A stretch of DNA of 64,000 bases, taken from the NCBI GenBank assembly GCA_019155205.2, contig JAHNZQ020000092.1:77539-141538 (forward strand), given 5' to 3'. Positions 1 through 64,000 of this stretch are shown one piece after another. Source of the stretch: Gracilaria vermiculophylla (Eukaryota > Rhodophyta > Florideophyceae > Gracilariales > Gracilariaceae). The notes below the pieces were generated by a model. That model saw only the letters and a list, made by a program, of their open reading frames with translations, did no database searches and had not been told where the DNA came from. Position 1 is the stretch's first letter, and each line of letters starts with the position of its first letter. Made by a program: the position numbers and the translations under genes.

Positions 1-1
1 C

Positions 2-1008
2 ATGAATGTATCACGCTTGTCGACTGGTATATGCACACGTATATACCCCACCAGGTGTTCTCGTTTCGTACCAGTGGTACAACGGGTGAATAATGCGAGA
101 TCCACGTTTAGTGCCTCTGCACGGATTGAAATCAATTTCGCGAATAAACCCTGGATGTATGTTAAGATGATTGTGGACAAAGTTCACAAGCACATCTGCA
201 GACACTCTACATACTCGGACACAAGAACGTTGTTAGAAAGAAACGTGCTGTGGAATGAGCAAGTCGAAAACTACATGCCGTCAGTCCTTGAGAGATGTAC
301 AGCGTGTCTATCTACCGCCAAACCGAACTCAAACCGAAAGATGGCCCTCAGCGCCATGACAAGGTCCTTCAACGATCTCGTGTGCGTGAACCACATGTTT
401 CTCCATCAGTACTGCGATATGCATGCTGTGGACGCTGCATCCCGTTACTCTGTGGGTGCTTTCGTCGAAGATACGTCGATAAGTCGCGCGATCCTGGTGT
501 TCGACGCGCACTGGGTAACTCCATTTTGGATGCTGCAGGCGACTGCCTATGACAGAGGCTTCAATAACAGCGTCTTCATAAAGTACTTGCAAAATCATGA
601 CATTGGTACCAAACCGCTCCCCCCGGGCCGCCACAGCTAAAATGTGCTGGAATCTAAACACAGGATCATCCGCGATGTTTCCTTGCGACTGCATGAAGCT
701 TCGAATAACGACATGCATGAATGGACAGACAAGCTGCTCGTTCAATAAGCCATCAGGATATCTAACAATCTGTACCGCAGCGAGATACTGTCTGCCCAAG
801 AGCTGGCAAAGGGCTACGCAAGGCCTGCTTTGGCTGGCTATCCGCCCAAGTTGCTGTCGCAGGATCTCATCGATGCGTACCAGAAATTGCTGGCTAGGCG
901 CACGCTGACACTCATTCTTCGATCGAATACATTCAATGAAGCTTCGGTAGCCGTTGGTGATATGGTTCTAGTGATTGTGAAGAAGCTCCTCGAGAAACGG
1001 GGAAAATG
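2..1008 (+). pseudogene. Copia A integrase fragment
   Basis: Integrase part of element A. The zinc-binding region shows an HKHIC...H start and a CTAC pair, matching HKHVC...CTAC in element B. A catalytic-core-like stretch follows, with DAASRYSVGAF and PPGRHS corresponding to DLVSRFLAAHV and PHGRHS in B. The frame is open to about 640, then continues with shifts to a conserved tail (GDMVLV, KKLLEKRGK) ending at 1008, exactly where the LTR of the nested Copia begins. Being partial and shifted, it is not functional. Confidence 0.75.
1003..1008. other. Target-site duplication, left copy (AAAATG)
   Basis: AAAATG directly abuts the left LTR of the nested Copia. The same six bases abut the right LTR at 3697-3702. 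Copia elements usually duplicate 5 bp, so the sixth base may match by chance. Dropping one copy lets the element A frame continue. Confidence 0.75.
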
Positions 1009-1234
1009 TCTTGAGAGGATGAACAGGTGGAAACAAGATAATGGAAGCTGAGGGCCTTGAGATATCAGTGATTAACTCAATGCCCTGTCTTTATAGGCAT
1101 AGGAGATTTACGAGAGCATAAGGAACTACGATATATGCTCTCGTGAACAAGACAAATACAAATTATCAAAACCAGTTCTCGTTATATATAGATATACAAA
1201 TTTGAACAAGATGCCAAGACTCAAAGTCTCTGAG
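1009..1234 (-). repeat. Copia-1 3' LTR
   Basis: Direct repeat of 3470-3696, almost identical over about 226 bp. The junction with internal DNA on the right is preceded (minus strand) by a G-rich stretch, GGTCCTGGGGGCG, a likely polypurine tract. An 11-bp inverted repeat (ACGAGAGCATA / TATGCTCTCGT) forms a hairpin near 1111-1144. The ends are not the canonical TG...CA. Confidence 0.9.
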
Positions 1235-1729
1235 ACGCCCCCAGGACCGATACGGGAGAAACGTGGAGAGCTGTGCGATGAGAAACAAACAGCTTACCAA
1301 TAAGAGACTTTGTAAACATGTCCGCACGATTGTGTTCTGACGACACATGCTTGATATCAATAATGTTATTGTTCACCGCGTCAATGACGTGATAATGGCG
1401 AAGCTCGATGTGTTTCACTTTCCGCATTCCAAAAACAGTTTGAGTCCAAGAGATAGCCCCAAGATTGTCTTGAAAATGCCCAACAGCATAATCTAACGAG
1501 TATCCAAGTTCTTGCAAAGCATTCTTCAACCAACTGACTTGTTTGATGCATTCCGAAATGGCGTAAAACTCTGCCTCAGTGGTGGATAAAGCAGTAGATT
1601 TCTGAAGCTTTGAGCTCCAAATAACAGGTACATCTCCAATTGTGATGACAAAACCCCCCCTGGACTGTCGTTTCTTTCAATCGCGACCCCAGTCTGCATC
1701 GGACCATGATGTAACTTTGGATGTGACAC
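1221..1729 (-). pseudogene. Copia-1 RNase H
   Basis: C-terminal RNase H of the Copia polyprotein in two overlapping frames. Motifs in order: STTEAEFYAISE, the VFGMRKVKHIELRHYHV block and the HNRADMFTKSL tail typical of Copia. WSDADWG, the first acidic motif, is in the neighbouring frame at about 1680-1700, so a frameshift near 1680 splits the domain. A second shift lies near 1528. Confidence 0.88.
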
Positions 1730-3129
1730 TTAGAGGTATCTTCAAGCCATAATCCTTCGTCCCAATTAGGTACCTCACAACATTTTTCATGCATTCCCAG
1801 TGCTGTGGGAGAGGCTGCGATGCGTACTTGCCCAACATTGAAACAGCAGTAGCTAGGTCCGGACGGGTCCGTGTGCTTAGAAACAACAGCGAGCCAAGCA
1901 CCTTTTTGTATGGAACATTGGCCATCGCAGAAGCCTCCTCCTTGGATGGAGCTGCCATGGAGTCATAGAGACAGTGTGACTGTGGCAGAGGAGTTGCCAA
2001 GAATGTAGCGTGCTCCATCCGAGATACCCTGATTATCTTTTCGATGAGTGGCCGCTGATGAAGGACAATACCATCATTTTCTTCCGCAATGGAAACACCC
2101 AAATAGAGATCAGTTAGACCTAAGTCTGAGACGTCATAGTGAGCTCGTAGTTCCGATTTCACCCAAGATGTGCGATCGGAAGATCCAAAGATGCTGATAT
2201 CGTCGACATAAGCCAACACTACGACAACATCTCAAGCATTTCCACGTACAAAGACACAAGGAACCGATTGAAGTTTTCGGAAACCAAGAGAGCAAAGGTA
2301 TGTGGATATATCTTCATACCAAATTCTCGGGGCCTCTCTCGTTCCATAAAGAGATTTCACAAGTTTGACGACTCGACCATCGGCGTCAGCTACGTTAGGG
2401 AATTTAGGGAGTTTGATCCAGACTGGTTTGTCCACCGGCATTGAAGCATGAAGGAAAGCGCCTTTGATATCAATATGTTGACGATCCAATTGCAAAGCGG
2501 TAGCAAGGACCATCATTACCCGAAATATTTCAAAGTTCAGCACCGGAGCATAAAGAATATCTCTGTCAGTAACCTGTTGAAAGTTTCCTCTTGCAACAAG
2601 GCGGGCCTTGAACCGTAGGGGTCGCCCTTCATGATCTCTTTTGAGACGAAAGAGAAACCCGGACGGTATAGGGGACCCATGATCAGGAGTTGCTTCTTCG
2701 AAGGTGCCAAGCTTGCGAATGGTATCCAGCTCTGTTGGGATTGCATCCATCCAATAGTCAGATTCAGCTGATGAGAGAGCTTGACGCAAGGTGGGCTCGT
2801 CAGACGTTGTTATTGCATCTGCAAGGGTTCGAGCAGTGTTGGCTGACTCAGCTTCGTAATCAGAGGCATAGCCGCCAAGGTCAGGGTCATATGTCGAAGG
2901 CTTGTCGGGGTAATGATTCAATCCACTGCTGCTGGCATCGTCACAGTCCGAAGAGTGTCCACCACGGTCTGGGTGGTAGGGTGAAGAGTTCTCTGGATAT
3001 TGAGTAAGTCCAATGGTACCTGTAACTGGTGCTGTTGAGGCGTTACCGTCATTACCGGAAGTGTTTGATGGAAGTGTCTGGGATTTTGTAGTGGAACGAA
3101 AACCAGAACGGGCTGGTGTTTCATCATCA
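1677..3129 (-). pseudogene. Copia-1 reverse transcriptase
   Basis: Copia RT reading leftward from the edge of the N gap. A Ser/Thr/Asp-rich linker is followed by classic blocks: RFKARLVARGN, DIKGAFLHA, the LVKSLYGTREAPRIWY block and LAYVDDISIFG (YVDD catalytic site near 2205). An in-frame TGA at 2232-2234 sits just before YVDD, so the copy as assembled would not make a full RT. The homology and frame are otherwise clean. Confidence 0.92.
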
Positions 3130-3229
3130 NNNNNNNNNNNNNNNNNNNNNNNNNNNNNNNNNNNNNNNNNNNNNNNNNNNNNNNNNNNNNNNNNNNNNNN
3201 NNNNNNNNNNNNNNNNNNNNNNNNNNNNN
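3130..3229. other. Assembly gap (100 N)
   Basis: Exactly 100 undetermined bases, a common placeholder length. On the right is the start of gag and on the left is the linker before RT, so the missing DNA should hold the rest of gag, protease and integrase. The true gap is therefore probably far larger than 100 bp. Confidence 0.95.
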
Positions 3230-3345
3230 AAAGCCTCTCCAAAGCCCTTAGCATTACAGGCAGCGTCAATTCGAATCCTCCATAACTTGTAGTCATTCTT
3301 CTCGTCAAGAGGTTGAATTCGAGTTTTCCATCCATCAGACTCCAT
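3230..3345 (-). pseudogene. Copia-1 gag, N-terminal fragment
   Basis: Begins at an ATG (3343-3345) about 110 bp past the primer-binding site. It encodes MESDGWKTRI... with LDEKNDYKLWRIRI, the Copia gag N-terminal pattern (LxGxNYxxWxxRI). The frame runs into the N gap, so the gene is cut by the assembly, not necessarily by mutation. Confidence 0.8.
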
Positions 3346-3454
3346 GACGTATACTTACGTATGGACAGGGGTGTCTTGTCCAGAAGGAGATGTCTATGCG
3401 CGGAATGGAAATAAAGGTGAGAGATAAGAACGGGTGTACTGCAGGCTAACGTGG

Positions 3455-3469
3455 GCTGGGCCCATAACC
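3455..3469 (-). promoter_or_regulatory. Primer-binding site, half of initiator tRNA-Met
   Basis: The plus strand reads GCTGGGCCCATAACC, the anticodon-arm sequence of eukaryotic initiator tRNA-Met including CAT. The element (minus) strand is therefore its complement and lies directly next to the 5' LTR. Drosophila copia uses a 5' half of this tRNA as primer (the hemivirus arrangement). A similar site is present in element B. Confidence 0.88.
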
Positions 3470-3696
3470 TCTTGAGAGGATGAACAGGTGGAAACAAGAT
3501 AATGGAAAGCTGAGGGCTTTGAGATATCAGTGATTAACTCAATGCCTTGTCTTTATAGGCATTGGAGATTTACGAGAGCATAGGGAACTACGATATATGC
3601 TCTCGTGAACAAGACAAATACAAATTATCAAAACCAGTTCTCGTTATATATAGATATACAAATTAGAACAAGATGCCAAGACTCAAAGTCTCTGAG
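3470..3696 (-). repeat. Copia-1 5' LTR
   Basis: Pair of 1009-1234, with the same internal hairpin (near 3570-3604). Followed on the plus strand by the TSD AAAATG (3697-3702). Confidence 0.9.
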
Positions 3697-3702
3697 AAAA
3701 TG

Positions 3703-4230
3703 GCCCTAAAGCAGGCCAGTACCAGCATACGATGTCGCCAAACGTACTGTTACCGTGCCCGGATAGAAAGGAAGGCAATAAGACGCAGCCATCAAATATT
3801 TTAGGCCTACAATGTGTGACGACGAGCTAGCAGCCGTTGTGCAAGATGCTGCTAACGAACTGAACAGAAACCAAGAAGTGGTTTTACAGGACATGGACAA
3901 TGAAACCCAGTCCTAAGAAGATAATTCCACCTCAGCTTAGAACGAAGCTACGCGTGAGAGCGACGAAGAACTATATTGAATCGGCCCTAGATTGCTGGAG
4001 GTAGGAGAAAAAATCGAAGTCTACTTGCCAATCGACAAGACGTGCAATGAAGGAACTGTGCATCAGCACGACGAGAAGTCAGGGAAGTTCTCCGTTCACT
4101 ACGACGACGGTGCCAAGGAGAAGTTGACTCCGGAAAACGAATTATGGAATTGTGTCAAAAAAGATCCCACCGAAGCACACACTGAACCAGGCACGCAGTA
4201 CATCCATGGTATGCAAGCCGGGTAAGTGTG
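3703..4230 (+). pseudogene. Copia A integrase tail and Tudor-like linker
   Basis: Sequence right of the nested insertion continues element A. The first codons resume the integrase tail (RPVPAYDVAKRTVTV matches KPVTSVNHEARIVTV in element B), broken by two stops. From about 3992 a segment reads GEKIEVYLPID...EGTVHQHDEKSGKFSVHYDDGAKEKL in pieces. It matches the B linker and the general Tudor/Agenet pattern (GxxVxVxWPxD, G-V, YDDGD). Its place between integrase and RT is the same in both elements. Confidence 0.65.
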
Positions 4231-4543
4231 GGTGTCACCAGGACAGGAGCTGGAAAGGACCGAAAAGCATCTCATCGAGACCTATCACAAAGCGCATGGC
4301 CACGGGACGTTCATGGTGCATGAGGCGCAAGAACTACTGCTCTATGCCACTCAAAATGCCTACGACAAGTAGTAACGGTCGTTCAAGAAAATTGTTCGCA
4401 ATGTGGTAGTTTCCCAGGTGCCGAAGACCGCAAAAGTAGTCATACGTCATGTGTTCTACAATGTCAAAAGTTGCCACGATAGCTCCCTAACGCTCTAGGC
4501 ACGAATTACTGTCTACAGTAAAAAGGACCGTGACAAGGATATT

Positions 4544-5225
4544 TTGATGACAGACTCGGCAATTTACCCCCAGGAGACATACGAATATTGTTATCATTGG
4601 TCACTATTTTCAGTTGGACACTCACACCGATCGATTTCAAGAGCGCAGTTTTGCAGACTAGAACCCAAAGAGATACATACTTGTTTCAGCCGCGCGAATG
4701 CAAAAATCTTCATCAACACTACTCGCTTCTTTTGTCTACAGCCCATAGGATAGCTAAAGCCGGAGCTAAATGGTATCAGTTTAGTGACGAAGTTCTTCGC
4801 AGTTTTGGTTTCCACCAGCTTGTCTACGTACCGCAACTGTTTCACAAAAGTCCTCAGGAAAGATCATCGTCGTTGCAATGAAAGTGGTAGACGATATTCT
4901 TTTTCGAGGAGAAAGATCTAACCTGACCGCCGTCATCGAGCACATCGGAAGATGTAATAAGCTTGCGACGCTTCTGTATAGTCTCGGCAAGATTCATTTC
5001 TACGGTCTGGTACTGACGCAGTTCGACGACATGACCACTGCAATTGACGGCGAAGATAAGATGCAAGGATACGAAGCCTCTCAAATTAGTTGTATGAGAA
5101 GAAGAGAACAAGAAAGTTCCCTAAACGGTATCGAACTCGCAGCCTTCAGGTCTCTCAACAGCTGTACGGGGTGGCTATGTGTCACTGCTTCTCCGTTTTA
5201 TGCACATGCCGATAGTAAAACATAA
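4544..5225 (+). pseudogene. Copia A reverse transcriptase remnant
   Basis: Frame-shifted RT. FKSAVLQT corresponds to VKAAFLQT in element B, YLFQPREC to YIRPPKES, and VYVPQLFHK to SHIPQIFFK. KVVDDILFRG is the catalytic block, matching KIVDDLQVAG in B, and CVTASPF matches GTAASPF. In both elements the usual YVDD tyrosine is replaced. Multiple shifts make it non-functional. Confidence 0.75.
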
Positions 5226-5685
5226 AAGGTTTGCGCTATTGGCACCAACAGTGCAGTATTTTGAGCACCTTTGATACGCTCACGCGAACCAAAAAAACGA
5301 TTTCTTCGTATGGTAACTGCAAGATTTGGGGAGCACGATACTCAAAGCTAGAGATAAGGCGTACAGAACGGTACATTGCATGGCATATTGTAGAAGCCCA
5401 CACACTTTCACGCTCGTCCTAAATGACTTCACAATCCCTCACACGAATTCTCATCTGAATGTCTTCTTACTCTCCGCATATCTCTCTTGGCCACTTTAAT
5501 GCCGTCTGCTCTATTGCACACACACCAAGAGCCTTTTAAGCTCATTTCCATTCCAAGTTCTATGAAACCCCGCTCTGAGCTCGCCCAACCCCACGACAGA
5601 GCCCGATGATCCTACCAGTTTCGTTTACTCGGTGATTATGCCATCTTTCAAAACTCACCTTGCGGTACTAAAAGTCTGCTATGTC
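5226..5685. other. Short region without a recognisable gene
   Basis: Probably the worn-out RNase H end of element A, running up to the left LTR of element C. Only scattered short frames are present. No promoter, RNA gene or clear repeat was seen. Confidence 0.5.
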
Positions 5686-5873
5686 TGTAACACTTAGCAT
5701 TAGAGCTCTTATTCGAATTAGTCAATCTACACGACTTTTAATTAGAAGCGCCGTGGTAGAAGACAGCTGTTTGGTTATTTGACTATAAAGGCACCGGATC
5801 CTCAAGGATTATGATCAGAGAAGAAGATTTACTTCTCTCTTGTGCCTGTTGTTTTGCCTGATCACGATTTGCC
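5686..5873 (+). repeat. Element C 5' LTR
   Basis: Shares blocks with 16131-16318: CTCTTATTCGA, AGAAGCGCCGTGG, CTATAAAG (TATA-like) and ACTTCTCTCTTGTGCCTGTT. Starts with TG. The right end is approximate. Confidence 0.8.
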
Positions 5874-5924
5874 TTAATAGGTTCTTCGCGAAAAAAGTTG
5901 CGTTTCGGCGGAAAAGTTAGGACA

Positions 5925-6943
5925 ATGGAAGAATCGGAGAAGTCAGATCTGCCGACTGTCCCACAGTCGAAAATTGATGAGTTGGAAGCTTTTCATCTGG
6001 AATACATTGATGTGACATCAATTTCGTGCTTCTGGAAAGAAAGGAAACTCTACGAAATGAAAGTAAACTAGAAGAACAAGGAAACTGGCGTTAACACGAA
6101 TCCAAACTCTTACAAATCGTCGGTGACCGAAACTGTCTTGGAGATTTTTATTCACAGAGAACACGTCGATGCCGAGTCTGTAACAGAGAGCGCTAAAAAG
6201 ATGCTACAGGACTGTTTGGAAAAGCATTCAAAGATAGAATTCAAGAAGCTTCGTAGCGATGAATGGGGGCGCATTGTTTCTTACGTCAGTACGAATATGA
6301 AGCTTTCGGACGCCAAAATTCGAGTGCGACAGCTGGTTGTGACTTACAAGAGAACATTTCGTGACGCAAGCTATACTAAATCTCTTGAGAATTGTCCTGA
6401 GATTTCCATCTGTCACATTCGAGAACGCACAATACTTAGGAAACTTGAAAGCCATATAGAAAAGATAATTCGTATGGGGTGTCGTAAGATGATCCACAAA
6501 GAAGATTTTCGGAAGTACACTAAGCGCTAGGCAGAGGAAGCGCAAATAGTGGAAAAGGCCCATATTGAAATTGTGCGATCTGAGTTTGACACGAAGGCAA
6601 AACATACGGACATGTTGTGTTTGGATGGTGACAGGAATATCGATAAACGTCGAAAGAGAACCTTGAATGCCGACGCACAGAAAGAAAGTAACCAAAAACT
6701 GACAAAGCGTCTTGCATTCTTCAGGAATACCAATGAGTGCCCTGGAGAGCGTCATCTGTTGATATATTGCAGGAAGGCATGACCTGAGGGTCGCAAGAAG
6801 ATATGGTCTCTTATTCGCAAGGAGCAGAAATAGAAGCAAAAGGAGAAGAGACAGATGCAATAACTGAAGTCTTTCCAAAATGAATAGAACTCAGTTTTGT
6901 TTGACGCGACTTTTATTGGTGGCTCGGATAACGCAGAGGTCAG
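5925..6943 (+). pseudogene. Element C gag remnant
   Basis: Begins at an ATG (5925) about 50 bp after the LTR. It encodes a charged, helix-rich protein (MEESEKSDLPT..., VTETVLEIFIHREH, CLEKHSKIEFKKL) with several in-frame stops (6069, 6528, 6780 and others). It runs up to the left LTR of element D. Position and composition fit a Gypsy gag; no zinc knuckle is visible. Confidence 0.6.
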
Positions 6944-7202
6944 TGTAGTGGATGAGAATCATCCACTTCCAAAGACATAGATAGTTACCCCCGATTAGGT
7001 GGAGTGTCGTGGAGGACCCACGACATAGGTAGCGCTGCTTGATTAGCTGGCAGTTAGCTCAGATTAGCGTTTCCCGATTTGGGCACAGCGGCGTCTACTT
7101 AAGCCGCTGGTGCGCCGTCCTCCCGTAAACCTCAAGGGCATCGAACTTAATAGCTCATACGAAACTCTCACCATCAGCCTGCGCGTTCCTCCGAACTGCG
7201 CA
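6944..7202 (+). repeat. Element D 5' LTR
   Basis: Starts TGTAGTGG and ends GCGCA. It pairs with 12051-12309 with few differences. The bases after it (CGGTGATCACTGCC) are where a primer-binding site should be; the matching tRNA was not identified. Confidence 0.9.
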
Positions 7203-7433
7203 CGGTGATCACTGCCGATACCGGTTGTATCACGCTCATTACCACGTTCGATCATCAAATGGCTTCCAGATCAAATACGCTTTCACCCGTGATGACGCAT
7301 GCCAAAAGTTCTGCTGATAACCAGGACTACATTCTTCAACCCCCATCTTCCGTTTCTTTTTCAGTTAGCCGCCCCAAGCTGACATCAGCGACTCCGAAGG
7401 CCATCAGAGTTTTTCTTCAACAGTAAGATCAAT

Positions 7434-9178
7434 ATGCCAAGTAAGTTAGAGCACGAGCGCTTCAACTGGCTGTTGTAGACTCCACCACGACCGAACCGGT
7501 CCGTCCTGTCAACCTGTCCTACTCTGTGGACCCTGAATGGGTAGAGTCCCCCATTGAACTGGAATACATCCCAGGTGTTAAGAGCACGGAAGAACTCACG
7601 GACGAGAAACTCCGAGCATATCTTGATTCAGAGGCCGAAGAGGACAAGGACATGATGATCATCGCCCACGTCGACAATATCATCAAACAAGAAGTACATA
7701 TGGACATGACAGATACCTCATCTCGCTCACGCATGAAAAGTTTGTTCACGTCATATCTCTCCGTACTGAGACGCAACGGACTATCTTGGATCATGAAGGA
7801 CCATCCGAAACTTGCGGTGAAGCACTTAGTTTCCGCAGTTAAACCACGATCTTTACAACAACGGCTTCTAACGGATCTTGAACTAGCATATTCTTCTCAC
7901 AACAACAACGTGATAGAATTCATGAACCACGCCATGACTGTTGCCGAAGCTTTTCAGATCATAGACAATGGCCCGCCTTCAACATCGCCACACTCTAAAT
8001 CGCGTTTAGGTCCATCAGGTGGAGAGACGAGATCCACGAAAGAAAACAAAAGAAGCTCTGCAGCATCTGCGTCGTCCGCAATATCCTCTCGCAAAAGTTC
8101 AGCACGACCACCTCCGTTCTGTCCGCACCCTCCTTGCGCAAAGAATGAAGAACGGAATTGGATTGACGACTGCGAGAAATGCACGGATGCCGAGAAGGAG
8201 ACTTTGAAGGATGAATTACGAGCCAGGATTGCCGCCAGAAAAGCCGCAGATGGTCCATCGCAGAGCACTAGATCACAAAAAGCCAACAAAAATCAGGCCA
8301 GGGATAAAACTGTAGGCCGTCTACGGCCACCAGTGCAAGGCTCAAGCGCCAGCTGTTCTATCATTATGTCGGATGGGATTAACTCCATGGAATCCAGTGG
8401 CCGATGTGGCGACAAAAGCGATGACAGCATCGCATCTCCCAAACTCGCGGAACACGCTGCTATCAGAGGCATTGGAAAGATCGCAGCTATCAATACCGTC
8501 AAACTTTCAGTTGCGCTGAAAAAAGATAAGCAAGACGCCGCTGAACAATTTTCTTTCTCTCGCATTTGGACTGTGCCACGCACCATCTTACATCTGGCAT
8601 CCGGAAATCTCGCACTCCACAACATCTTATTCTTGGTGGCAGACGATGATCTAGCTTGCGAAGCGCTCTTAGTCGGCAGGCCAGTACTCAAACACCTTCA
8701 AGTCGATACCAATACGCTTCTGGACAACAACAGGTTCGCTTTGAACGGCTCGGACTGCTCTGCCGTAGGCAACCCTACCTCTACTGCTAGTGGGGCATAT
8801 GTCAGCCGACTGGTGATCGCCCGTATAAACGAAGAAACCTCCGGCGAGCACGCACAGATCGACCACAATAGACCACGAGTGAACTACAACTCAGTTCGTC
8901 AGGACGAAGACCCATTTCCAGACCCGGCATTACTCAATTCTGTAGACAGCTACCAACAAGAAGATATTCGCGCTGCCGTTAATGGAATGCTACGAATCGC
9001 CGCAGACAACGGAATGGCTCCCAAGGACTCCGAACATCTGAGACAACTGGTCGATGAGCACATCGATATTTTCGGAACTTCACTTTTATCCGGACCTGCA
9101 GCCAAAGTCGCACCCTTGGAGATCACGCTAACTGCAGATGCTCGCCCTATTCGTGTCCACCTGCGCAAGTTTTCATAG
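7434..9178 (+). pseudogene. Element D gag and protease-like region
   Basis: The likely start is ATG 7434 (MPSKLEHERFNWLL). A stop follows at about 7474, and the frame continues one register over to 9178, so one frameshift separates them. The long frame has a helical gag region (residues about 1-160 of the open frame), a basic/Ser-rich part, and a Cys/His cluster (CPHPPC...CEKC). A retropepsin-like end reads LFLVADDDLACEALLVGRPVL. The catalytic Asp-Thr-Gly is not evident; the nearest match reads SDGINS, so protease activity is doubtful. Confidence 0.75.
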
Positions 9179-10429
9179 GACTAGCGAAACGTTTTGGCCA
9201 AATTCGTCTCTGAGCTCGTCCGTACTGGCATGGTGTATCCGAATCCATCCTTTCCATGGGCATCTGCCCCGCTTCTCGTGCCGAAACCAGGGCCTGCGCT
9301 ATTTCGATTCACAGTCGACCTGCGCCCAGTCAACCATTTTACGGTGCGGCACCAGTTCCCTATGCCCAACATTGAGCAGGAGCTCCTACAACTCGCAAAG
9401 TCACGCTATTTTGCTACCTTTGATCTCTCTCACGGGTACTGGCAGTTTCCGTTTCATAAGGACTCACAGGAACTTCAGTCATTCATCACGCCAGATGGCG
9501 TATTCTCTCCAACTCGAGTTCTTTATGGCACAACGAACGCCACCACACATCTTCAGTCGGTACTCGCCTGTATTTTCCGGAAGGAACTTTTGCAGCAGTT
9601 AATGTACTGACTACACAACATTCTTTTACATAGTTTAACTGTCGAAGGCCTACTCAACGCGATTCTCACTCTGTTTCAAACATACGCACGGTACTGCATT
9701 CGTCTACACCCGAAGAAATGCATTCTGTTTGCGAAGTCCATTCGCTGGTGTGGAAGAATCGTATCAGCAGACGGCGTGCCCCACGACCCTCGACACCTTG
9801 AAGCACTCATTAACATGGAACCGCCCACAACCAGAGCACATCTGCAACAATTCATCTGTGCCATGCAATGGGTTAAGACTGGCATTCCCAACTTCGCCAA
9901 CATCATTGAATGCTTGCACGTGTGCATGGAACGAGTCTACGAAGTCGCCGGGAGGCGCACCAATTGCGCCGTATCGTCCGTACAGCTAGCCACCTTGGAC
10001 TGGGATAAACAAGAGCTGGAATGCTTCCAGATTTGCAAACAAGCTCTGGTCGACTTGGTCACACTCGCACATCGCGATGAAGATCAGAGGTTGTGCATCT
10101 ACACCGACGCTTCAGATACAAACTGGGCAAGCATTGTCACACAGGCTCCCCATGAAGATCTTCCCAAACCGCACAAAGATCAACGACACAGTCCTCTTTC
10201 ATTCTGTTCGGGGCGTTTTAACGCAGCACAACTTGGCTGGTCTACTTTGGAAAAAGAGGGATTTGAAATCATGGCCACAGTCGAGCGCATGCATTGGCTG
10301 GTAGCCACGGCCGCTGGTTTCGATCCCTTCACGGATCACAACAACCTCATCTTCCTCTTCGATCCACTATCTTTAATCCCGGATCTTAGCCATTCATCTA
10401 CAAGGAAGGTCTTGCGATGGGCAGTTTGA
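9179..10429 (+). pseudogene. Element D reverse transcriptase and RNase H
   Basis: Ty3/Gypsy RT: FVSELVRTGMVYPN, FRFTVDLRPVN, TFDLSHGYWQFP, then a broken catalytic box. The bases at 9602-9620 read M-Y-stop where MYxDD is expected. The RNase H frame (9776-10429) has YTDASDTNWASIVTQ, PLSFCSGRFNAAQ and FTDHNNLIFL. Stops at 9608 and 10427 and a frame change show it is inactive. Confidence 0.9.
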
Positions 10430-11467
10430 TTGAGTTCCTACTCGTACACCTGCTTTCACATTAGTGGCTTGGACAACGTCTGGGCGGACATGCTTACACG
10501 CTGGACCGCACCATCAACAGTCCGCCGTCTAATCAACATTCCAGTCTTACCATCCACTAATTCCGAAGAGTTCTGTTGGCTAACGGTGAACGAAATCGCT
10601 CAGCACCAACACAAAAATGATAGCGAGCGCCCGCCCAATTTGGAAAAGTTCGATGGTATCTGGCAAACTGCATCGGGAGTAATCTGGATCCCAGAGGCAG
10701 CCGAAAATCTCCAGCTACGACTGTGCATCATCGCGCACACCGGCCCTTCCGGACACCGCGGGAAAAAGGCCACCTTATCGTCAATTCTCAAACATTATCA
10801 TTGGAATACGGCACGTGAGGATGTCCGCAGCTTCGTTCAGGGCTGCATTTACTGCCTCTCGACCACGGGCGGCGAAAACGTTCCGAGGCCCTTCGGACCA
10901 GCTTTGCACGGGACAAAGCCAAATGACCTTCTGCAGTTTGACTACATCGACATGGGCCAAAGCCGAGCAGGACCAAGATACATCTTGATGTTGCGTGACG
11001 GTCACTCAGACTACAAATGGTTCTTTGCCAACCCGGGCACATCCGCCGAGAATGCGGCACTCGCCATCGTCGACTGGTGTGCGGCGTTCAGTGTTCCCTT
11101 AGAACTGATGTCAGATGGGCCATCGCACTTCAAGACCGAGACTATTCGCCTTCTTAAGAAAGCTTGGTGGGTGCCACACCATTTTACGCTGCCCTACACA
11201 CCCTGGAGTAACGGTGTCGTAGAGCGACTGGGCAAAGAAGTAGTACGTACTTTTCGTGCACTGGTTCCTGAGCTGCAAATGGACTTCAAGGAATGGCCGG
11301 ACCTCCTACCCGTCATCCAAAGTGTGTTGAACAACGCACCATCCCCCCATCGCCGAAATATTCCTCCTGTCACAGCCTTTCTTGGCATGGCTGCTACTTC
11401 TCCAAATGGAACTTTCATTCGAACGACAACATCTGCACCAACCATCGTCTCCGAGGCTCAAAAATAA
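10430..11467 (+). pseudogene. Element D integrase
   Basis: The end of RNase H (GLDNVWADMLTRW) leads into the integrase. The zinc-binding part is H-T-GPSGHRGKKAT...CIYCL. The catalytic core has DYIDMGQSRAGPRY (first Asp), LMSDGPSHFKT (second Asp) and TPWSNGVVERLGKEV (Glu). The frame is open for 345 codons and ends at a TAA (11465). Apart from the in-frame stop that separates it from RT, this domain looks intact. Confidence 0.92.
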
Positions 11468-11578
11468 CGATGCATAAACGTCATCGAACTGCAGAAACAC
11501 GCTGCCGAGCTTCATCCTCTAGTGCAGAACTCACTTCAGCGAAACAGGAAATTGTCACGACTTTGAGCATCCAAAGGG

Positions 11579-12040
11579 GTGCTCCCTAACTTTGTTCTAG
11601 GCGACTTGGTTTTGGTCGCCCGAAAGGAGTTCTTTGCGGGAGAAAAGCTTGCACTTCGCTGGCGTGGCCCGCGTCGAATCACCCAGGTGCTGTCCGACTA
11701 CTTTTTTCAAGTGGATGATCTACGAAATGGTACTCTACAAGAAATCCATGGCTCCCGGTTGAAATTTTATAACGACGCCTCATTGAATACCGAGGCCATA
11801 CTTCTCCACGTTCTCTCCTCTGAAACAGGCATGCCAGTTGGGCGTCTACTCAAACTGGTTGAAACCGAGAATGGACTCTTTGTTCTAGTTCGTTGGAAAG
11901 GACTTGACAAAAGCGAAGACTCAGTTGAACCGCTTGTCGCGTTGTACGAAGACGTCCCTGCCATGGTGCAAAACTTGCTGCGCCGCAAAAACATCCCGTC
12001 GTCGCTGGCTAAGAAGGCCCGTGACAAACTTGGTGTTTGA
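11579..12040 (+). pseudogene. Element D integrase tail with chromodomain-like module
   Basis: A GPY/F-type tail (LVLVARKEFFAGEKLALRWRG, then PRRITQVL) leads into a chromodomain-like segment: GRLLKLVETENGLFVLVRWKG, then SEDSVEPLVALYEDVP. Such modules steer chromovirus integration in other genomes. The frame ends with TGA right before the polypurine tract and 3' LTR. Confidence 0.85.
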
Positions 12041-12050
12041 AGGAGGGGAG

Positions 12051-12309
12051 TGTAGTGGATGAGAATCATCCACTTCCAAAGACATAGATAGATACCCCCG
12101 ATTAGGTGGAGTGTCGTGGAGGACCCACGACATAGGTAGCGCTGCTTGATTAGCTGGCAGTTAGCTCAGATTGGCGTTTCCCGATTTGGGCACAGCAGCG
12201 TCTACTTAAGCCGCCGGTGCGCCGCCCTCCCGTAAACCTCAAGGGCATCGAACGTAATAGCTCACACAAAACTCTCACCATCTGCCTGTGCGTTCCTCCG
12301 AACTGCGCA
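12051..12309 (+). repeat. Element D 3' LTR
   Basis: Pair of 6944-7202, beginning TGTAGTGGATGAG directly after the polypurine tract. Confidence 0.9.
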
Positions 12310-13840
12310 CAGTTAGGCTTCAAACAGATCAAGGTATCTCTGTGAATTTGATTACACGTAAGATGATTGAAGTTTTGATGAAGAAGGCATGCATCAGATA
12401 CATAGTGATGTTGCAGCCACCGAAGAACTGGAACATGTATGATGAAGATGCACAGGCCATTTTGGCGCACATGAATTGTACGGAAGATCTGAAGTTAGGC
12501 GTCAGACATTGCACACCTCTACGTATTCGTAACGCTTGCTGGCGCATCATGGATGTCCTTTGCGATCACGTGGTGCTTGGACGAGAAACTCTGAGCTGTT
12601 TGGGGCTGAACTATAGGAAGCATCTGGAGGCGGCGGCAACGAGACTCAATGCATAATTTATGTCCGCACGCTCGCCCGGGAACCTCCAGTGGAAAATGTT
12701 TCCTCCCAAATGGCATCGTTATGGTCGAGAACCAGCTCTGTGTACCACGGGTTTGATAACCTAAACGATGATGATGACCTCCATGAAGATAGCGTGTACA
12801 TCGATTTCGGTGACGAAGACCCCAAAGATCTAGATGCAGCTTTAGAAAACTTTTTCACAGATGCGAGGGACTATGAAATGCTTCCCATTGGTTTTACACA
12901 GTTACAAAGGTTGTTCCTGAAGTACAGGAAAGTGGTTTGTCTTCGGCTGGGCAACAAACCGCCAGCCAAAGTTGAACCACTGCGGTTAGAGATCTTGGAA
13001 GGGCATGAGCCAGTCAAGGAGAAGATCAGATGGTACGCAACGTCCTATAGAAAGTAAATGGAAACTTTAATTCGGAAATTTTTGGAAATGGGATTCATAC
13101 TCCTAATTCCTTAGGCTGAGCGGCAATGTGCTCCATTGCTTGACCGAAGAAGGGTAGGGTGAATTTCAGGTTTATAATCGATCACCGTCGGCCCAATACC
13201 GCCACTAAGAAAAGTTCATGGCCTATGCCTAGTCGTGAGGTAAAGACAAGGGATTTTGGAGGAAGCACTGTCTTTGCTGCAGTTGATTTAGTGTTTGGAT
13301 ATTGGCAGCTTCCGCTACATGTGGAAGCGTATGAAAAGTGCTCCTTCGTTACACCTCACGGCGTATAATCGTTTCGCAGAGTGCCCATGTGGATGACGAA
13401 TGATGTACCACATTTCCAAAGATCTATATATCTGCTTTTTGAGGATAGGAAGTAGTCTCTCAAGCTTTGGATAGATGATTTTGCATTGTGTGAGGAAGAT
13501 GAGGAGGCACTGCTGCAAAGATTTGCTGAGTATTTCCAAGTGGTGTCAGGAGAAAGACCTCTGCGTGTCTGCTTGGAAATCTAGTTTCCTCAAAAGAGAC
13601 ATCCACTGGTGTGGCCGAATCATCGAAAAAAACTGATATCAGATGGACATAAAACGGGTGGAAGCCTTTCGAGATATGCAGAGGCCTCATATGACAGACG
13701 AACTCTGTGAATTTTTTCATTGTTGTTGGTTGATGGGTCGTTGAATCCCAAAATCTATTAGCTCGAATGCAACCTTCGAGCTCGACTTTGGAACAAGCGT
13801 ACGCAAAAATCGGGAAGTACAAGAAGAAGTTGCTCTAATG
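12310..13840 (+). pseudogene. Element C protease and reverse transcriptase remnant
   Basis: Immediately right of D the C reading resumes with a retropepsin-like VRLQTDQGISVNLI (Asp-Gln-Gly where Asp-Thr-Gly is usual). RT pieces follow: EKIRWYATSYRK, FRFIIDHRRPN, AAVDLVFGYWQLPL, SFVTPHGV and LWIDDFALCEE (the YxDD position reads WIDD). Stops and shifts occur throughout. Confidence 0.75.
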
Positions 13841-13841
13841 A

Positions 13842-14440
13842 GTGCAGTTATGTAGCTTATCTTGGAGACTAGACCACGAAGCCTGGTTCAAAGATGTTCG
13901 AAAAAGCCTACGCAACAGTGTAAGGTTAGCTTCTGTCAAAGAAGATTGTATTATTTGTATATTTGCAGACGCTTCAGAGACATTTTGGTCAGGAGTAGTG
14001 ACGCAGACTGAAAGAGATCAGCTAGAACAACCAATCGAGACACAGAAGCATAAGCCTCTTGGGTTCAGGGGTGGGGTGTTCAATAAAACACAGGAAAGAT
14101 GCACAACGTATTAGAAGGAATCTTATGCGATCTTTCATGTGTTCAAAAAGATGGACTACATACTTCTCGGCCGGGTGAAAACCATCTTGTTTACAGACCA
14201 TCAGAATCTACTGTTTTTGCTCTGTCCTAAAGTGCTTGAGACATCGCTAGGAAACTACATCATAGGCAAGGTAGAGCGATGGAATTTGTATCTTGCGATA
14301 TCTAATTACGTTATTGAGCATAGCGAAGGGCACAAAAACACTTTTGCGAATATGATGACGTGCTGGACGAAAGAACACCGATCAAGACCAGCAGCAATAT
14401 CGGTTTCCACTCATTGTTTGACCTCAACGCAAACATAGCC
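13842..14440 (+). pseudogene. Element C RNase H remnant
   Basis: Motifs IFADASETFWSGVVTQ, KPLGFRGGVFNKTQ, FTDHQNLLFLL and VERWNLYLAISNYVIEH match Gypsy RNase H and closely parallel element D (YTDASDTNWASIVTQ). A TAG at about 14112 breaks the frame. Confidence 0.82.
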
Positions 14441-14479
14441 TACACCTGAATGTTTCCCATGACCCAAAATCGAATGGAT

Positions 14480-15950
14480 AAGCACAATTCAGCAGAGAGC
14501 GGAAAAGGAAGAGAATGTCATCGAGAGTGAGGACAGAATACTTCCGGTCAGAGAAAGTATATGGATCCCAGAAAATGATGTCGAATTGAATCTTAAGCTT
14601 ATGGTCGTTTTACATAGTAAAAGATGAAGTCATCGAGGCTCCGCCACGACTGAGAGTATCCCCAGACAGACATTCTACTGGAAATGATTGACCAGTGACG
14701 TGAGCATTTTTGCTGAAGACTGCCTTTACTGTCTTGTATTAAGAGCTGGATCAGTATTCGCAATGCCATATGGCACTGCTCTTCGAGTGACACGCCGTAA
14801 GGGACTTATTTATGTCGAAGGCCTCTACATGGTGAAGAGCACTGAAGGTTACAGATATTTATTGCTCATCAAAGATGACATTTCCGGGTTTGTGTGGTTA
14901 TGACTGGCTTTTCTCTTAGAAAATGCCACTGCCATCGAAGCTTTGATTGCTTGGAAAGCACCATCTAGTGGATGGGATATAATGGTAACCGATCAAGGTG
15001 TTCTTTTTCCAGAATTCGCTGATGAAGAATTTGTGGGCAGAGTTTCACTACTCCCACCATTTCAGGAGAGCGTACTGTCCCAAAGCGAATAATTCTGTTT
15101 AATGTATTTGTCGAGAGGTGAAAAGAGATAGCCATGCTCTTCTCGAAGAATGGAAGCTGAAGTCTACTCAGTGGCCAACTGACATAGACGTTGTTTAAGG
15201 CATCTCGAATCACGCGCCATTGAAACGTTTGGGACTAAAAGATAAGGCTGAACCAAAGTTGTTCCGTGCACCGTTAGAGGTGTTCAAAGGACATAAGCCT
15301 AAGCCCCCTTTGCTTTCAGCATGGATTAAAGAAGATTATCCCAACGCAAAATCAACTAAGGAAGCCAGAGCGACGCAGTTAGTAGAAATCGGCAAGCTTT
15401 AGTCTGCGAATGAAGATTTAGATCGTGATGTGGCATCCTTGATGTCGACATCTAGGAAGCATGGAATCAAGCAATGAAAAATGAAAACTAGAGTGTATTT
15501 TTCCAGTCTGGATATTCGCTCTTTTGTTCTCGTGCGACAAGCTAAAGGGAGGACACAAGTTAGGACTCAAATGGAAGGGCCCTCCAACTGTGGTCAGTAT
15601 GAAGTCTTAGTGGGTGTTTACAAACGATAAAATCCTATGTAAGAAGCGATAAGATGTTTATGTTTGTCGCATTTTGCTATACCGCTTGGATTTGAATGGT
15701 CAATTTGTGCAAGATGAACTAATGGTATCTATTAAACGTATCAATGATAAAGTTGAAAGGATGGAAACTCTGCGACACATTCCTGATGGACAAACAGGAA
15801 TTGAAATGCTTTTTGCGTAGAATGGTCTTCCGGACGAAAATGATTCTACCTAGGAACCATTTCGTCACATGTTACAAGATGTTCCAGGTGAGCGTGAAGA
15901 TTTTCTGTGCCTATCAAGAAAGTGTGAAATCAAGAAGCGGGCTCTAGGTC
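14480..15950 (+). pseudogene. Element C integrase remnant
   Basis: Integrase pieces are recognisable by parallel with D: EDCLYCLVLRAG (zinc-finger Cys pair), GYRYLLLIKDDISGFVWL (first catalytic region) and IMVTDQGVLFPEF (second Asp). Basic segments then run to about 15950. The frame is heavily broken. Confidence 0.6.
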
Positions 15951-16130
15951 TTGCAATCTACAGCAGGGATGACTTTTGTTAGATGAAGCTGTTACATACA
16001 TTATGAGGTCGGTGTAGTGCACACTACTGGCTCCAGTGAAGAGAGGTCATTGCTACTCGTTCGCTCTACAAATTGATAAATGATCTTAATCTTCTCCATC
16101 TATGGTAAGAAAATTAAGTTCATTCGGTGC

Positions 16131-16318
16131 TGTAGCACTTAGCTGTAAAGCTCTTATTCGAGTTAGGCAATCGAAACGACATTTATTTAGAAGCGCCGTG
16201 GCAGAGGAAAACAGTCTGGTTACACGACTATAAAGCCACCTGACCGCCAAGGAAGGCGATCAGAGGAGAAGAGGTACTTCTCTCTTGTGCCTGTTGATTT
16301 GCCTGATAGCCATATGCC
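16131..16318 (+). repeat. Element C 3' LTR
   Basis: Diverged pair of 5686-5873. Starts TGTAGCACTTAG and contains ACGACTATAAAG and ACTTCTCTCTTGTGCCTGTT. Confidence 0.8.
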
Positions 16319-17710
16319 ACAAAGTCAAGCTCCCTGTTTTGTGTCTTTTTTTCGAGTCAAAGGCTGCTCTGTTGTACATTTACGTCAGGTTCAGAGTCAT
16401 TACGACCAAATGGCACGACTATCGGGTTGTTCCGGAACTCAAAACCGTAAACTCAAAAGTTATACTTTCGCTTCAAGCCACAAGTGTCACTCCTTTTTTC
16501 GTTTACTTTGTCAGTCTGTACGTCATTCCAATCCTCAATGACGAACAAAAATGGAGGTCCATCGTTTTCCAGGTTTAACATCTTGCCTGCAATCCGCCTA
16601 CGTGCCTTTTATTGCCTATTCCGCAAACAGATGACGGTGCTAGCGTCAGCAACCATGGATTGAGACATTAGCAGAGGCTCTTTCTTCCGCTTTAATTCTG
16701 CTAAATGGATATCACTTATCATTGGTAATAGCTTTTGGACGGCGGTCATTTACCTCTACCTCATTCTTTCGGCCCATGCATACCACGTGTTCAACGTTAA
16801 GTGCTTTGATGCTCTGCGACTGTATGCAGAGAAGTGGCCATAGTACTGTTTTTCTTTACTGTTAAGGTTCATTTTGGTTGCAAGGTGCGATTCTCTCTTG
16901 TTCTCGTTTTTTAATCGCATCAGAGCATCTGGTTCATTCTGTGTAAAGAGGATCGTCATTATATGGATTGACCTTTAGGACATCCAAACAGTACCACTGA
17001 ACTCTGCATTTGCAAATCGGCTTGTAAGTATAGTAGAATAAACTGCTGAATTTCTTGCGACCGTATCATGTGTCAAGAATCAAGGAAAAATACTCGAATT
17101 GCACTTCTTTGCGTTTAGAAACTTTCTTTCTGCAGCAGAATGCTCGGATTTTGTCTGCTGATGACGTTCATGCTGCTAGTCGTATACCACGTCGATGCCC
17201 ATGACCTTCCTCCGGCAAAGGTTCTCTAACTTGAAACCCGTGTCGCACGACGTGGCCTATCATTCGTCTATCTTACCAAAAAAAGGTTTTTGCGTACTCA
17301 AACCTTCAAGTAAGCCTTATCACACCTTTCGTGAGACTCATCTCCACCAGAGTTTTCTATCTACTGCCAAACCGCTATCTGACCACATGGATTGAAATTA
17401 CGGACACATTGATCGCGGAAGAACCTCAGATCGTTGATAAATGTGAATAATCTGGTATAGGTGCGCACAGATAGAGGAAAAATACGTTTACGATACCGTC
17501 ATTGCGAGTTGTCTGGACAAAGTTTGTTCTCCCCGGATACTTCTCCCCTTTTATCGCCTCTCGTTCTAAAAGAGCATCTCACATCCTCGCCTCCATTCTA
17601 GAAGCAGCGGAAAGATTAATTTATCGACTATCAGTTTCCCGAAGCGCCCGATAAAAGCATAATCAAATGCCGTCATGGACCACGTCGACTGTATAGCCCA
17701 CGGATATCAT
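16319..17710. other. Intergenic stretch between elements C and B
   Basis: About 1.4 kb of moderately AT-rich DNA. The longest frames are under 100 codons with no recognisable domain. No repeat, RNA gene or promoter could be supported. It may be eroded retrotransposon. Confidence 0.5.
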
Positions 17711-17715
17711 TGGGA

Positions 17716-17973
17716 TAAGGATGGTACCAAAACGAGTAAAGGGGTCGAGCTTGTCGATACAGTTTGAACGAGAAAGATGTAAAACCAAGTACACAGTTCG
17801 TCGAGATGTCTAACGTCTCTATCGCATTTACAAAGTCACATAGGATTATATGTAGGCTGCAAGGTGAGTAGGCGAGCCAAGCGTAAGTGGACGCCACTAA
17901 ATATTACAAGAACGTATAAATGAGGGGACTCCAAGAAGTGATTACAAGAAATTGAGGAGCGGTCCAATTCATA
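17716..17973 (-). repeat. Element B 3' LTR
   Basis: Pairs with 22493-22750. On the minus strand it is preceded by AAAGGGGAGAAA (plus 17974-17986), a clear polypurine tract, and begins near TATGAATTGG. Confidence 0.9.
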
Positions 17974-18160
17974 TTTCTCCCCTTTCAGCCAAAGTTTTCT
18001 GAGAACTCTTTGTCTTAGCTAGCTCTTCAAGGTTGATGCAGAGTCTTCCTGAGAAAAGAGTAAGTTGAAGAGCATCAATTAGGCTACTGTCTTTCTTCGT
18101 CATCGGATCGGCTAAATTAATTCGACCGGGAATCCATGACATTTCATCAACAGCACCAGT

Positions 18161-18580
18161 CTAGAATTCAAAGCGAATACATCCGATATCACCACGAATG
18201 GACTTATCAATAGAGTTCTTCTGCGTGGATAGCGAAGTAAATAAATCTTCGAAATCAACAAGCACCCGAATCTTGATTTCCACATCAAGAAGCTCAGAGA
18301 AGGCCATGGCGACAGTCTTTCCTTCATCTATTCCTTCGGCAGCTGCAAATATTTCTGCTTCTGGTACACGTTTCACAGGACGCTTGGCCTTGTGAGACGT
18401 CCACGACACAGTGTGATAGATTGCGTTCTTCTTCATTATTCCAATTAGAAGACCAGTTAGAACCCCAAGTTGTCCACATTTATCAACAAGAGATGCATCA
18501 GCAAAAACCAAAACGCTGAGTTGGTAATCTTCTTTATCTGCTGGTCTCTGATATGCAATGGTGGTTCGGATCTTTTTCAA
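18161..18580 (-). pseudogene. Element B RNase H
   Basis: VLVFADASLVDKCGQ gives the first acidic residue, EAEIFAAAEGIDEGK the glutamate block and RVLVDFEDLF the next aspartate. It is separated from RT by a short gap with a frame change near 18600-18660. It is recognisable as Copia RNase H although divergent from Copia-1. Confidence 0.78.
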
Positions 18581-18655
18581 CTTCCAAACAATGTTGACCT
18601 GTTCAAAAAGGTGGCATACTTTTAGTTCTGGTGCCTTTTGTTGGAGATAGCTTGC

Positions 18656-19408
18656 TTAAAATGAGCGAAACGGGGATGCTGCCGTTCCTATCCATCCAAA
18701 TGAACTGTTTGTGGACGCAAATACTGACTTCTCAATCTTTGTGAGTGGCTGGTAAAATTGTTTTCGACGCATTCGGGAGAAGGGATACTCAACATCAGCC
18801 TCCATCTTGTCATCTGCATCCGTCTCGATCGTGTGATCAGTATTCTGTATGATATTAATACCGAAGAACCTTAGTTTGCCAGGTCCGTGGTTGACATTTC
18901 CAAACTTGAACTTTTTGTCAAATGCTTCTAGGAACAGTTCAGCACGGTTACCTTCACCAGCAACTTGTAGGTCATCTACAATCTTGGCAACCGGAAGAAC
19001 TAGCCTTCTTTCTTCTTTCTTAAAGAATATTTGCGGTATATGCGAGGATTGCTGCAATCCGAGGTCCAGCATTACGTTGTCAGACTGATCTTGCCATTTT
19101 GCATTGGCGTTGACAAGGCCATATGCAGCCGTCAACAGTAACCATAGATGTGTAGACATCATTGAGCTTTCCTTGGGAGGTCGAATGTATACATCTCTTT
19201 GGGCTTGTTCTGTCTGAAGAAAAGCCGCCTTGACATCTGCTTTGTGTAATTTCCATTTACACAGGGAGGCAATCGATTCGAGGATTCGAAGTCCCGTCGG
19301 CGGACATGTCGCACAATCTTTGCTTGAATCATTTTTAAAGTCATCTTCATTCCCGTGCGGGGCAATGCGGGCTTTAAGCTCGAGGGATCCATCGTCATTT
19401 TGTTTCAC
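18656..19408 (-). pseudogene. Element B reverse transcriptase
   Basis: LKARIAPHGNEDD, ADVKAAFLQTEQAQRDVYI, LTAAYGLVNANAKW and KIVDDLQVAG in order, then LRFFGINI. The catalytic YxDD tyrosine is replaced (KIVDD), as in element A (KVVDD), so this is probably a feature of the family and not damage. The frame is open for 250 codons. Confidence 0.85.
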
Positions 19409-19623
19409 CTTGTATATTTTGTGGCTACTGATAACGTTGGGGCCAGCAGGAATCTTGTCATGTGGTACTGGAAGTACCGTTCTTCAAAACGATTCTTCTT
19501 CCAATTTATAAGGGTTTGCCAATGGATATTGGTCAAAACCCTGTGCATGGTATTTTAGAAAAGGTTTGTTACCAAAGTAGTCCACCATGGAGGAGAGCAC
19601 TTCATTTTGATTGCTAGTAAGTT

Positions 19624-20026
19624 TTAAACTTTCTGGAAAAGCGCTTCAGCTAGCCGCGAGCGCATTGGCAAATTGCCATCTTTCATTTGAGATGTTAACA
19701 CACTGCAAGTCTCCGTCATCATAAGGTATGTGTAGACGACCATATTCGGCTTCCGAGTGTAGAGTACCAGTAAAGGACTGATTTTCACGCGGCCAGAATA
19801 CAGAGATCCTGTCTCCAATTCCTGGCACCACTGTAGATGATACAGCTGAGAGGTCAGCGTCAGCAGCACTGTTTTCAGAATCAGGCGATGTAGCATGAAA
19901 AACATCCGGTTCCTGCTCTTCTTCGGAGCTCTCTGAAGCTCCATCTGCTCCTTCAGCGGGATTTGGACTGCTGACAAATTGATCATTTATGATGTCAGTC
20001 ATCCGATCCATACCATCTTGTACCAT
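19624..20026 (-). pseudogene. Element B linker with Tudor-like domain
   Basis: An acidic linker (GASESSEEEQEPD) leads to GIGDRISVFWPRENQSFTG, then GRLHIPYDDGDLQ and SNERWQF. This matches a Tudor/Agenet fold signature and lines up with the element A linker at about 3992-4140. It lies between integrase and RT. In host proteins such folds read modified histones; here a targeting role is only an inference. Confidence 0.6.
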
Positions 20027-20041
20027 CTGTGCGAAGCCGTT

Positions 20042-21277
20042 TTATCGCACAGCTGTCCGGGTGTCTTCAAAAGTAACGTTAATCGTTCGCCCGTTTTTGC
20101 CGTAGACAGTCACGATACGTGCTTCATGGTTAACAGAGGTAACTGGTTTGGGTGCTGTCCATTTGCCTTTCTTTTCATCATCTCTTTTTTGGTATACTTC
20201 AACAAGATCTCCGACCAAGAGAAGTACTTCGGTATTCGCTTTTGAACGCAGAATTAGAGCAAGTTTGCGACGTGCCTGAAACTGGTCGCCAGCATCGCGA
20301 ACATCGTCAGGAATTACATTGTCGATGGGCTTAGTGGCAATGGGTTTAAAGAAACCATTTGCTAACTCGAAATCAGACATAATTTCGTTGCCATAAAGAT
20401 CGTTAGAGATTGAGACAGGCTTGTATGCTGCGAGTGTCGGATCGAACTCGGTACCGGCCGCTGCATTTAGCTGAAGAAAGATGCTTCGAATTATATTATT
20501 TTTAAACTCGATTGAATTCTTGGAGTGCCGTCCATGTGGAACTGGATGGAGCGGGATTCCCAGTTGCTCGGTATACTGCTTGAACTCACCGAGCATGAAA
20601 GCTGTATCCGCACGAATAGAGTCAGGGTGCCAAAATTGAGAGACCCAACAAGCTTCAAAGGTGACAATCGCATCCTTGAGAGTAGCTGTACTGACAACAT
20701 GAGCCGCTAAAAACCTGGAAACAAGGTCCATACAGTGTGTTAAGCGAATCGCATCAAGATAGAGGTGATCTATACAAAGAACTTCATTGAATTCCTTAGA
20801 CAAGGAACTTATAGATACCTTGCGATTAGGCTGGGGTACAGCGGTGGAGCGGCACGCCGTGCAATTTTTAACAGTTGCACCCAAGTAGGAAGAAATTGCA
20901 TCATTACATAGTCCGTTTCTCTCAAGCAGGAGCTTGTAATCAGTAAAGCTGGCATGACCGCATACATGCTTGTGTACTTTGTCGATAATTCTCTTGACTT
21001 CAGACCAGGGTGTGGCATCAAGTGTGACTGCAGAAAGGCATGAAAGTGTCGATCCATTTTTGCGGGATAAAGTAAACACGTCCAAGGGAAGGTAGCTTAG
21101 AAACTCATGATGGACCATAGAAATAGAGTCATGTTCACCATCAGCATCGAAAACAACAGCGTTTTCTTCTATGCGCTCAATGTTCGATTTGCGGGTGACG
21201 TTTTGGCCAATTGCCCACTGCGATGAGCCATCTAGGACCAAGTGGTTAATGCAAACATTTCTGTCCTTATAAGACAT
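20042..21277 (-). pseudogene. Element B integrase
   Basis: Open for 411 codons. The upstream part has LVLDGSSQWAIGQNVT, a conserved block found before integrase in related elements. The zinc region is HKHVCGH...CTACRS. The core has VLCIDHLYLDA (first Asp), SIRADTAFMLGEF (second Asp) and GRHSKNSIEFKNN (Glu). The tail GDLVEVYQKRDDEKKGKW is a GPY/F-like end. This is the best preserved domain of the element. Confidence 0.85.
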
Positions 21278-21451
21278 AGCTGTTAAAACTATCGATCCAA
21301 AGATAAGACGTGCTGGGCTGGCGTGTTGTCCTTTTCCCTATTGCCAGTGTGTGTGGCCATTGAGCGTATCTGGGATGGATGCAAGCTGAAAATTGGACGA
21401 TAGTCTTACATGTTCAGCAAGTAAATTCAGCTCAAAAAGGCCAATTACCGA

Positions 21452-22480
21452 TTAAAGCGCTCCGTTATCAACAAGGGGTCCAAGCTCCGTTGGCGGCTCA
21501 GTATTTTCTGAAGAGCCATTGGTATTTGCTGAAGAGCTAACGAGAGCAGCCATGTTAAACGAAACCGTTTTCTTTTTTTCATTGTCTCTCCGGTTCTTCG
21601 GTACTTCCGAACGAATGTTGAATGCGCTTGATCCATTTGGGGCGTCGTAAGATCTGACATGTGAGGGAAGCGAGCCGTCACGGTTGTGGTTTCTTTTCCA
21701 GTGGGCATTTTTTCCACATATATTACACGGATACTTCATAGTAGGAGATTCATTCTTGTAGCGGGTATTGTTACCGCGTTGCTGTCATCGAAACTGAGTT
21801 GTTCTAACAGAGCTGGCAGGAAATGTCTCAGTATCAGCATGTGGTTGCGAGGACTTGTCGCATTGTTTTATCACGGATGAGGCAGATTGATATGTGATAG
21901 CACTTAAAAACTCATCATTTGTAGAGTCAGAAGTCCGGTTCTGATTCGATGGTGCAGCAGCAGCCATCACTGAAACGCGTTAGGAGTGGTCAATTGCAGA
22001 ATTAGACAGTAATATGAGCGCTGTAATACATTCTGGTCGCTTAGTAGTTGAAGAGATAGAGTTAAACTTGGCTACCTGAGCCGAGAATCGGGACTCAAAA
22101 TTCTTCATTGTCTCGTTCGAACTGCGGCGCGTGCTCCACAGTTGATAGAATGTGCGGTAAGCCTCACTAACCACAGTTAATGCATCTCTCCGATATATGT
22201 TCCCAACGACGAGATTCACATCGTCATCTCCAATAAGTTGATCATCAGAAATTCCTTAGCAGAGATCTTTTGCGCGGCCGAACAGCTGTGATTTGAGAAA
22301 GATAGCCTGCAGAGCTGGAGGGATCTTGTTTCTGTTCGATTCTAGTAATGTATTGTGGAACGTTTGCCACAGCTTTACAGAGTTACGTTATTCTTCCTGA
22401 TCACCCTTTCCGTCAGTCCATGGAGGAGACTTAACATCCCAGGAGAATTTAGGGGGCGAAGGCAGGTTGGATTGGAGCGC
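21452..22480 (-). pseudogene. Element B gag and zinc knuckle
   Basis: Gag in several short frames. The C-terminal part holds a CNICGKNAHWKRNH zinc knuckle (Cx2Cx4Hx4H; the last Cys of the usual CCHC is His). Upstream frames (YRTFYQLWSTRRSSNETMKN) fit Copia gag. Stops and shifts at about 21750, 21975 and 22225 interrupt it. Confidence 0.7.
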
Positions 22481-22492
22481 TGGGCCCATAAC
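22479..22492 (-). promoter_or_regulatory. Element B primer-binding site (half initiator tRNA-Met)
   Basis: The plus strand reads GCTGGGCCCATAAC, identical to the anticodon arm of initiator tRNA-Met, directly abutting the 5' LTR at 22493. It is the same core as the site of Copia-1, although the two elements differ strongly in sequence. Confidence 0.88.
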
Positions 22493-22750
22493 TAAGGACG
22501 GTACCAGAACGAGTAAAGCAGTCGAGCTCGTCGATACAGTTTGAACGATAAAGATGTAAAACCAAGTACACAGTTCGTCGAGATGTCTGACGTCTCTACC
22601 GCATTTACAAAGTCACATAGGACTATATGTAGGGTGCAAGGTGAAAAGGCGAGCCAAGAGTAAGTGGACGCCACTAAAAATTACAAGAACGTATAAATGA
22701 GGGGACGCCAAGAAGTGATTACAAGAAATTGAGGAGCTGTCGTATTCATA
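22493..22750 (-). repeat. Element B 5' LTR
   Basis: Pair of 17716-17973. Shared blocks include GTACACAGTTCGTCGAGATG and AAGTGGACGCCACTAAA. Confidence 0.9.
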
Positions 22751-22983
22751 TGGGTGCACAGCAAAACGACCGTAATCTTCCCGTTTTTGGTCAGCAACTG
22801 CCAGCAGACGTTAATACTGCAAGCCAAATACGACTGCGATTGCGGCGAAGCCTATTTTTCATGGAGACTAAATTGTTGTTCGCAAATACGACTTACCTCT
22901 CATACTTTATGGCAAATCCAAACGAAGAAAGAAAGCGAATAGAGCCCCATGTGCCCATGCAACACATTCTTTCGGTTCCCACA

Positions 22984-23268
22984 TGTCGAAATTGTTGTAG
23001 AAGCAAGTAGAAACACCTCCTACGAAAGATATAACTAGAAGGATCTAGAAGCCTATAGAAGGTTTCATAAAACGACATGATCTGCATTTTTATTGGCTTG
23101 TGATAGAAAAGATATGCAACTAAAATAGGTAGTAAACACTGTGTAGGATACTATATAAAAACAGTTCTTGCCCTAGGAGTGACGGAAGAGGGAAATCAAG
23201 CCGATTTATCAAAAACAAAATCTGTTCTTTGAAGTCTATTAAAGTATTGTGCTGCACAATCTACGATT
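22984..23268 (+). repeat. Element F 5' LTR
   Basis: Homologous over its length to a solo LTR in the opposite orientation at 36108-36414 (shared: CTGCATTTTTATT, TTTCATAAAACGAC-like and ACTGCACAA blocks). Ends are approximate. Confidence 0.7.
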
Positions 23269-23288
23269 GTTAATGAGCCTAGCCCACG
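23269..23288 (+). promoter_or_regulatory. Degenerate half-tRNA-Met primer site of element F
   Basis: GTTAATGAGCCTAGCCCACG resembles the Copia-1 site (minus strand GTTATGGGCCCAGCCCACG) with one extra base and two changes. It sits exactly where an LTR/primer-site junction is expected. Confidence 0.55.
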
Positions 23289-23299
23289 CATGAGCTACT

Positions 23300-24099
23300 T
23301 TTCGCAGCTAGTACAACTGTTTTCAAAACAAGCTATCCGACGAGGCACTGAACAATGGCGTGAAAGTTCAGCGAAGTGAAAAAATCGAGTGAAAACATTG
23401 AAGAATCTGTCAACCTGGCCATCAAAATATATTAGGAATTTTTGACCGTTACTGCACTGTACTGGTAGTAGGACAAAGGAAGTAACTTGGAATCTAGATT
23501 TTCGCAGAATCCGAAGAAATGAAAATTATCCGAAAAATGTTGTCCTGTACAGAAGAAACTAGTTCAATATCGTTTCAAACTGGAATATCTGGAATCAGAA
23601 GAAATCAGAAGTTTTTGAAACTTCCTGAATCCGGCAGTGAACAAACGTTGAAACGCATTTCAAAGAAGACTAAAAGAAAACTGTTTTTGTTAATAACTGT
23701 TTAGGTGAAAGATAAATCAGTTCATTGACATCGGAAAATTATTCGTGCCACGACGGAACCAGGGGATTCAAGCACGTTCAAAACCAAAAAAAAAAATTAA
23801 GAAAATGAAATTTCGTTGAAAATTTGCATAAAACATTATCTAAAGAAAAAGAGATATTGGAAAAAAGTAAATGGAGAAGAAGATAGAGCTGTTCTAGATG
23901 AAAAAGCATTAATTTTTATTTGTTTCCAGTTGAAGATGGTAGAATAGTAAATGTTGAAACCTGTGAATCTGAAACAAAAGCCATGAAAGTATTACCAAAA
24001 GTTTGCGAAAATAAGGTAATGGCAAAAAATTATGGATACTGAAAAACGATATCAGTTTTTTATAGCAATACTCCAAAAGGAAATGAACATGAGGAATGT
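23300..24099 (+). pseudogene. Element F gag remnant, first part
   Basis: AT-rich sequence with only short frames and many stops. It is assigned to gag because of its place between the primer site and the later gag motifs, and because its final codons (EHEECF) join in frame to the codons after 25553. No domain is recognisable by itself. Confidence 0.45.
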
Positions 24100-24179
24100 T
24101 TCAACCCTCCCCTCGCGAGGTGTTTTAAAAGCAGAGCTTTCCTCGGGCGAGGCACACGAGCCGGGCGTATCTCGGGGGC

Positions 24180-24673
24180 TGTTAGAACACTGGGGCGATG
24201 GTTGAGAACGTGAACGATGGGCACTAGCCGGGGAGAAGTCGGCGGGTGGACCAAGGTTCATATAGAGAATCAGACCTTCGAAAACGAGGCCACAGTGAAT
24301 GATTTATATGGTACCTCTTCAAATGCACCAGCTATGAACATCTTATTGCCAGCTATGCAAAGCCAAAGCAGATGTCCTTCAGGGGACGGATGTCATTCGT
24401 AAGATGCTTCTAGAACATTCCGTTGTGGACGCGATTCGGATGCTTACATTGACGACAAGAGTAACAATAGGTTCCTGTAATGCCCATGACTTCAAACATA
24501 GCATTATGATATGGCTAGTCATACGTGGTCGCAAAGCCTGTTTATGGCAAACAACACATCGAATCAAACAGCAATTTCATAAGGAATGCATCAAAGTTAC
24601 GTAAACAATAAAAAATTAACTCTCTAACTCATGATTCATATAATAAAAGCATAAAACAATGTAAATCCTAACA
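24180..24673 (-). repeat. Solo LTR (494 bp) with perfect TSD
   Basis: Begins TGTTAG and ends CTAACA, with GGGGC on both sides (24175-24179 and 24674-24678). Its ends match the 103-bp LTR at 63445-63547 in opposite orientation. Orientation is assigned by that match. No internal retrotransposon sequence is attached, so it is a solo LTR. Confidence 0.85.
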
Positions 24674-25212
24674 GGGGCCAAGCCGTTGCAACAGGTGCAA
24701 GAGAAAGAAAACTGGAGAAACCGGGGATCCGATACATCCTGTGATTTAGGCGGTCTCCGTATTTTTTGGTGAGAACGACCTGTAATATATCGGGCTATCT
24801 CGGCGTGGCCTGGTAATATATAGGGCCGCGCAGGTTTCGGGCAGGCCGCGTTGAGAGGGGGAAGGACATAGTCCGAAAGGAGTATGCCGGAGGTCCGGTG
24901 GGGATAACCTCGTAGAACGGCGAACCTGAAAGAAGGGAAGAATAGTCCAGACTACGATTCTCGGCATCACGAGCAGCTAGCTTCCGAAATCCACGGTGTA
25001 CTTCTCCAAGGTTAAAGGGAGTTACCTGCGCGGGCGGCAAGTTCAGACCGAAGATCCCGCTTGGTGCAGTTTGCTGTGCGAGACTGTCGAAGTGTCGCCA
25101 CGCCAAGTACTGTAGCTCAAAGGTAAAAATGGCCGAAGTAACAAATTAAAGAAAATAGCGAAAAACAATGAATCAACCGTGCAAGACAGGCACCAATAGG
25201 CGCCCATACTGT

Positions 25213-25496
25213 AGCCATCGGGCCGTTCGCGGATGTCACGCGTGTGCCACGTCGCGCGACAGGCCCCGGGTCGGTTACTCCGGAGTCCACCGCGCAAACG
25301 GACGCTAATCGCACTCGCGAAGTTTACCGTTCTCATAAGCACGGCCGGACCCGGAGCCATCGGGCCGTTCGCGGATGTCACGCGTGTGCCACGTCGCGCG
25401 ACAGGCCCCGGGTCGGTTACTCCGGAGTCCACCGCGCAAACGGACGCTAATCGCACTCGCGAAATTTACCGTTCTCATAAGCACGGCCGGACCCGG
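25213..25496. repeat. Tandem duplication, two 142-bp units
   Basis: Units 25213-25354 and 25355-25496 are identical apart from about one base (CGAAGTTT versus CGAAATTT). Such identity implies a very recent duplication. The unit is GC-rich and non-coding as far as can be judged. Confidence 0.92.
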
Positions 25497-25553
25497 ATTC
25501 AGTGAACCGGTAAAGTGCCGGGAAAACCGTCCCTGAAGGGCGTTGCAGTTCAA

Positions 25554-26660
25554 GTCTAATACGCTTTTAGAAAAAGAACCGGCAAAAGAACATATTGAAT
25601 AACAAAAACGTGTGAAAACAAAACTACAACAGTTTGGAACACAAGAGTCTAAATATGAAAACATAAAGAGACTTTTAAAAAGTTTATCGAAAAGCTACGA
25701 AAGCTTAGTTGTGAAATTCGAAAAATCTCAGAAAACTTAAGTCTTGAAGAAATACACGCTTGAGTATTACGTGAAGAATCAAGGAAAAGGAAAAGTCAAG
25801 CAAATAGAAGCTATGGCACAATTTTAAAAGGATAGTCTCTCTACAAACAGAGATTGGATTTTAATTTAAAATGGAACTACGGCGCGGGAAAAGGCCACAT
25901 AATTGCTTATCATTGGAAATCCACTACCAACTACAATCAACCGTCAACGCAGAAAGGCACATATGAAAACAGTGGAACAGTGTTTATGGTAAACAAGGAT
26001 CCTACAAAATTATTTTGGAACATGGTACTTTGATTCTGGTGCAATATTTTGTATGAAAACTGACATAAAGTGGTTCACGGAAAATAATACTCACAATATA
26101 GACCCTATCTCAATAAGGCTTAGAGACAGAACAACAGTATACTTTCATCAACAAAAGAAATGTTGATATTAGAATATTATTAAATAGAAAACTATTTTCT
26201 ATGTCAGTCCAAGATGTCCTCTATGGGGCCCAAATTACCACGTGTATATTATCTGTTGCGCCAATGGATTTACGAAGACACAAAATCCATTTCAAAAGTT
26301 GTTTATGTTGTGTAACATTGAAAACGTCGAGAAATACGATATTTGAAATAAGAAGAGATAATGAAATGTATAGCTTTAAAAGCTCAAAGGTTATCAAACA
26401 ATTAAATTCAGCACATGCAGCCACTTTTTAGGAAGCAAATGTATGACACGCAAGACTGAGACATCCGGAGAATTCTGCAATGGAACAAATTATTTCCATG
26501 AAAACCGCACATGGTCTTCCAGAAAAGTTAGAAAAAAGGAAAATATTAGTTCATGCATAGGATGTGCTTTCGGGAAACGGACTTCTAAAACATTTAACGT
26601 CTCAGGAAACTTCTTTGTTATAAAAAAAACTGAAACTTGTACGTACAGGCATATGCGGCC
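25554..26660 (+). pseudogene. Element F gag end, protease and integrase zinc region
   Basis: Gag motifs resume (IKRLLKSLSKSYESLVVKFE). The Copia protease follows with TWYFDSGAIFCM near 26020, keeping the Asp-Ser-Gly catalytic site. SVQDVLYGAQITTCILSVAP (26201) and a CIGCAFGKRT zinc-finger motif lead to ICGPM at the edge of element G. The frame is split by stops between these blocks. Confidence 0.78.
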
Positions 26661-26665
26661 CTATG

Positions 26666-26923
26666 TGAAATGAATAGGAGTAGGTAGACGGTCGGTAGAA
26701 TAAATCTGTTATTGAGTAGCCTGATGCTTCTGTTAATCGAGAGCACCACGCCTTTGTATAGACTTTAGACTCTCCCCATTGAATAAATCTAGAACAGAGT
26801 TGTGATTTGTTCAGCACAGCAAGCTGAGCTGGACAATTTCCAGGAAGTTGTACTGACATGGATGAACAACCTTTTGACGCCCCAATAAATAAACAAAGTG
26901 TAACTTGCAAACCGTTTGTCACG
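26666..26923 (-). repeat. Element G 3' LTR
   Basis: About 258 bp. It shares TAGGTAGACGGT-like, CAGCACAGCAAGCTGAGCTG and AATAAATAAA blocks with 32820-33717. On the minus strand it is preceded by GGAAAGGGGAA, a polypurine tract. Confidence 0.85.
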
Positions 26924-27293
26924 GAATTCCCCTTTCCGGACTATTGATGTCCTCGTCAATGATATTGGGGTAGTTTTCCTGCTTGAAGAATACATATTCC
27001 TGCCCTACTCCAGTAATGCTTGAACCTTTGTCAACAAAGAATGTCTTGTATAATCTCTCAGCATCATGAGTGGGTTCTCCTTTCATAAAAGTCAGAAACT
27101 GATATCCCCGTCCTCTTTTCCTGTGCTTCAGAATAGCTGCAACTTCATATTTTTCGCCTTCTTCTTTTTGTATCGGTTCTGGTCTTGGCTGAACCGATGC
27201 AGCTATATCAACTGTTTGTTCCTTGTGCGGTATCGTACGGCTGAAATGGACAATAGGATGAATCTTTATATGATCAGGGATCTCAAGATTCAA
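26924..27293 (-). pseudogene. Element G integrase tail with chromodomain
   Basis: HPIVHFSRTIPH is the usual linker just before the chromodomain. YEVAAILKHRKRGRGYQFLTF and EPTHDAER are chromodomain-like. The short frame runs almost to the LTR. Confidence 0.8.
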
Positions 27294-27473
27294 AACGTTC
27301 TTTCCAATTTACTTAACGATTTGGAGAGGGCCGACTCTTCTAGCACTTAGAATATCAGATTCTTGAGACTTCGCTCAAGCATCCTTGGACAATGACCTGT
27401 TGAGCCAACCTCGTCCTCCAAATTCATATTTAGGAACCCGATACTTCATAAAAGAACACGCGCTTTAGCCAGC

Positions 27474-28447
27474 TTATGCAATTTTGTAAGAGTATTGTGC
27501 ATCTTCAAGTGAGTATTTCAGCCTGTCCTCTATTTCTTCCACATTTTGTACTGGTATCTGTTTTTCAGAAAGCATGTCAAGCCGAGACTTCGGTGGCCAT
27601 CCAAGACCCAACTCTAACGGTGACATCCCAAGACCATCCACCACTGCAGAGTTGTATGCAAACTCAGCTGCAGGCAGCAGTTCATCCAAGTCATTTTGGT
27701 GGTAAGCGAAATAACAACGTACACAGTTCTCAACCATTCTGTTCATTATTTCAGTCGCTCCATCAGTCTGCGGATGTTTGCTTGTATAGAGTTTCAGCCT
27801 AACTCCACAAAGCTTCATCAGATTATCCCAAAACGTGGATTTGAACTATGGATCTTTGGCTGAGGTTGTGCTATGCGGCATTCTCTGCTGCTCAAAAAGT
27901 TTGAGATGAATCTTTTTGCTGTGTTTTCAGCTGTGGTATTAATAGTGTAACTTACGAAATAAAATCTTCTAGTCAACCGGTCAATCCATGTAGTTATAGC
28001 ATGAAGCCCCCCTTCTCACTTGGATAAATTTACTATGAAGCTTGTAGACAGTGAGCCTCATCTTCTCTCTGGTAATTTTAAAGATTCTAGGTCTTTTAAC
28101 TTCTCTTGATTTGAGTCCGTTAATTGCTGACACCTCATACCTACTTCTGCATGCTTCCTAACATCTCAAATTTTGTGCCTTCAAGGGGAATCGCAAAGTT
28201 TCGATAATTTCTTTGCAAACTTAAAAGAACCACTTATCTCAGAATCATATCCTAGTTGCAATATGTGGGACACGGACGATCCCGGTATGCAAAGATTTCC
28301 ATTTTGCAAGAATCTTTCACAGTCCGTTCTGAACATTGGGAGCATCTTTTCCAGTTTCCGTCTTTGAATACGATCGTCTGGACATCCGTATTTCATGGCT
28401 TTTACAACAGGAGCAAAGAATTGATCCTCATTGTATCGAGTCACCAC
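27474..28447 (-). pseudogene. Element G integrase
   Basis: The core end has SKHPQTDGATEIMNRMVENCV (catalytic Glu region) and LLPAAEFAYNSAV. The N-terminal zinc region appears at 28181-28447 (RYNEDQFF, then HILQLGYDS). Stops and shifts separate the parts, and the first catalytic Asp region is eroded. Confidence 0.8.
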
Positions 28448-28619
28448 GTCTTAACGTTTGACATATGGCACTTCAACGGCATTGTATAATAAACCACAGC
28501 CAATCTTTTCCACAATATGAGGAGCTCTAAATAGAACATCTCCTAAGACGTGTATCTTACCAGGTTTAGGAGTTATAGAAAATATTCCGAAGTTTCCAAG
28601 AGTTTCAAGGCATCTCGAT

Positions 28620-28838
28620 TTATTTCTGCTTAATTTCGGTTTTTACAAAGAAAATCTTTAGAACTTGGTTGTCTGTAAAGACTTTGAATCCTTTCAAATA
28701 ACATCTGAACCTCTTGAATAATGAGATGAGCGCAAGAAGCTCTCTGACATAAGCTGTATAGACGGACTCTGTTGGGGATATCTTCTTTGAATAGAAGACA
28801 ATAACACGGTCTCTCCCCGTTTCATTACGTTGTGTCAA
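28620..28838 (-). pseudogene. Element G RNase H fragment
   Basis: VIVFYSKKISPTESVYTAYVRELLALISLFKRFRCYL and FTDNQVLKIFF (quoted in part) give the Gypsy RNase H signature. The segment is partial, with breaks on both sides. Confidence 0.8.
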
Positions 28839-29202
28839 AGTTCATCCAACAGCGGTCTGTTAAGCATCAATGTGACGTATGAACGGCTTGCTCCAATCTG
28901 GCAATACCAAAATTAGTGCATTTGGGATTGCTTCTTTTACCTTCTGAAAGGCTTCATCACATTTTTCATTCCATATCTCGATACCTTGATATTTCTCTCT
29001 CAGATTTGTTATTGGAGCAGCTAATTCTGAAAACTTTGATATTAACCGTCGAAAAAGTTACAGTAGTTACAGGAAACTTCTGAATTCAAATAAGGATTTC
29101 GGCTTTGACCAAGTCTTCAATACTTCGATCTTAAATGGCTTAAACGTCAGTCTATCCATATTGACAAAAATCCCTAGTAATTCGTTTTCTATTTTCATAA
29201 AC

Positions 29203-29879
29203 TCACACTTCTCTTGAGACATATACATTTTTTTCTTTTAATTGACGCAATACAGTTTCCAAGTGCTTCAGGTGATTTTCTTTATCTTTACTGAAAATCA
29301 GGAGATCATCCATATAGGTTACCAGAAAGTAATCAATACAATCATAAAAGAGGAGGTTCATCAATGTTTGAAAAGTCCCAGAAGCATTACGAAGCCCCCT
29401 GGGCATAAGAAGATACATAAATTGCCCGTACTTTGTGTTGAACGCAGTTTTCTCGATATTTTCTGGCTTCACCCGTATTTGATGGAATCCTGACTTAAGA
29501 TCTACCTCGGAGAAATCTTTTGCTCCTCCAAGCCTGCCTAGTATCTCATCCGATCTCGTGATGGGAGCGTTATTTTTCTGGGTGAGTCTATTAAGTGCTC
29601 GATACTCTACGCCTTTTCTTAGTTTTCCGTTTTGTTTCGCGAAAAATAATGAAGCTCCATACTGTGGTTTGCTTGGTCTTGTCTCCCTTGATTTCAGCAA
29701 CTTCTCCACATATTCCTTTGCTGCTTCTCACTCGACGGGAGGCAGCTGAAATAACGGTGGTATGGAGGCTTCGAGTCCTCTTTAACCTGGATCTCATGAT
29801 CAACGGATTTCTTTGGTGGCAATCCAGGCGGCAACTCTGTTTTGAAAACAGACTCGAATTCTGCAAGCAGTCGCTCCAA
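29203..29879 (-). pseudogene. Element G reverse transcriptase
   Basis: ASLFFAKQNGKLRKGVEYRAL, EVDLKSGFHQIRVK, LLMPRGLRNASGTFQTLMN and VTYMDDLLIFSKD in order: a standard Ty3/Gypsy RT with the YMDD box intact. The upstream frame to 29879 gives the RT N-terminal lead. 168 codons are open in the main frame. Confidence 0.9.
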
Positions 29880-29902
29880 CCTGTCATTTTTTTAGTGGGC
29901 TT

Positions 29903-30373
29903 TTATCCCTCCGCATGCGTAACCTCTCGGATCGTAACTTGAAACAATTCAACTTTCATCTTGTTCTTTATCATCATTCTTGGAAACGTTTTCACACCTA
30001 TATTCGTTACTTGAATCCTTTTATCATTCTTTTGAATCGTTAGAATAACATCGGGTCCAACCTTCACAATTATTTGTTCATAATCGACTATTGGATTGTG
30101 GGCAACACGCCACGGAATTCTAATTAGAACATCATCCTTGAAGTAGGCAACGATCCAATTAGACGTATAGGTATGAGCTCCATGTCCTATAGTCCTATTG
30201 GGTATGATTTCTGATGCTTCTTCCTTTGTTCCTTTCAGCGAGTGCCCAACAGCAACGGTTTCCAAACAATTGTGAAACACATTTCTGCTTCTATACTTGG
30301 CCAGAACCTCTCTGCTTACCTCGTTAGTATTACCTCCATCATCTTTCAGTACTTTCACACAAAGTCCATTCAT
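29903..30373 (-). pseudogene. Element G protease-like region
   Basis: MNGLCVKVLKDDGGNTNEVS fits the retropepsin start, with Asp-Asp-Gly at the usual Asp-Thr-Gly. The rest (VDYEQIIVKVGPDVI) is the domain's C-terminal half. It is interrupted upstream at 30397 by a solo LTR. Confidence 0.7.
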
Positions 30374-30396
30374 AGTACCACTCCGTACAAGAAACG

Positions 30397-30949
30397 TGTA
30401 GTACAGTGGATCCTAAGGTGATATTGTAGAGTGGCTTTATGGCACAATACTTCTAAGAAGGGATCGTATTTTATTAACTGAGCCACGTGGTGCATAAGTC
30501 GGCCCGCGTGCGCTACAGTATCATTGAGGGACGGTAAAGTTTACATTTATTTTAGTTAATTTGTGCAGGTAATCACAATAGTAGGGAGACCTGTCGAGGT
30601 TGGCTTTTGGTTTGATATTTCATCTGTCGTTTGAGCTCTACATCTGGGGAAGTAGAGCATGCACCCTTGAGTCTACGTCTGTTTTTCCAGTTGGAGACTT
30701 TCGTCGAACATCCCAATGTTTCTAAGCCGCCAATCCCCAGTTCGCCCCGTAGCAGCGCCTGTAGGAGCATTTTCCGCCCATTGAACCTCCCCCTCCGCTT
30801 GGTGTTGGCGGATACTATTTCAGAATTCCCTCGGCTCGCGACAGCGACTACCGGAGACCACCTTTAGAAACTGGCGCCTATGGAGTCAACAAAAACTCCT
30901 AACGGACGTCGTGCACTAGCACTTGGAAAGGAGACGTGACGGTACCACA
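30397..30949 (+). repeat. Solo LTR of family S, copy 1
   Basis: A 553-bp unit beginning TGTAGTACAGTGG and ending GTACCACA, homologous to 54897-55450 (same strand), 56931-57483 and 59263-59815 (opposite strand). It splits element G between gag and protease. No convincing TSD was seen. Confidence 0.88.
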
Positions 30950-31974
30950 TAGAGTATCTACGGGTATAGGTCCTTCCACAACAGAATTATCATTACAATT
31001 CCTAATCATGGAAGTTGACTCTGCAGCGGAGAAATTTGGCACATCATGGCCCTCTTCTCTTCTCAAGGCCTTCATTTCGTCTTTTAGAGAATTCAACGCG
31101 CTCTACAAGCGGCTGATTACACTCTCTTCGTGTCCAGCCTGAGTGATTACTATTGCTTTTGGTGGACTACTCCATTTTTCCAAGAACGCAAGTCGTTTTC
31201 AGGAATCTTGTTTGTTTCCGTGTTGTTCCCCTGAACAGTCTTTTCTTTGCGTTGTTTCTTTCCATTAGTTTGTTTCCACAGACGGCATCCAGGCGCATGA
31301 CAAAGAAAAAAGGCATTGTTATTCAAATCTCCCACTTGCTCAGCACTCATTTCTCGCTGATTATTTTTGTCTTTTGGAAAATGCCAATCCCCATGGGAAC
31401 TTGTCTTGTCTGAAAAACTGTACTGGGTCCAAAACCGAGCCGAGAGGAGAATCTTGCACTATAGAAAGCTCCATCGACGTCTAGCGCAATCTTCGCTGCT
31501 TCTTCAGGCATTGTTGGACTGGCTTTGCGAACTTCCAGAAGAATATGAGACTTCCATCCTTCGGCGAATCTGGCCAGCTTATCGAAATCACTTATCCTTG
31601 GAATGTCGATCACAATGTTTCGAAAATCAGACAAATAGATGGCTACACTGGTTTGCTGCTTTTTATTTATAGAGTCTGTCCCATGCTTTCAAAATACTAT
31701 CTTTGGGCACAAAATTGTTCTCACCACATAGTGTAGAGACTTTCCTAGTAGGCGAAACCTTTTAATCCACTACCAGCGTAAACCACCAGTTCGCAGCTGG
31801 ACCCGTCATATAAATTGAGGCAAAATCGACTGCAGTACGTACATCATGGTCAACATCTTGCCCAATTTGAACCAGACAAAGATATTCCTCAACGGTGTGT
31901 AAATATGCGTGAACAGTCAAGGCATCATGGTGGCCTTCAAACGTATCGGGCTTCAACGGTTTCATGAAAGACAT
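30950..31974 (-). pseudogene. Element G gag
   Basis: Retrotransposon gag in pieces: FMKPLKPDTFEGHHDALTVH, FASIYMTGPAANWWFTLV (31762-31974), FRNIVIDIPRISDFDKLARF (31347-31634), and the gag end DVPNFSAAESTSM near 31000. It has several frame changes, and no zinc knuckle was noticed. Confidence 0.78.
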
Positions 31975-32819
31975 GTTGAACTGTTTTTCCTCTCAATAAA
32001 AACAATCTTCTTCTTGATATTTAAAGCACCCATAAGGAAGGTCTTTTGGTCCCATGTATGTCATCTTCGCCGGAAGGGTTACAAAATTCAATAACTCTAA
32101 CAATAGTTGACACTATGAAAGTACTGCTCAGCCGTCTTTTCAGGATATCCCCACGAGTCTGCATACAATCACATGGTGTGATGTAGTCAATGGAAACCTT
32201 AATGGTGTCCTTATCTTAATAACGCAGCTTCACAAGTCGACCGTGACATATGGTGTACAGCGCGTTGAGAGAACCTAGAAATGTCTACCTCGTCCAAGGC
32301 TTGAATGTGTTTTGCTCACAAGCTTTATTCGCAACCAGTGCTCAGCAAGTCTAACCTAGATAGCAGCCGACAAGTCAGGATGGTTGAGCGGATGCCTGGA
32401 CTTACAGCAGCTGCACGTGGTCGGTAAACAGTGTTTCGTAATCTTCCGCTTTTATCTGCACCCGACATCTACGGACAAACCACAGGACACTGCAAGGGTG
32501 GCTTTAACACCCAATCTACAGTAGATATAGCCCCAGTACTGTGTCAATGGTTACGTGGCTCTTCTGCCCGCAGGTTAACCAACTGTGAACAACTCTACAC
32601 AGATTAGAAAAATCAGCACAGTTGCTTTCCAATATAGTATTGGACAAAACCAAGACAGTTTCCAGATGATCTGGTATCCTATTCCCAAGAATCAGATATC
32701 AAAATCAAAACCAAATCTCGAAAAATTAAGATAATTATAGAGAGCTCCACGTTTATATAGACCGGTTTTCTCTTCAATCGAGGCCGCCACAGCGGTCAAA
32801 ATGGTTGAGATGCTACCCG
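31975..32819. other. Element G 5' leader
   Basis: Between gag and the 5' LTR; no long frame. On the minus strand the first bases after the LTR read CGGGTAGCATCTCAACC, a candidate primer-binding site for a tRNA ending GGTTGAGATGCTA; the tRNA was not identified. Confidence 0.55.
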
Positions 32820-33717
32820 TGAATTGAAAGGGAGTAGGTAAACGGTAGATTGAATAAGACTTTTCTTGCATTGCCTGATATTTCTGATAATCAAGAGCCC
32901 CTTGCCTTTAGTTGGACTTTATATTTGTAGAATATTCGTGCAGGGCTACGACACATGATGGAAAAATTTGTACGAACCCCATCGGGCTCATGGCTACAAT
33001 ACAGTACACAAAAACGGCGTATAGTATTCATGTGTTACATACAGTTGCGTGTATGCAGATGCACTCAACATGAAATAACTACGCTGGCCACGGAATCTGT
33101 CCATTCTAGTAGCGAGTAATTCTCGTCACAGATTACGTGCATGGATAACATCCAAACAACTAATAGATATTTAGTTGTAGGAGATTCAGAGTTTTAGAAA
33201 AGTATAAAAAGAAAAGGTCGGCAAGAACGTTGCCAACTTGTCTAACAACAATTAAGAACATATAAATTCAACGCTATCTCATCGGGAGACCGCGCATACT
33301 TTGCAACTACAGCCTATCAGTCCCACGACTAACGCAACGCCTTCAAAGGCGTATACGTTTGAAGCTTTGAAAGATACGTGGTAGATTCCGCAGTTCCTTT
33401 TGGACTCAGGCTCATCAGGGGGCCGTCAGTCCTCTCGCATCTGTGAGAGTAGTTTTTTTTTAATTTACACAGCTCAGCAGAGAGTCGCGAATTAGAGGAT
33501 CTACTGGAACATACTCATTGCGCCTAAGCAGTTTTGATAATACTTTACCCTATCCTCGACAAATTCTTCCCATTAGAGAATTCTAGGACCGAGTTGTAAA
33601 TGGTACAGCATAGCAAGCTGAGCTGGCCAGTTTCCAGAAAGTTCTAATGACGTCGATGAACTATCTTCCGACGCCCGACTAAATAAATAAAGTGCAACTT
33701 GTAAAACGTTTATCACA
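32820..33717 (-). repeat. Element G 5' LTR, interrupted
   Basis: Homologous to 26666-26923 at both ends (32820-32925 and 33562-33717), with a 636-bp insertion between. Confidence 0.82.
32926..33561. repeat. Probable solo LTR inside the G 5' LTR
   Basis: A 636-bp insertion with ends TGT...ACA. It contains AGTATAAAAAG (near 33205) as a possible TATA box and no coding frame. The ends suggest a solo LTR of a further family. Flanks ATATT and AATTC are not a clean TSD, and no second copy is in the window. Confidence 0.5.
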
Positions 33718-33722
33718 CTGTG

Positions 33723-34395
33723 ACAACTTATTCAAAAGGAGAAAAATTATATTCCATTTGGTTTGTTGACGACTTCACTAGAAAAGCAATTGCATATTTT
33801 CTAATATACCAGACCATGGCTCTGAAGACGACAAAAGCTTTTGTCAAGATGATAGAAAATCAAGAAAGCAAAACTGTTAAAAGAATCAGAAGCGATCGTG
33901 GAAAACAATATACGTCGAAATCACTTCAAGACTTTTGAAGTGAAAAAGAAATGATCTATGAACCAACGGCATCCTACCTATCTCAAGGGAACGGCATTGA
34001 AGAAAGATTGAACAGAACTCTTTGTGAAAAAGCAAGATATATGACCTATCTCAAAAGTATTTCAAAATCGTTTTGTGAAGAAGCAATTCAAACAGCAAAT
34101 CAATTAAGAAATATTTTACCGACAATTTTTTTGACAATTTTAGTCCATATGAAAAACGGTTTGGAAGAAAACCAGATGTCTCTAATTTACGTGCCTTCGA
34201 TTTAAAGCGTATGTTTTTATTCCAAGAAACTATAGAAGCAAATTTGGTGAAAGATTAGAAGTCTGCATATTCCTTGGATGTTACAACAAAAGTTATCGTT
34301 TTATGGATAATAAAATTAAGAAGTTGATCATTACTCGAAAGGTAAAATACATTAAAGGTGGAATAATGGAAAGAAGAATTGTTTGATCTGATGCT
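33723..34395 (+). pseudogene. Element F integrase, second part
   Basis: Resumes F integrase directly after the TSD: KLYSIWFVDDFTRKAIAYF (first Asp), IRSDRGKQYTSKSLQDF (second Asp) and SQGNGIEERLNRTLCEKA (Glu). The post-integrase block FKAYVFIPRNYRSKFGERLE follows in another frame to about 34395. A stop after QDF and a shift near 34200 are present. Apart from these the catalytic triad is visible. Confidence 0.85.
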
Positions 34396-34699
34396 CGTTA
34401 CGTTTAGTGACATACTTGCACAAATGTAATCATGTTTGAGTAATTCTTTTGGTACGACACTACAAGTTAGACGCTGAACTGCAGAAGCCAAATGAACCGA
34501 CGACATAAAGCATCAATTAGTTCGACATCATTCCTACATCTTTTGCGTACGCGCATTCCGCGCCTGCGGTGCCATCAAGCGTTCGCTCGTCTATGCGGAA
34601 CTTAGCGACGCACCCTGAACTACTGCGCAGTTGCGCCTGTGGTTCGAACCCTCAGCCAATTGATAAATCCACGACGCATCTAACTACCAACTTCTAGAT

Positions 34700-36640
34700 C
34701 GTTGAACAGGTCTCTTACTGGAATGTAATGGACCCAGAATTTATGTATATCCTCGAAAGAGAACAACGCACTGAGTTCATGTGACATTTTCATGGCTTCA
34801 GGCATCTTGGCGCCGACAAGACGTACGTCAAAGTAATGCGCCTCGCGTATCGGCCACAGATGTACCGCGCTATCCTTGACTTTGTGCGCAAATGCAGATC
34901 TTGTGAGGAGAAAAAACACCGAACTTGGTTCTACCAGGATGCCGACTGCCACTTTCGTTCCCTCACCGGTGTTGGGAAACCATTTCCATTGCCTTCTTGA
35001 CCGACATTTTGCGAGAAAAATGAAAAGAACACCATTCTCGGATCATAAACAAAACCCTCGAAGCGCCCCCTGTCTATCCCAAACTCAAAGGCCGCCTCGG
35101 CGCAGATTGTTTTGGGCTCTTCGACACGCACAGGTTTTCTAAATTTGAAACCATGTACATGATGAACTCAGACCAAGACTGAAAGTTCGCTTTAAACTTT
35201 TGCTTTAAACTTTTGGTGATCATGGTCGCGTTTGATAAGCTTCCGGAACAATATTTCGATCGTCGCCCACCCAAAAACAGATGGGTCGTCCAAAACACTC
35301 ATGCAGACCCTCTCATCGATTGTGTGCTCCTCCAAACAGGTAGAACTAGCCGAATGGCACCTCGAAATTTCATCACTGGAGTTTGGTTACAGATCCCAAC
35401 GATAAAGAAGCATCTGTCTGCTTTCACTCAAAACCAGTATTGGCTAAGTCCCGCACTCAACGGCAACCCATATCCTGGACAAAACCATTGACAAGGTCGC
35501 AATGGGCTAAGATTCTTGGCGCCAGGCGGTCAAAACCCTGGCTCAAGACAAATTGGACACCGCTGTTGCCCGCTAGTAGTATTATGCAGACTGCCTGTTG
35601 TTCTGAGGAGGGTCGAGGAGATTCAATTAGACACCTGACGTGTCTCTCTGTAGTTTTACGTAGATAGAATGAGCCCTTTTATAGTGCTCGGGAATCGATC
35701 ATTTGAGCTACAGGATTCCTAATGTTCCTGCAGGATTTCGTGGATGGGCACAACTGCTCTATTCCAGTGCGTCATGGTTTCCCAAACGGGATAGTGCAGA
35801 CTTGAGTTTGAATTGTGTAGAATCCTGTCAAGGCCTAGAATTGCGCCGTGCCGTTCTTGAATTACGCTGTACGCGGCTGGTCCTTATGTAATCTGCTGTG
35901 TACGTCACGACACTGCCTCCGCTCTGCACTGAGTCAGAAAAAAATCCAACAGCCTTCTTCTCCGCGCATCACACCCTATGTGCGCGCGCCCGGCAACAAT
36001 CCAGCAAAAGTGGCAGCCATGCTTTATGAGACCCTATCGTGTACTCCAAGCACTCGGACCGGTATCCTGGCGTGTTGAACTACACCAAACTCTGCACCGC
36101 GCGCACGGTTTCTAATTTAGGTTGTGCAGTACAATGCTTTGATAGATTTAAACAAACGCAATCTTCTTTTAATCTTGAACACTCGGCTTGTCTTCTTTCT
36201 TCGGTCAAACGTCATGCTAGGACTGTTCTTGTATAGTGTTCTACATCATTTCTACTATAAAGTATAGTTTTCTATCTTTTCTATTATAATCAATAAAAAT
36301 GCAGATTATGGTCTTCTATAGAATCTTCTAGAAACGTCCAGATCGAAACGTCCAGATCCTGCTAGTTGTATACCTTGTTCAAGAAGCTTCTATATGCTTC
36401 TACGACAGTTTCTACCACGTGTCAAACTTGAACCACTTTGACACTGAGCCAACAGGCCTACTGGACATCGTCATAAACCATGATGGGGTTATAGAACAGG
36501 AAGTGAAGCGCATTCTGGAAAATAGGCGTGCAAATCGGCGTGTTTACTGCCTAACCCAGTTTTTTTGCAGCGATCGCGAATTAGATGCTATTTGTCTACC
36601 GTGCACCGCGTTCACGTAGTTTCGCACGAAAGGTAACGAA
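34700..36640 (+). mobile_element. Gypsy chromovirus remnant H (integrase to chromodomain)
   Basis: The zinc-binding region HLGADKTYVKVMRLAYRP...CRSCEEKK (34795-34915) and the core end (VELAEWHLEISSLEFGY, then AVARQ and YYADCLL near 35560) precede a tail PYRVLQALGPVSWRVELHQT (about 36030-36095). HVSNLNHF and a chromodomain-like QEVKRILENRRANRRVYCL end it at 36419-36619. The frame is heavily shifted, and a solo LTR splits it at 36108-36414. No LTRs of H were found. Confidence 0.72.
36108..36414 (-). repeat. Solo LTR of the F family inside H
   Basis: Matches the F 5' LTR (22984-23268) in reverse orientation. Flanks GCACG (36103-36107) and CCACG (36415-36419) are a likely TSD with one mismatch. 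Removing the LTR joins the integrase tail to HVSNLNHF in one frame. Confidence 0.75.
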
Positions 36641-38816
36641 TTCAACTTGCAACACAGGCCTCATTGAGGACAGTTTCATCCGAGAATGAAGCGAATGTAA
36701 CTTTTAAAACTAATGAATCTGTCGGTTTGCAGTTCAAAAGCGTCGCGCTATGAAAAGCAAGCATTGAAGCCGCATCTCGCAACATGACGCAAGACAACCT
36801 TGCAATCTCTGAGCACGTCGCCTCATTCAAACCAAGTAGCAACAACGCGCCGTGTGCTTCAAGCACTCTAATCACACGTCGCAAAGTTCATGCGTGCGAC
36901 TATATAGCGCCGCGCGATACGAAAAATCAAGTAAATATAGCAGTAAGTAGTACACTTAACATCTAGTTAATTGAAACGCTATAGATCACAGCCAGACCCA
37001 CTGAAGAGAGCGTGAGAGTGACCAGAATCCTTCCAGCTCTCCTGTGTTGCATTCATACCTCACAAGAAAAACGCAGTTGTCTGCATCATTGATGCCCTCT
37101 GGGACTCAATGCATGCGATCGACCGTTGCGTTTTAGAGTAAAAAGGCAACGGGCACAGAACTCTTTGTATGCCTTCCCTTTGCAGACCATTAAGATCTGG
37201 CACAACGCTGGGAAGAAGAGCAATACCCGCTAGTACTGGGTTCAAGCTGAAAAAATATATGACGACGAAAAGCATATGTACTGTTTTCATTTTTTGGATG
37301 AAAGCCGTCCGAATTCGGGTTCTCTTAAACAAAAATGAATGGTAATTCAGGATGCAAAAATCTGTCATTTTGTTAAGTTGTGGATTCACAAAAGTTCATA
37401 GCTCTTTCAGTTTTCGAACTTTAAGACAGGAGGGTGCTCAAATCAAAGCAAACTGCCATACCATGGGAAACAGGCAAAAACCTCACGTCACCCTTACTGT
37501 CAGTTAAAAATAGAAACATTTTGTATTTTTGAGTTCTAGATATACGGTAACGTGTAGGAGACATAAAAACGCAACAGCGATTTCCCTGTTTCATAGATGA
37601 GATCATATCTATTGAGCGATCAAGCGCAAAGACTTTTACCGCCCCAAGAAAAAATATAGGATGCACATTATCGCTGCAGTTTGGCCTCTGCGACATCAAT
37701 GATATGATTATGGAAGATGTCAAGTCATACCCTTTTTAATTGAGAAACAATAACAGGCTATGCTAAATTTGCGTGTTGCCATTTAAATTGACAGAAGACA
37801 CTGCAACATTTTGAAGTGCTAAGGGGACTCATTATTTGATGTCGTGTGCAGATAGGTTGGAGAGTTATTCTAGGCTTTCAATGAGTACTTAAGCGGTCTG
37901 GACACAAATCCAAAACCGAGAGATTAGGCGACAGTGTTGACGAGTGTCGGGCTCTACGTGCTCGAGCGTGGGCAATGATCGCAAACTTAGCGAGTGCGAT
38001 ATGGTGCGCGCACGCAGTAGCAGAGAACGGGCACATTCCTTGGCGTTTGGCTCTGTCCAGATTTGGTCGGTGTTGCGCAAGGGGTTTCTTTTATAGGGTG
38101 TACCCTGCAGTCGGTTCCTCACTATGTAACGAAGCGCAAAGCAAATCGGACAGGCCCATCCGTGTCTAGTGAACCGGTCGTAGAGTTTAGAAACCGGCTG
38201 GCAAGGTTCAAACACTTGCCTTGATGCATTCTGTACGTTCCCGGTAACCTCCCTAACGCAGGACCAGACTCAAGTGCGCAGCCATTCGCCAAACCGATAA
38301 CGCACATTGAGTATGTTACAACAGACATCTACATCGCTCTTGCTGTGTTTTCAACAATAAATACTGTTTTGTTCTGATCTGTTATAACTCATGTTCTGCT
38401 GTTCCCTGCATTAGTTGGGCTTCCTTGTCACCCCGAATCACAACTATTTGATAATAATCTTTTCGCGTTTGTCTAATTGGCTTTTGCTCATCTGTGTACT
38501 ACTGTCTGACGTTTTAAAATTACATTTTCTAGTTCATTTGCTAATGTGCTTTGATGCGCTTCGATTTCATGAAATTGCAGTTGCTCTTTGTTTTGCATTG
38601 ATTTGAAAAGAAGACCAAATTGAAGAGACAATAGTGTATTCTGTTTTTAGTAAGGAATATGTAATCAAGATTTCCTCGCATCTTTCTTTCCGTCTTTATG
38701 AGAGTTGGGTATTGACAAATACAATAATATGTGTGAAGCAGTTGGATCATGATTCTTTTTCACTAGTAAAGCACGCAATCAAAGTTCTATTTATTTTCTA
38801 CATTCATCAGTATAAG
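36641..38816. other. Gap between retrotransposon relics and the zinc-finger gene
   Basis: About 2.2 kb with no supported gene. One short minus-strand frame from ATG 37290 to 37060 (76 codons) starts with a hydrophobic MKTVHMLFVVIYFFSL segment that could be a signal peptide; nothing else supports it. Parts near 37.9-38.4 kb look like worn LTR DNA but have no partner here. Confidence 0.45.
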
Positions 38817-40535
38817 TTATTCCGAATTTCTGGGATTATAATGCCTTGCTCGTTTGTGGTTGGAGAAGGAACCAGCATTCTTGTACGATTTGCGGCAAAT
38901 CCAGCAGGTGTCTTGACAACGTCCTGCTCTATGCGTATCCATATCAGCTTTGTTGCACGTGCTGTACGCACACTTTTCACAAGTGTACAGGTGACATTCC
39001 CGTCGATGAGCTGCAAAGCGAATTCCGTCTGGAAACTTCCTTTTGCAGTTCGGGCATTCAAGTTTTGGACCTATAAACGCTCGACTTTTTCGCGGCTTTT
39101 TAGCAACTCCTCTCCTCGGTTGTGCGGCCTGTGTTGCAGAAGGCTGACGCGTTGGCAGCATTGGAACAGGTTGAATTTCATCGCTTTCAGGAGCGGATGG
39201 CTGTACCTCCTGGTGAGCTCTTCGCACGCTCCTATTTTGTTGGCGAGGATGAACTGCTGTAGCTCGCCCGGTTCGCCCTGTCAATCTGTGAGGCGAGGGC
39301 CCTGAGCGTCCACGGCCTGAAATTGTTCTACGAGCTGAAGAAGAATGCTGTCGTAGCATTGCTTGAATCGCTTCACGTTGGCTGTCATCCATAATTTCTT
39401 GAAAAGGCACCCAAAAGCTAGGTTCTTCGCGATTTTGTTCCGTGAGATGTCCCACCGTGGCTTGTCCAGATAAAGGCCCAGGACGTTGCTGAACAGAACT
39501 CTGGGGCGCAGAAAGTTGGATATCTGAACGCTGTTGTCCCGATTGCTGGATACTAGAACGCTGAAGTCGGGAATCTTGGACTGGAAGCAACGCTAGCAGT
39601 TCTTGACGTTGGTCCTCTTGCAAAATTGGTTCAAGAATCCAGGTCGTTCTTCGACCTGGGCTCGATGATCGATCTCTTCTTCGCCTGGCTGGCTGAGCTC
39701 CCGAGGACTGATGTGCTATTAACTCTTGCATGGCCCGACGTTGATCATTTGTGGGATTTGCTGATTCTTCACTTAATGAACGTGCTCTACTTTGTCGACT
39801 GGACTGAGCCTGACGTTGAGGGCTTCTTGATGATCTTCCTCTGAAAAGTGGTGGTTCTGCTCTATCCTGAATTGAACCCGCTCGGCGGGGAATTGGAGGC
39901 GGTGGATTTTCAACTTCAGAAAGCTGTTTTGAAACAAACTCTCGAAGCGCTTGTCGCTGGTCGTCTTGCAAAATTGGTTCAAACTGGGGTGGAAAATTGC
40001 TGCCTACATTTGAAAGACGAACTCTGCCGTCTTGTGACAACCGCGATGTAAAAGGATTGTCTGCAGTTACTTCGCGGTTTGATTGGCGTCGGGGATTACC
40101 AAGTGCAAATCGATTCGAAGGTCCTGATTGTCCACCACCACGGCTTGGAGAAGCACTACGACGCTGCTGTGCCGGTTGACCTCTCAGTTGCTGCCGGGAA
40201 AGCATTGACTGAGCTGCTCGTTGTTGATTGTTTCTCGTTGCTGGGAGAAGACTCTCCACAACTGTTTGACGTTGAACATCATGCATTATAGGTTCAAGTT
40301 CCTGGACTGGCATGACTGGTACGTCTTGGCTACTTGAGGGCTGGGTGATTTGATTGTCTGCGCCGAGACGACGAGAAGGTAGAGAACCTGTATTTGACCT
40401 TTTCCTAGGCTGACGTGCTCGAGAGTTACTGCCAGATGCACTTCCTGAACTTTCTGTACTGTTTTGCTGTGCGAGTGATAGTCGCGACGCACGTGAGCGC
40501 TTCAGATCACTTCCTTGGCGAGTATTTCTATTCAT
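38817..40535 (-). CDS. C2H2 zinc-finger protein with five DDQRQ-type repeats
   Basis: Single open frame of 572 residues from ATG 40535 to a stop at 38817, without introns. Residues 1-490 are Gln/Ser/Arg-rich and look disordered. Within them a short motif recurs at about residues 80-97, 185-204, 262-276, 301-320 and 378-396, with consensus [LF]EPI[LM]x[DE]DQRQ followed by an amphipathic AL/AIxxL stretch. The C-terminus has three zinc fingers: C494-C497-H510-H515, C519-C522-H535-C540 and C544-C547-H560-H565. The long ORF, low-complexity but non-random composition and terminal fingers support a real nuclear protein, perhaps a transcription regulator. The repeats may bind one partner in several copies. 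No known family was recognised. Plus-strand frames over it are shadows. Confidence 0.8.
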   Translation of the reverse strand: MNRNTRQGSDLKRSRASRLSLAQQNSTESSGSASGSNSRARQPRKRSNTGSLPSRRLGADNQITQPSSSQDVPVMPVQELEPIMHDVQRQTVVESLLPATRNNQQRAAQSMLSRQQLRGQPAQQRRSASPSRGGGQSGPSNRFALGNPRRQSNREVTADNPFTSRLSQDGRVRLSNVGSNFPPQFEPILQDDQRQALREFVSKQLSEVENPPPPIPRRAGSIQDRAEPPLFRGRSSRSPQRQAQSSRQSRARSLSEESANPTNDQRRAMQELIAHQSSGAQPARRRRDRSSSPGRRTTWILEPILQEDQRQELLALLPVQDSRLQRSSIQQSGQQRSDIQLSAPQSSVQQRPGPLSGQATVGHLTEQNREEPSFWVPFQEIMDDSQREAIQAMLRQHSSSARRTISGRGRSGPSPHRLTGRTGRATAVHPRQQNRSVRRAHQEVQPSAPESDEIQPVPMLPTRQPSATQAAQPRRGVAKKPRKSRAFIGPKLECPNCKRKFPDGIRFAAHRRECHLYTCEKCAYSTCNKADMDTHRAGRCQDTCWICRKSYKNAGSFSNHKRARHYNPRNSE

Positions 40536-42711
40536 CGTACTTGTTCTTATGAGACACCTTTGTGAGTGAGAATAAAGTTCCTTTCGATGAGAATACCCAT
40601 TGCTGAGATTTGAAAAACGTACATCTTTCTTTTAACCTGATAACTAAAGAGCTACCACAGAGAGAAATTTTGTGAAAGCCTCACATAATTGTAGATATGA
40701 GAATAACTGCCGTCAATGATATAATTTTTAATTGTTAACTGACATTTTACTTGACCAGTTCTACTCTTCGTATGAAGTACCTTATATCAATTATGTTCTT
40801 ATGAGCTAAATATCTTGCTAAAGATTGTAAATTATTATTTGAAGGATGCCTTGTTCTTTCAGTTCTTTTATTTTGGCTCTGAAAATATTCATATATTGTT
40901 CTACATCCACGTCCAAATAACACACTCGGAATAACTGGTACATTCTGTATTACGTTATGTTTGCATTCAAATGGTACAGATTGTGAGTCATAAAACTTAA
41001 AACCTCTTTACAGTAGAACTCAATAACCTCTTATTCATGCTGAGACGAAAACTGGAATGCTCGACTATTCTTAGATACATTATTTTTTTTTATGTTTCTT
41101 TCTTGAAAATTGTTGACATGAGGATAAAATCTATGAGTACTAATGTTCGGGTATGTAAATACAATTCATTAAATATTATTCATAAGAAAAGAGCGTGTAT
41201 TTCATCCATTTTATTCCACCAAAACCAAAACTTATATTTTTCAGGTTATTAATTTCGTAAATAGTTATTGTATTCGAAAAATTGTTTTTCATCTCGAAAA
41301 ACTTTTCATTTCTATCACGAGCAAATTTTACATTAACATACGTAATGTTTAATAATTATATGTAGATTTCAAGAAACGGTGACCGGAACGAGAAGGGAAA
41401 GACGTAAAAAAGATAATTATCATTTCTATTTCGCGTTTTGACTGTTTGAGGAAAGAGAAAAAGAATTGAAGAAAAAGCCACTGACAAACATTCACAGCAA
41501 GCTATATAAATTGGTCTTTTCTGTTCGAATGTTGTATCAGGACTTCTAAAAATGAAAATTGTACTGGATCTTACGACTAGCAAAACGCCTGACTGCTTAC
41601 GTTTTTGAGGTTTGAGCTATAGTTAACAAAAACACGCAGAATGCAAATAAAATTCTTTAGAATTTTAATAATCGTTTTTTTTACACCGAAAAACGCTAAG
41701 GTAGATATAGTAGCAACTAATTCTTTCGTTAAGGTTTGTTTTACCAGGCATGGTTTTATGTTTGAAGTTGCCCAAGAAATATCGTGCATAGGAGATTGTT
41801 ATAAGATAATCACGGGATGTTTGTCACATGAATTTCATTGTTCATAATTTCTGAATTCTGTCCCTTTGATCATTGCCATAGTTGAAAGCGTAAACTGGCT
41901 CAACGTAAGAGCTCTTGATTTCTCAAAAATATACGAGAAAGTAATCGCATTGTAATTATTGGATGACATTAAACTCTCATAGATATACTTTTAATAGGAG
42001 AAAAAACCAATTGATGGCCTAAACAAAAGATAAATATGACTTTATTTGAAGCATTACAAATATTTAGTGTTTAATAATAAGATACAACCACCTTCCTAGG
42101 AAAATAAACGAAAAGTACTGATTCGAGCTGAAATGGTTGAAAAGCTTTAGTGCTTTATCATTTTCTTATCACAGCAACTAATGTTTTGTATGTATATTAT
42201 TGCATTATTAAAATGAAAAACAAATCATTGATATATGCAAAAATTGACAGAAACGATTATATTTGTCAATTTGTACCTTTGATTCTTGGGATTCGTCAGC
42301 AATTCTGGCGGTCTGTTTTCCAAGAATTTTTATTTTTCAGATTCACAGATTCACTCGCATTTTTACAGAACAACATTCACTATTGGCAATGACTCTTTGG
42401 AATTCATTAACGAATTTATAAGCAAAACTCCCATACTGGTTCACAGCAATGCAACTTATAGCAGAACGTTGGAGGCCTTGAGAGTTATTATTAAGCATCG
42501 CATGCTATAAATCAAACTTGAAAATCATCTGTATTTAGTCCTATGCAAAAATTAGCGATTAGAGAATGTACATTAAAATCCTACAACTATGAACAGAATG
42601 CCACGCATCTTTTTCCTAAAAGACTGAGAGAAGGCAATCTTCTATCCTGGAGCATACAGTACACCTAGAAAAAATATGCACTGCAAGTCAATATTTCACG
42701 ACCTCTGTTCG
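40536..42711. other. AT-rich intergenic region
   Basis: About 2.2 kb, clearly AT-rich, separating the 5' end of the zinc-finger gene from the 3' end of the first LPMO gene. No TATA box was identified for the zinc-finger gene. Possible small coding pieces on the plus strand (41641-41847; 42286-42510, after a TTTTTATTTTTCAG splice-acceptor-like site at 42340) have no recognisable domain. Confidence 0.5.
42286..42510 (+). CDS. Short unsupported reading frame, possible exon
   Basis: 75 codons, the last part rich in ordinary residues (TFTIGNDSLEFINEFISKTP). A pyrimidine tract ending in CAG at 42340 could be an acceptor for a final exon ending at TAA 42510. No homology was recognised and no donor partner was found. 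Recorded only because it is the least random frame in the region. Confidence 0.15.
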   Translation: MGFVSNSGGLFSKNFYFSDSQIHSHFYRTTFTIGNDSLEFINEFISKTPILVHSNATYSRTLEALRVIIKHRML

Positions 42712-43989
42712 TCACTGTTGTTCCTGTGAGCCTGGCGATAAACTCCACCAGAAACGGCATCTGAACTCTGTAACATGATCAATGAAAACGCAGACATGCT
42801 CTTCGTCACAACAAGGGGTGCCACCATCACAGGTTTTGTCAAGAGTGATGCAGTTTTGAGCAGCGGTTTCGAGCTCTGTTTGCTTGCGATCCCCAGAATC
42901 TTCATCAACAATAATAGTATCTTGCTGCGATGAACCATTTGAAGCCCCGGATACCTCCGGAGATGCATCATCAGTACTACTGGTGTCTTCGCCTTCAACA
43001 GGAGCTGATACAGGCTGCGGTAAGGATGGCGCTGGTACATCGCCTGCACTTGACCCATCGGCTGTAATTTGGACATCGGCGCAAGACCAAAATTCTTCTG
43101 GCACAGCATTTCCGCCACATTCCTGCATGGTTTCACTGTACGTACCACGTGCACCACCATCAGAGTCACACGTTGTGCCAAACGGATAGTTATAATTGAC
43201 GAAGTAATCTTTGAAACCTCGCGGGGCACAAGAGTTGGCCGTTGCCCAGTACCATTGCACGACACAGTGCTTACATTCGAAATCGGCTGGAAGTTGATAA
43301 CGCATGGTTCCAGAATCTCCTCCAACAATGTGCACGCCAACGTGGCCCGTATTTCGACAGGGCACGTACCAGCGTCCAGGATATGCGGCGTCTATGGGGC
43401 CGCATTCGTGGATTGTTTGCGTCGATGGATTTTCACAGCTAGAGTGAGGAACACGATTGAGTTTGACACAGTGGTTGTTCACAAAGCAACTGGCGTCAAT
43501 GTCGGGCTTTCCACAGGTATCCAGATTGCAAAGGAAGAATTCAAAATAGCCGTTGTGATTAGTATCTATCTCAGCGACGAAATCAACCTGCTGACCTTTG
43601 CGCCATTTGGAAACCATCGGTATCTCGGAGTATGGCATGAACTGACCGCCCACCATGTGCGCCTTGTCGCCCTTTGCATCTCCACAAAGTCCTGTTCTCG
43701 TAGCCGTGCCGAAAAAGTTTTTCGTCGGTTCGTACACAGTCCATCCTTCAGGAGGTAGATTTCCTGTTACTGCATCTTTTCCACCGCCGTTAAGACAATG
43801 GGGACAGTAGTCTGGCACCATTTCGTTCATGTCCATTCCCGGGGGATCGACATCAGGTTTGCACTTGTCTGTGTGATAGGCGCCGCGTTGACGTGGGGTG
43901 CACATCATGCCGTGCGCATTAGCGACGGAGAACACGGATAAAACTGCAAGAAGCACAAAAAGAGGCGATGCGGAAACGTTGGAAACCAT
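42712..43989 (-). CDS. Secreted AA15-like lytic polysaccharide monooxygenase (LPMO)
   Basis: 425 residues. The start at 43989 was chosen because the minus strand reads GCCGCCACCATGG there, a perfect Kozak context, and it yields a signal peptide (1-25) cleaved just before His26. A longer frame adds 19 poor residues. After cleavage His26 is the N-terminus, as the copper histidine brace requires. His145 in TNHNGYFEFFLC is the expected second histidine. VQWYWATANSC (about 244-254) and EEFWSCADVQI (298-308), with the axial aromatic, complete the AA15/chitin-binding-4 pattern. An acidic Ser/Thr linker (309-378) leads to a six-Cys end (C380, C387, C393, C394, C400, C411). It probably oxidises chitin, cellulose or a related cell-wall glycan outside the cell; the substrate cannot be told. 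Confidence 0.88.
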   Translation of the reverse strand: MVSNVSASPLFVLLAVLSVFSVANAHGMMCTPRQRGAYHTDKCKPDVDPPGMDMNEMVPDYCPHCLNGGGKDAVTGNLPPEGWTVYEPTKNFFGTATRTGLCGDAKGDKAHMVGGQFMPYSEIPMVSKWRKGQQVDFVAEIDTNHNGYFEFFLCNLDTCGKPDIDASCFVNNHCVKLNRVPHSSCENPSTQTIHECGPIDAAYPGRWYVPCRNTGHVGVHIVGGDSGTMRYQLPADFECKHCVVQWYWATANSCAPRGFKDYFVNYNYPFGTTCDSDGGARGTYSETMQECGGNAVPEEFWSCADVQITADGSSAGDVPAPSLPQPVSAPVEGEDTSSTDDASPEVSGASNGSSQQDTIIVDEDSGDRKQTELETAAQNCITLDKTCDGGTPCCDEEHVCVFIDHVTEFRCRFWWSLSPGSQEQQ

Positions 43990-44178
43990 GGTGGCGGCGC
44001 GTGTGTTTGTTGCAGAGCGCAACAAAGTCGCAAAATGATGATCCAAGGCAGAGGCGCTGCGCTCTTTCTTGTCTGATTAGGGAAAGGATGGGCAGTTTTC
44101 GGCGAGTAACGCGATGAGATACAAGACGGAGTGACGGAGAGTTTTGACCTTGAGACGGGCGTGGGGTAGAGAGCCTGC

Positions 44179-44185
44179 TTTATAG
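44179..44185 (-). promoter_or_regulatory. TATA box of the AA15-like gene
   Basis: The minus strand reads CTATAAAG about 190 bases upstream of the chosen ATG, nearly the same distance as for the second LPMO-like gene. This supports the orientation and start. Confidence 0.65.
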
Positions 44186-44189
44186 CGCT

Positions 44190-45104
44190 TGCTGGAGGCG
44201 GAATGATGTTCCGATTATGAAACTCTGTCCGGGCGAGCAGCGTAGCGCAGTGCTATGATTTTCAACTACGAACAGGAATTTGTGGGTAGTCTGACGTTGA
44301 CGGGCTTAGAGAAAAACTGGAAGGCGAGCAAGCAATGTGTAGGCGCCACGCATCGGCGAGTTTAGACGGAAGATGGAAATCGGGCCATTTGTTGGATTAT
44401 GCCGCCGATAAACAGCGGTACGCTGGAGGATGTCCCTGCAGCGCGGCCAAAAGCGCCGAAGGCGGCCGGGAACGTAGGTGGTGCGGCGGCGGGCACGAAG
44501 TTTGGCACACAGCGCTGTAGCGGCCGCTGCGCGACACGGTGGAAAGCGCGCGCACGCGCAAGTGCGCGAAAGAACGATGCGGCGCCCACACGTGGCGCGC
44601 TGTGCACTATGCCGGTGCACAGTAAGCAGACATGCCCCAGATACGAGTGGGCGCCGAATTTTGGTTCCAACCCAATTGCCCAATTTTACAGCGCCAAGTG
44701 GCGCATGCAGCATCCTCTTTGTCAGCGATACAAGCGCTTATCGTTTAGCCTCCAACGTGGCCTTCTTCCACAAGGACACCGCGCCGCATCCGCCGCCCAC
44801 TGTAAATGGATTTGCCACCTCCGATTTGCTGGCGTCGCTCCAACTTACAGTATAAAGCTACACGTGTATGAGGTCAAACTACCCAACCAAGCCGACATCC
44901 GTGGCATTCCATCTTATCCAATTTCAACTCTGCTGTGCTCAGCGCTTCGTTCCCTCCGACAGCCGCTCTGCTTTTCTGCTTTTCACGTCCGTCAATTCTC
45001 TTCCCGCTGTTGACACGTTTCGGAAGCATTATGTTCTTCACTATAGAAAGCATAGGTCATCATCTTTACAGCCTATCGTAAAAATCAACCTCTAAGATTT
45101 CATC
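44190..45104. other. Intergenic region with an unassigned plus-strand TATA box
   Basis: Upstream of the AA15-like gene; the part at 44380-44620 is GC-rich. A plus-strand TATAAAG at 44851-44857 is followed by pyrimidine-rich DNA but no convincing coding frame before the galaxin-like gene's 3' end. The 204-codon plus frame across 44399-45013 has no recognisable domain and is not called. Confidence 0.45.
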
Positions 45105-45213
45105 TTAAATGTGCTGCTCAGCTGGAACGGGGCCGTTCTCGAAGTAGTCTAAGATACCGATTGCGCTGAGGTATGGAATACGCTTCTCAACTCTTCGGCT
45201 GCTAACCCGGCAA

Positions 45214-45756
45214 TTAACAACGACTTCCAAACCTAACCGCTCCAGAGCAACACTTGTAAAACGTCGGATTATACGCCTTTGTTCCACAGCACAAATCAGA
45301 ACGAGAAGCACGAACCCGAACTCCACCACAACATTTGTAGAACGTCGGATTGTACTTCTGGCGTCCACAGCACAGATCTGATCGAGAAGCTCGAACCACG
45401 GCCCCTCCACAACACTTGTAGAACGTGGGATTGTACTTGTGCGTTCCACAACACAAATCCGAGCGAGAGGCTCGTACCACGGTGTTTCCGCAACATTTGT
45501 AGAACGTTGGATTATACGCCCGAGTACTGCAACACAGATTTGAGCGCGCTGCTCGCACAATTACGCCAGCACAACATTTGTAGAAAGTCGGATTGTATGT
45601 CTTCGTTCCACAGCATAAGTCCTTCGAAGATCCTCGAACCACTCTTCCGTTACAACACTTTGAAAACGTTGGTGAGTATGAAACTCCGTTGCACTTGAAC
45701 GCCACGACATTGATAATTGCGTATGTCGATAGCAAAATGAAAACCAGTAGCTTCAT
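45214..45756 (-). CDS. Galaxin-like secreted dicysteine-repeat protein
   Basis: 180 residues, intronless, from ATG 45756. A signal peptide (MKLLVFILLSTYAIINVVA, 1-19) is followed by six tandem units of 27 residues. The first is diverged (YSPTFSKCC) and five are near-identical: LCCG-x3-YNPTFYKCC-x-G-x2-VRASRSD, with YNPTFYKCC at 54, 81, 108, 135 and 162. Paired Cys with YNP recall galaxin, a coral skeletal-matrix protein, and galaxin-like proteins elsewhere. An extracellular or cell-wall structural role is likely. The DNA repeats (81 bp) are also alike, so the array probably expands and contracts. It lies between the two LPMO-like genes, another hint of a matrix function. Confidence 0.85.
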   Translation of the reverse strand: MKLLVFILLSTYAIINVVAFKCNGVSYSPTFSKCCNGRVVRGSSKDLCCGTKTYNPTFYKCCAGVIVRAARSNLCCSTRAYNPTFYKCCGNTVVRASRSDLCCGTHKYNPTFYKCCGGAVVRASRSDLCCGRQKYNPTFYKCCGGVRVRASRSDLCCGTKAYNPTFYKCCSGAVRFGSRC

Positions 45757-45866
45757 CTTCTTCTGTCAACTTCTGGACGGTGAGAATTAGTGGTTTGTTA
45801 GTTGCCACAGGAAAAAAAAAACCTTTGTGCCTCAGATGCGAAGAACGGTTAGTATGACCTGATCCC

Positions 45867-45874
45867 TTTTATAC
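45867..45874 (-). promoter_or_regulatory. TATA box of the galaxin-like gene
   Basis: The minus strand reads AGTATAAAAGGG about 110 bases upstream of the ATG, a strong TATA element. Confidence 0.7.
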
Positions 45875-46225
45875 TAAACTGGACGATCTTCGTCGTCGTG
45901 CAAATCTTTTGGCGCGTCCCCCCTCCCGAGGTACTCAATAGCAAAGCAACCACATTCAGGCACACATAGGGCGGCAACCATGAACCTCAATTCAATTTGA
46001 AACAGTTTCAGACCCACACATTTCCAGGCATCCACAAAATGTCATACAGATGTAACCGCGTCTTGTCGAAATGCTGTGCTAGATACGCCCCTTTAACATA
46101 TCAACGATTCCTCAGTATCCCTGACCAAAGCCCGGCGCGCAACGGCCACCTAGCTTTGAGGAATGCAGGCTGTAACCTTGAGACAAAATGTCCGAAGTCC
46201 TACTTGCTGGCTGTGCGACCCGCTG

Positions 46226-46378
46226 CATTGTCCGCATCTTGGTTTTCGGCAACTGTTTTGGACATGATGCTGCACGATATTGGCGCGAGACACTATTCGA
46301 CACGCGACATTGTCAGCATCTCGGTTTTTGGCAACTGCTTTGGTCATGATGCTGTGCGGCATTGGCGGGGGACTCGAC
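46226..46378. repeat. Imperfect tandem duplication (82-bp period)
   Basis: The block starting CATTGTCCGCATC at 46226 recurs as CATTGTCAGCATC at 46308, followed by matching GGTTTTxGGCAACTG and CATGATGCTG segments. The copies differ at about one base in ten, and the second is slightly shorter. It lies in non-coding DNA. Confidence 0.8.
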
Positions 46379-46399
46379 AGTTGAGTTCTTGCGCAAATC

Positions 46400-48526
46400 T
46401 TATCGAAGATGAAGGCTTGACAATCTTTCATACACGTTTCAAAGAGGGCATTAGAGTTCAAAACTGTGGACAAACCCAAAACGAACCGTTCGCGTAGCTC
46501 GCAACACACGATTGAATGTTTCGTGCTTTTTGCTGCATTAGACCCTTTCATAGAAAATTGAGGGTTCCGCCGATTGCATTTCTGGAACAGGCTCCTCCTC
46601 CATGTTGGAAAAAGTTCAAAACACAAAGAGTTGATATCGATTTGTTGTCAATCTCGCTCGATAAAGAACATGTTATCGAAGAGTAATTGGTTTGTCATTC
46701 TGTTTCTTGTCCCGCCATTTGGCAGTGCGCAAAAAAGGACATGGTGCGGTTGAGATACACGAATGATAAAGATGGATTCCCTGTCGGAAACATCAACCAT
46801 TGGTGAGGCCGCTTTTCTAAAATTCAAGTTTATTCGTACAAGGGCACTCAAATAAAAAAAAACTGCTTGTCCGCTGCCCTTGGAAACGATCCAGTGTTGA
46901 AGCGACTCTAAAAAATGTTCAATCCTACTTTTGGGCTAGTCCTCGAAAGGATTCGAATGGTCACGATGCAGTTTGATGTGGAAGAAAATGTACGCTCATT
47001 TCATGCAAATTACAGTATTTTCTGCAATGACAAGGAAAAGTGGTGTTTATGGTAGCTACGATTGGTATCCGGGTAGGGTAGGTGTAAAGCGCTAATTGTT
47101 TCGCTTTTCAAGATTTTGAAACGAAAGTCTTCCAAAAGTATGGGCCATCTGGCATTTTGACGCAAATAATGGATTTTACTACTGTAGGAAGGTACAGAAA
47201 TGAATTCTCAAAAAATGTCGAGCTCTAAAACCGTTTCAAAAACATTGGACATTTTATTTTTTAACGTCAGCATGTTTTTTTCAGCATCAAAAATGTCTGT
47301 CATTCGCAGAAATCAGATGCGGTAGAAAAGTGGGAATGTAAGAGGAGACACTTGAAATAACAGCAGGGAGTGAGTGCCATGTTGTTTGTTTGAAGCAAGA
47401 AGCGTTCTAAGGCTGAATGCTGAATGTTGTGCAAAGCGACGGTTTTTATACAGAAAAGGACCAAAATGATTGGTGTAGGGAAACGACTGTGCAATCATAC
47501 CAAGATGGCACACTTTCCATTACACGTTGGTACTTTTTGTTGGAAGGGAGGTTCTAAAATTAGTGGTGCAATATCCTAAAAATAGAATATTCTGCAATTG
47601 CAACTAATGCATGTTTTGGAAGCTTTTGTTGCCCCAAGAGAGCAACTGTGGTGTTTGCGAAAATAAAATATGAGAAGATGGGGGTGTAATATGGATGAAT
47701 TGTGATTGAGGCACGCGATAGGGGCACAACACATGAGTGTTCCGTCATCAAAACGTTGCTTGCCAAACTGCAAGTTTTGCATGGTGTTTGAGCTTGACTT
47801 GATAGCCGGCGTGCTTCACAAATTGACGGATATTGTGGATGAAGGTGGACTGACACGATTAACAAATTGGGCACATTGCGAAAACATGCAGTATGCTGCG
47901 ATGCCATAGCAAGTTGAATGCATCACAGAGCATTTGGCTTAAAAATGTTTTACTTGGGATGGAAGACAATGGCTGGTAATGTGTCCATATCCCTCTGGAT
48001 ATTGTGTTTTGTGGTGGCGAATATCATGTTCAGGTTTGCTGCCGATGCTCCCCACACACGATGAATGTGATGGTGTGCATTTCATTTGACTGGTGAATAC
48101 TATGGAGCTTGTACTTTACGTATACAACGTCGTTAATGAGCACCAGTAGCACAAGTCAAATAAAATCCATCACGCAGTTTTGAAATATAGAAATAAGTTT
48201 TAAGAACGTAATATACTGTAAATGTTATACAATACGTTATTAAATACCTGCCGCCATATTCGGTTGCAGAAGAGGATTTTTCTTTTTTTTTCTTTTTTAA
48301 ATGATTTATAACCGGAAGGGCATGAACTGAAACCATTCACGGGGTAATTTGGCAGTTGAAGTTGCGCTCGCGTCCCAAAAGGTGCCTGATGTACGTCAAG
48401 ATGGAGAGTTTATTCTTCTGTTGAGCATGAAGAAGGAAAAAAAGCATAAATTGAGTGGTGCTTGTTGTTCATGCGGCGCAGCACGTTGTCAATGGGCGAG
48501 ATATTATAAATGGACTCGCCAAAATG
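46400..48526. other. Intergenic stretch without supported genes
   Basis: About 2.1 kb of average to AT-rich sequence before the GC-rich island. All frames are short (under about 115 codons) with no domain. A T/A-rich run with TTCTTTTTTTTTC occurs near 48280-48300. Nothing else was identified. Confidence 0.5.
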
Positions 48527-49857
48527 CACGCGCATTAGAAACAGCGGAGCTGCGAATTTTGCGCCGGTCTGCGCGCGGCGCGCGGCGCGCGGGACACGTT
48601 GCGCGCCATGCACGCGTTGCGCGCCGCGCACGCGTTGCGCGCGGGTGCGCTCATTGCACGCGTGCCGAGCGCACGGGCGCCCGTTTTCTGTTCCGCCTGC
48701 GGCGGAGAAGGGGCGGCGCGGCGCGGCGCGCTGCGCGCTGGCGCCCGTCGCGGGGCGGGGCGCATTGCGCCGGGCGCAGAGCAATTGGCAATTGGCGCGC
48801 GCCCGCATCGGCGCGGCGCCAGAGGCGGGACGCGCGCCGAGGCGCGCCGCTGGCGCCGCGCGCCGGCGCACGTGGGAGCCAAGGAGGCACGGCGCGCGAG
48901 CGGCGCAGCGGCGCGCGACAGACGGCGCAGCAGCGCGGCGCGGCGCGGCGCGGCGCGGCGCGGCGCGACGGCGGCGCGCGGCGCGCTGGCGCGCTGGCGC
49001 GCGGCGGCGCGTGCATCGCGCGGCGGCCGACGAGCGTGGTGGATGCGCGCGGTGCGGGGAGGCGCAGGGCGCGGCAGGACGGTGGCGTGGGGCAGGGCGC
49101 ACCGGAGCTGGGAGTGGGCGAGCAGCGGAAGAGCGGCAGAGCGCGCGCAGCGCAAACGCGGGATGACGCGCGTGTGCGTTGAGGCACGTGAGAGGAGGTG
49201 CATTTGTGGGCGTTATTGAGGTGGCGACATTTAACGGCGGGCGGACTGGCGACGGACGGGGACTGCACACAGTGCGGCGCGAGGGGAGTGAGGTGCAGTG
49301 CGGGCGGAGGCGGCGGTTGATACAAATTGGATGAACGGTTGCGGCGCATGGAGGGGATGTGCTGTTGACGGCGGCGTGTGTGAGGCGACTTGGTGTTTTG
49401 CAGTTTCTCGACGTGTGCGAGGGCGTCGAAGGGGGGGGGGGAAGGGGGTGGGGCCAGCTGGCTCTGCGTGCTCGGCAGGTGCGGCTGCTGCATGAGCGCG
49501 CGCGCGGGGGAGGCGGGTGATGCGCGGCGGCGCGCGGCGGCGCCGCACGCGCAGCACGCGCAGCACGTGCTGTGAGCGAGAGCAAAATGTGTGGGCACGA
49601 GCGGCAGCGTGTGCTCATTAGGGTGACAAATGGTTTCGCCATGGCGTTGGAGGGGCGCTGCACGGCGGGAGACGGCGCGAGACGGCGGGGTGTTTGTGAG
49701 TGTCGCGCCATGCATGGGACCTAACTTGTTGACTTACGCTGCTGCACGCGTACGTAATGGGCGCGCGCGGCTGCGCGAGTACGTCAGTTTGTCGCTGGCT
49801 GCTCTGTCTTCCGCCTCGCGCGCGGTCGCCGCGCGCCATGACGTGTTCTGCGGCGCG

Positions 49858-49889
<32 letters not shown>

Positions 49890-50656
49890 TCCGCAACGCA
49901 TGGGCGCCGGCGCGCGGCACGTATGACGCGCCGGCGCGCGACACGCGTGCGCGCGCGCCGCGCACGCGCGCGCTGCCGTTGCGCGCCGCCGCGCTGGCCG
50001 CCGCAGCACTCGGCGCGGCGCCGACACATCGCGCGCGCGCCCGCCGCCGCCGCCACCGCCGCCGCCGCCGCGCGCATTGCCCAAGCAAATGACAGTGGCG
50101 CCGCGCCGCCGCGCCGCCGCGCCGCCGCGCCACGCGCGGTACGTGGACACGGCGCGCGACGGGTCGCCGCGCGCGAGCGGCCGCGCCCGCCTCGCTGGCT
50201 GAGCGCCCACCCCGCCGCCGCGCGCTACACGACACGCCCGCGCCGCGCCGCGCTACCCGCCACGGCGCGCCCAACGTGGCGCCCCTCGCCGCCGCCGCCT
50301 ACGTGGGCGCCGCCGCCGCCGAGCGGCCGCCTTTGGCTGACGTTGAGCGCCAACATACAGCCGCGCCACCGCGCCGCCTCGCCGCCGCATCGCCGTATCG
50401 CCGCATCGCCGCGCCGATTAGAGCGCCGCCGCCGCTGCCGCGCCGCGCAGCGGCCGCCACGCCGCCGCGCGCCGCGCCCGCGCCGCGCCCGCGCCGCGCC
50501 CCGCAACGTGCGCCGCGCCGCGCGCCGCCGGCGCGTGCGCGCGCCGCGCGCCTACGTGGGCGCCGCGCCGCCGCCGCGCGGATGTTTGGGCGCCGCCCCC
50601 ACCAAGGAGACAGTGACATGTTGTACCCGCGCGCGCGCGCTACGTTCTGCCGCGCC

Positions 50657-50687
<31 letters not shown>

Positions 50688-50834
50688 TTTCCGAGCGCAC
50701 AACGTGGGGCCGCCGCCGCCGCCGCACCACGTACGCGCGCGCGCGCGCGCGCACGCGCTTGAATTGCGTGCGCGCGCGCCGCACGCGCCGCGTCGCAACC
50801 GCTGCCGCTTCGCCGCCCGTGCTCTTCCGCGCCC

Positions 50835-50841
50835 TATAAAG
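50835..50841 (+). promoter_or_regulatory. TATA box of the second LPMO-like gene
   Basis: TATAAAG stands out in a GC-only context, 205 bases before the ATG. It is followed by a pyrimidine-rich leader (50860-51030), giving a plausible 5' untranslated region of about 170 bases. Confidence 0.72.
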
Positions 50842-51039
50842 TCGCGCGCCCCCGCCGTCGTGCTCCCCCATCGCTTCCCCCCACCACTACTCGCAGCAGC
50901 CTGCCACACTCTCGCCGATCCTCACACCGCCACCGCCTCCCGAACTCTCTCCGCCCGTCCCCCTTCCCCTCCCCCCTTTCCACCCCCTCCCCCTCTCCCC
51001 TCGTCGCCGTCCGCCGTCGCCGATCCGCGCCCCGCCGTC

Positions 51040-52188
51040 ATGATGCGCTCCCCCGCCGCGCTGCTGGCGCTCGCGCTTTCTCTGTTCGGCGCTGCGCGCG
51101 CACACCAGTCCATTTCGTACCCGTGGCCCATATCGCGCATGAACGCGTGCCGCATGGGCAAGTTCAAGGAATGCCCGGGGCCGTGCCCCAACGACGAGCT
51201 GCGCGTGGACCAGTCGCCCAACTACCCGTCCATCACCGTGTCGCGCAACGCGCTGGTCACCATCAACACCAAGCGCAACAACCACGGCGGCGGCTTCTCG
51301 CGCTGGAGCATCGTGAACGTGGCCGACATGAACGACAAGGCGGCGCACGACCGCGAGGCGTTCCTGTGGACGTGCGCCGACCTCAACGAGCAGAAGTGCG
51401 ACTCCATCAACATGGACCGCGACTGCTCGTTTGACCGCAGCCGCTCCTTCTACCACCACGACGTGCAGATCCCGCCCGTGTACCCGGACGGCGTGTACGT
51501 GCTGGGCTGGGCGTGGTACGGCGGCACGCAGGGCCACGGCAAGGGCGGCGACTTTGGCGACTACTACGACTGCATGTACATCAACGTGCAGGGCGGCGAT
51601 CTGGAGGAGTCGTACCGGCCCAAGTTCGAGCCGGGCGCGTCGGAGACGACGAGCGACGGCAAGTGCGCCGCGCGCACCAACCGGCTGGGCGACTGCGTGA
51701 GCGAGCCGTGCCTGGGGCGGCGCGCCGGGCTCAAGGTGCCGCGCGAGTTTGAGGGCAGCGGCGCGCCGCCGCTGCTGCAGAGCAAGCGCTTTGCCGGGCA
51801 CCAGATCGAGCGGCCGCCCGCCACGGCGCCGGCCGTGTACGGCATCAGCATCCGCATGGCCAACGAGCCGTCCGAGGTGCTGGCGTCGTCGGCGCAGGGC
51901 CCCATCGCGCCGCTGCGCCTCACGGGGCAGTCCATCACGGTGACGTGCGACGTGGAGGGCGACGTGGAGCGCGTGGAGTTCTACAAGCACGGCGAGGACC
52001 TGATCCGCACGGACACGGGCGCGCCGTTCAGCATTGCGGGCGAGTACGAGGTGGGCGGTGGCTCCGAGTACCGGTACAAGCCATTCCGGTACCGCATCGA
52101 GGACGACATCTACATGCTGTCGTGCGGCGTGTACGGCGCGGACGGCAGCGTGCAGTGGGCGCGGCTGGAGGTGTGGCAGACCAAGTAG
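51040..52188 (+). CDS. Secreted LPMO-like protein with C-terminal Ig-like domain
   Basis: 382 residues. ATG 51040 (ATGATG) was chosen because it opens a signal peptide (1-21, LLALALSLFGAARA) with His22 exposed after cleavage; the longer frame upstream is low-complexity. His22, His82 (NNHGGGFSRW), VYVLGWAWYGG (152-162) and DYYDCMYINV (174-183) form the pattern of a copper histidine-brace β-sandwich. Many Cys (37, 45, 49, 112, 120, 129, 178) suggest disulphides. A second β-rich domain follows at about 265-382: ITVTCDVEGDVERVEFYKHGE, then APFSIAGEY and SCGVYGADGSVQWARLEV, resembling Ig-like modules of carbohydrate-active proteins. Codon third positions are almost all G or C, unlike the AA15-like gene 7 kb away. 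Family membership in a numbered AA class is uncertain. Confidence 0.82.
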   Translation: MMRSPAALLALALSLFGAARAHQSISYPWPISRMNACRMGKFKECPGPCPNDELRVDQSPNYPSITVSRNALVTINTKRNNHGGGFSRWSIVNVADMNDKAAHDREAFLWTCADLNEQKCDSINMDRDCSFDRSRSFYHHDVQIPPVYPDGVYVLGWAWYGGTQGHGKGGDFGDYYDCMYINVQGGDLEESYRPKFEPGASETTSDGKCAARTNRLGDCVSEPCLGRRAGLKVPREFEGSGAPPLLQSKRFAGHQIERPPATAPAVYGISIRMANEPSEVLASSAQGPIAPLRLTGQSITVTCDVEGDVERVEFYKHGEDLIRTDTGAPFSIAGEYEVGGGSEYRYKPFRYRIEDDIYMLSCGVYGADGSVQWARLEVWQTK

Positions 52189-52600
52189 GCGGCGGCGGGC
52201 GTGCGCGCGGCCGTGCGCGCGGCGCCTCCTTGGAGCGTGTTTATAGACAACAACAAGCTTGGCAGGGGTGAAACCCTCCGCGGCCCCCCCCCCCCCCCCC
52301 CTACCCTTCGTGCGTAAATCAGCTCCGCGTGTATAAACTGAGAGTTAGCATCGCACCCGTGCCGTGCCGTGCCGCGCCTGCTGACGTCATGCGCGCCGCG
52401 CGCCGCACGTGCCGCGCATCTCGGCTGCGCACCCAACGGCGCGCACCAGGCCGCCGCCGCCGCCGCCGCCGCTGCAAGTTGAGGCCGCGCGCACCTCGGA
52501 CGCTCGAGGCGCTCGCGCGCGCCGCCGCCCAACGCAATTCAGCCGCCGCGCAGCGCCGGCGCGCTTGCCACATGGCCGCGTGTGCAGCTGCGAGTTGGGC

Positions 52601-53409
52601 GTGAAACAAATCACCGTGTGGTTGCTGAAACAGTATCTGCGCAATTTACACTGCGTTTGAAATGGTACCCGTCCACCGTTGGACAAACATCCCACTTGAC
52701 CCCAACGCGCGCACCTTTTGCACTCGCGCAGCACTGCAGCGTTGACATGTGCTTCCATCCGCCGATGAGTCGACATGGAGGTATCAAACCGTCTCGTCAA
52801 TATGAACTGCCCGTCACAATGAATCTGAATAGCGGCTTTCATCAATACGACCAAAATGCACGTTAATTTGGATTCTCAGCTCTATTAATATCACACGCAG
52901 CATGTGTTCCATACGCAAAAATATTTGTTATTTCACTCTTTTTCCAACTGGCTTCCCTTTTGTGTGTAAAGTATGCTTACGCGTCATTCGCACGTGACAC
53001 CAACCACCAACTCACAATATCTTCAATTAATTTGCATTTACATTCAATTTCAATTTAAGTTTGTTCATTCGTGTTTGCCTTTCAATGCATCGTTTCTTGC
53101 CCTTTTTATTTCTTTTCTGGCTATATTTTTACAATATTAAAATACATTGATTTAAAATCGCTCAGCTCTGTTTTTGAAGCTTATGCTCGTGTTTTTCACA
53201 TTTTTTTTGTTATCATAACATCAACGTTTTTCACCGTTCACGCTGTTCCGTTCAATAGTGCTCTGTTCGTCACAACTTGTTGCCCATCCATTGTTTCTTT
53301 CCTCTCTGTTCTTTTATACAACCACAATGCTACGCATGCGAAGCCGATTTACACGTATCACAAGTGTGTATCTTTCCATTTTTTTGTGCCAAAATGCACG
53401 ATTTCATAT
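52601..53409. other. AT-rich spacer
   Basis: Sequence returns abruptly to AT-rich DNA. No gene-like frame, repeat or RNA gene was recognised up to the piggyBac end. Confidence 0.5.
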
Positions 53410-53836
53410 TTAACCCTTTTGACCCGGCTCACTTATGGCTACGATGGTAGCCATATGCGTAGTACATCATTGCGCATATTACGCTCAACATCCACATTAA
53501 TTGGTGGTGAGCGTGCCATGTGTTTCTTCTGCCTATGTCTATCATAGTAGCCATATGCATACTTTGCAACAATTGCTAGGGGAGAAAACGATTGATATTC
53601 TAAACCAATGAATGCTAACCTCATGGCAACAGAATCCACGAGATAAGGCATTCATCCAAACAATACGCACAATCTGCGTATACAAAACCCTGAGCCAAAT
53701 TTACCACCATACCGTACATTACCCGCCACATGTGGGGGCCATTCTTTCTCACACACAACGGCATTCTCATGATCCTTTACCGCCAACTTCGAGGCGCATA
53801 GCTTCCGAGCATATCATATTCGCAACCGTGCTCATC

Positions 53837-54896
53837 ATGGCAGAAAGTGATTCACACGTTCCGCAAAATTCTGCCGAGTGCAATTTTCAGTGCGCTGGAA
53901 CATCGCAACAACTTTTGCAAGACGAGGAAGTATTTCTTGGCGCAGCGCTAGGGCGTGTTGAACAGCAAACTACATACGAAACAGTACCGTACTGTGCCAG
54001 TTGGAAACGGTGCAGTGGTCTATATCTTAGGAAAGAAGATCTGATCCGCCGCTCATACGCTCACAATAAAGAGCTTGGTCTATTTCATTTGATGCTGAAC
54101 CTTTCCTATCTCAACTGCGTGTGGTCTTGAACAAGTGCAGAGCTTATTAAACGCGGCAATAAAAGGACACCGTTGAGAATGGAGGAACTACTGGCGTACT
54201 TTGGTCTCGAACTAGCTACTTCTGTGCACCGGTTAAACCACCTGCGAGATTATTGGTGTCAGTCAGACCTTCTCAACATTCCGTTCTTTCAGAAAGTCAT
54301 GGGAAAAGATATGTTTCTGAACACAAGATCCGCACTCCGGATGTATGCTACATATAATTCTGATGTTGCTGTCACGGATCCCCTGTGGCGTAGTCGCCAA
54401 ATTCTCGAGCACTTTGCAAGAAATGCTGCTACACTTGCCGTTCCTGTTGGTGTAAGTACGCTCGACGAGAACACAATTTTTTGCAAGGCCGAACAGCCGC
54501 TCGTTTGTACATTAAGTCCAAACCAGTAAGGTTTGGAATTAGATTTTATGCATTAGTTGGCTGGTCGCATGCTTATCTACACAGCTTCCAAGACAACGGA
54601 TCAGGTAATAAGTCCGGGCAGACACCAATCCAACGGTACACAAATGTGTTTCGAAACCTGCGGGGTGCGATAGACCGAAAACTAGACGAACAGCTGGTGG
54701 GTAAGACGAAACCTAGTGCATTGTGGTGCGCACAAGTGGCGCACCAAACACAGCTTCATCCTACTCCTACGACCGGCCGTTTGATGGTGATGGATAATTT
54801 TTATACGCGCCATACATTGGCGCGACAGTTGGCAGCTCTCACTGATGGCGAATGTAAAATCTTGGGCACGGTTGGCTACAACAATGTGGATGGTAT
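53837..54896 (+). pseudogene. piggyBac transposase
   Basis: Starts at ATG 53837 (MAESDSHVP). The N-terminal domain is open to a TGA at 54128-54130. It continues in another frame from 54173 (MEELLAYFGLELATSVHRL) to STLDENTIFCKA, the first catalytic Asp (DE-N). A one-base shift near 54484 follows, then KPVRFGIRFYALVGW and MDNFYTRHTLARQL (second catalytic Asp), then CKILGTVGYNNVDG. The LTR insertion at 54897 removes the link to the third acidic residue. It is therefore broken in at least three places and inactive. Confidence 0.85.
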
Positions 54897-55450
54897 TGTA
54901 GTACAGTGGCTCCTACGGAAATATGGTGGTTTGGCCTTAAGGCATAATATTCCTAAGGAGGGTTCGTAATTTATTAGCTGGGCCACGTGGTGCATAATAT
55001 TGCCTGCGTGCGCTACAGTATCCTTAAGGTACGGTAGAATTTATTATTTATTTTAGATATTTTATGCAGGTAATTAGCACAGTAGTGCGACCTGCCGAGG
55101 CGGGCTCCCGGCTAGATATTTAAGCTGCCGGTTGAGCTCCACCTCTGGGGAAGTAAAGACAAGCACCCTTGAGTCTTCTTCTACATTTTCTGGTTGGAGT
55201 CTCTTGTCTACTCACGCAGGTTTCTAAGCCACCGATCCCCGGGTCGCATCATAGCAGCGCCTGTAGGAGCATTGTCCGCCCAGTGAACCTTCCCCTCCGC
55301 TTGGTGTTTACGGATCCCTTTCAGAATTCCCCCGGCTCGCGACAGCGGATACCGGAGACCGCCTTTAGGAATACGCGCCTTTGGAGTCACCAAAACCTCC
55401 TAACGGACTTTGTGCTTTACTACCTCGACAGGAGGGCTGACAGTACCACA
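54897..55450 (+). repeat. Solo LTR of family S, copy 2 (in piggyBac transposase)
   Basis: 554 bp, TGTAGTACAGTGG...GTACCACA, the same strand as copy 1. It begins inside the transposase frame. Flanks GGTAT and ATGCG are not a TSD. Confidence 0.9.
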
Positions 55451-56930
55451 ATGCGCCACGGCCCAAAAGCTTCACGTCTAAGAATTAATCAGTAGTCTTA
55501 AGAGCAGATGTGGTATTCTACTTGTGCCGGCATGCTACAATAGACAGATTGCCAAGCGTCGCAACGGCGATACTATACGCGTGTAGACGGACTGTGAGTA
55601 TATCTGAACTCGGCATTGTTCTTACGATCGTTTGTCAGCTTCTTCCTTGCTACTGAGTAAAGGAAAGCCCCTTCTTTCTAAATGCTTCAGCCCTGTGATT
55701 TCTGGAGTCAACCTATAGTGCAATAGCTTGCAAGTGGGGTACGCCACGAAAACGTGCGGATGTTCCTCTAGTGGATGTAAACCAGCGATTGAATCCTCTC
55801 CAGAATAGGCTCAATAGAGTCGGTGTATATGACCGACGCCAACCGATCCGCCCTTGGCGAGAAAGCTTGTAGATAATCTTCACGTCGCGGGTATGAGTGG
55901 CGTGTGCCAGCTCTCCAGTGACGGAAAGAAAGGGGAAGCGCAGGCCGCAAGGCTCGTGTGTTCCACAATAAAGCGGGGGCACTACAAAAGTGGGAAAAGA
56001 AAAAGCAACAAAGGCGGAAACGGCAAACCCCCGAAAACAACCTTATCCAGCGTTAATCACAATTCAAGTGGTACAAAAATTCGCCACGTTACGTATGAGT
56101 ATTCTTAGCGTACAATTCGAATAAGATACTGTTACCCTCAGGATATCTGTGCTTCTCTGCCACTCATTGCCAAATACTTTATATGATAATTTTCTCCAGT
56201 GCCAAATAGCGGCTAGTCACAGGTATGAACATGACACCAGAGAGAGTACGCCCCATCAATTCTGAAAGTAGTCTGAATGTATACTGTAATTAAAAATATG
56301 ATTCAAAAATGAGTTGCAGAAGTCTGCTATGCCGGGTGAAACAACTTGCAGAAATGTGATGTGTTAGTGAAGCCAAAACCTTTAGTGTTCTACATGTGTC
56401 GAGAACAGTTTTCCGACATGCAGTAAATACTCAGGAGTCTATCAAACATGGCTTTGGTTCTGAAATCTGAGCCTACTGCGTCTACTAACTCCGAGAACGC
56501 TACCGTCTCTCCGCAGTGCAAGTGAGAGGATTATGTTGGGGTGCAAGGCGACGTGAAATGCATGAATAGATCACCAAAATTTCTGAGACGCTCCTATAGT
56601 CCGAAGCGTACACTAATTTCTGTAACGCATGTGAGGACTGCGACTGTAATTAGAATGAAGTTGGCCATCACGGCACCTTTGCAGTTTTGATGCAGAAATT
56701 TGCTGTGGCATAATTCCTATCCTAAGCTTGCTGTGCCGCCCTTGCACAACTAGTAGAGAGCAAAAGCGTAGGTGGGTGAGGCAACGCCCAACCAACAACC
56801 AATATTTTACCCCAATGACAGAGTTGGGGAATCCCAAGCCAAGTCACGGATGACTTAGGATCAACGGTAGTGTCAGTAACTACCGGTGTCTAAGCTACAA
56901 CCCTTGTTCCGTTGATGTCCTCATCTTCTC
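55451..56930. other. Region after the piggyBac relic
   Basis: The first 200 bases may hold the transposase C-terminus (a frame with ADVVFYLCRHAT lies at about 55509-55660, weakly like the FYTND block). The rest has short frames only; no gene or repeat could be supported. Confidence 0.4.
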
Positions 56931-57483
56931 TGTGGTACTGTCAGTCCTCCTTTCGAGGTAGTACAGCACAACTTCCGATAGGAGTTTTTGTTGACTCCAA
57001 AGGTGCGTGTTCCTAAAGGTTGTCTCCTGTATTCGCTGTCGCGAGCCGGGGGAACTCTTAAAGGGGATCCGCAAACACGAAGCGGAGGGAGAGGTTCACT
57101 GGGTGGACAATGCTTCTACAGGACGTGCTTTCGCGCGACCTGGGGATCGGCGGCTTAGAAACCTGCGTAGATGGACAAAAGACTCCAACCGGAAAAGTAG
57201 ACGAAGACTCAAGGGTGCATTTCTTTACTTCCCCAGAGGTGAAGCTCGACTGGAAAATTAGGTATCAAGCCGGGAGTCCGCCTCGGCAGGTCTTACTGCG
57301 ATAGTAGTTACACGCGCAAAGTAACTAAAATAAATATAAATTTTACCGTTCCTTAAAAATACTGTAGCGCACGCGGGCAGAACTATACATCACGTGGCTC
57401 AGATAATAAAATACGAGACCTCCTTTGTAATATCACGTTATAAAGCCACACCACCATTTTTCCTTAAGAGCCACTGAACTACA
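56931..57483 (-). repeat. Solo LTR of family S, copy 3
   Basis: 553 bp on the minus strand, flanked by TTCTC (56926-56930) and TACTC (57484-57488), a TSD with one mismatch. No internal retrotransposon is attached. Confidence 0.88.
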
Positions 57484-58141
57484 TACTCTCTATTATAAAT
57501 TGCACCACGTCCTTGAGGTGCATCTTGAGATTTCCTGATCCCCGGGGTGGCTCCTATATGTATTGATGCAAGCGCGGCCTCCGGCGATGAGACACATTCT
57601 CTCCTTCAGGCGTTCCTTCATACTTCCATGCTCCCGCGTGGCGTACCACCGCGTGCTCGTGTTTTGTCCCTTACGGGGTTTGCGGGCCCTGGCCCTCCTC
57701 GACCCGACTGCGTCTCCTTCTTCTTGGCGTAACCCATCGGTCGTACCATGCGAGTCGGCGGCCTGAGCTTCCGCGCACTCAAGCGTCTCGTGCGCGACGT
57801 ATGCGTGCGACCTCCGTGGCCGGAGGGTGGGTCGGTCCGAATGGGACATCGACTCCCTCAGGGCGCTTTATGCTCTGATTCCTTCTCGGGTTCTGCTTTG
57901 GAGAACACCCGATTCATCGCGTCCGTTCGTTCCGTCTACGTAGAGGTGCATCGTCACATATTCTTCTCGTCTTCGCCCCCGTCGGCCTCCACTGGATATG
58001 AACGTATACCCCGCTACGGTTCTCGATACCTCGCCTGCCTCCGGTCACCCAGCCTCTTCGCGAATTCTACGATCGCGGCTTGACGCTGCTCCCTCCTGAG
58101 GTGATAACGCCACGACCCGCCGCAATTCCGGGGCTCCTGCA

Positions 58142-58960
58142 GTGGTAGGCGCCGTGTCTCCTTTGGAACAGGACGAGATTGTTCCTGTCCCGGTACCTTC
58201 GGCCCCGGTGGTGGTGCAACCCCGGCTGCGGAGCGTCCCTGTGCCTGTTCTTCAGCCTCGCCTGCGGATTGTTCCAGTTCCGGCACCGCCGTCACCTCCG
58301 GGGTCACCGACTCCGTCCTTGGTTCTGCCGACCTCCACGGCGGAGCCTACAAAGTCCCGTCTGGAAGCTTCTGTCCCATATAGTAAGCCGTCCGCGGTTC
58401 CTCCCGTGGCGGATTTTGGGCCATCAACGGAGGTGGCCGCTTCGGGTGCACCGTCGGGCGGATTATTTTCTGGGGCTATAGGTGCTGCCTTCCAGGAGTT
58501 GGTGCAGGCGTGCCTGGTGACGGGCCGTCCTGCTCCGGCTTCTACTGTAGAGGCTCTGCGCGAGGCGCGTACCTTGGTCTTAGAACTCTACAAGGCCCGG
58601 GAGGACCGAGCCTCGATGGCGGCCATCAAGAAAAGCCTATCGGAGTTCTTCGAGAGCCAAGCGCTCGCGGCAAAAGCTCGCCTCGAAGCGGAGTATACAG
58701 GGCGATTCGGTGACCTGTAGGTGACAGAGCGCTGGCAATGGGAGTGAGCTCCTGGTAGCTGCGGAATGAAAGATCCTAAAGTGGGAGCAGAAGGTCCATG
58801 AACGGTAGTTGCAATATAAATGGGCCGTGCCCGAGCGCTCAGCGACACAAATTGCAGCCGCCGGAGCGTGCGAAAAGCGATCAACGGCATTCTGGAGGCG
58901 AAAAAGAGAACTCCATGTGGCGGATAGACTGCAGAGACGAAAAACAACTCCGGTTGGGGG
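58142..58960 (+). pseudogene. Gag-like Pro-rich and coiled-coil protein remnant
   Basis: The main frame 58142-58720 starts with VPVPVP and PPSPPGSPTP runs. It then has a helical region (FQELVQACLVTGRPAP, ALREARTLVLELYKAREDRA, SQALAAKARLEAEY). After the stop at 58720 a shifted frame continues coiled-coil-like (WEQKVHER, YKWAVPERSATQIAAA) to about 58960. Pro-rich head plus helical body suggests a retrotransposon gag on the plus strand, opposite to element E. A host gene fragment cannot be excluded. Confidence 0.45.
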
Positions 58961-58989
58961 CCCCCTCCCCCTTTCCTAAACGGAATCGC

Positions 58990-59262
58990 CTATGCGGAAG
59001 GACGTTTTCGCACCAGATTGGCGCAGTACTGCCTAAAGAAGTTCTCCGGGATGTGTTCCGGAGGTTCTTCCGTGTCGTTCTTTGAGGTGTACCCATACCA
59101 GCGGACGTGATACAGTATTCCTGCAGCGGTTTGTCGGTGGGAGACGATATGGTCCACCGCGTAGAGGATTTCACCTTCAGGGGTCATGATGCCGTCTGGG
59201 GCATCCAGCAACGGTTCATCGAGAGGGACAATGAGGTTTCCAGTATCCAGCGGCGTCGTCAT
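58990..59262 (-). pseudogene. Element E chromodomain
   Basis: EILYAVDHIVSHRQTAAGIL, then YHVRWYGYTSKNDTEEPPEH is a clear chromodomain (aromatic cage positions Y and W visible), ending NFFRQYC. It is separated from the integrase tail by the solo LTR, and homology resumes across it. Confidence 0.85.
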
Positions 59263-59815
59263 TGTGGTACTGTCAGCCCTCCTCTCGAGATAGTAAACCA
59301 CAACGTCCGTTAGGAGTTTTTGTTGACTCCACAGGTGCGAGTTCCTAAAGGTTGTCTCCGATATCCGCTGTCGCGAGCCGGGGGAACTCTTAAAGGGGAT
59401 CCTTAAAAACCAAGCGGAGGGGGAGATTCACTGGGCAGACAATGCACCTACAGGCGGTGCTATGATGCGACCTGGGGATCGGCGGCTTAGAAACCTTCGT
59501 AGATCGACAAGAGACTCCAACCGGAAAAGTAGATAAAGACTAAAGGGTGCTTGTCTTTACTTACCCAGAGGTGGAGCTCAACCGGCAGATTAAGTATCAA
59601 ATCGGGAGCCCGCCCCGGCAGGTCTCACTACTGTACTAATTACCTACGTAAATTAACTACAATAAATAATAATTATACCGTCCCTCAATGATACTGTAGC
59701 GCACGCGGGCGGGATTATGCACCACGTGGCCCAGCTAATAAAACACGAGAGCTCCTTAGGATTATTATGCCATAAGACCAAACCACCCTATTTCCTTAGG
59801 AGCCACTGTACTACA
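59263..59815 (-). repeat. Solo LTR of family S, copy 4 (in element E)
   Basis: 553 bp on the minus strand, flanked by GTCAT (59258-59262) and GACAT (59816-59820), a TSD with one mismatch. It splits the E polyprotein. Confidence 0.9.
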
Positions 59816-61337
59816 GACATTCCTGAGGTGGTTGGATAAAGAATTTCCGCACGTGGTCCCTGAGGTGGGGTGGAGGGAATGCCTGAAGGGCTGGGAGTCG
59901 GGAATTTCGTTACCCTATCACGGAACATGACGTCTCTGAGCGCGTCTACCTCAATGGCGTCAGTGTCCCTATAGATGGGCAGGACTTTATGAGGCCCGAA
60001 GGAGGTCGGCGTTTGCTTGCGCGTGACATCCGGCGGTGTGTCGGATGTCTCCTCAGGTTTATCGAGGGAAAACCCGTTGCCTTCCTTCAGGTGAAGGCCT
60101 TCCTTCACCTTCCGGTCGAAGTCCTGTTTATATCTCCATTGCGAAATGTTGAGTCTCTCATTTGCGAGGGAGAGTGCGTTCTCATACCGCCTTAGGATGG
60201 AGCGTTTGGCTTGCGCCGCTGTTGGTGCTCGGGGCCCATCTGCCGGGTGCGCCGTGGCACGTGCCGCAATGGTGGCACTTGACGGAATGCGCGAGAGCAC
60301 CAGATTAAAAGAAGCGGTTCCCGTGGAGCGGTGCAGCTGCAGATTGTCTGCATATGTGAGGGGGCCCACATATGCTTCCCAATCCTTCTGGTGGTCTGCG
60401 ATGTAATGCTTCAGCCTTGAGGCGATGATCATGTTGAACCCCTCCGCTTGTCCGTTGGTCTGGGGGTGATAGGCTGTTGTAAACAACTGTCTCATCTCCA
60501 GCATTCCGGAGAGGATATTCAAGAGCTTCGCGGCGACCTTGGGGCCATTATCCATGAGAAGGTACAACGGTTTCCCATATGGTTAAACCCAGTGCTCTAG
60601 AAAGGCGACGGCGATCACTGCTGCAGTAGTGCTCCGGAGGGGGATGGCACGCGTGATCTTCCAGAAACGATCAGTGATGACGAGGATAAATCAGTACACT
60701 TGTTCAGTCTTTGGGAGAGGGCCAAAGATGTCCATGGCCACAAACTCCAACGGTCCTGAAAGTGGGAACAGAGTGAGCTGCGTCCGGTATTTCCGTATAT
60801 TCTCCGTAGCGTCGGCACAGGAATAGCAATCCGTCACTATGTGGAAGGATTCGTTAGCCACGTTCGGCCAATAGATCTCTCTTTGCATGGTGAAATACAT
60901 CTGCTGTCCACTAGGTGCCCAACATGAAGAGGGTAGTGCGAGAGATAGAGCATTTTTGCCCGTAGTTTCGTCGGAACCACCGTTTGGAGAGCTCCATCCA
61001 GGGGAGCGCGCCGTACAAGTACGCCATCCCGGTGGACATCGAATAACGATGTTAGACTCCCCACAGTAGCGACGCACTCCTTGCAGTACACATCCGCACT
61101 CTGCTCCTTCAGGAACTCCGCTACGGTGATGCGAAGAACTTCTTTCTCCTTCTCAACAAGAGCCATCACCTCAGGGAGCTCACTGTATCTTCTTCCAGTT
61201 TCACAGCATTCCAAGCATTCTCCATCGGATCCTTCTTTCCCGTCGGCGTCTTGGATCACCAGACACGGGATGGTGTCCTCCAAAAGACGTTCTGTCTTTG
61301 CCCTCGGTGGAGGCTCACGAAAGCGCGTTAGCTGCAT
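59816..61337 (-). pseudogene. Element E integrase
   Basis: Zinc region LYLSHYPLHVGHL...CYSCADATENI; core FVAMDIFGPLPKTEQ (first Asp), YLLMDNGPKVAAKLLN (second Asp) and AYHPQTNGQAEGFN (Glu). A long C-terminal tail follows with HKVLPIYRDTDAIEVDALRD. Stops or shifts at about 60583, 60690 and 60840 break it into three frames. Confidence 0.88.
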
Positions 61338-61437
61338 GGTGTTTCATGCGAGGACGGTAGAAGATGTCAAACTCGAACTCTAAGAGGCGTAGCCTCCATC
61401 TTTTCAAGCGACCGAAAGCACTCGTCAAAGACAGTAT

Positions 61438-62271
61438 TCACTTCAGTGGTGCGTGGTCCGTCCTCAAGATAAAACGCGCACCTTCCGGGTAGGGGCGTAA
61501 AAGGAAAACCTCCCACACGATGGCCAGATATTTTCGCTCCGAGGGGGAATAATTCCATTCCGTAGATGTGAGGCTGCGACTCCAGTACCCGACGGGCTGA
61601 CGTCCACCTTCAAGTTGCTCCTGTAGGAGGGCACATTCGACCTGGTATTTGCAGACGTCAGTGTCTAGCACCATTCGGCCGTGCCGCTTCGGAAGTATCA
61701 AGATCGATGACTCTATTAGTCTCCTCTTCATGTTTTTAAAGGCTTTAAACTCCTCTTCCGTCAAGTTAGCCAATTGCGTCTGCTCGTGCCTCTCCGAGAG
61801 ACGATTTAGTGGCGCCGCGAGAAGGGAGAATTTCGGGACAAACCTCTGGAATACATTACACAAACCCAGGAAGGAGCGGAGCTTCGTCTGGTTTGTGGGA
61901 GGGTAAGCTTCCTTGATGGGGTCCTGAGTTTTTATGGAAACCTGTAGGCAGCCCGGAAGCACCACGTGCCCCGGGTAATCCACCGAGGACTTCAAAAAGA
62001 AACCTTTCTCCAGCTTCAAGGTGAGTCTAGCATCCTTTAGGAGTCGGAGCACGTGCTTCACAAGAATAAAAAGCTCCTCCACGCTGCGAGAGCATATGAT
62101 GACATCATCAATATACACCAAGGCGTACTGCCACTTCACCTTTGACAGGATTATGCCCCCTGCTCGTTGGAACGTAGCGGGTGCATTCTTCACTCCAAAT
62201 GGCATCCTTAGGAATCTGATGATCCCACAGTACGAGTTGAACGTTGTCTTATCCTTATCGGAGTCGTCCAT
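61438..62271 (-). pseudogene. Element E reverse transcriptase and RNase H
   Basis: 277 open codons: FNSYCGIIRFLRMPFGVKNAP, ALVYIDDVIICSRSVEEL (YIDD box intact), PTNQTKLRSFLGLCNVFQRF, VLDTDVCKYQVECALLQE (RNase H Asp), and WNYSPSERKYLAIVWEV. The RT N-terminal portion lies in shifted frames up to about 62600. It is a standard Ty3/Gypsy arrangement. Confidence 0.92.
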
Positions 62272-62615
62272 CTCAATCTGTCATTATCCGCTGTTGGCAT
62301 CCAGCGTGGAGAAAACGGACGCATCACCTAAAGAGTCGATGCATTCACCCATATGTGGTATCGGGTACGATTCGCGTACCGTCACCTTGCTGAGGCGTCT
62401 ATAGTCAATACAGAACCTCAAGAAGCCAACTTTCTTCTTGGCAAACACCACCGGGGTCGCCCAATTGGAATTGGAATGCTCGATAACGCCCTTCTACAGC
62501 ATCCGGCGGACCTCATCGGGTTCGAAATCGCACGCATGGGGTCTGACCGTCTTCGGGAGTTGATGTACCGGTTCCCAATAGGTGCGAGCTGGATCCTGTG
62601 CTTGGACAGGCTGAC

Positions 62616-63433
62616 CTAACCCAGGCGACCAGACCACATGTCTGCAAAGGCAGATAGCATCTCCACTATCCCATGGCGATACCCTTCGAAATCCTCGCCA
62701 ATTTGGAGCTTCTTTTGCCAGGTGGCAGGATCTTCTTCCACTGCAGCCGTCGAAGTCGCATCAGCCTTCATGGTGGCAATTACATCGCGTACCACAAAAT
62801 CTTTCGCACGAAGAAGATGAGCCAGTCCTGCTGGGTCGGGTAGTGCTAATCCGACGACAGTTCCTTTTTGGAGCCATAACGGCGACTCCTTCAGGGTGAA
62901 GAGCCCAACCCTGAAAGGAATGTCAGGCATTATTTCCACAATACCGTTCGCCATAGTGGAGTGCTGCTTCGTCGTCAGTTGTGGACTCTGCTGTAAGAAT
63001 GAAAGGCCAGATGCAGAGTTCTGCTATCAAACTTCGCCGGACTCCTCGCTGGTATTCCGATTCTCTTCAACACCCGGAGCTTATTCGACTACGTCTCCTT
63101 TGGAGGATTACCCAGGTGCTGCATGTTGGCGTCCGGTCCTGGAGATTCGAACATGATACCTACAGGGGCGGTGTCGTCACACGTCACCTTCCGCAGGCGT
63201 GGGTAGATTGCAAGTACATACCGATCCACAAAGGAAGTACCCAATATGCATCGTGTGGCCAGGTTGACTGCCACGAGGAACCCCACCTTCACCTGTGAGG
63301 AGCCCAGCCGGAGATACAGGGGTATCGCTCCGAAGATGTTCAATGCTCGCCGAGACGCATCGCGCACCGCAGGGAGCATCTCAGCCCTCAAGGAGCCGAG
63401 AGCAAACCGCCAGAGCACGTCCGCGCGCACCAA
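62616..63433 (-). pseudogene. Element E protease-like and pre-RT region
   Basis: 63089-63433 carries VKVGFLVAVNLATRCILGTS, then FVDRYVLAI, the C-terminal half of a retropepsin (ILGxxFxDRY). 62616-62954 carries NGIVEIMPDIPFRVGLF and LSAFADMWSGRLG, a block that usually precedes RT in this group. The gag and the catalytic half of protease are missing, cut off by the LTR at 63445. Confidence 0.75.
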
Positions 63434-63444
63434 ATTGGGGCCAG

Positions 63445-63547
63445 TGTTAGGATTTACATTAATTTATGCTTTTATTATATGAATCATGAGTAATAGACTT
63501 GATATTATATCGTTCACGTTCTCAACCATTGACCCAGTGTTCTAACA
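63445..63547 (+). repeat. Short LTR at the 5' end of a further element
   Basis: 103 bp, TGTTAG...CTAACA, matching both ends of the 494-bp solo LTR at 24180-24673 but lacking about 390 central bases. Without a right-hand TSD and followed by leader and gag-like DNA, it is probably the 5' LTR of an element that continues beyond the window. Confidence 0.7.
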
Positions 63548-63689
63548 TTGATAGCATCGCAAGTAAGTATTGCACTCACTTGAAACTGGTGACCATCCAG
63601 CCTTAGTGGATTTTGCTACACAAAAGTCCCTAGGTTTGGATGAGCCACAGAATTACAGCTCGACACTGACTGTTGATTTCTGACTGCCG

Positions 63690-64000
63690 CTGTGCGTGTT
63701 TCCAGTGAGCCCAACACTCCGAACCCAGGAACCGCCGTCTTCGCCGTCGTACTACACGAACACGGATCTATTCACGGAACAGCCGTCATCACCACCGCCA
63801 CCGCCGCCACCACGAGTCAACACCTCAGGAACCCCCGTTGTCAACGACCCGATACCCGAGGAACCGCGCACGTCACCACCGTACACACTGTCTCCACCTC
63901 CGTCACCACCCCGTCAACCTTCGCTCACAGCGGACACTACCCCCGTCAACAAGTCTCTGACCACAGCTGGCAAATCCACTTCTACGGCTACTGAGGTTAC
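63690..64000 (+). CDS. Pro/Thr-rich gag-like frame, cut by window end
   Basis: An open frame without ATG in view reads RTQEPPSSPSSYYTNTDLF, SSPPPPPPPRVNTSG and YTLSPPPSPPRQPS. It runs off the end. The Pro-rich composition resembles the gag-like remnant at 58142. Its position 140 bp after the LTR suggests the start of gag; the alternative frame starting MRVSSEPNTP is less protein-like. Confidence 0.5.
   Translation, partial: MCVFPVSPTLRTQEPPSSPSYYTNTDLFTEQPSSPPPPPPPRVNTSGTPVVNDPIPEEPRTSPPYTLSPPPSPPRQPSLTADTTPVNKSLTTAGKSTSTATEV

Follow-up and report, generated by a model that had tools for sequence, protein, structure and literature searches.

A secreted AA15-type protein and a candidate new LPMO-like protein flank a galaxin-repeat gene in the red alga Gracilaria vermiculophylla

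The stretch of Gracilaria vermiculophylla DNA analysed here, a window of 64,000 nucleotides, carries two genes whose products, P1 and P3, are probably secreted histidine-brace copper proteins of the LPMO type, P1 belonging to AA15 and P3 lying near the AA11/AA9 branch, both likely wall-cutting. In this interpretation P2, the protein encoded between them, is a secreted galaxin-repeat protein independent of P1 and P3. A preliminary description of the window had reported three secreted proteins within 9.5 kb, two of them with the histidine pairs His26/His145 and His22/His82, and these features are indeed read in the open frames and conserved in the family rows.

The sequence supports P1 (42712..43989, minus strand, 425 aa plus stop) as an ordinary AA15 LPMO by lineage and by ligand residues, on the grounds of its open frame, Pfam, alignment, and model. 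It comprises a signal peptide (residues 1-25), a catalytic domain (26-310), a low-confidence linker, and a Cys-rich C-terminal tail. The predicted signal peptide, read directly in the frame, ends in SVANA and is followed by HGMMCTPRQRG, which makes His26 the first mature residue and a candidate first copper ligand (43912..43914, minus strand). The match to the Thermobia AA15 enzyme begins with residue 26, aligned to chain residue 1. The candidate second copper ligand, His145 in DTNHNGYFEF (43555..43557, minus strand), pairs with His91 of 5msz as counted by hand on the printed alignment. The P1 family has 57 rows; all 44 that extend to position 26 carry His26, and His145 occurs in 57/57. An axial aromatic residue, Tyr or Phe, is expected of AA15, and P1 has Phe300 (43090..43092, minus strand) opposite axial Tyr184 of the Thermobia enzyme in domain 3 of the alignment. 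The axial residue differs among LPMOs, being Phe in chitin-active AA10 (PMC8668981, in the part available). P1 scored 49.7 bits against Pfam LPMO_10 (cut-off 23) and matched PDB 5msz (TdAA15A) with an E-value of 4.9e-16. NCBIfam gave zero matches for P1, P2, and P3; because it is blank for P1 too, its silence on P3 says little. The Cys-rich motif of the tail, visible in the sequence at residues 380-414 (42748..42852, minus strand), matched only Toxin_9 in Pfam, at E 0.24 and under the cut-off. Rhodophyta are already listed among AA15 holders in the Fig. 2 legend of PMC5823890.

P3 (51040..52188, plus strand, 382 aa plus stop) is a candidate new LPMO-like protein. Its predicted signal peptide, also read directly in the frame, ends in GAARA before HQSISYPW, leaving His22 (51103..51105, plus strand) as the first mature residue and candidate first copper ligand. 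The predicted model places an LPMO-fold domain at residues 22-190 (51103..51609, plus strand), and an Ig-like module occupies residues 260-382 (51817..52185, plus strand). This module is also found on AA15-type LPMOs and may tether or orient P3. In the P3 family (36 rows), 30/30 rows that reach the N-terminus keep His22, and among the LPMO matches listed the match starts at residue 22 in 45/45 rows. His82 in NNHGGGFSRW (51283..51285, plus strand), the candidate second copper ligand, is kept in 33/33 rows reaching it and pairs with His71 of 7P3U, within a piece that is collinear and scores only -0.8 bits. In the printed alignment of a paralogue (L014), His61 of AfAA11B falls on His69, one off the conserved His68. 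The candidate axial residue, Tyr175 (51562..51564, plus strand), is aligned with Tyr133 of 7P3U, and this family position holds Tyr in 34/36 rows, with one Phe and one Val. The genome contains 11 stop-free places of the P3 family, one of which (L018) is an open frame without the NNH motif.

The surroundings of the putative copper site differ from those of AA11. Two residues before the axial aromatic, where Glu or Gln is common though not universal, P3 has Gly173 (51556..51558, plus strand; counted by hand on the 7P3U alignment) at the position that holds the second-sphere Glu in AA11, and P3 is therefore filed as a candidate only. Asn80 (51277..51279, plus strand), invariant in 33/33 rows, stands by hand count on the alignment where AfAA11A has Ala69, its distal axial residue (PMC8668981, in part). 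Because Gly173 replaces the second-sphere Glu and Asn80 the distal Ala, this site may lack oxygenase activity. The available portion of PMC12186267 describes the role of the AA11 Glu and the Tyr-Glu pair, and also that SmAA10A has its Glu elsewhere in the sequence and that no second-sphere residue is universal among LPMOs.

The earlier assignment of both His proteins to the LPMO type thus stands for P1 through AA15 sequence membership; for P3 it is supported as far as the predicted fold and the aligned ligands go. The predicted model of P3 has the LPMO beta-sandwich fold, and AA11 came first among LPMOs both by sequence profile and by fold, nearly tied with AA9 in the latter. In profile comparison the AA11 matches had E-values of 0.0079 and 0.042, and single P3-LPMO sequence matches were weak (E 0.008-1.1). 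In Foldseek, LPMOs reached a TMt of 0.51 at best, NIS1, a non-LPMO fungal effector, scored higher (0.59 and 0.63), and the top 10 included complement C3 and NCAM chains. No Pfam LPMO model reached its cut-off on P3: PF03067 (LPMO_10) was absent among the matches of 27 full-length family rows (E <= 1) and 17 domain rows (E <= 10), and PF03443 (AA9) matched two of the 17 domain rows below its cut-off. AA14, AA16, and AA17 were absent among the 50 VIA rows listed for P3, which excludes nothing. Plain AA11 was rejected as a name for P3 because Tyr-Gly takes the place of the Tyr-Glu pair and AA9 comes nearly level with AA11 by fold. In the open-licence PMC abstracts among the matches listed we found no P3-like red-algal family. 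Below every Pfam LPMO cut-off, the family is thus apparently undescribed in that scope, outside which lie CAZy and subscription journals.

Some side results concern the affinities and origin of P3. AA18 is reportedly a cupin enzyme. This family, named in the accessible parts of PMC13431639 (citing Santos et al. 2025) and PMC13353379, was considered for P3. Against viral models, phage structural or fibronectin/Ig-type proteins made up most of the named top rows for P3; two rows without a name, M1I575 and M1H9N6, had probabilities of 1.00 and 0.99. The GC3 of P3 is 0.96, and we dropped high GC as a sign of foreign origin because 13 paralogues of the P1 and P3 families span 0.41 to 0.98. A single scan of genome contigs for a prokaryotic P3 homologue gave 36 pattern matches, none of which was upheld by tblastn; at this sensitivity the scan thus revealed no bacterial source.

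P1 and P3 had been called unrelated-looking, rightly so as far as sequence goes: when the two family profiles were compared with each other, only 28 columns aligned, covering the signal peptide and the His, with a probability of 24.8. Common descent is therefore not shown by sequence. The N-terminal His in both proteins exceeds chance. By a crude, home-made signal-peptide rule, 10 of the 138 ATG starts in the window passed (frames >= 100 aa, nested starts counted), and only three of these ten place His precisely at a permitted cleavage site: one is the P1 start, and the others are two P3 starts that overlap.

P2 (45214..45756, minus strand, 180 aa) matches the galaxin repeat PF24748 with an E-value of 8.7e-41 and 139.4 bits (cut-off 28), which bears out its earlier description as galaxin-like. 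Its signal peptide was read by eye. It contains six Y[N/S]PTF units at a spacing of exactly 27 residues, and comparison of five of these six units with one another gives a dN far lower than dS. The gene is single copy in the genome as far as found.

Building on the signal peptides, histidine positions, conservation, predicted fold, and ligand alignment, we infer that the mature N-terminus of P1 and that of P3 would each bind one copper. Supplied with electrons by a reductant and using either oxygen or H2O2 as co-substrate, both proteins would cleave polysaccharide chains of the alga's own wall, the likeliest target being cellulose. P3 would do so with an LPMO-fold domain nearest the AA11/AA9 branch, in a family unnamed by any curated model used. 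A bolder and rather unlikely version makes P3 the founder of a new family of LPMOs that has expanded in red algae, has a copper surround unlike that of the aligned AA11 enzymes, and evolved to cut or trim the alga's own wall, sulphated galactan (agar) included, docking to it by an Ig-like module that AA15 enzymes of the same cell also carry.

P3 might instead, as a tentative alternative of limited probability, be a copper protein like X325/Bim1, without polysaccharide oxygenase activity and engaged in capturing, delivering, or sensing copper at the wall. An Asp as the fourth copper ligand would be expected of an X325/Bim1 member. Gly173 and Asn80, replacing the AA11 Glu and the AfAA11A Ala, favor such a protein, as do the parts available of PMC10952591, where X325/Bim1 have the brace, are linked to copper transport, and lack convincingly shown activity, and of PMC12186267, where brace proteins without reported peroxygenase activity exist. 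However, the axial Tyr is retained in 34/36 rows, the Ig-like module is shared with AA15-type LPMOs, the family is large with its 11 stop-free places, and none of the second-sphere residues is conserved throughout the LPMOs (PMC12186267, in part). It is highly improbable that P3 is a degenerate or structural LPMO-fold protein with neither copper nor enzyme activity, such as a lectin-like wall binder. The misses of all Pfam LPMO models, the silence of NCBIfam (shared by P1), and the comparable sandwich of NIS1, which is not such an enzyme, point that way, but a non-metal role would not demand two His residues invariant in the rows reaching them and a Tyr in 34/36.

The preliminary description further took the three genes for a small extracellular-matrix or wall-remodelling locus, in which the two LPMOs and the matrix protein would act jointly. 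We consider this very unlikely. Each of the three proteins bears a signal peptide, their genes fit into 9.5 kb, and on another contig (C27) 1.4 kb separates a second AA15-type gene from a P3-like piece. AA15-type genes were found <= 8 kb from a P3-like place in 2/11 cases, with P 0.0020 under uniform placement, a null that ignores gene density and contig ends; AA15-type places number 10 in one count and 11 in another, the latter being used for this test. However, the window pair itself prompted the search, and without it co-location falls to 1/10 (P 0.056), or to 0/10 for stop-free P3-like places only. The partner on C27 is a mere 146-codon piece. Moreover, P3 lies on the opposite strand to P1 and P2 at a distance of 5.3 kb from the latter, a transposase piece follows P3 after 1.9 kb on its downstream side, in A. 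chilense the nearest relatives of P1 and of P3 sit on contigs of different length (43,256 and 20,880), and the only named one of the four P2 relatives found is not algal. The reading of P1 and P3 as two LPMO-type proteins beside an independent P2 is the one we prefer.

LPMO families are few, and each new one has widened the range of oxidatively cleavable polymers. If its members are true LPMOs, the P3 family, with 11 stop-free places in one seaweed genome, would point to a photosynthetic organism that equips itself with oxidative tools for use on its own wall. The altered copper surround makes the family a test of which residues the histidine brace really needs. The two nearby genes, one of known AA15 type and one for an apparently new relative, could encode such tools. 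LPMO activity on agar or on the cellulose of red algae would, if true, be useful for seaweed processing and would open the question of how soft galactan walls loosen in growth.

Compared with known systems, P2 resembles stony-coral galaxin in its signal peptide, tandem 27-residue units, paired Cys, and Pfam match, but it is red-algal, single copy as far as found, and without a known mineral role. P1 shares with TdAA15A of Thermobia domestica (5msz) the fold, His1, the His91 equivalent, and the LPMO_10 match, and differs in Phe300 for Tyr184, Thr143 for Ala89, and its low-confidence linker and Cys-rich tail. P3 is like the LPMO-like copper proteins X325/Bim1, compared by description only, in its predicted histidine brace; those proteins, whose oxygenase activity is unproven, are recorded from fungi in the part of PMC10952591 available, whereas P3 is red-algal. 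From AA9, P3 is set apart by the PF03443 match below cut-off (best E 0.049). With AA11 (AfAA11A 7p3u, AfAA11B 9exj/9hdg, and AoAA11 4mah), which according to the part seen of PMC6950343 is mostly fungal, the red-algal P3 has only 15-17% identity. It has Gly instead of the second-sphere Glu and Asn instead of Ala69, and it carries the Ig-like module; His1, the candidate second His, the candidate axial Tyr, and the IP...G.Y.L.W.W...Y..C block align.

P1, an AA15-type LPMO already known in kind, is encoded on the minus strand (425 aa, window 42712-43989), as is the secreted galaxin-repeat protein P2 (180 aa, 45214-45756), while P3 is a 382-aa protein encoded on the plus strand (51040-52188). These open frames come from direct reading of the sequence and bear out exactly the histidine positions reported in the preliminary description. 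The window corresponds to C24:77539-141538 of a 44.8-Mb genome in 27 contigs. The best named protein match is from Agarophyton chilense (82% for P3, 78% for P1), followed by Gracilaria domingensis and Gracilariopsis chorda, which suggests a source among the red algae of this group. A TATAAA lies ahead of each gene, at 44184 (-195 relative to the P1 start codon), 45873 (-117 for P2), and 50835 (-205 for P3). A GC-rich island with simple repeats (48500-52500) surrounds P3; GC content is 65.5% at 48-50 kb and 75.2% at 50-52 kb versus 36-56% in the remaining 2-kb steps, and GC-rich stretches also host some LPMO paralogues elsewhere.

P3 represents a candidate new LPMO-like family. Pfam returned the Ig-like Big_7 alone, below threshold (E 0.00054), and NCBIfam gave no match for P3 or P1. 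A protein search, in which the 7,995 candidates with the most shared words were scored, found at least 29 relatives, and the six named ones were all from Agarophyton or Gracilariopsis. Of the 15 P3-like places in the genome, 11 match with no stop codon interrupting them and four are broken or partial; the NNH motif is present in 10 of the 11 and was not seen in the open frame of the other, L018. In three paralogues with late-starting frames (L016, L017, and L019), the signal peptide and His are encoded upstream, and the sequence after them resembles a short intron. In a 36-row family alignment, His22 is kept in all 30 rows reaching that position, Asn80, His82, and Arg88 each in 33/33, Tyr175 in 34 (the remaining two having Phe and Val), and Cys178 in 35. 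Two unnamed viral proteins in BFVD, M1I575 and M1H9N6, gave high Foldseek probabilities against the P3 model.

The P1 tail carries a Cys-rich, WW-containing motif (residues 380-414, window 42748-42852), seen by eye in 8 of 10 relatives inspected, which may be an undescribed binding module; PF00734 (CBM1) was found on 7 of 120 P1 relatives among the matches listed. PF24748 matched P2 (E 8.7e-41), the sole gene of this type found in the genome; searching directly yielded, beyond it, just a pair of poor matches (E 0.024 and E 0.39). Only four relatives elsewhere reached E <= 0.001 among 1,735 candidates, the one named being from the rotifer Adineta ricciae. When the repeat units were compared in pairs, leaving out the sixth as too short, dN among the other five was 0.06-0.44 and dS at least 0.97 where computable (not in 2 of 10 pairs); because dN is low relative to dS, the repeats look old and retained by selection on the protein.

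The preliminary description had tentatively grouped the three genes as a small extracellular-matrix or wall-remodelling locus. A P3-like place lies within 8 kb of 2 of 11 AA15-type genes (P 0.0020, uniform placement), one of the two being the window pair that itself prompted the question. Excluding that pair leaves 1 of 10 (P 0.056), with a 146-codon piece as partner, and 0 of 10 when only stop-free places are counted. At L025 (G000:C27:705103-708871), an AA15-type gene with an Ig-like module, a P3-like piece lies 1.4 kb off, tail to tail. Strand, spacing, and a transposase piece 1.9 kb downstream of P3 (54131-54526; DDE_Tnp_1_7, E 3.9e-17; piggyBac type) likewise gave no sign of a unit, and the grouping is most likely coincidence. 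The window also contains several retroelement remnants, recognised by fragments of reverse transcriptase and RNase H (RVT_2, RVT_1, RT_RNaseH; 2235-3533, 18659-19483, 9611-10426, and 61441-62280). A 604-codon minus-strand frame (38820-40631) with a low-complexity N-terminal part had no Pfam match at 0.001; C2H2-like finger motifs were seen by eye near its C-terminus.

What the analysis shows for P3 is a signal peptide, conserved residues, a predicted fold, and an alignment of the candidate copper ligands; the most likely mechanism would run as follows. Secretion would free His22 as the mature N-terminus, and His22 and His82 would hold a single copper with Tyr175 beneath; a reductant would generate Cu(I), and O2 or H2O2 would give rise to the oxidant breaking a glycosidic bond of a wall polymer, on which the Ig-like module may dock the enzyme. 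We consider it probable that P1 and P3 are both secreted histidine-brace LPMO-type proteins acting on the alga's own wall, with confidence slightly lowered because the matches of the P3 model to NIS1, a non-LPMO fungal effector, and the L018 frame count against it. The chief rival is that P3 would instead handle copper, for which the copper-handling role of X325/Bim1, as described in PMC10952591, provides the model.

The C-terminal module of P3, judged by sequence comparison, links the family to LPMO biology independently of the catalytic domain. A similar module ends all four AA15-type proteins inspected in the genome (L003, L008, L025, and L030), and Big_7 reaches three of them below the cut-off. 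By hhalign, 31 P3-family modules (30 used) matched these four with a probability of 97.6% (E 3e-12), while 20 column shuffles gave 0.072 at best and 52 P1-type tails gave 0.55; one P3-family paralogue also matches an AA15-type module directly (E 8.7e-6). This link parallels the discovery of AA11 through 'module walking', as retold in PMC5320794.
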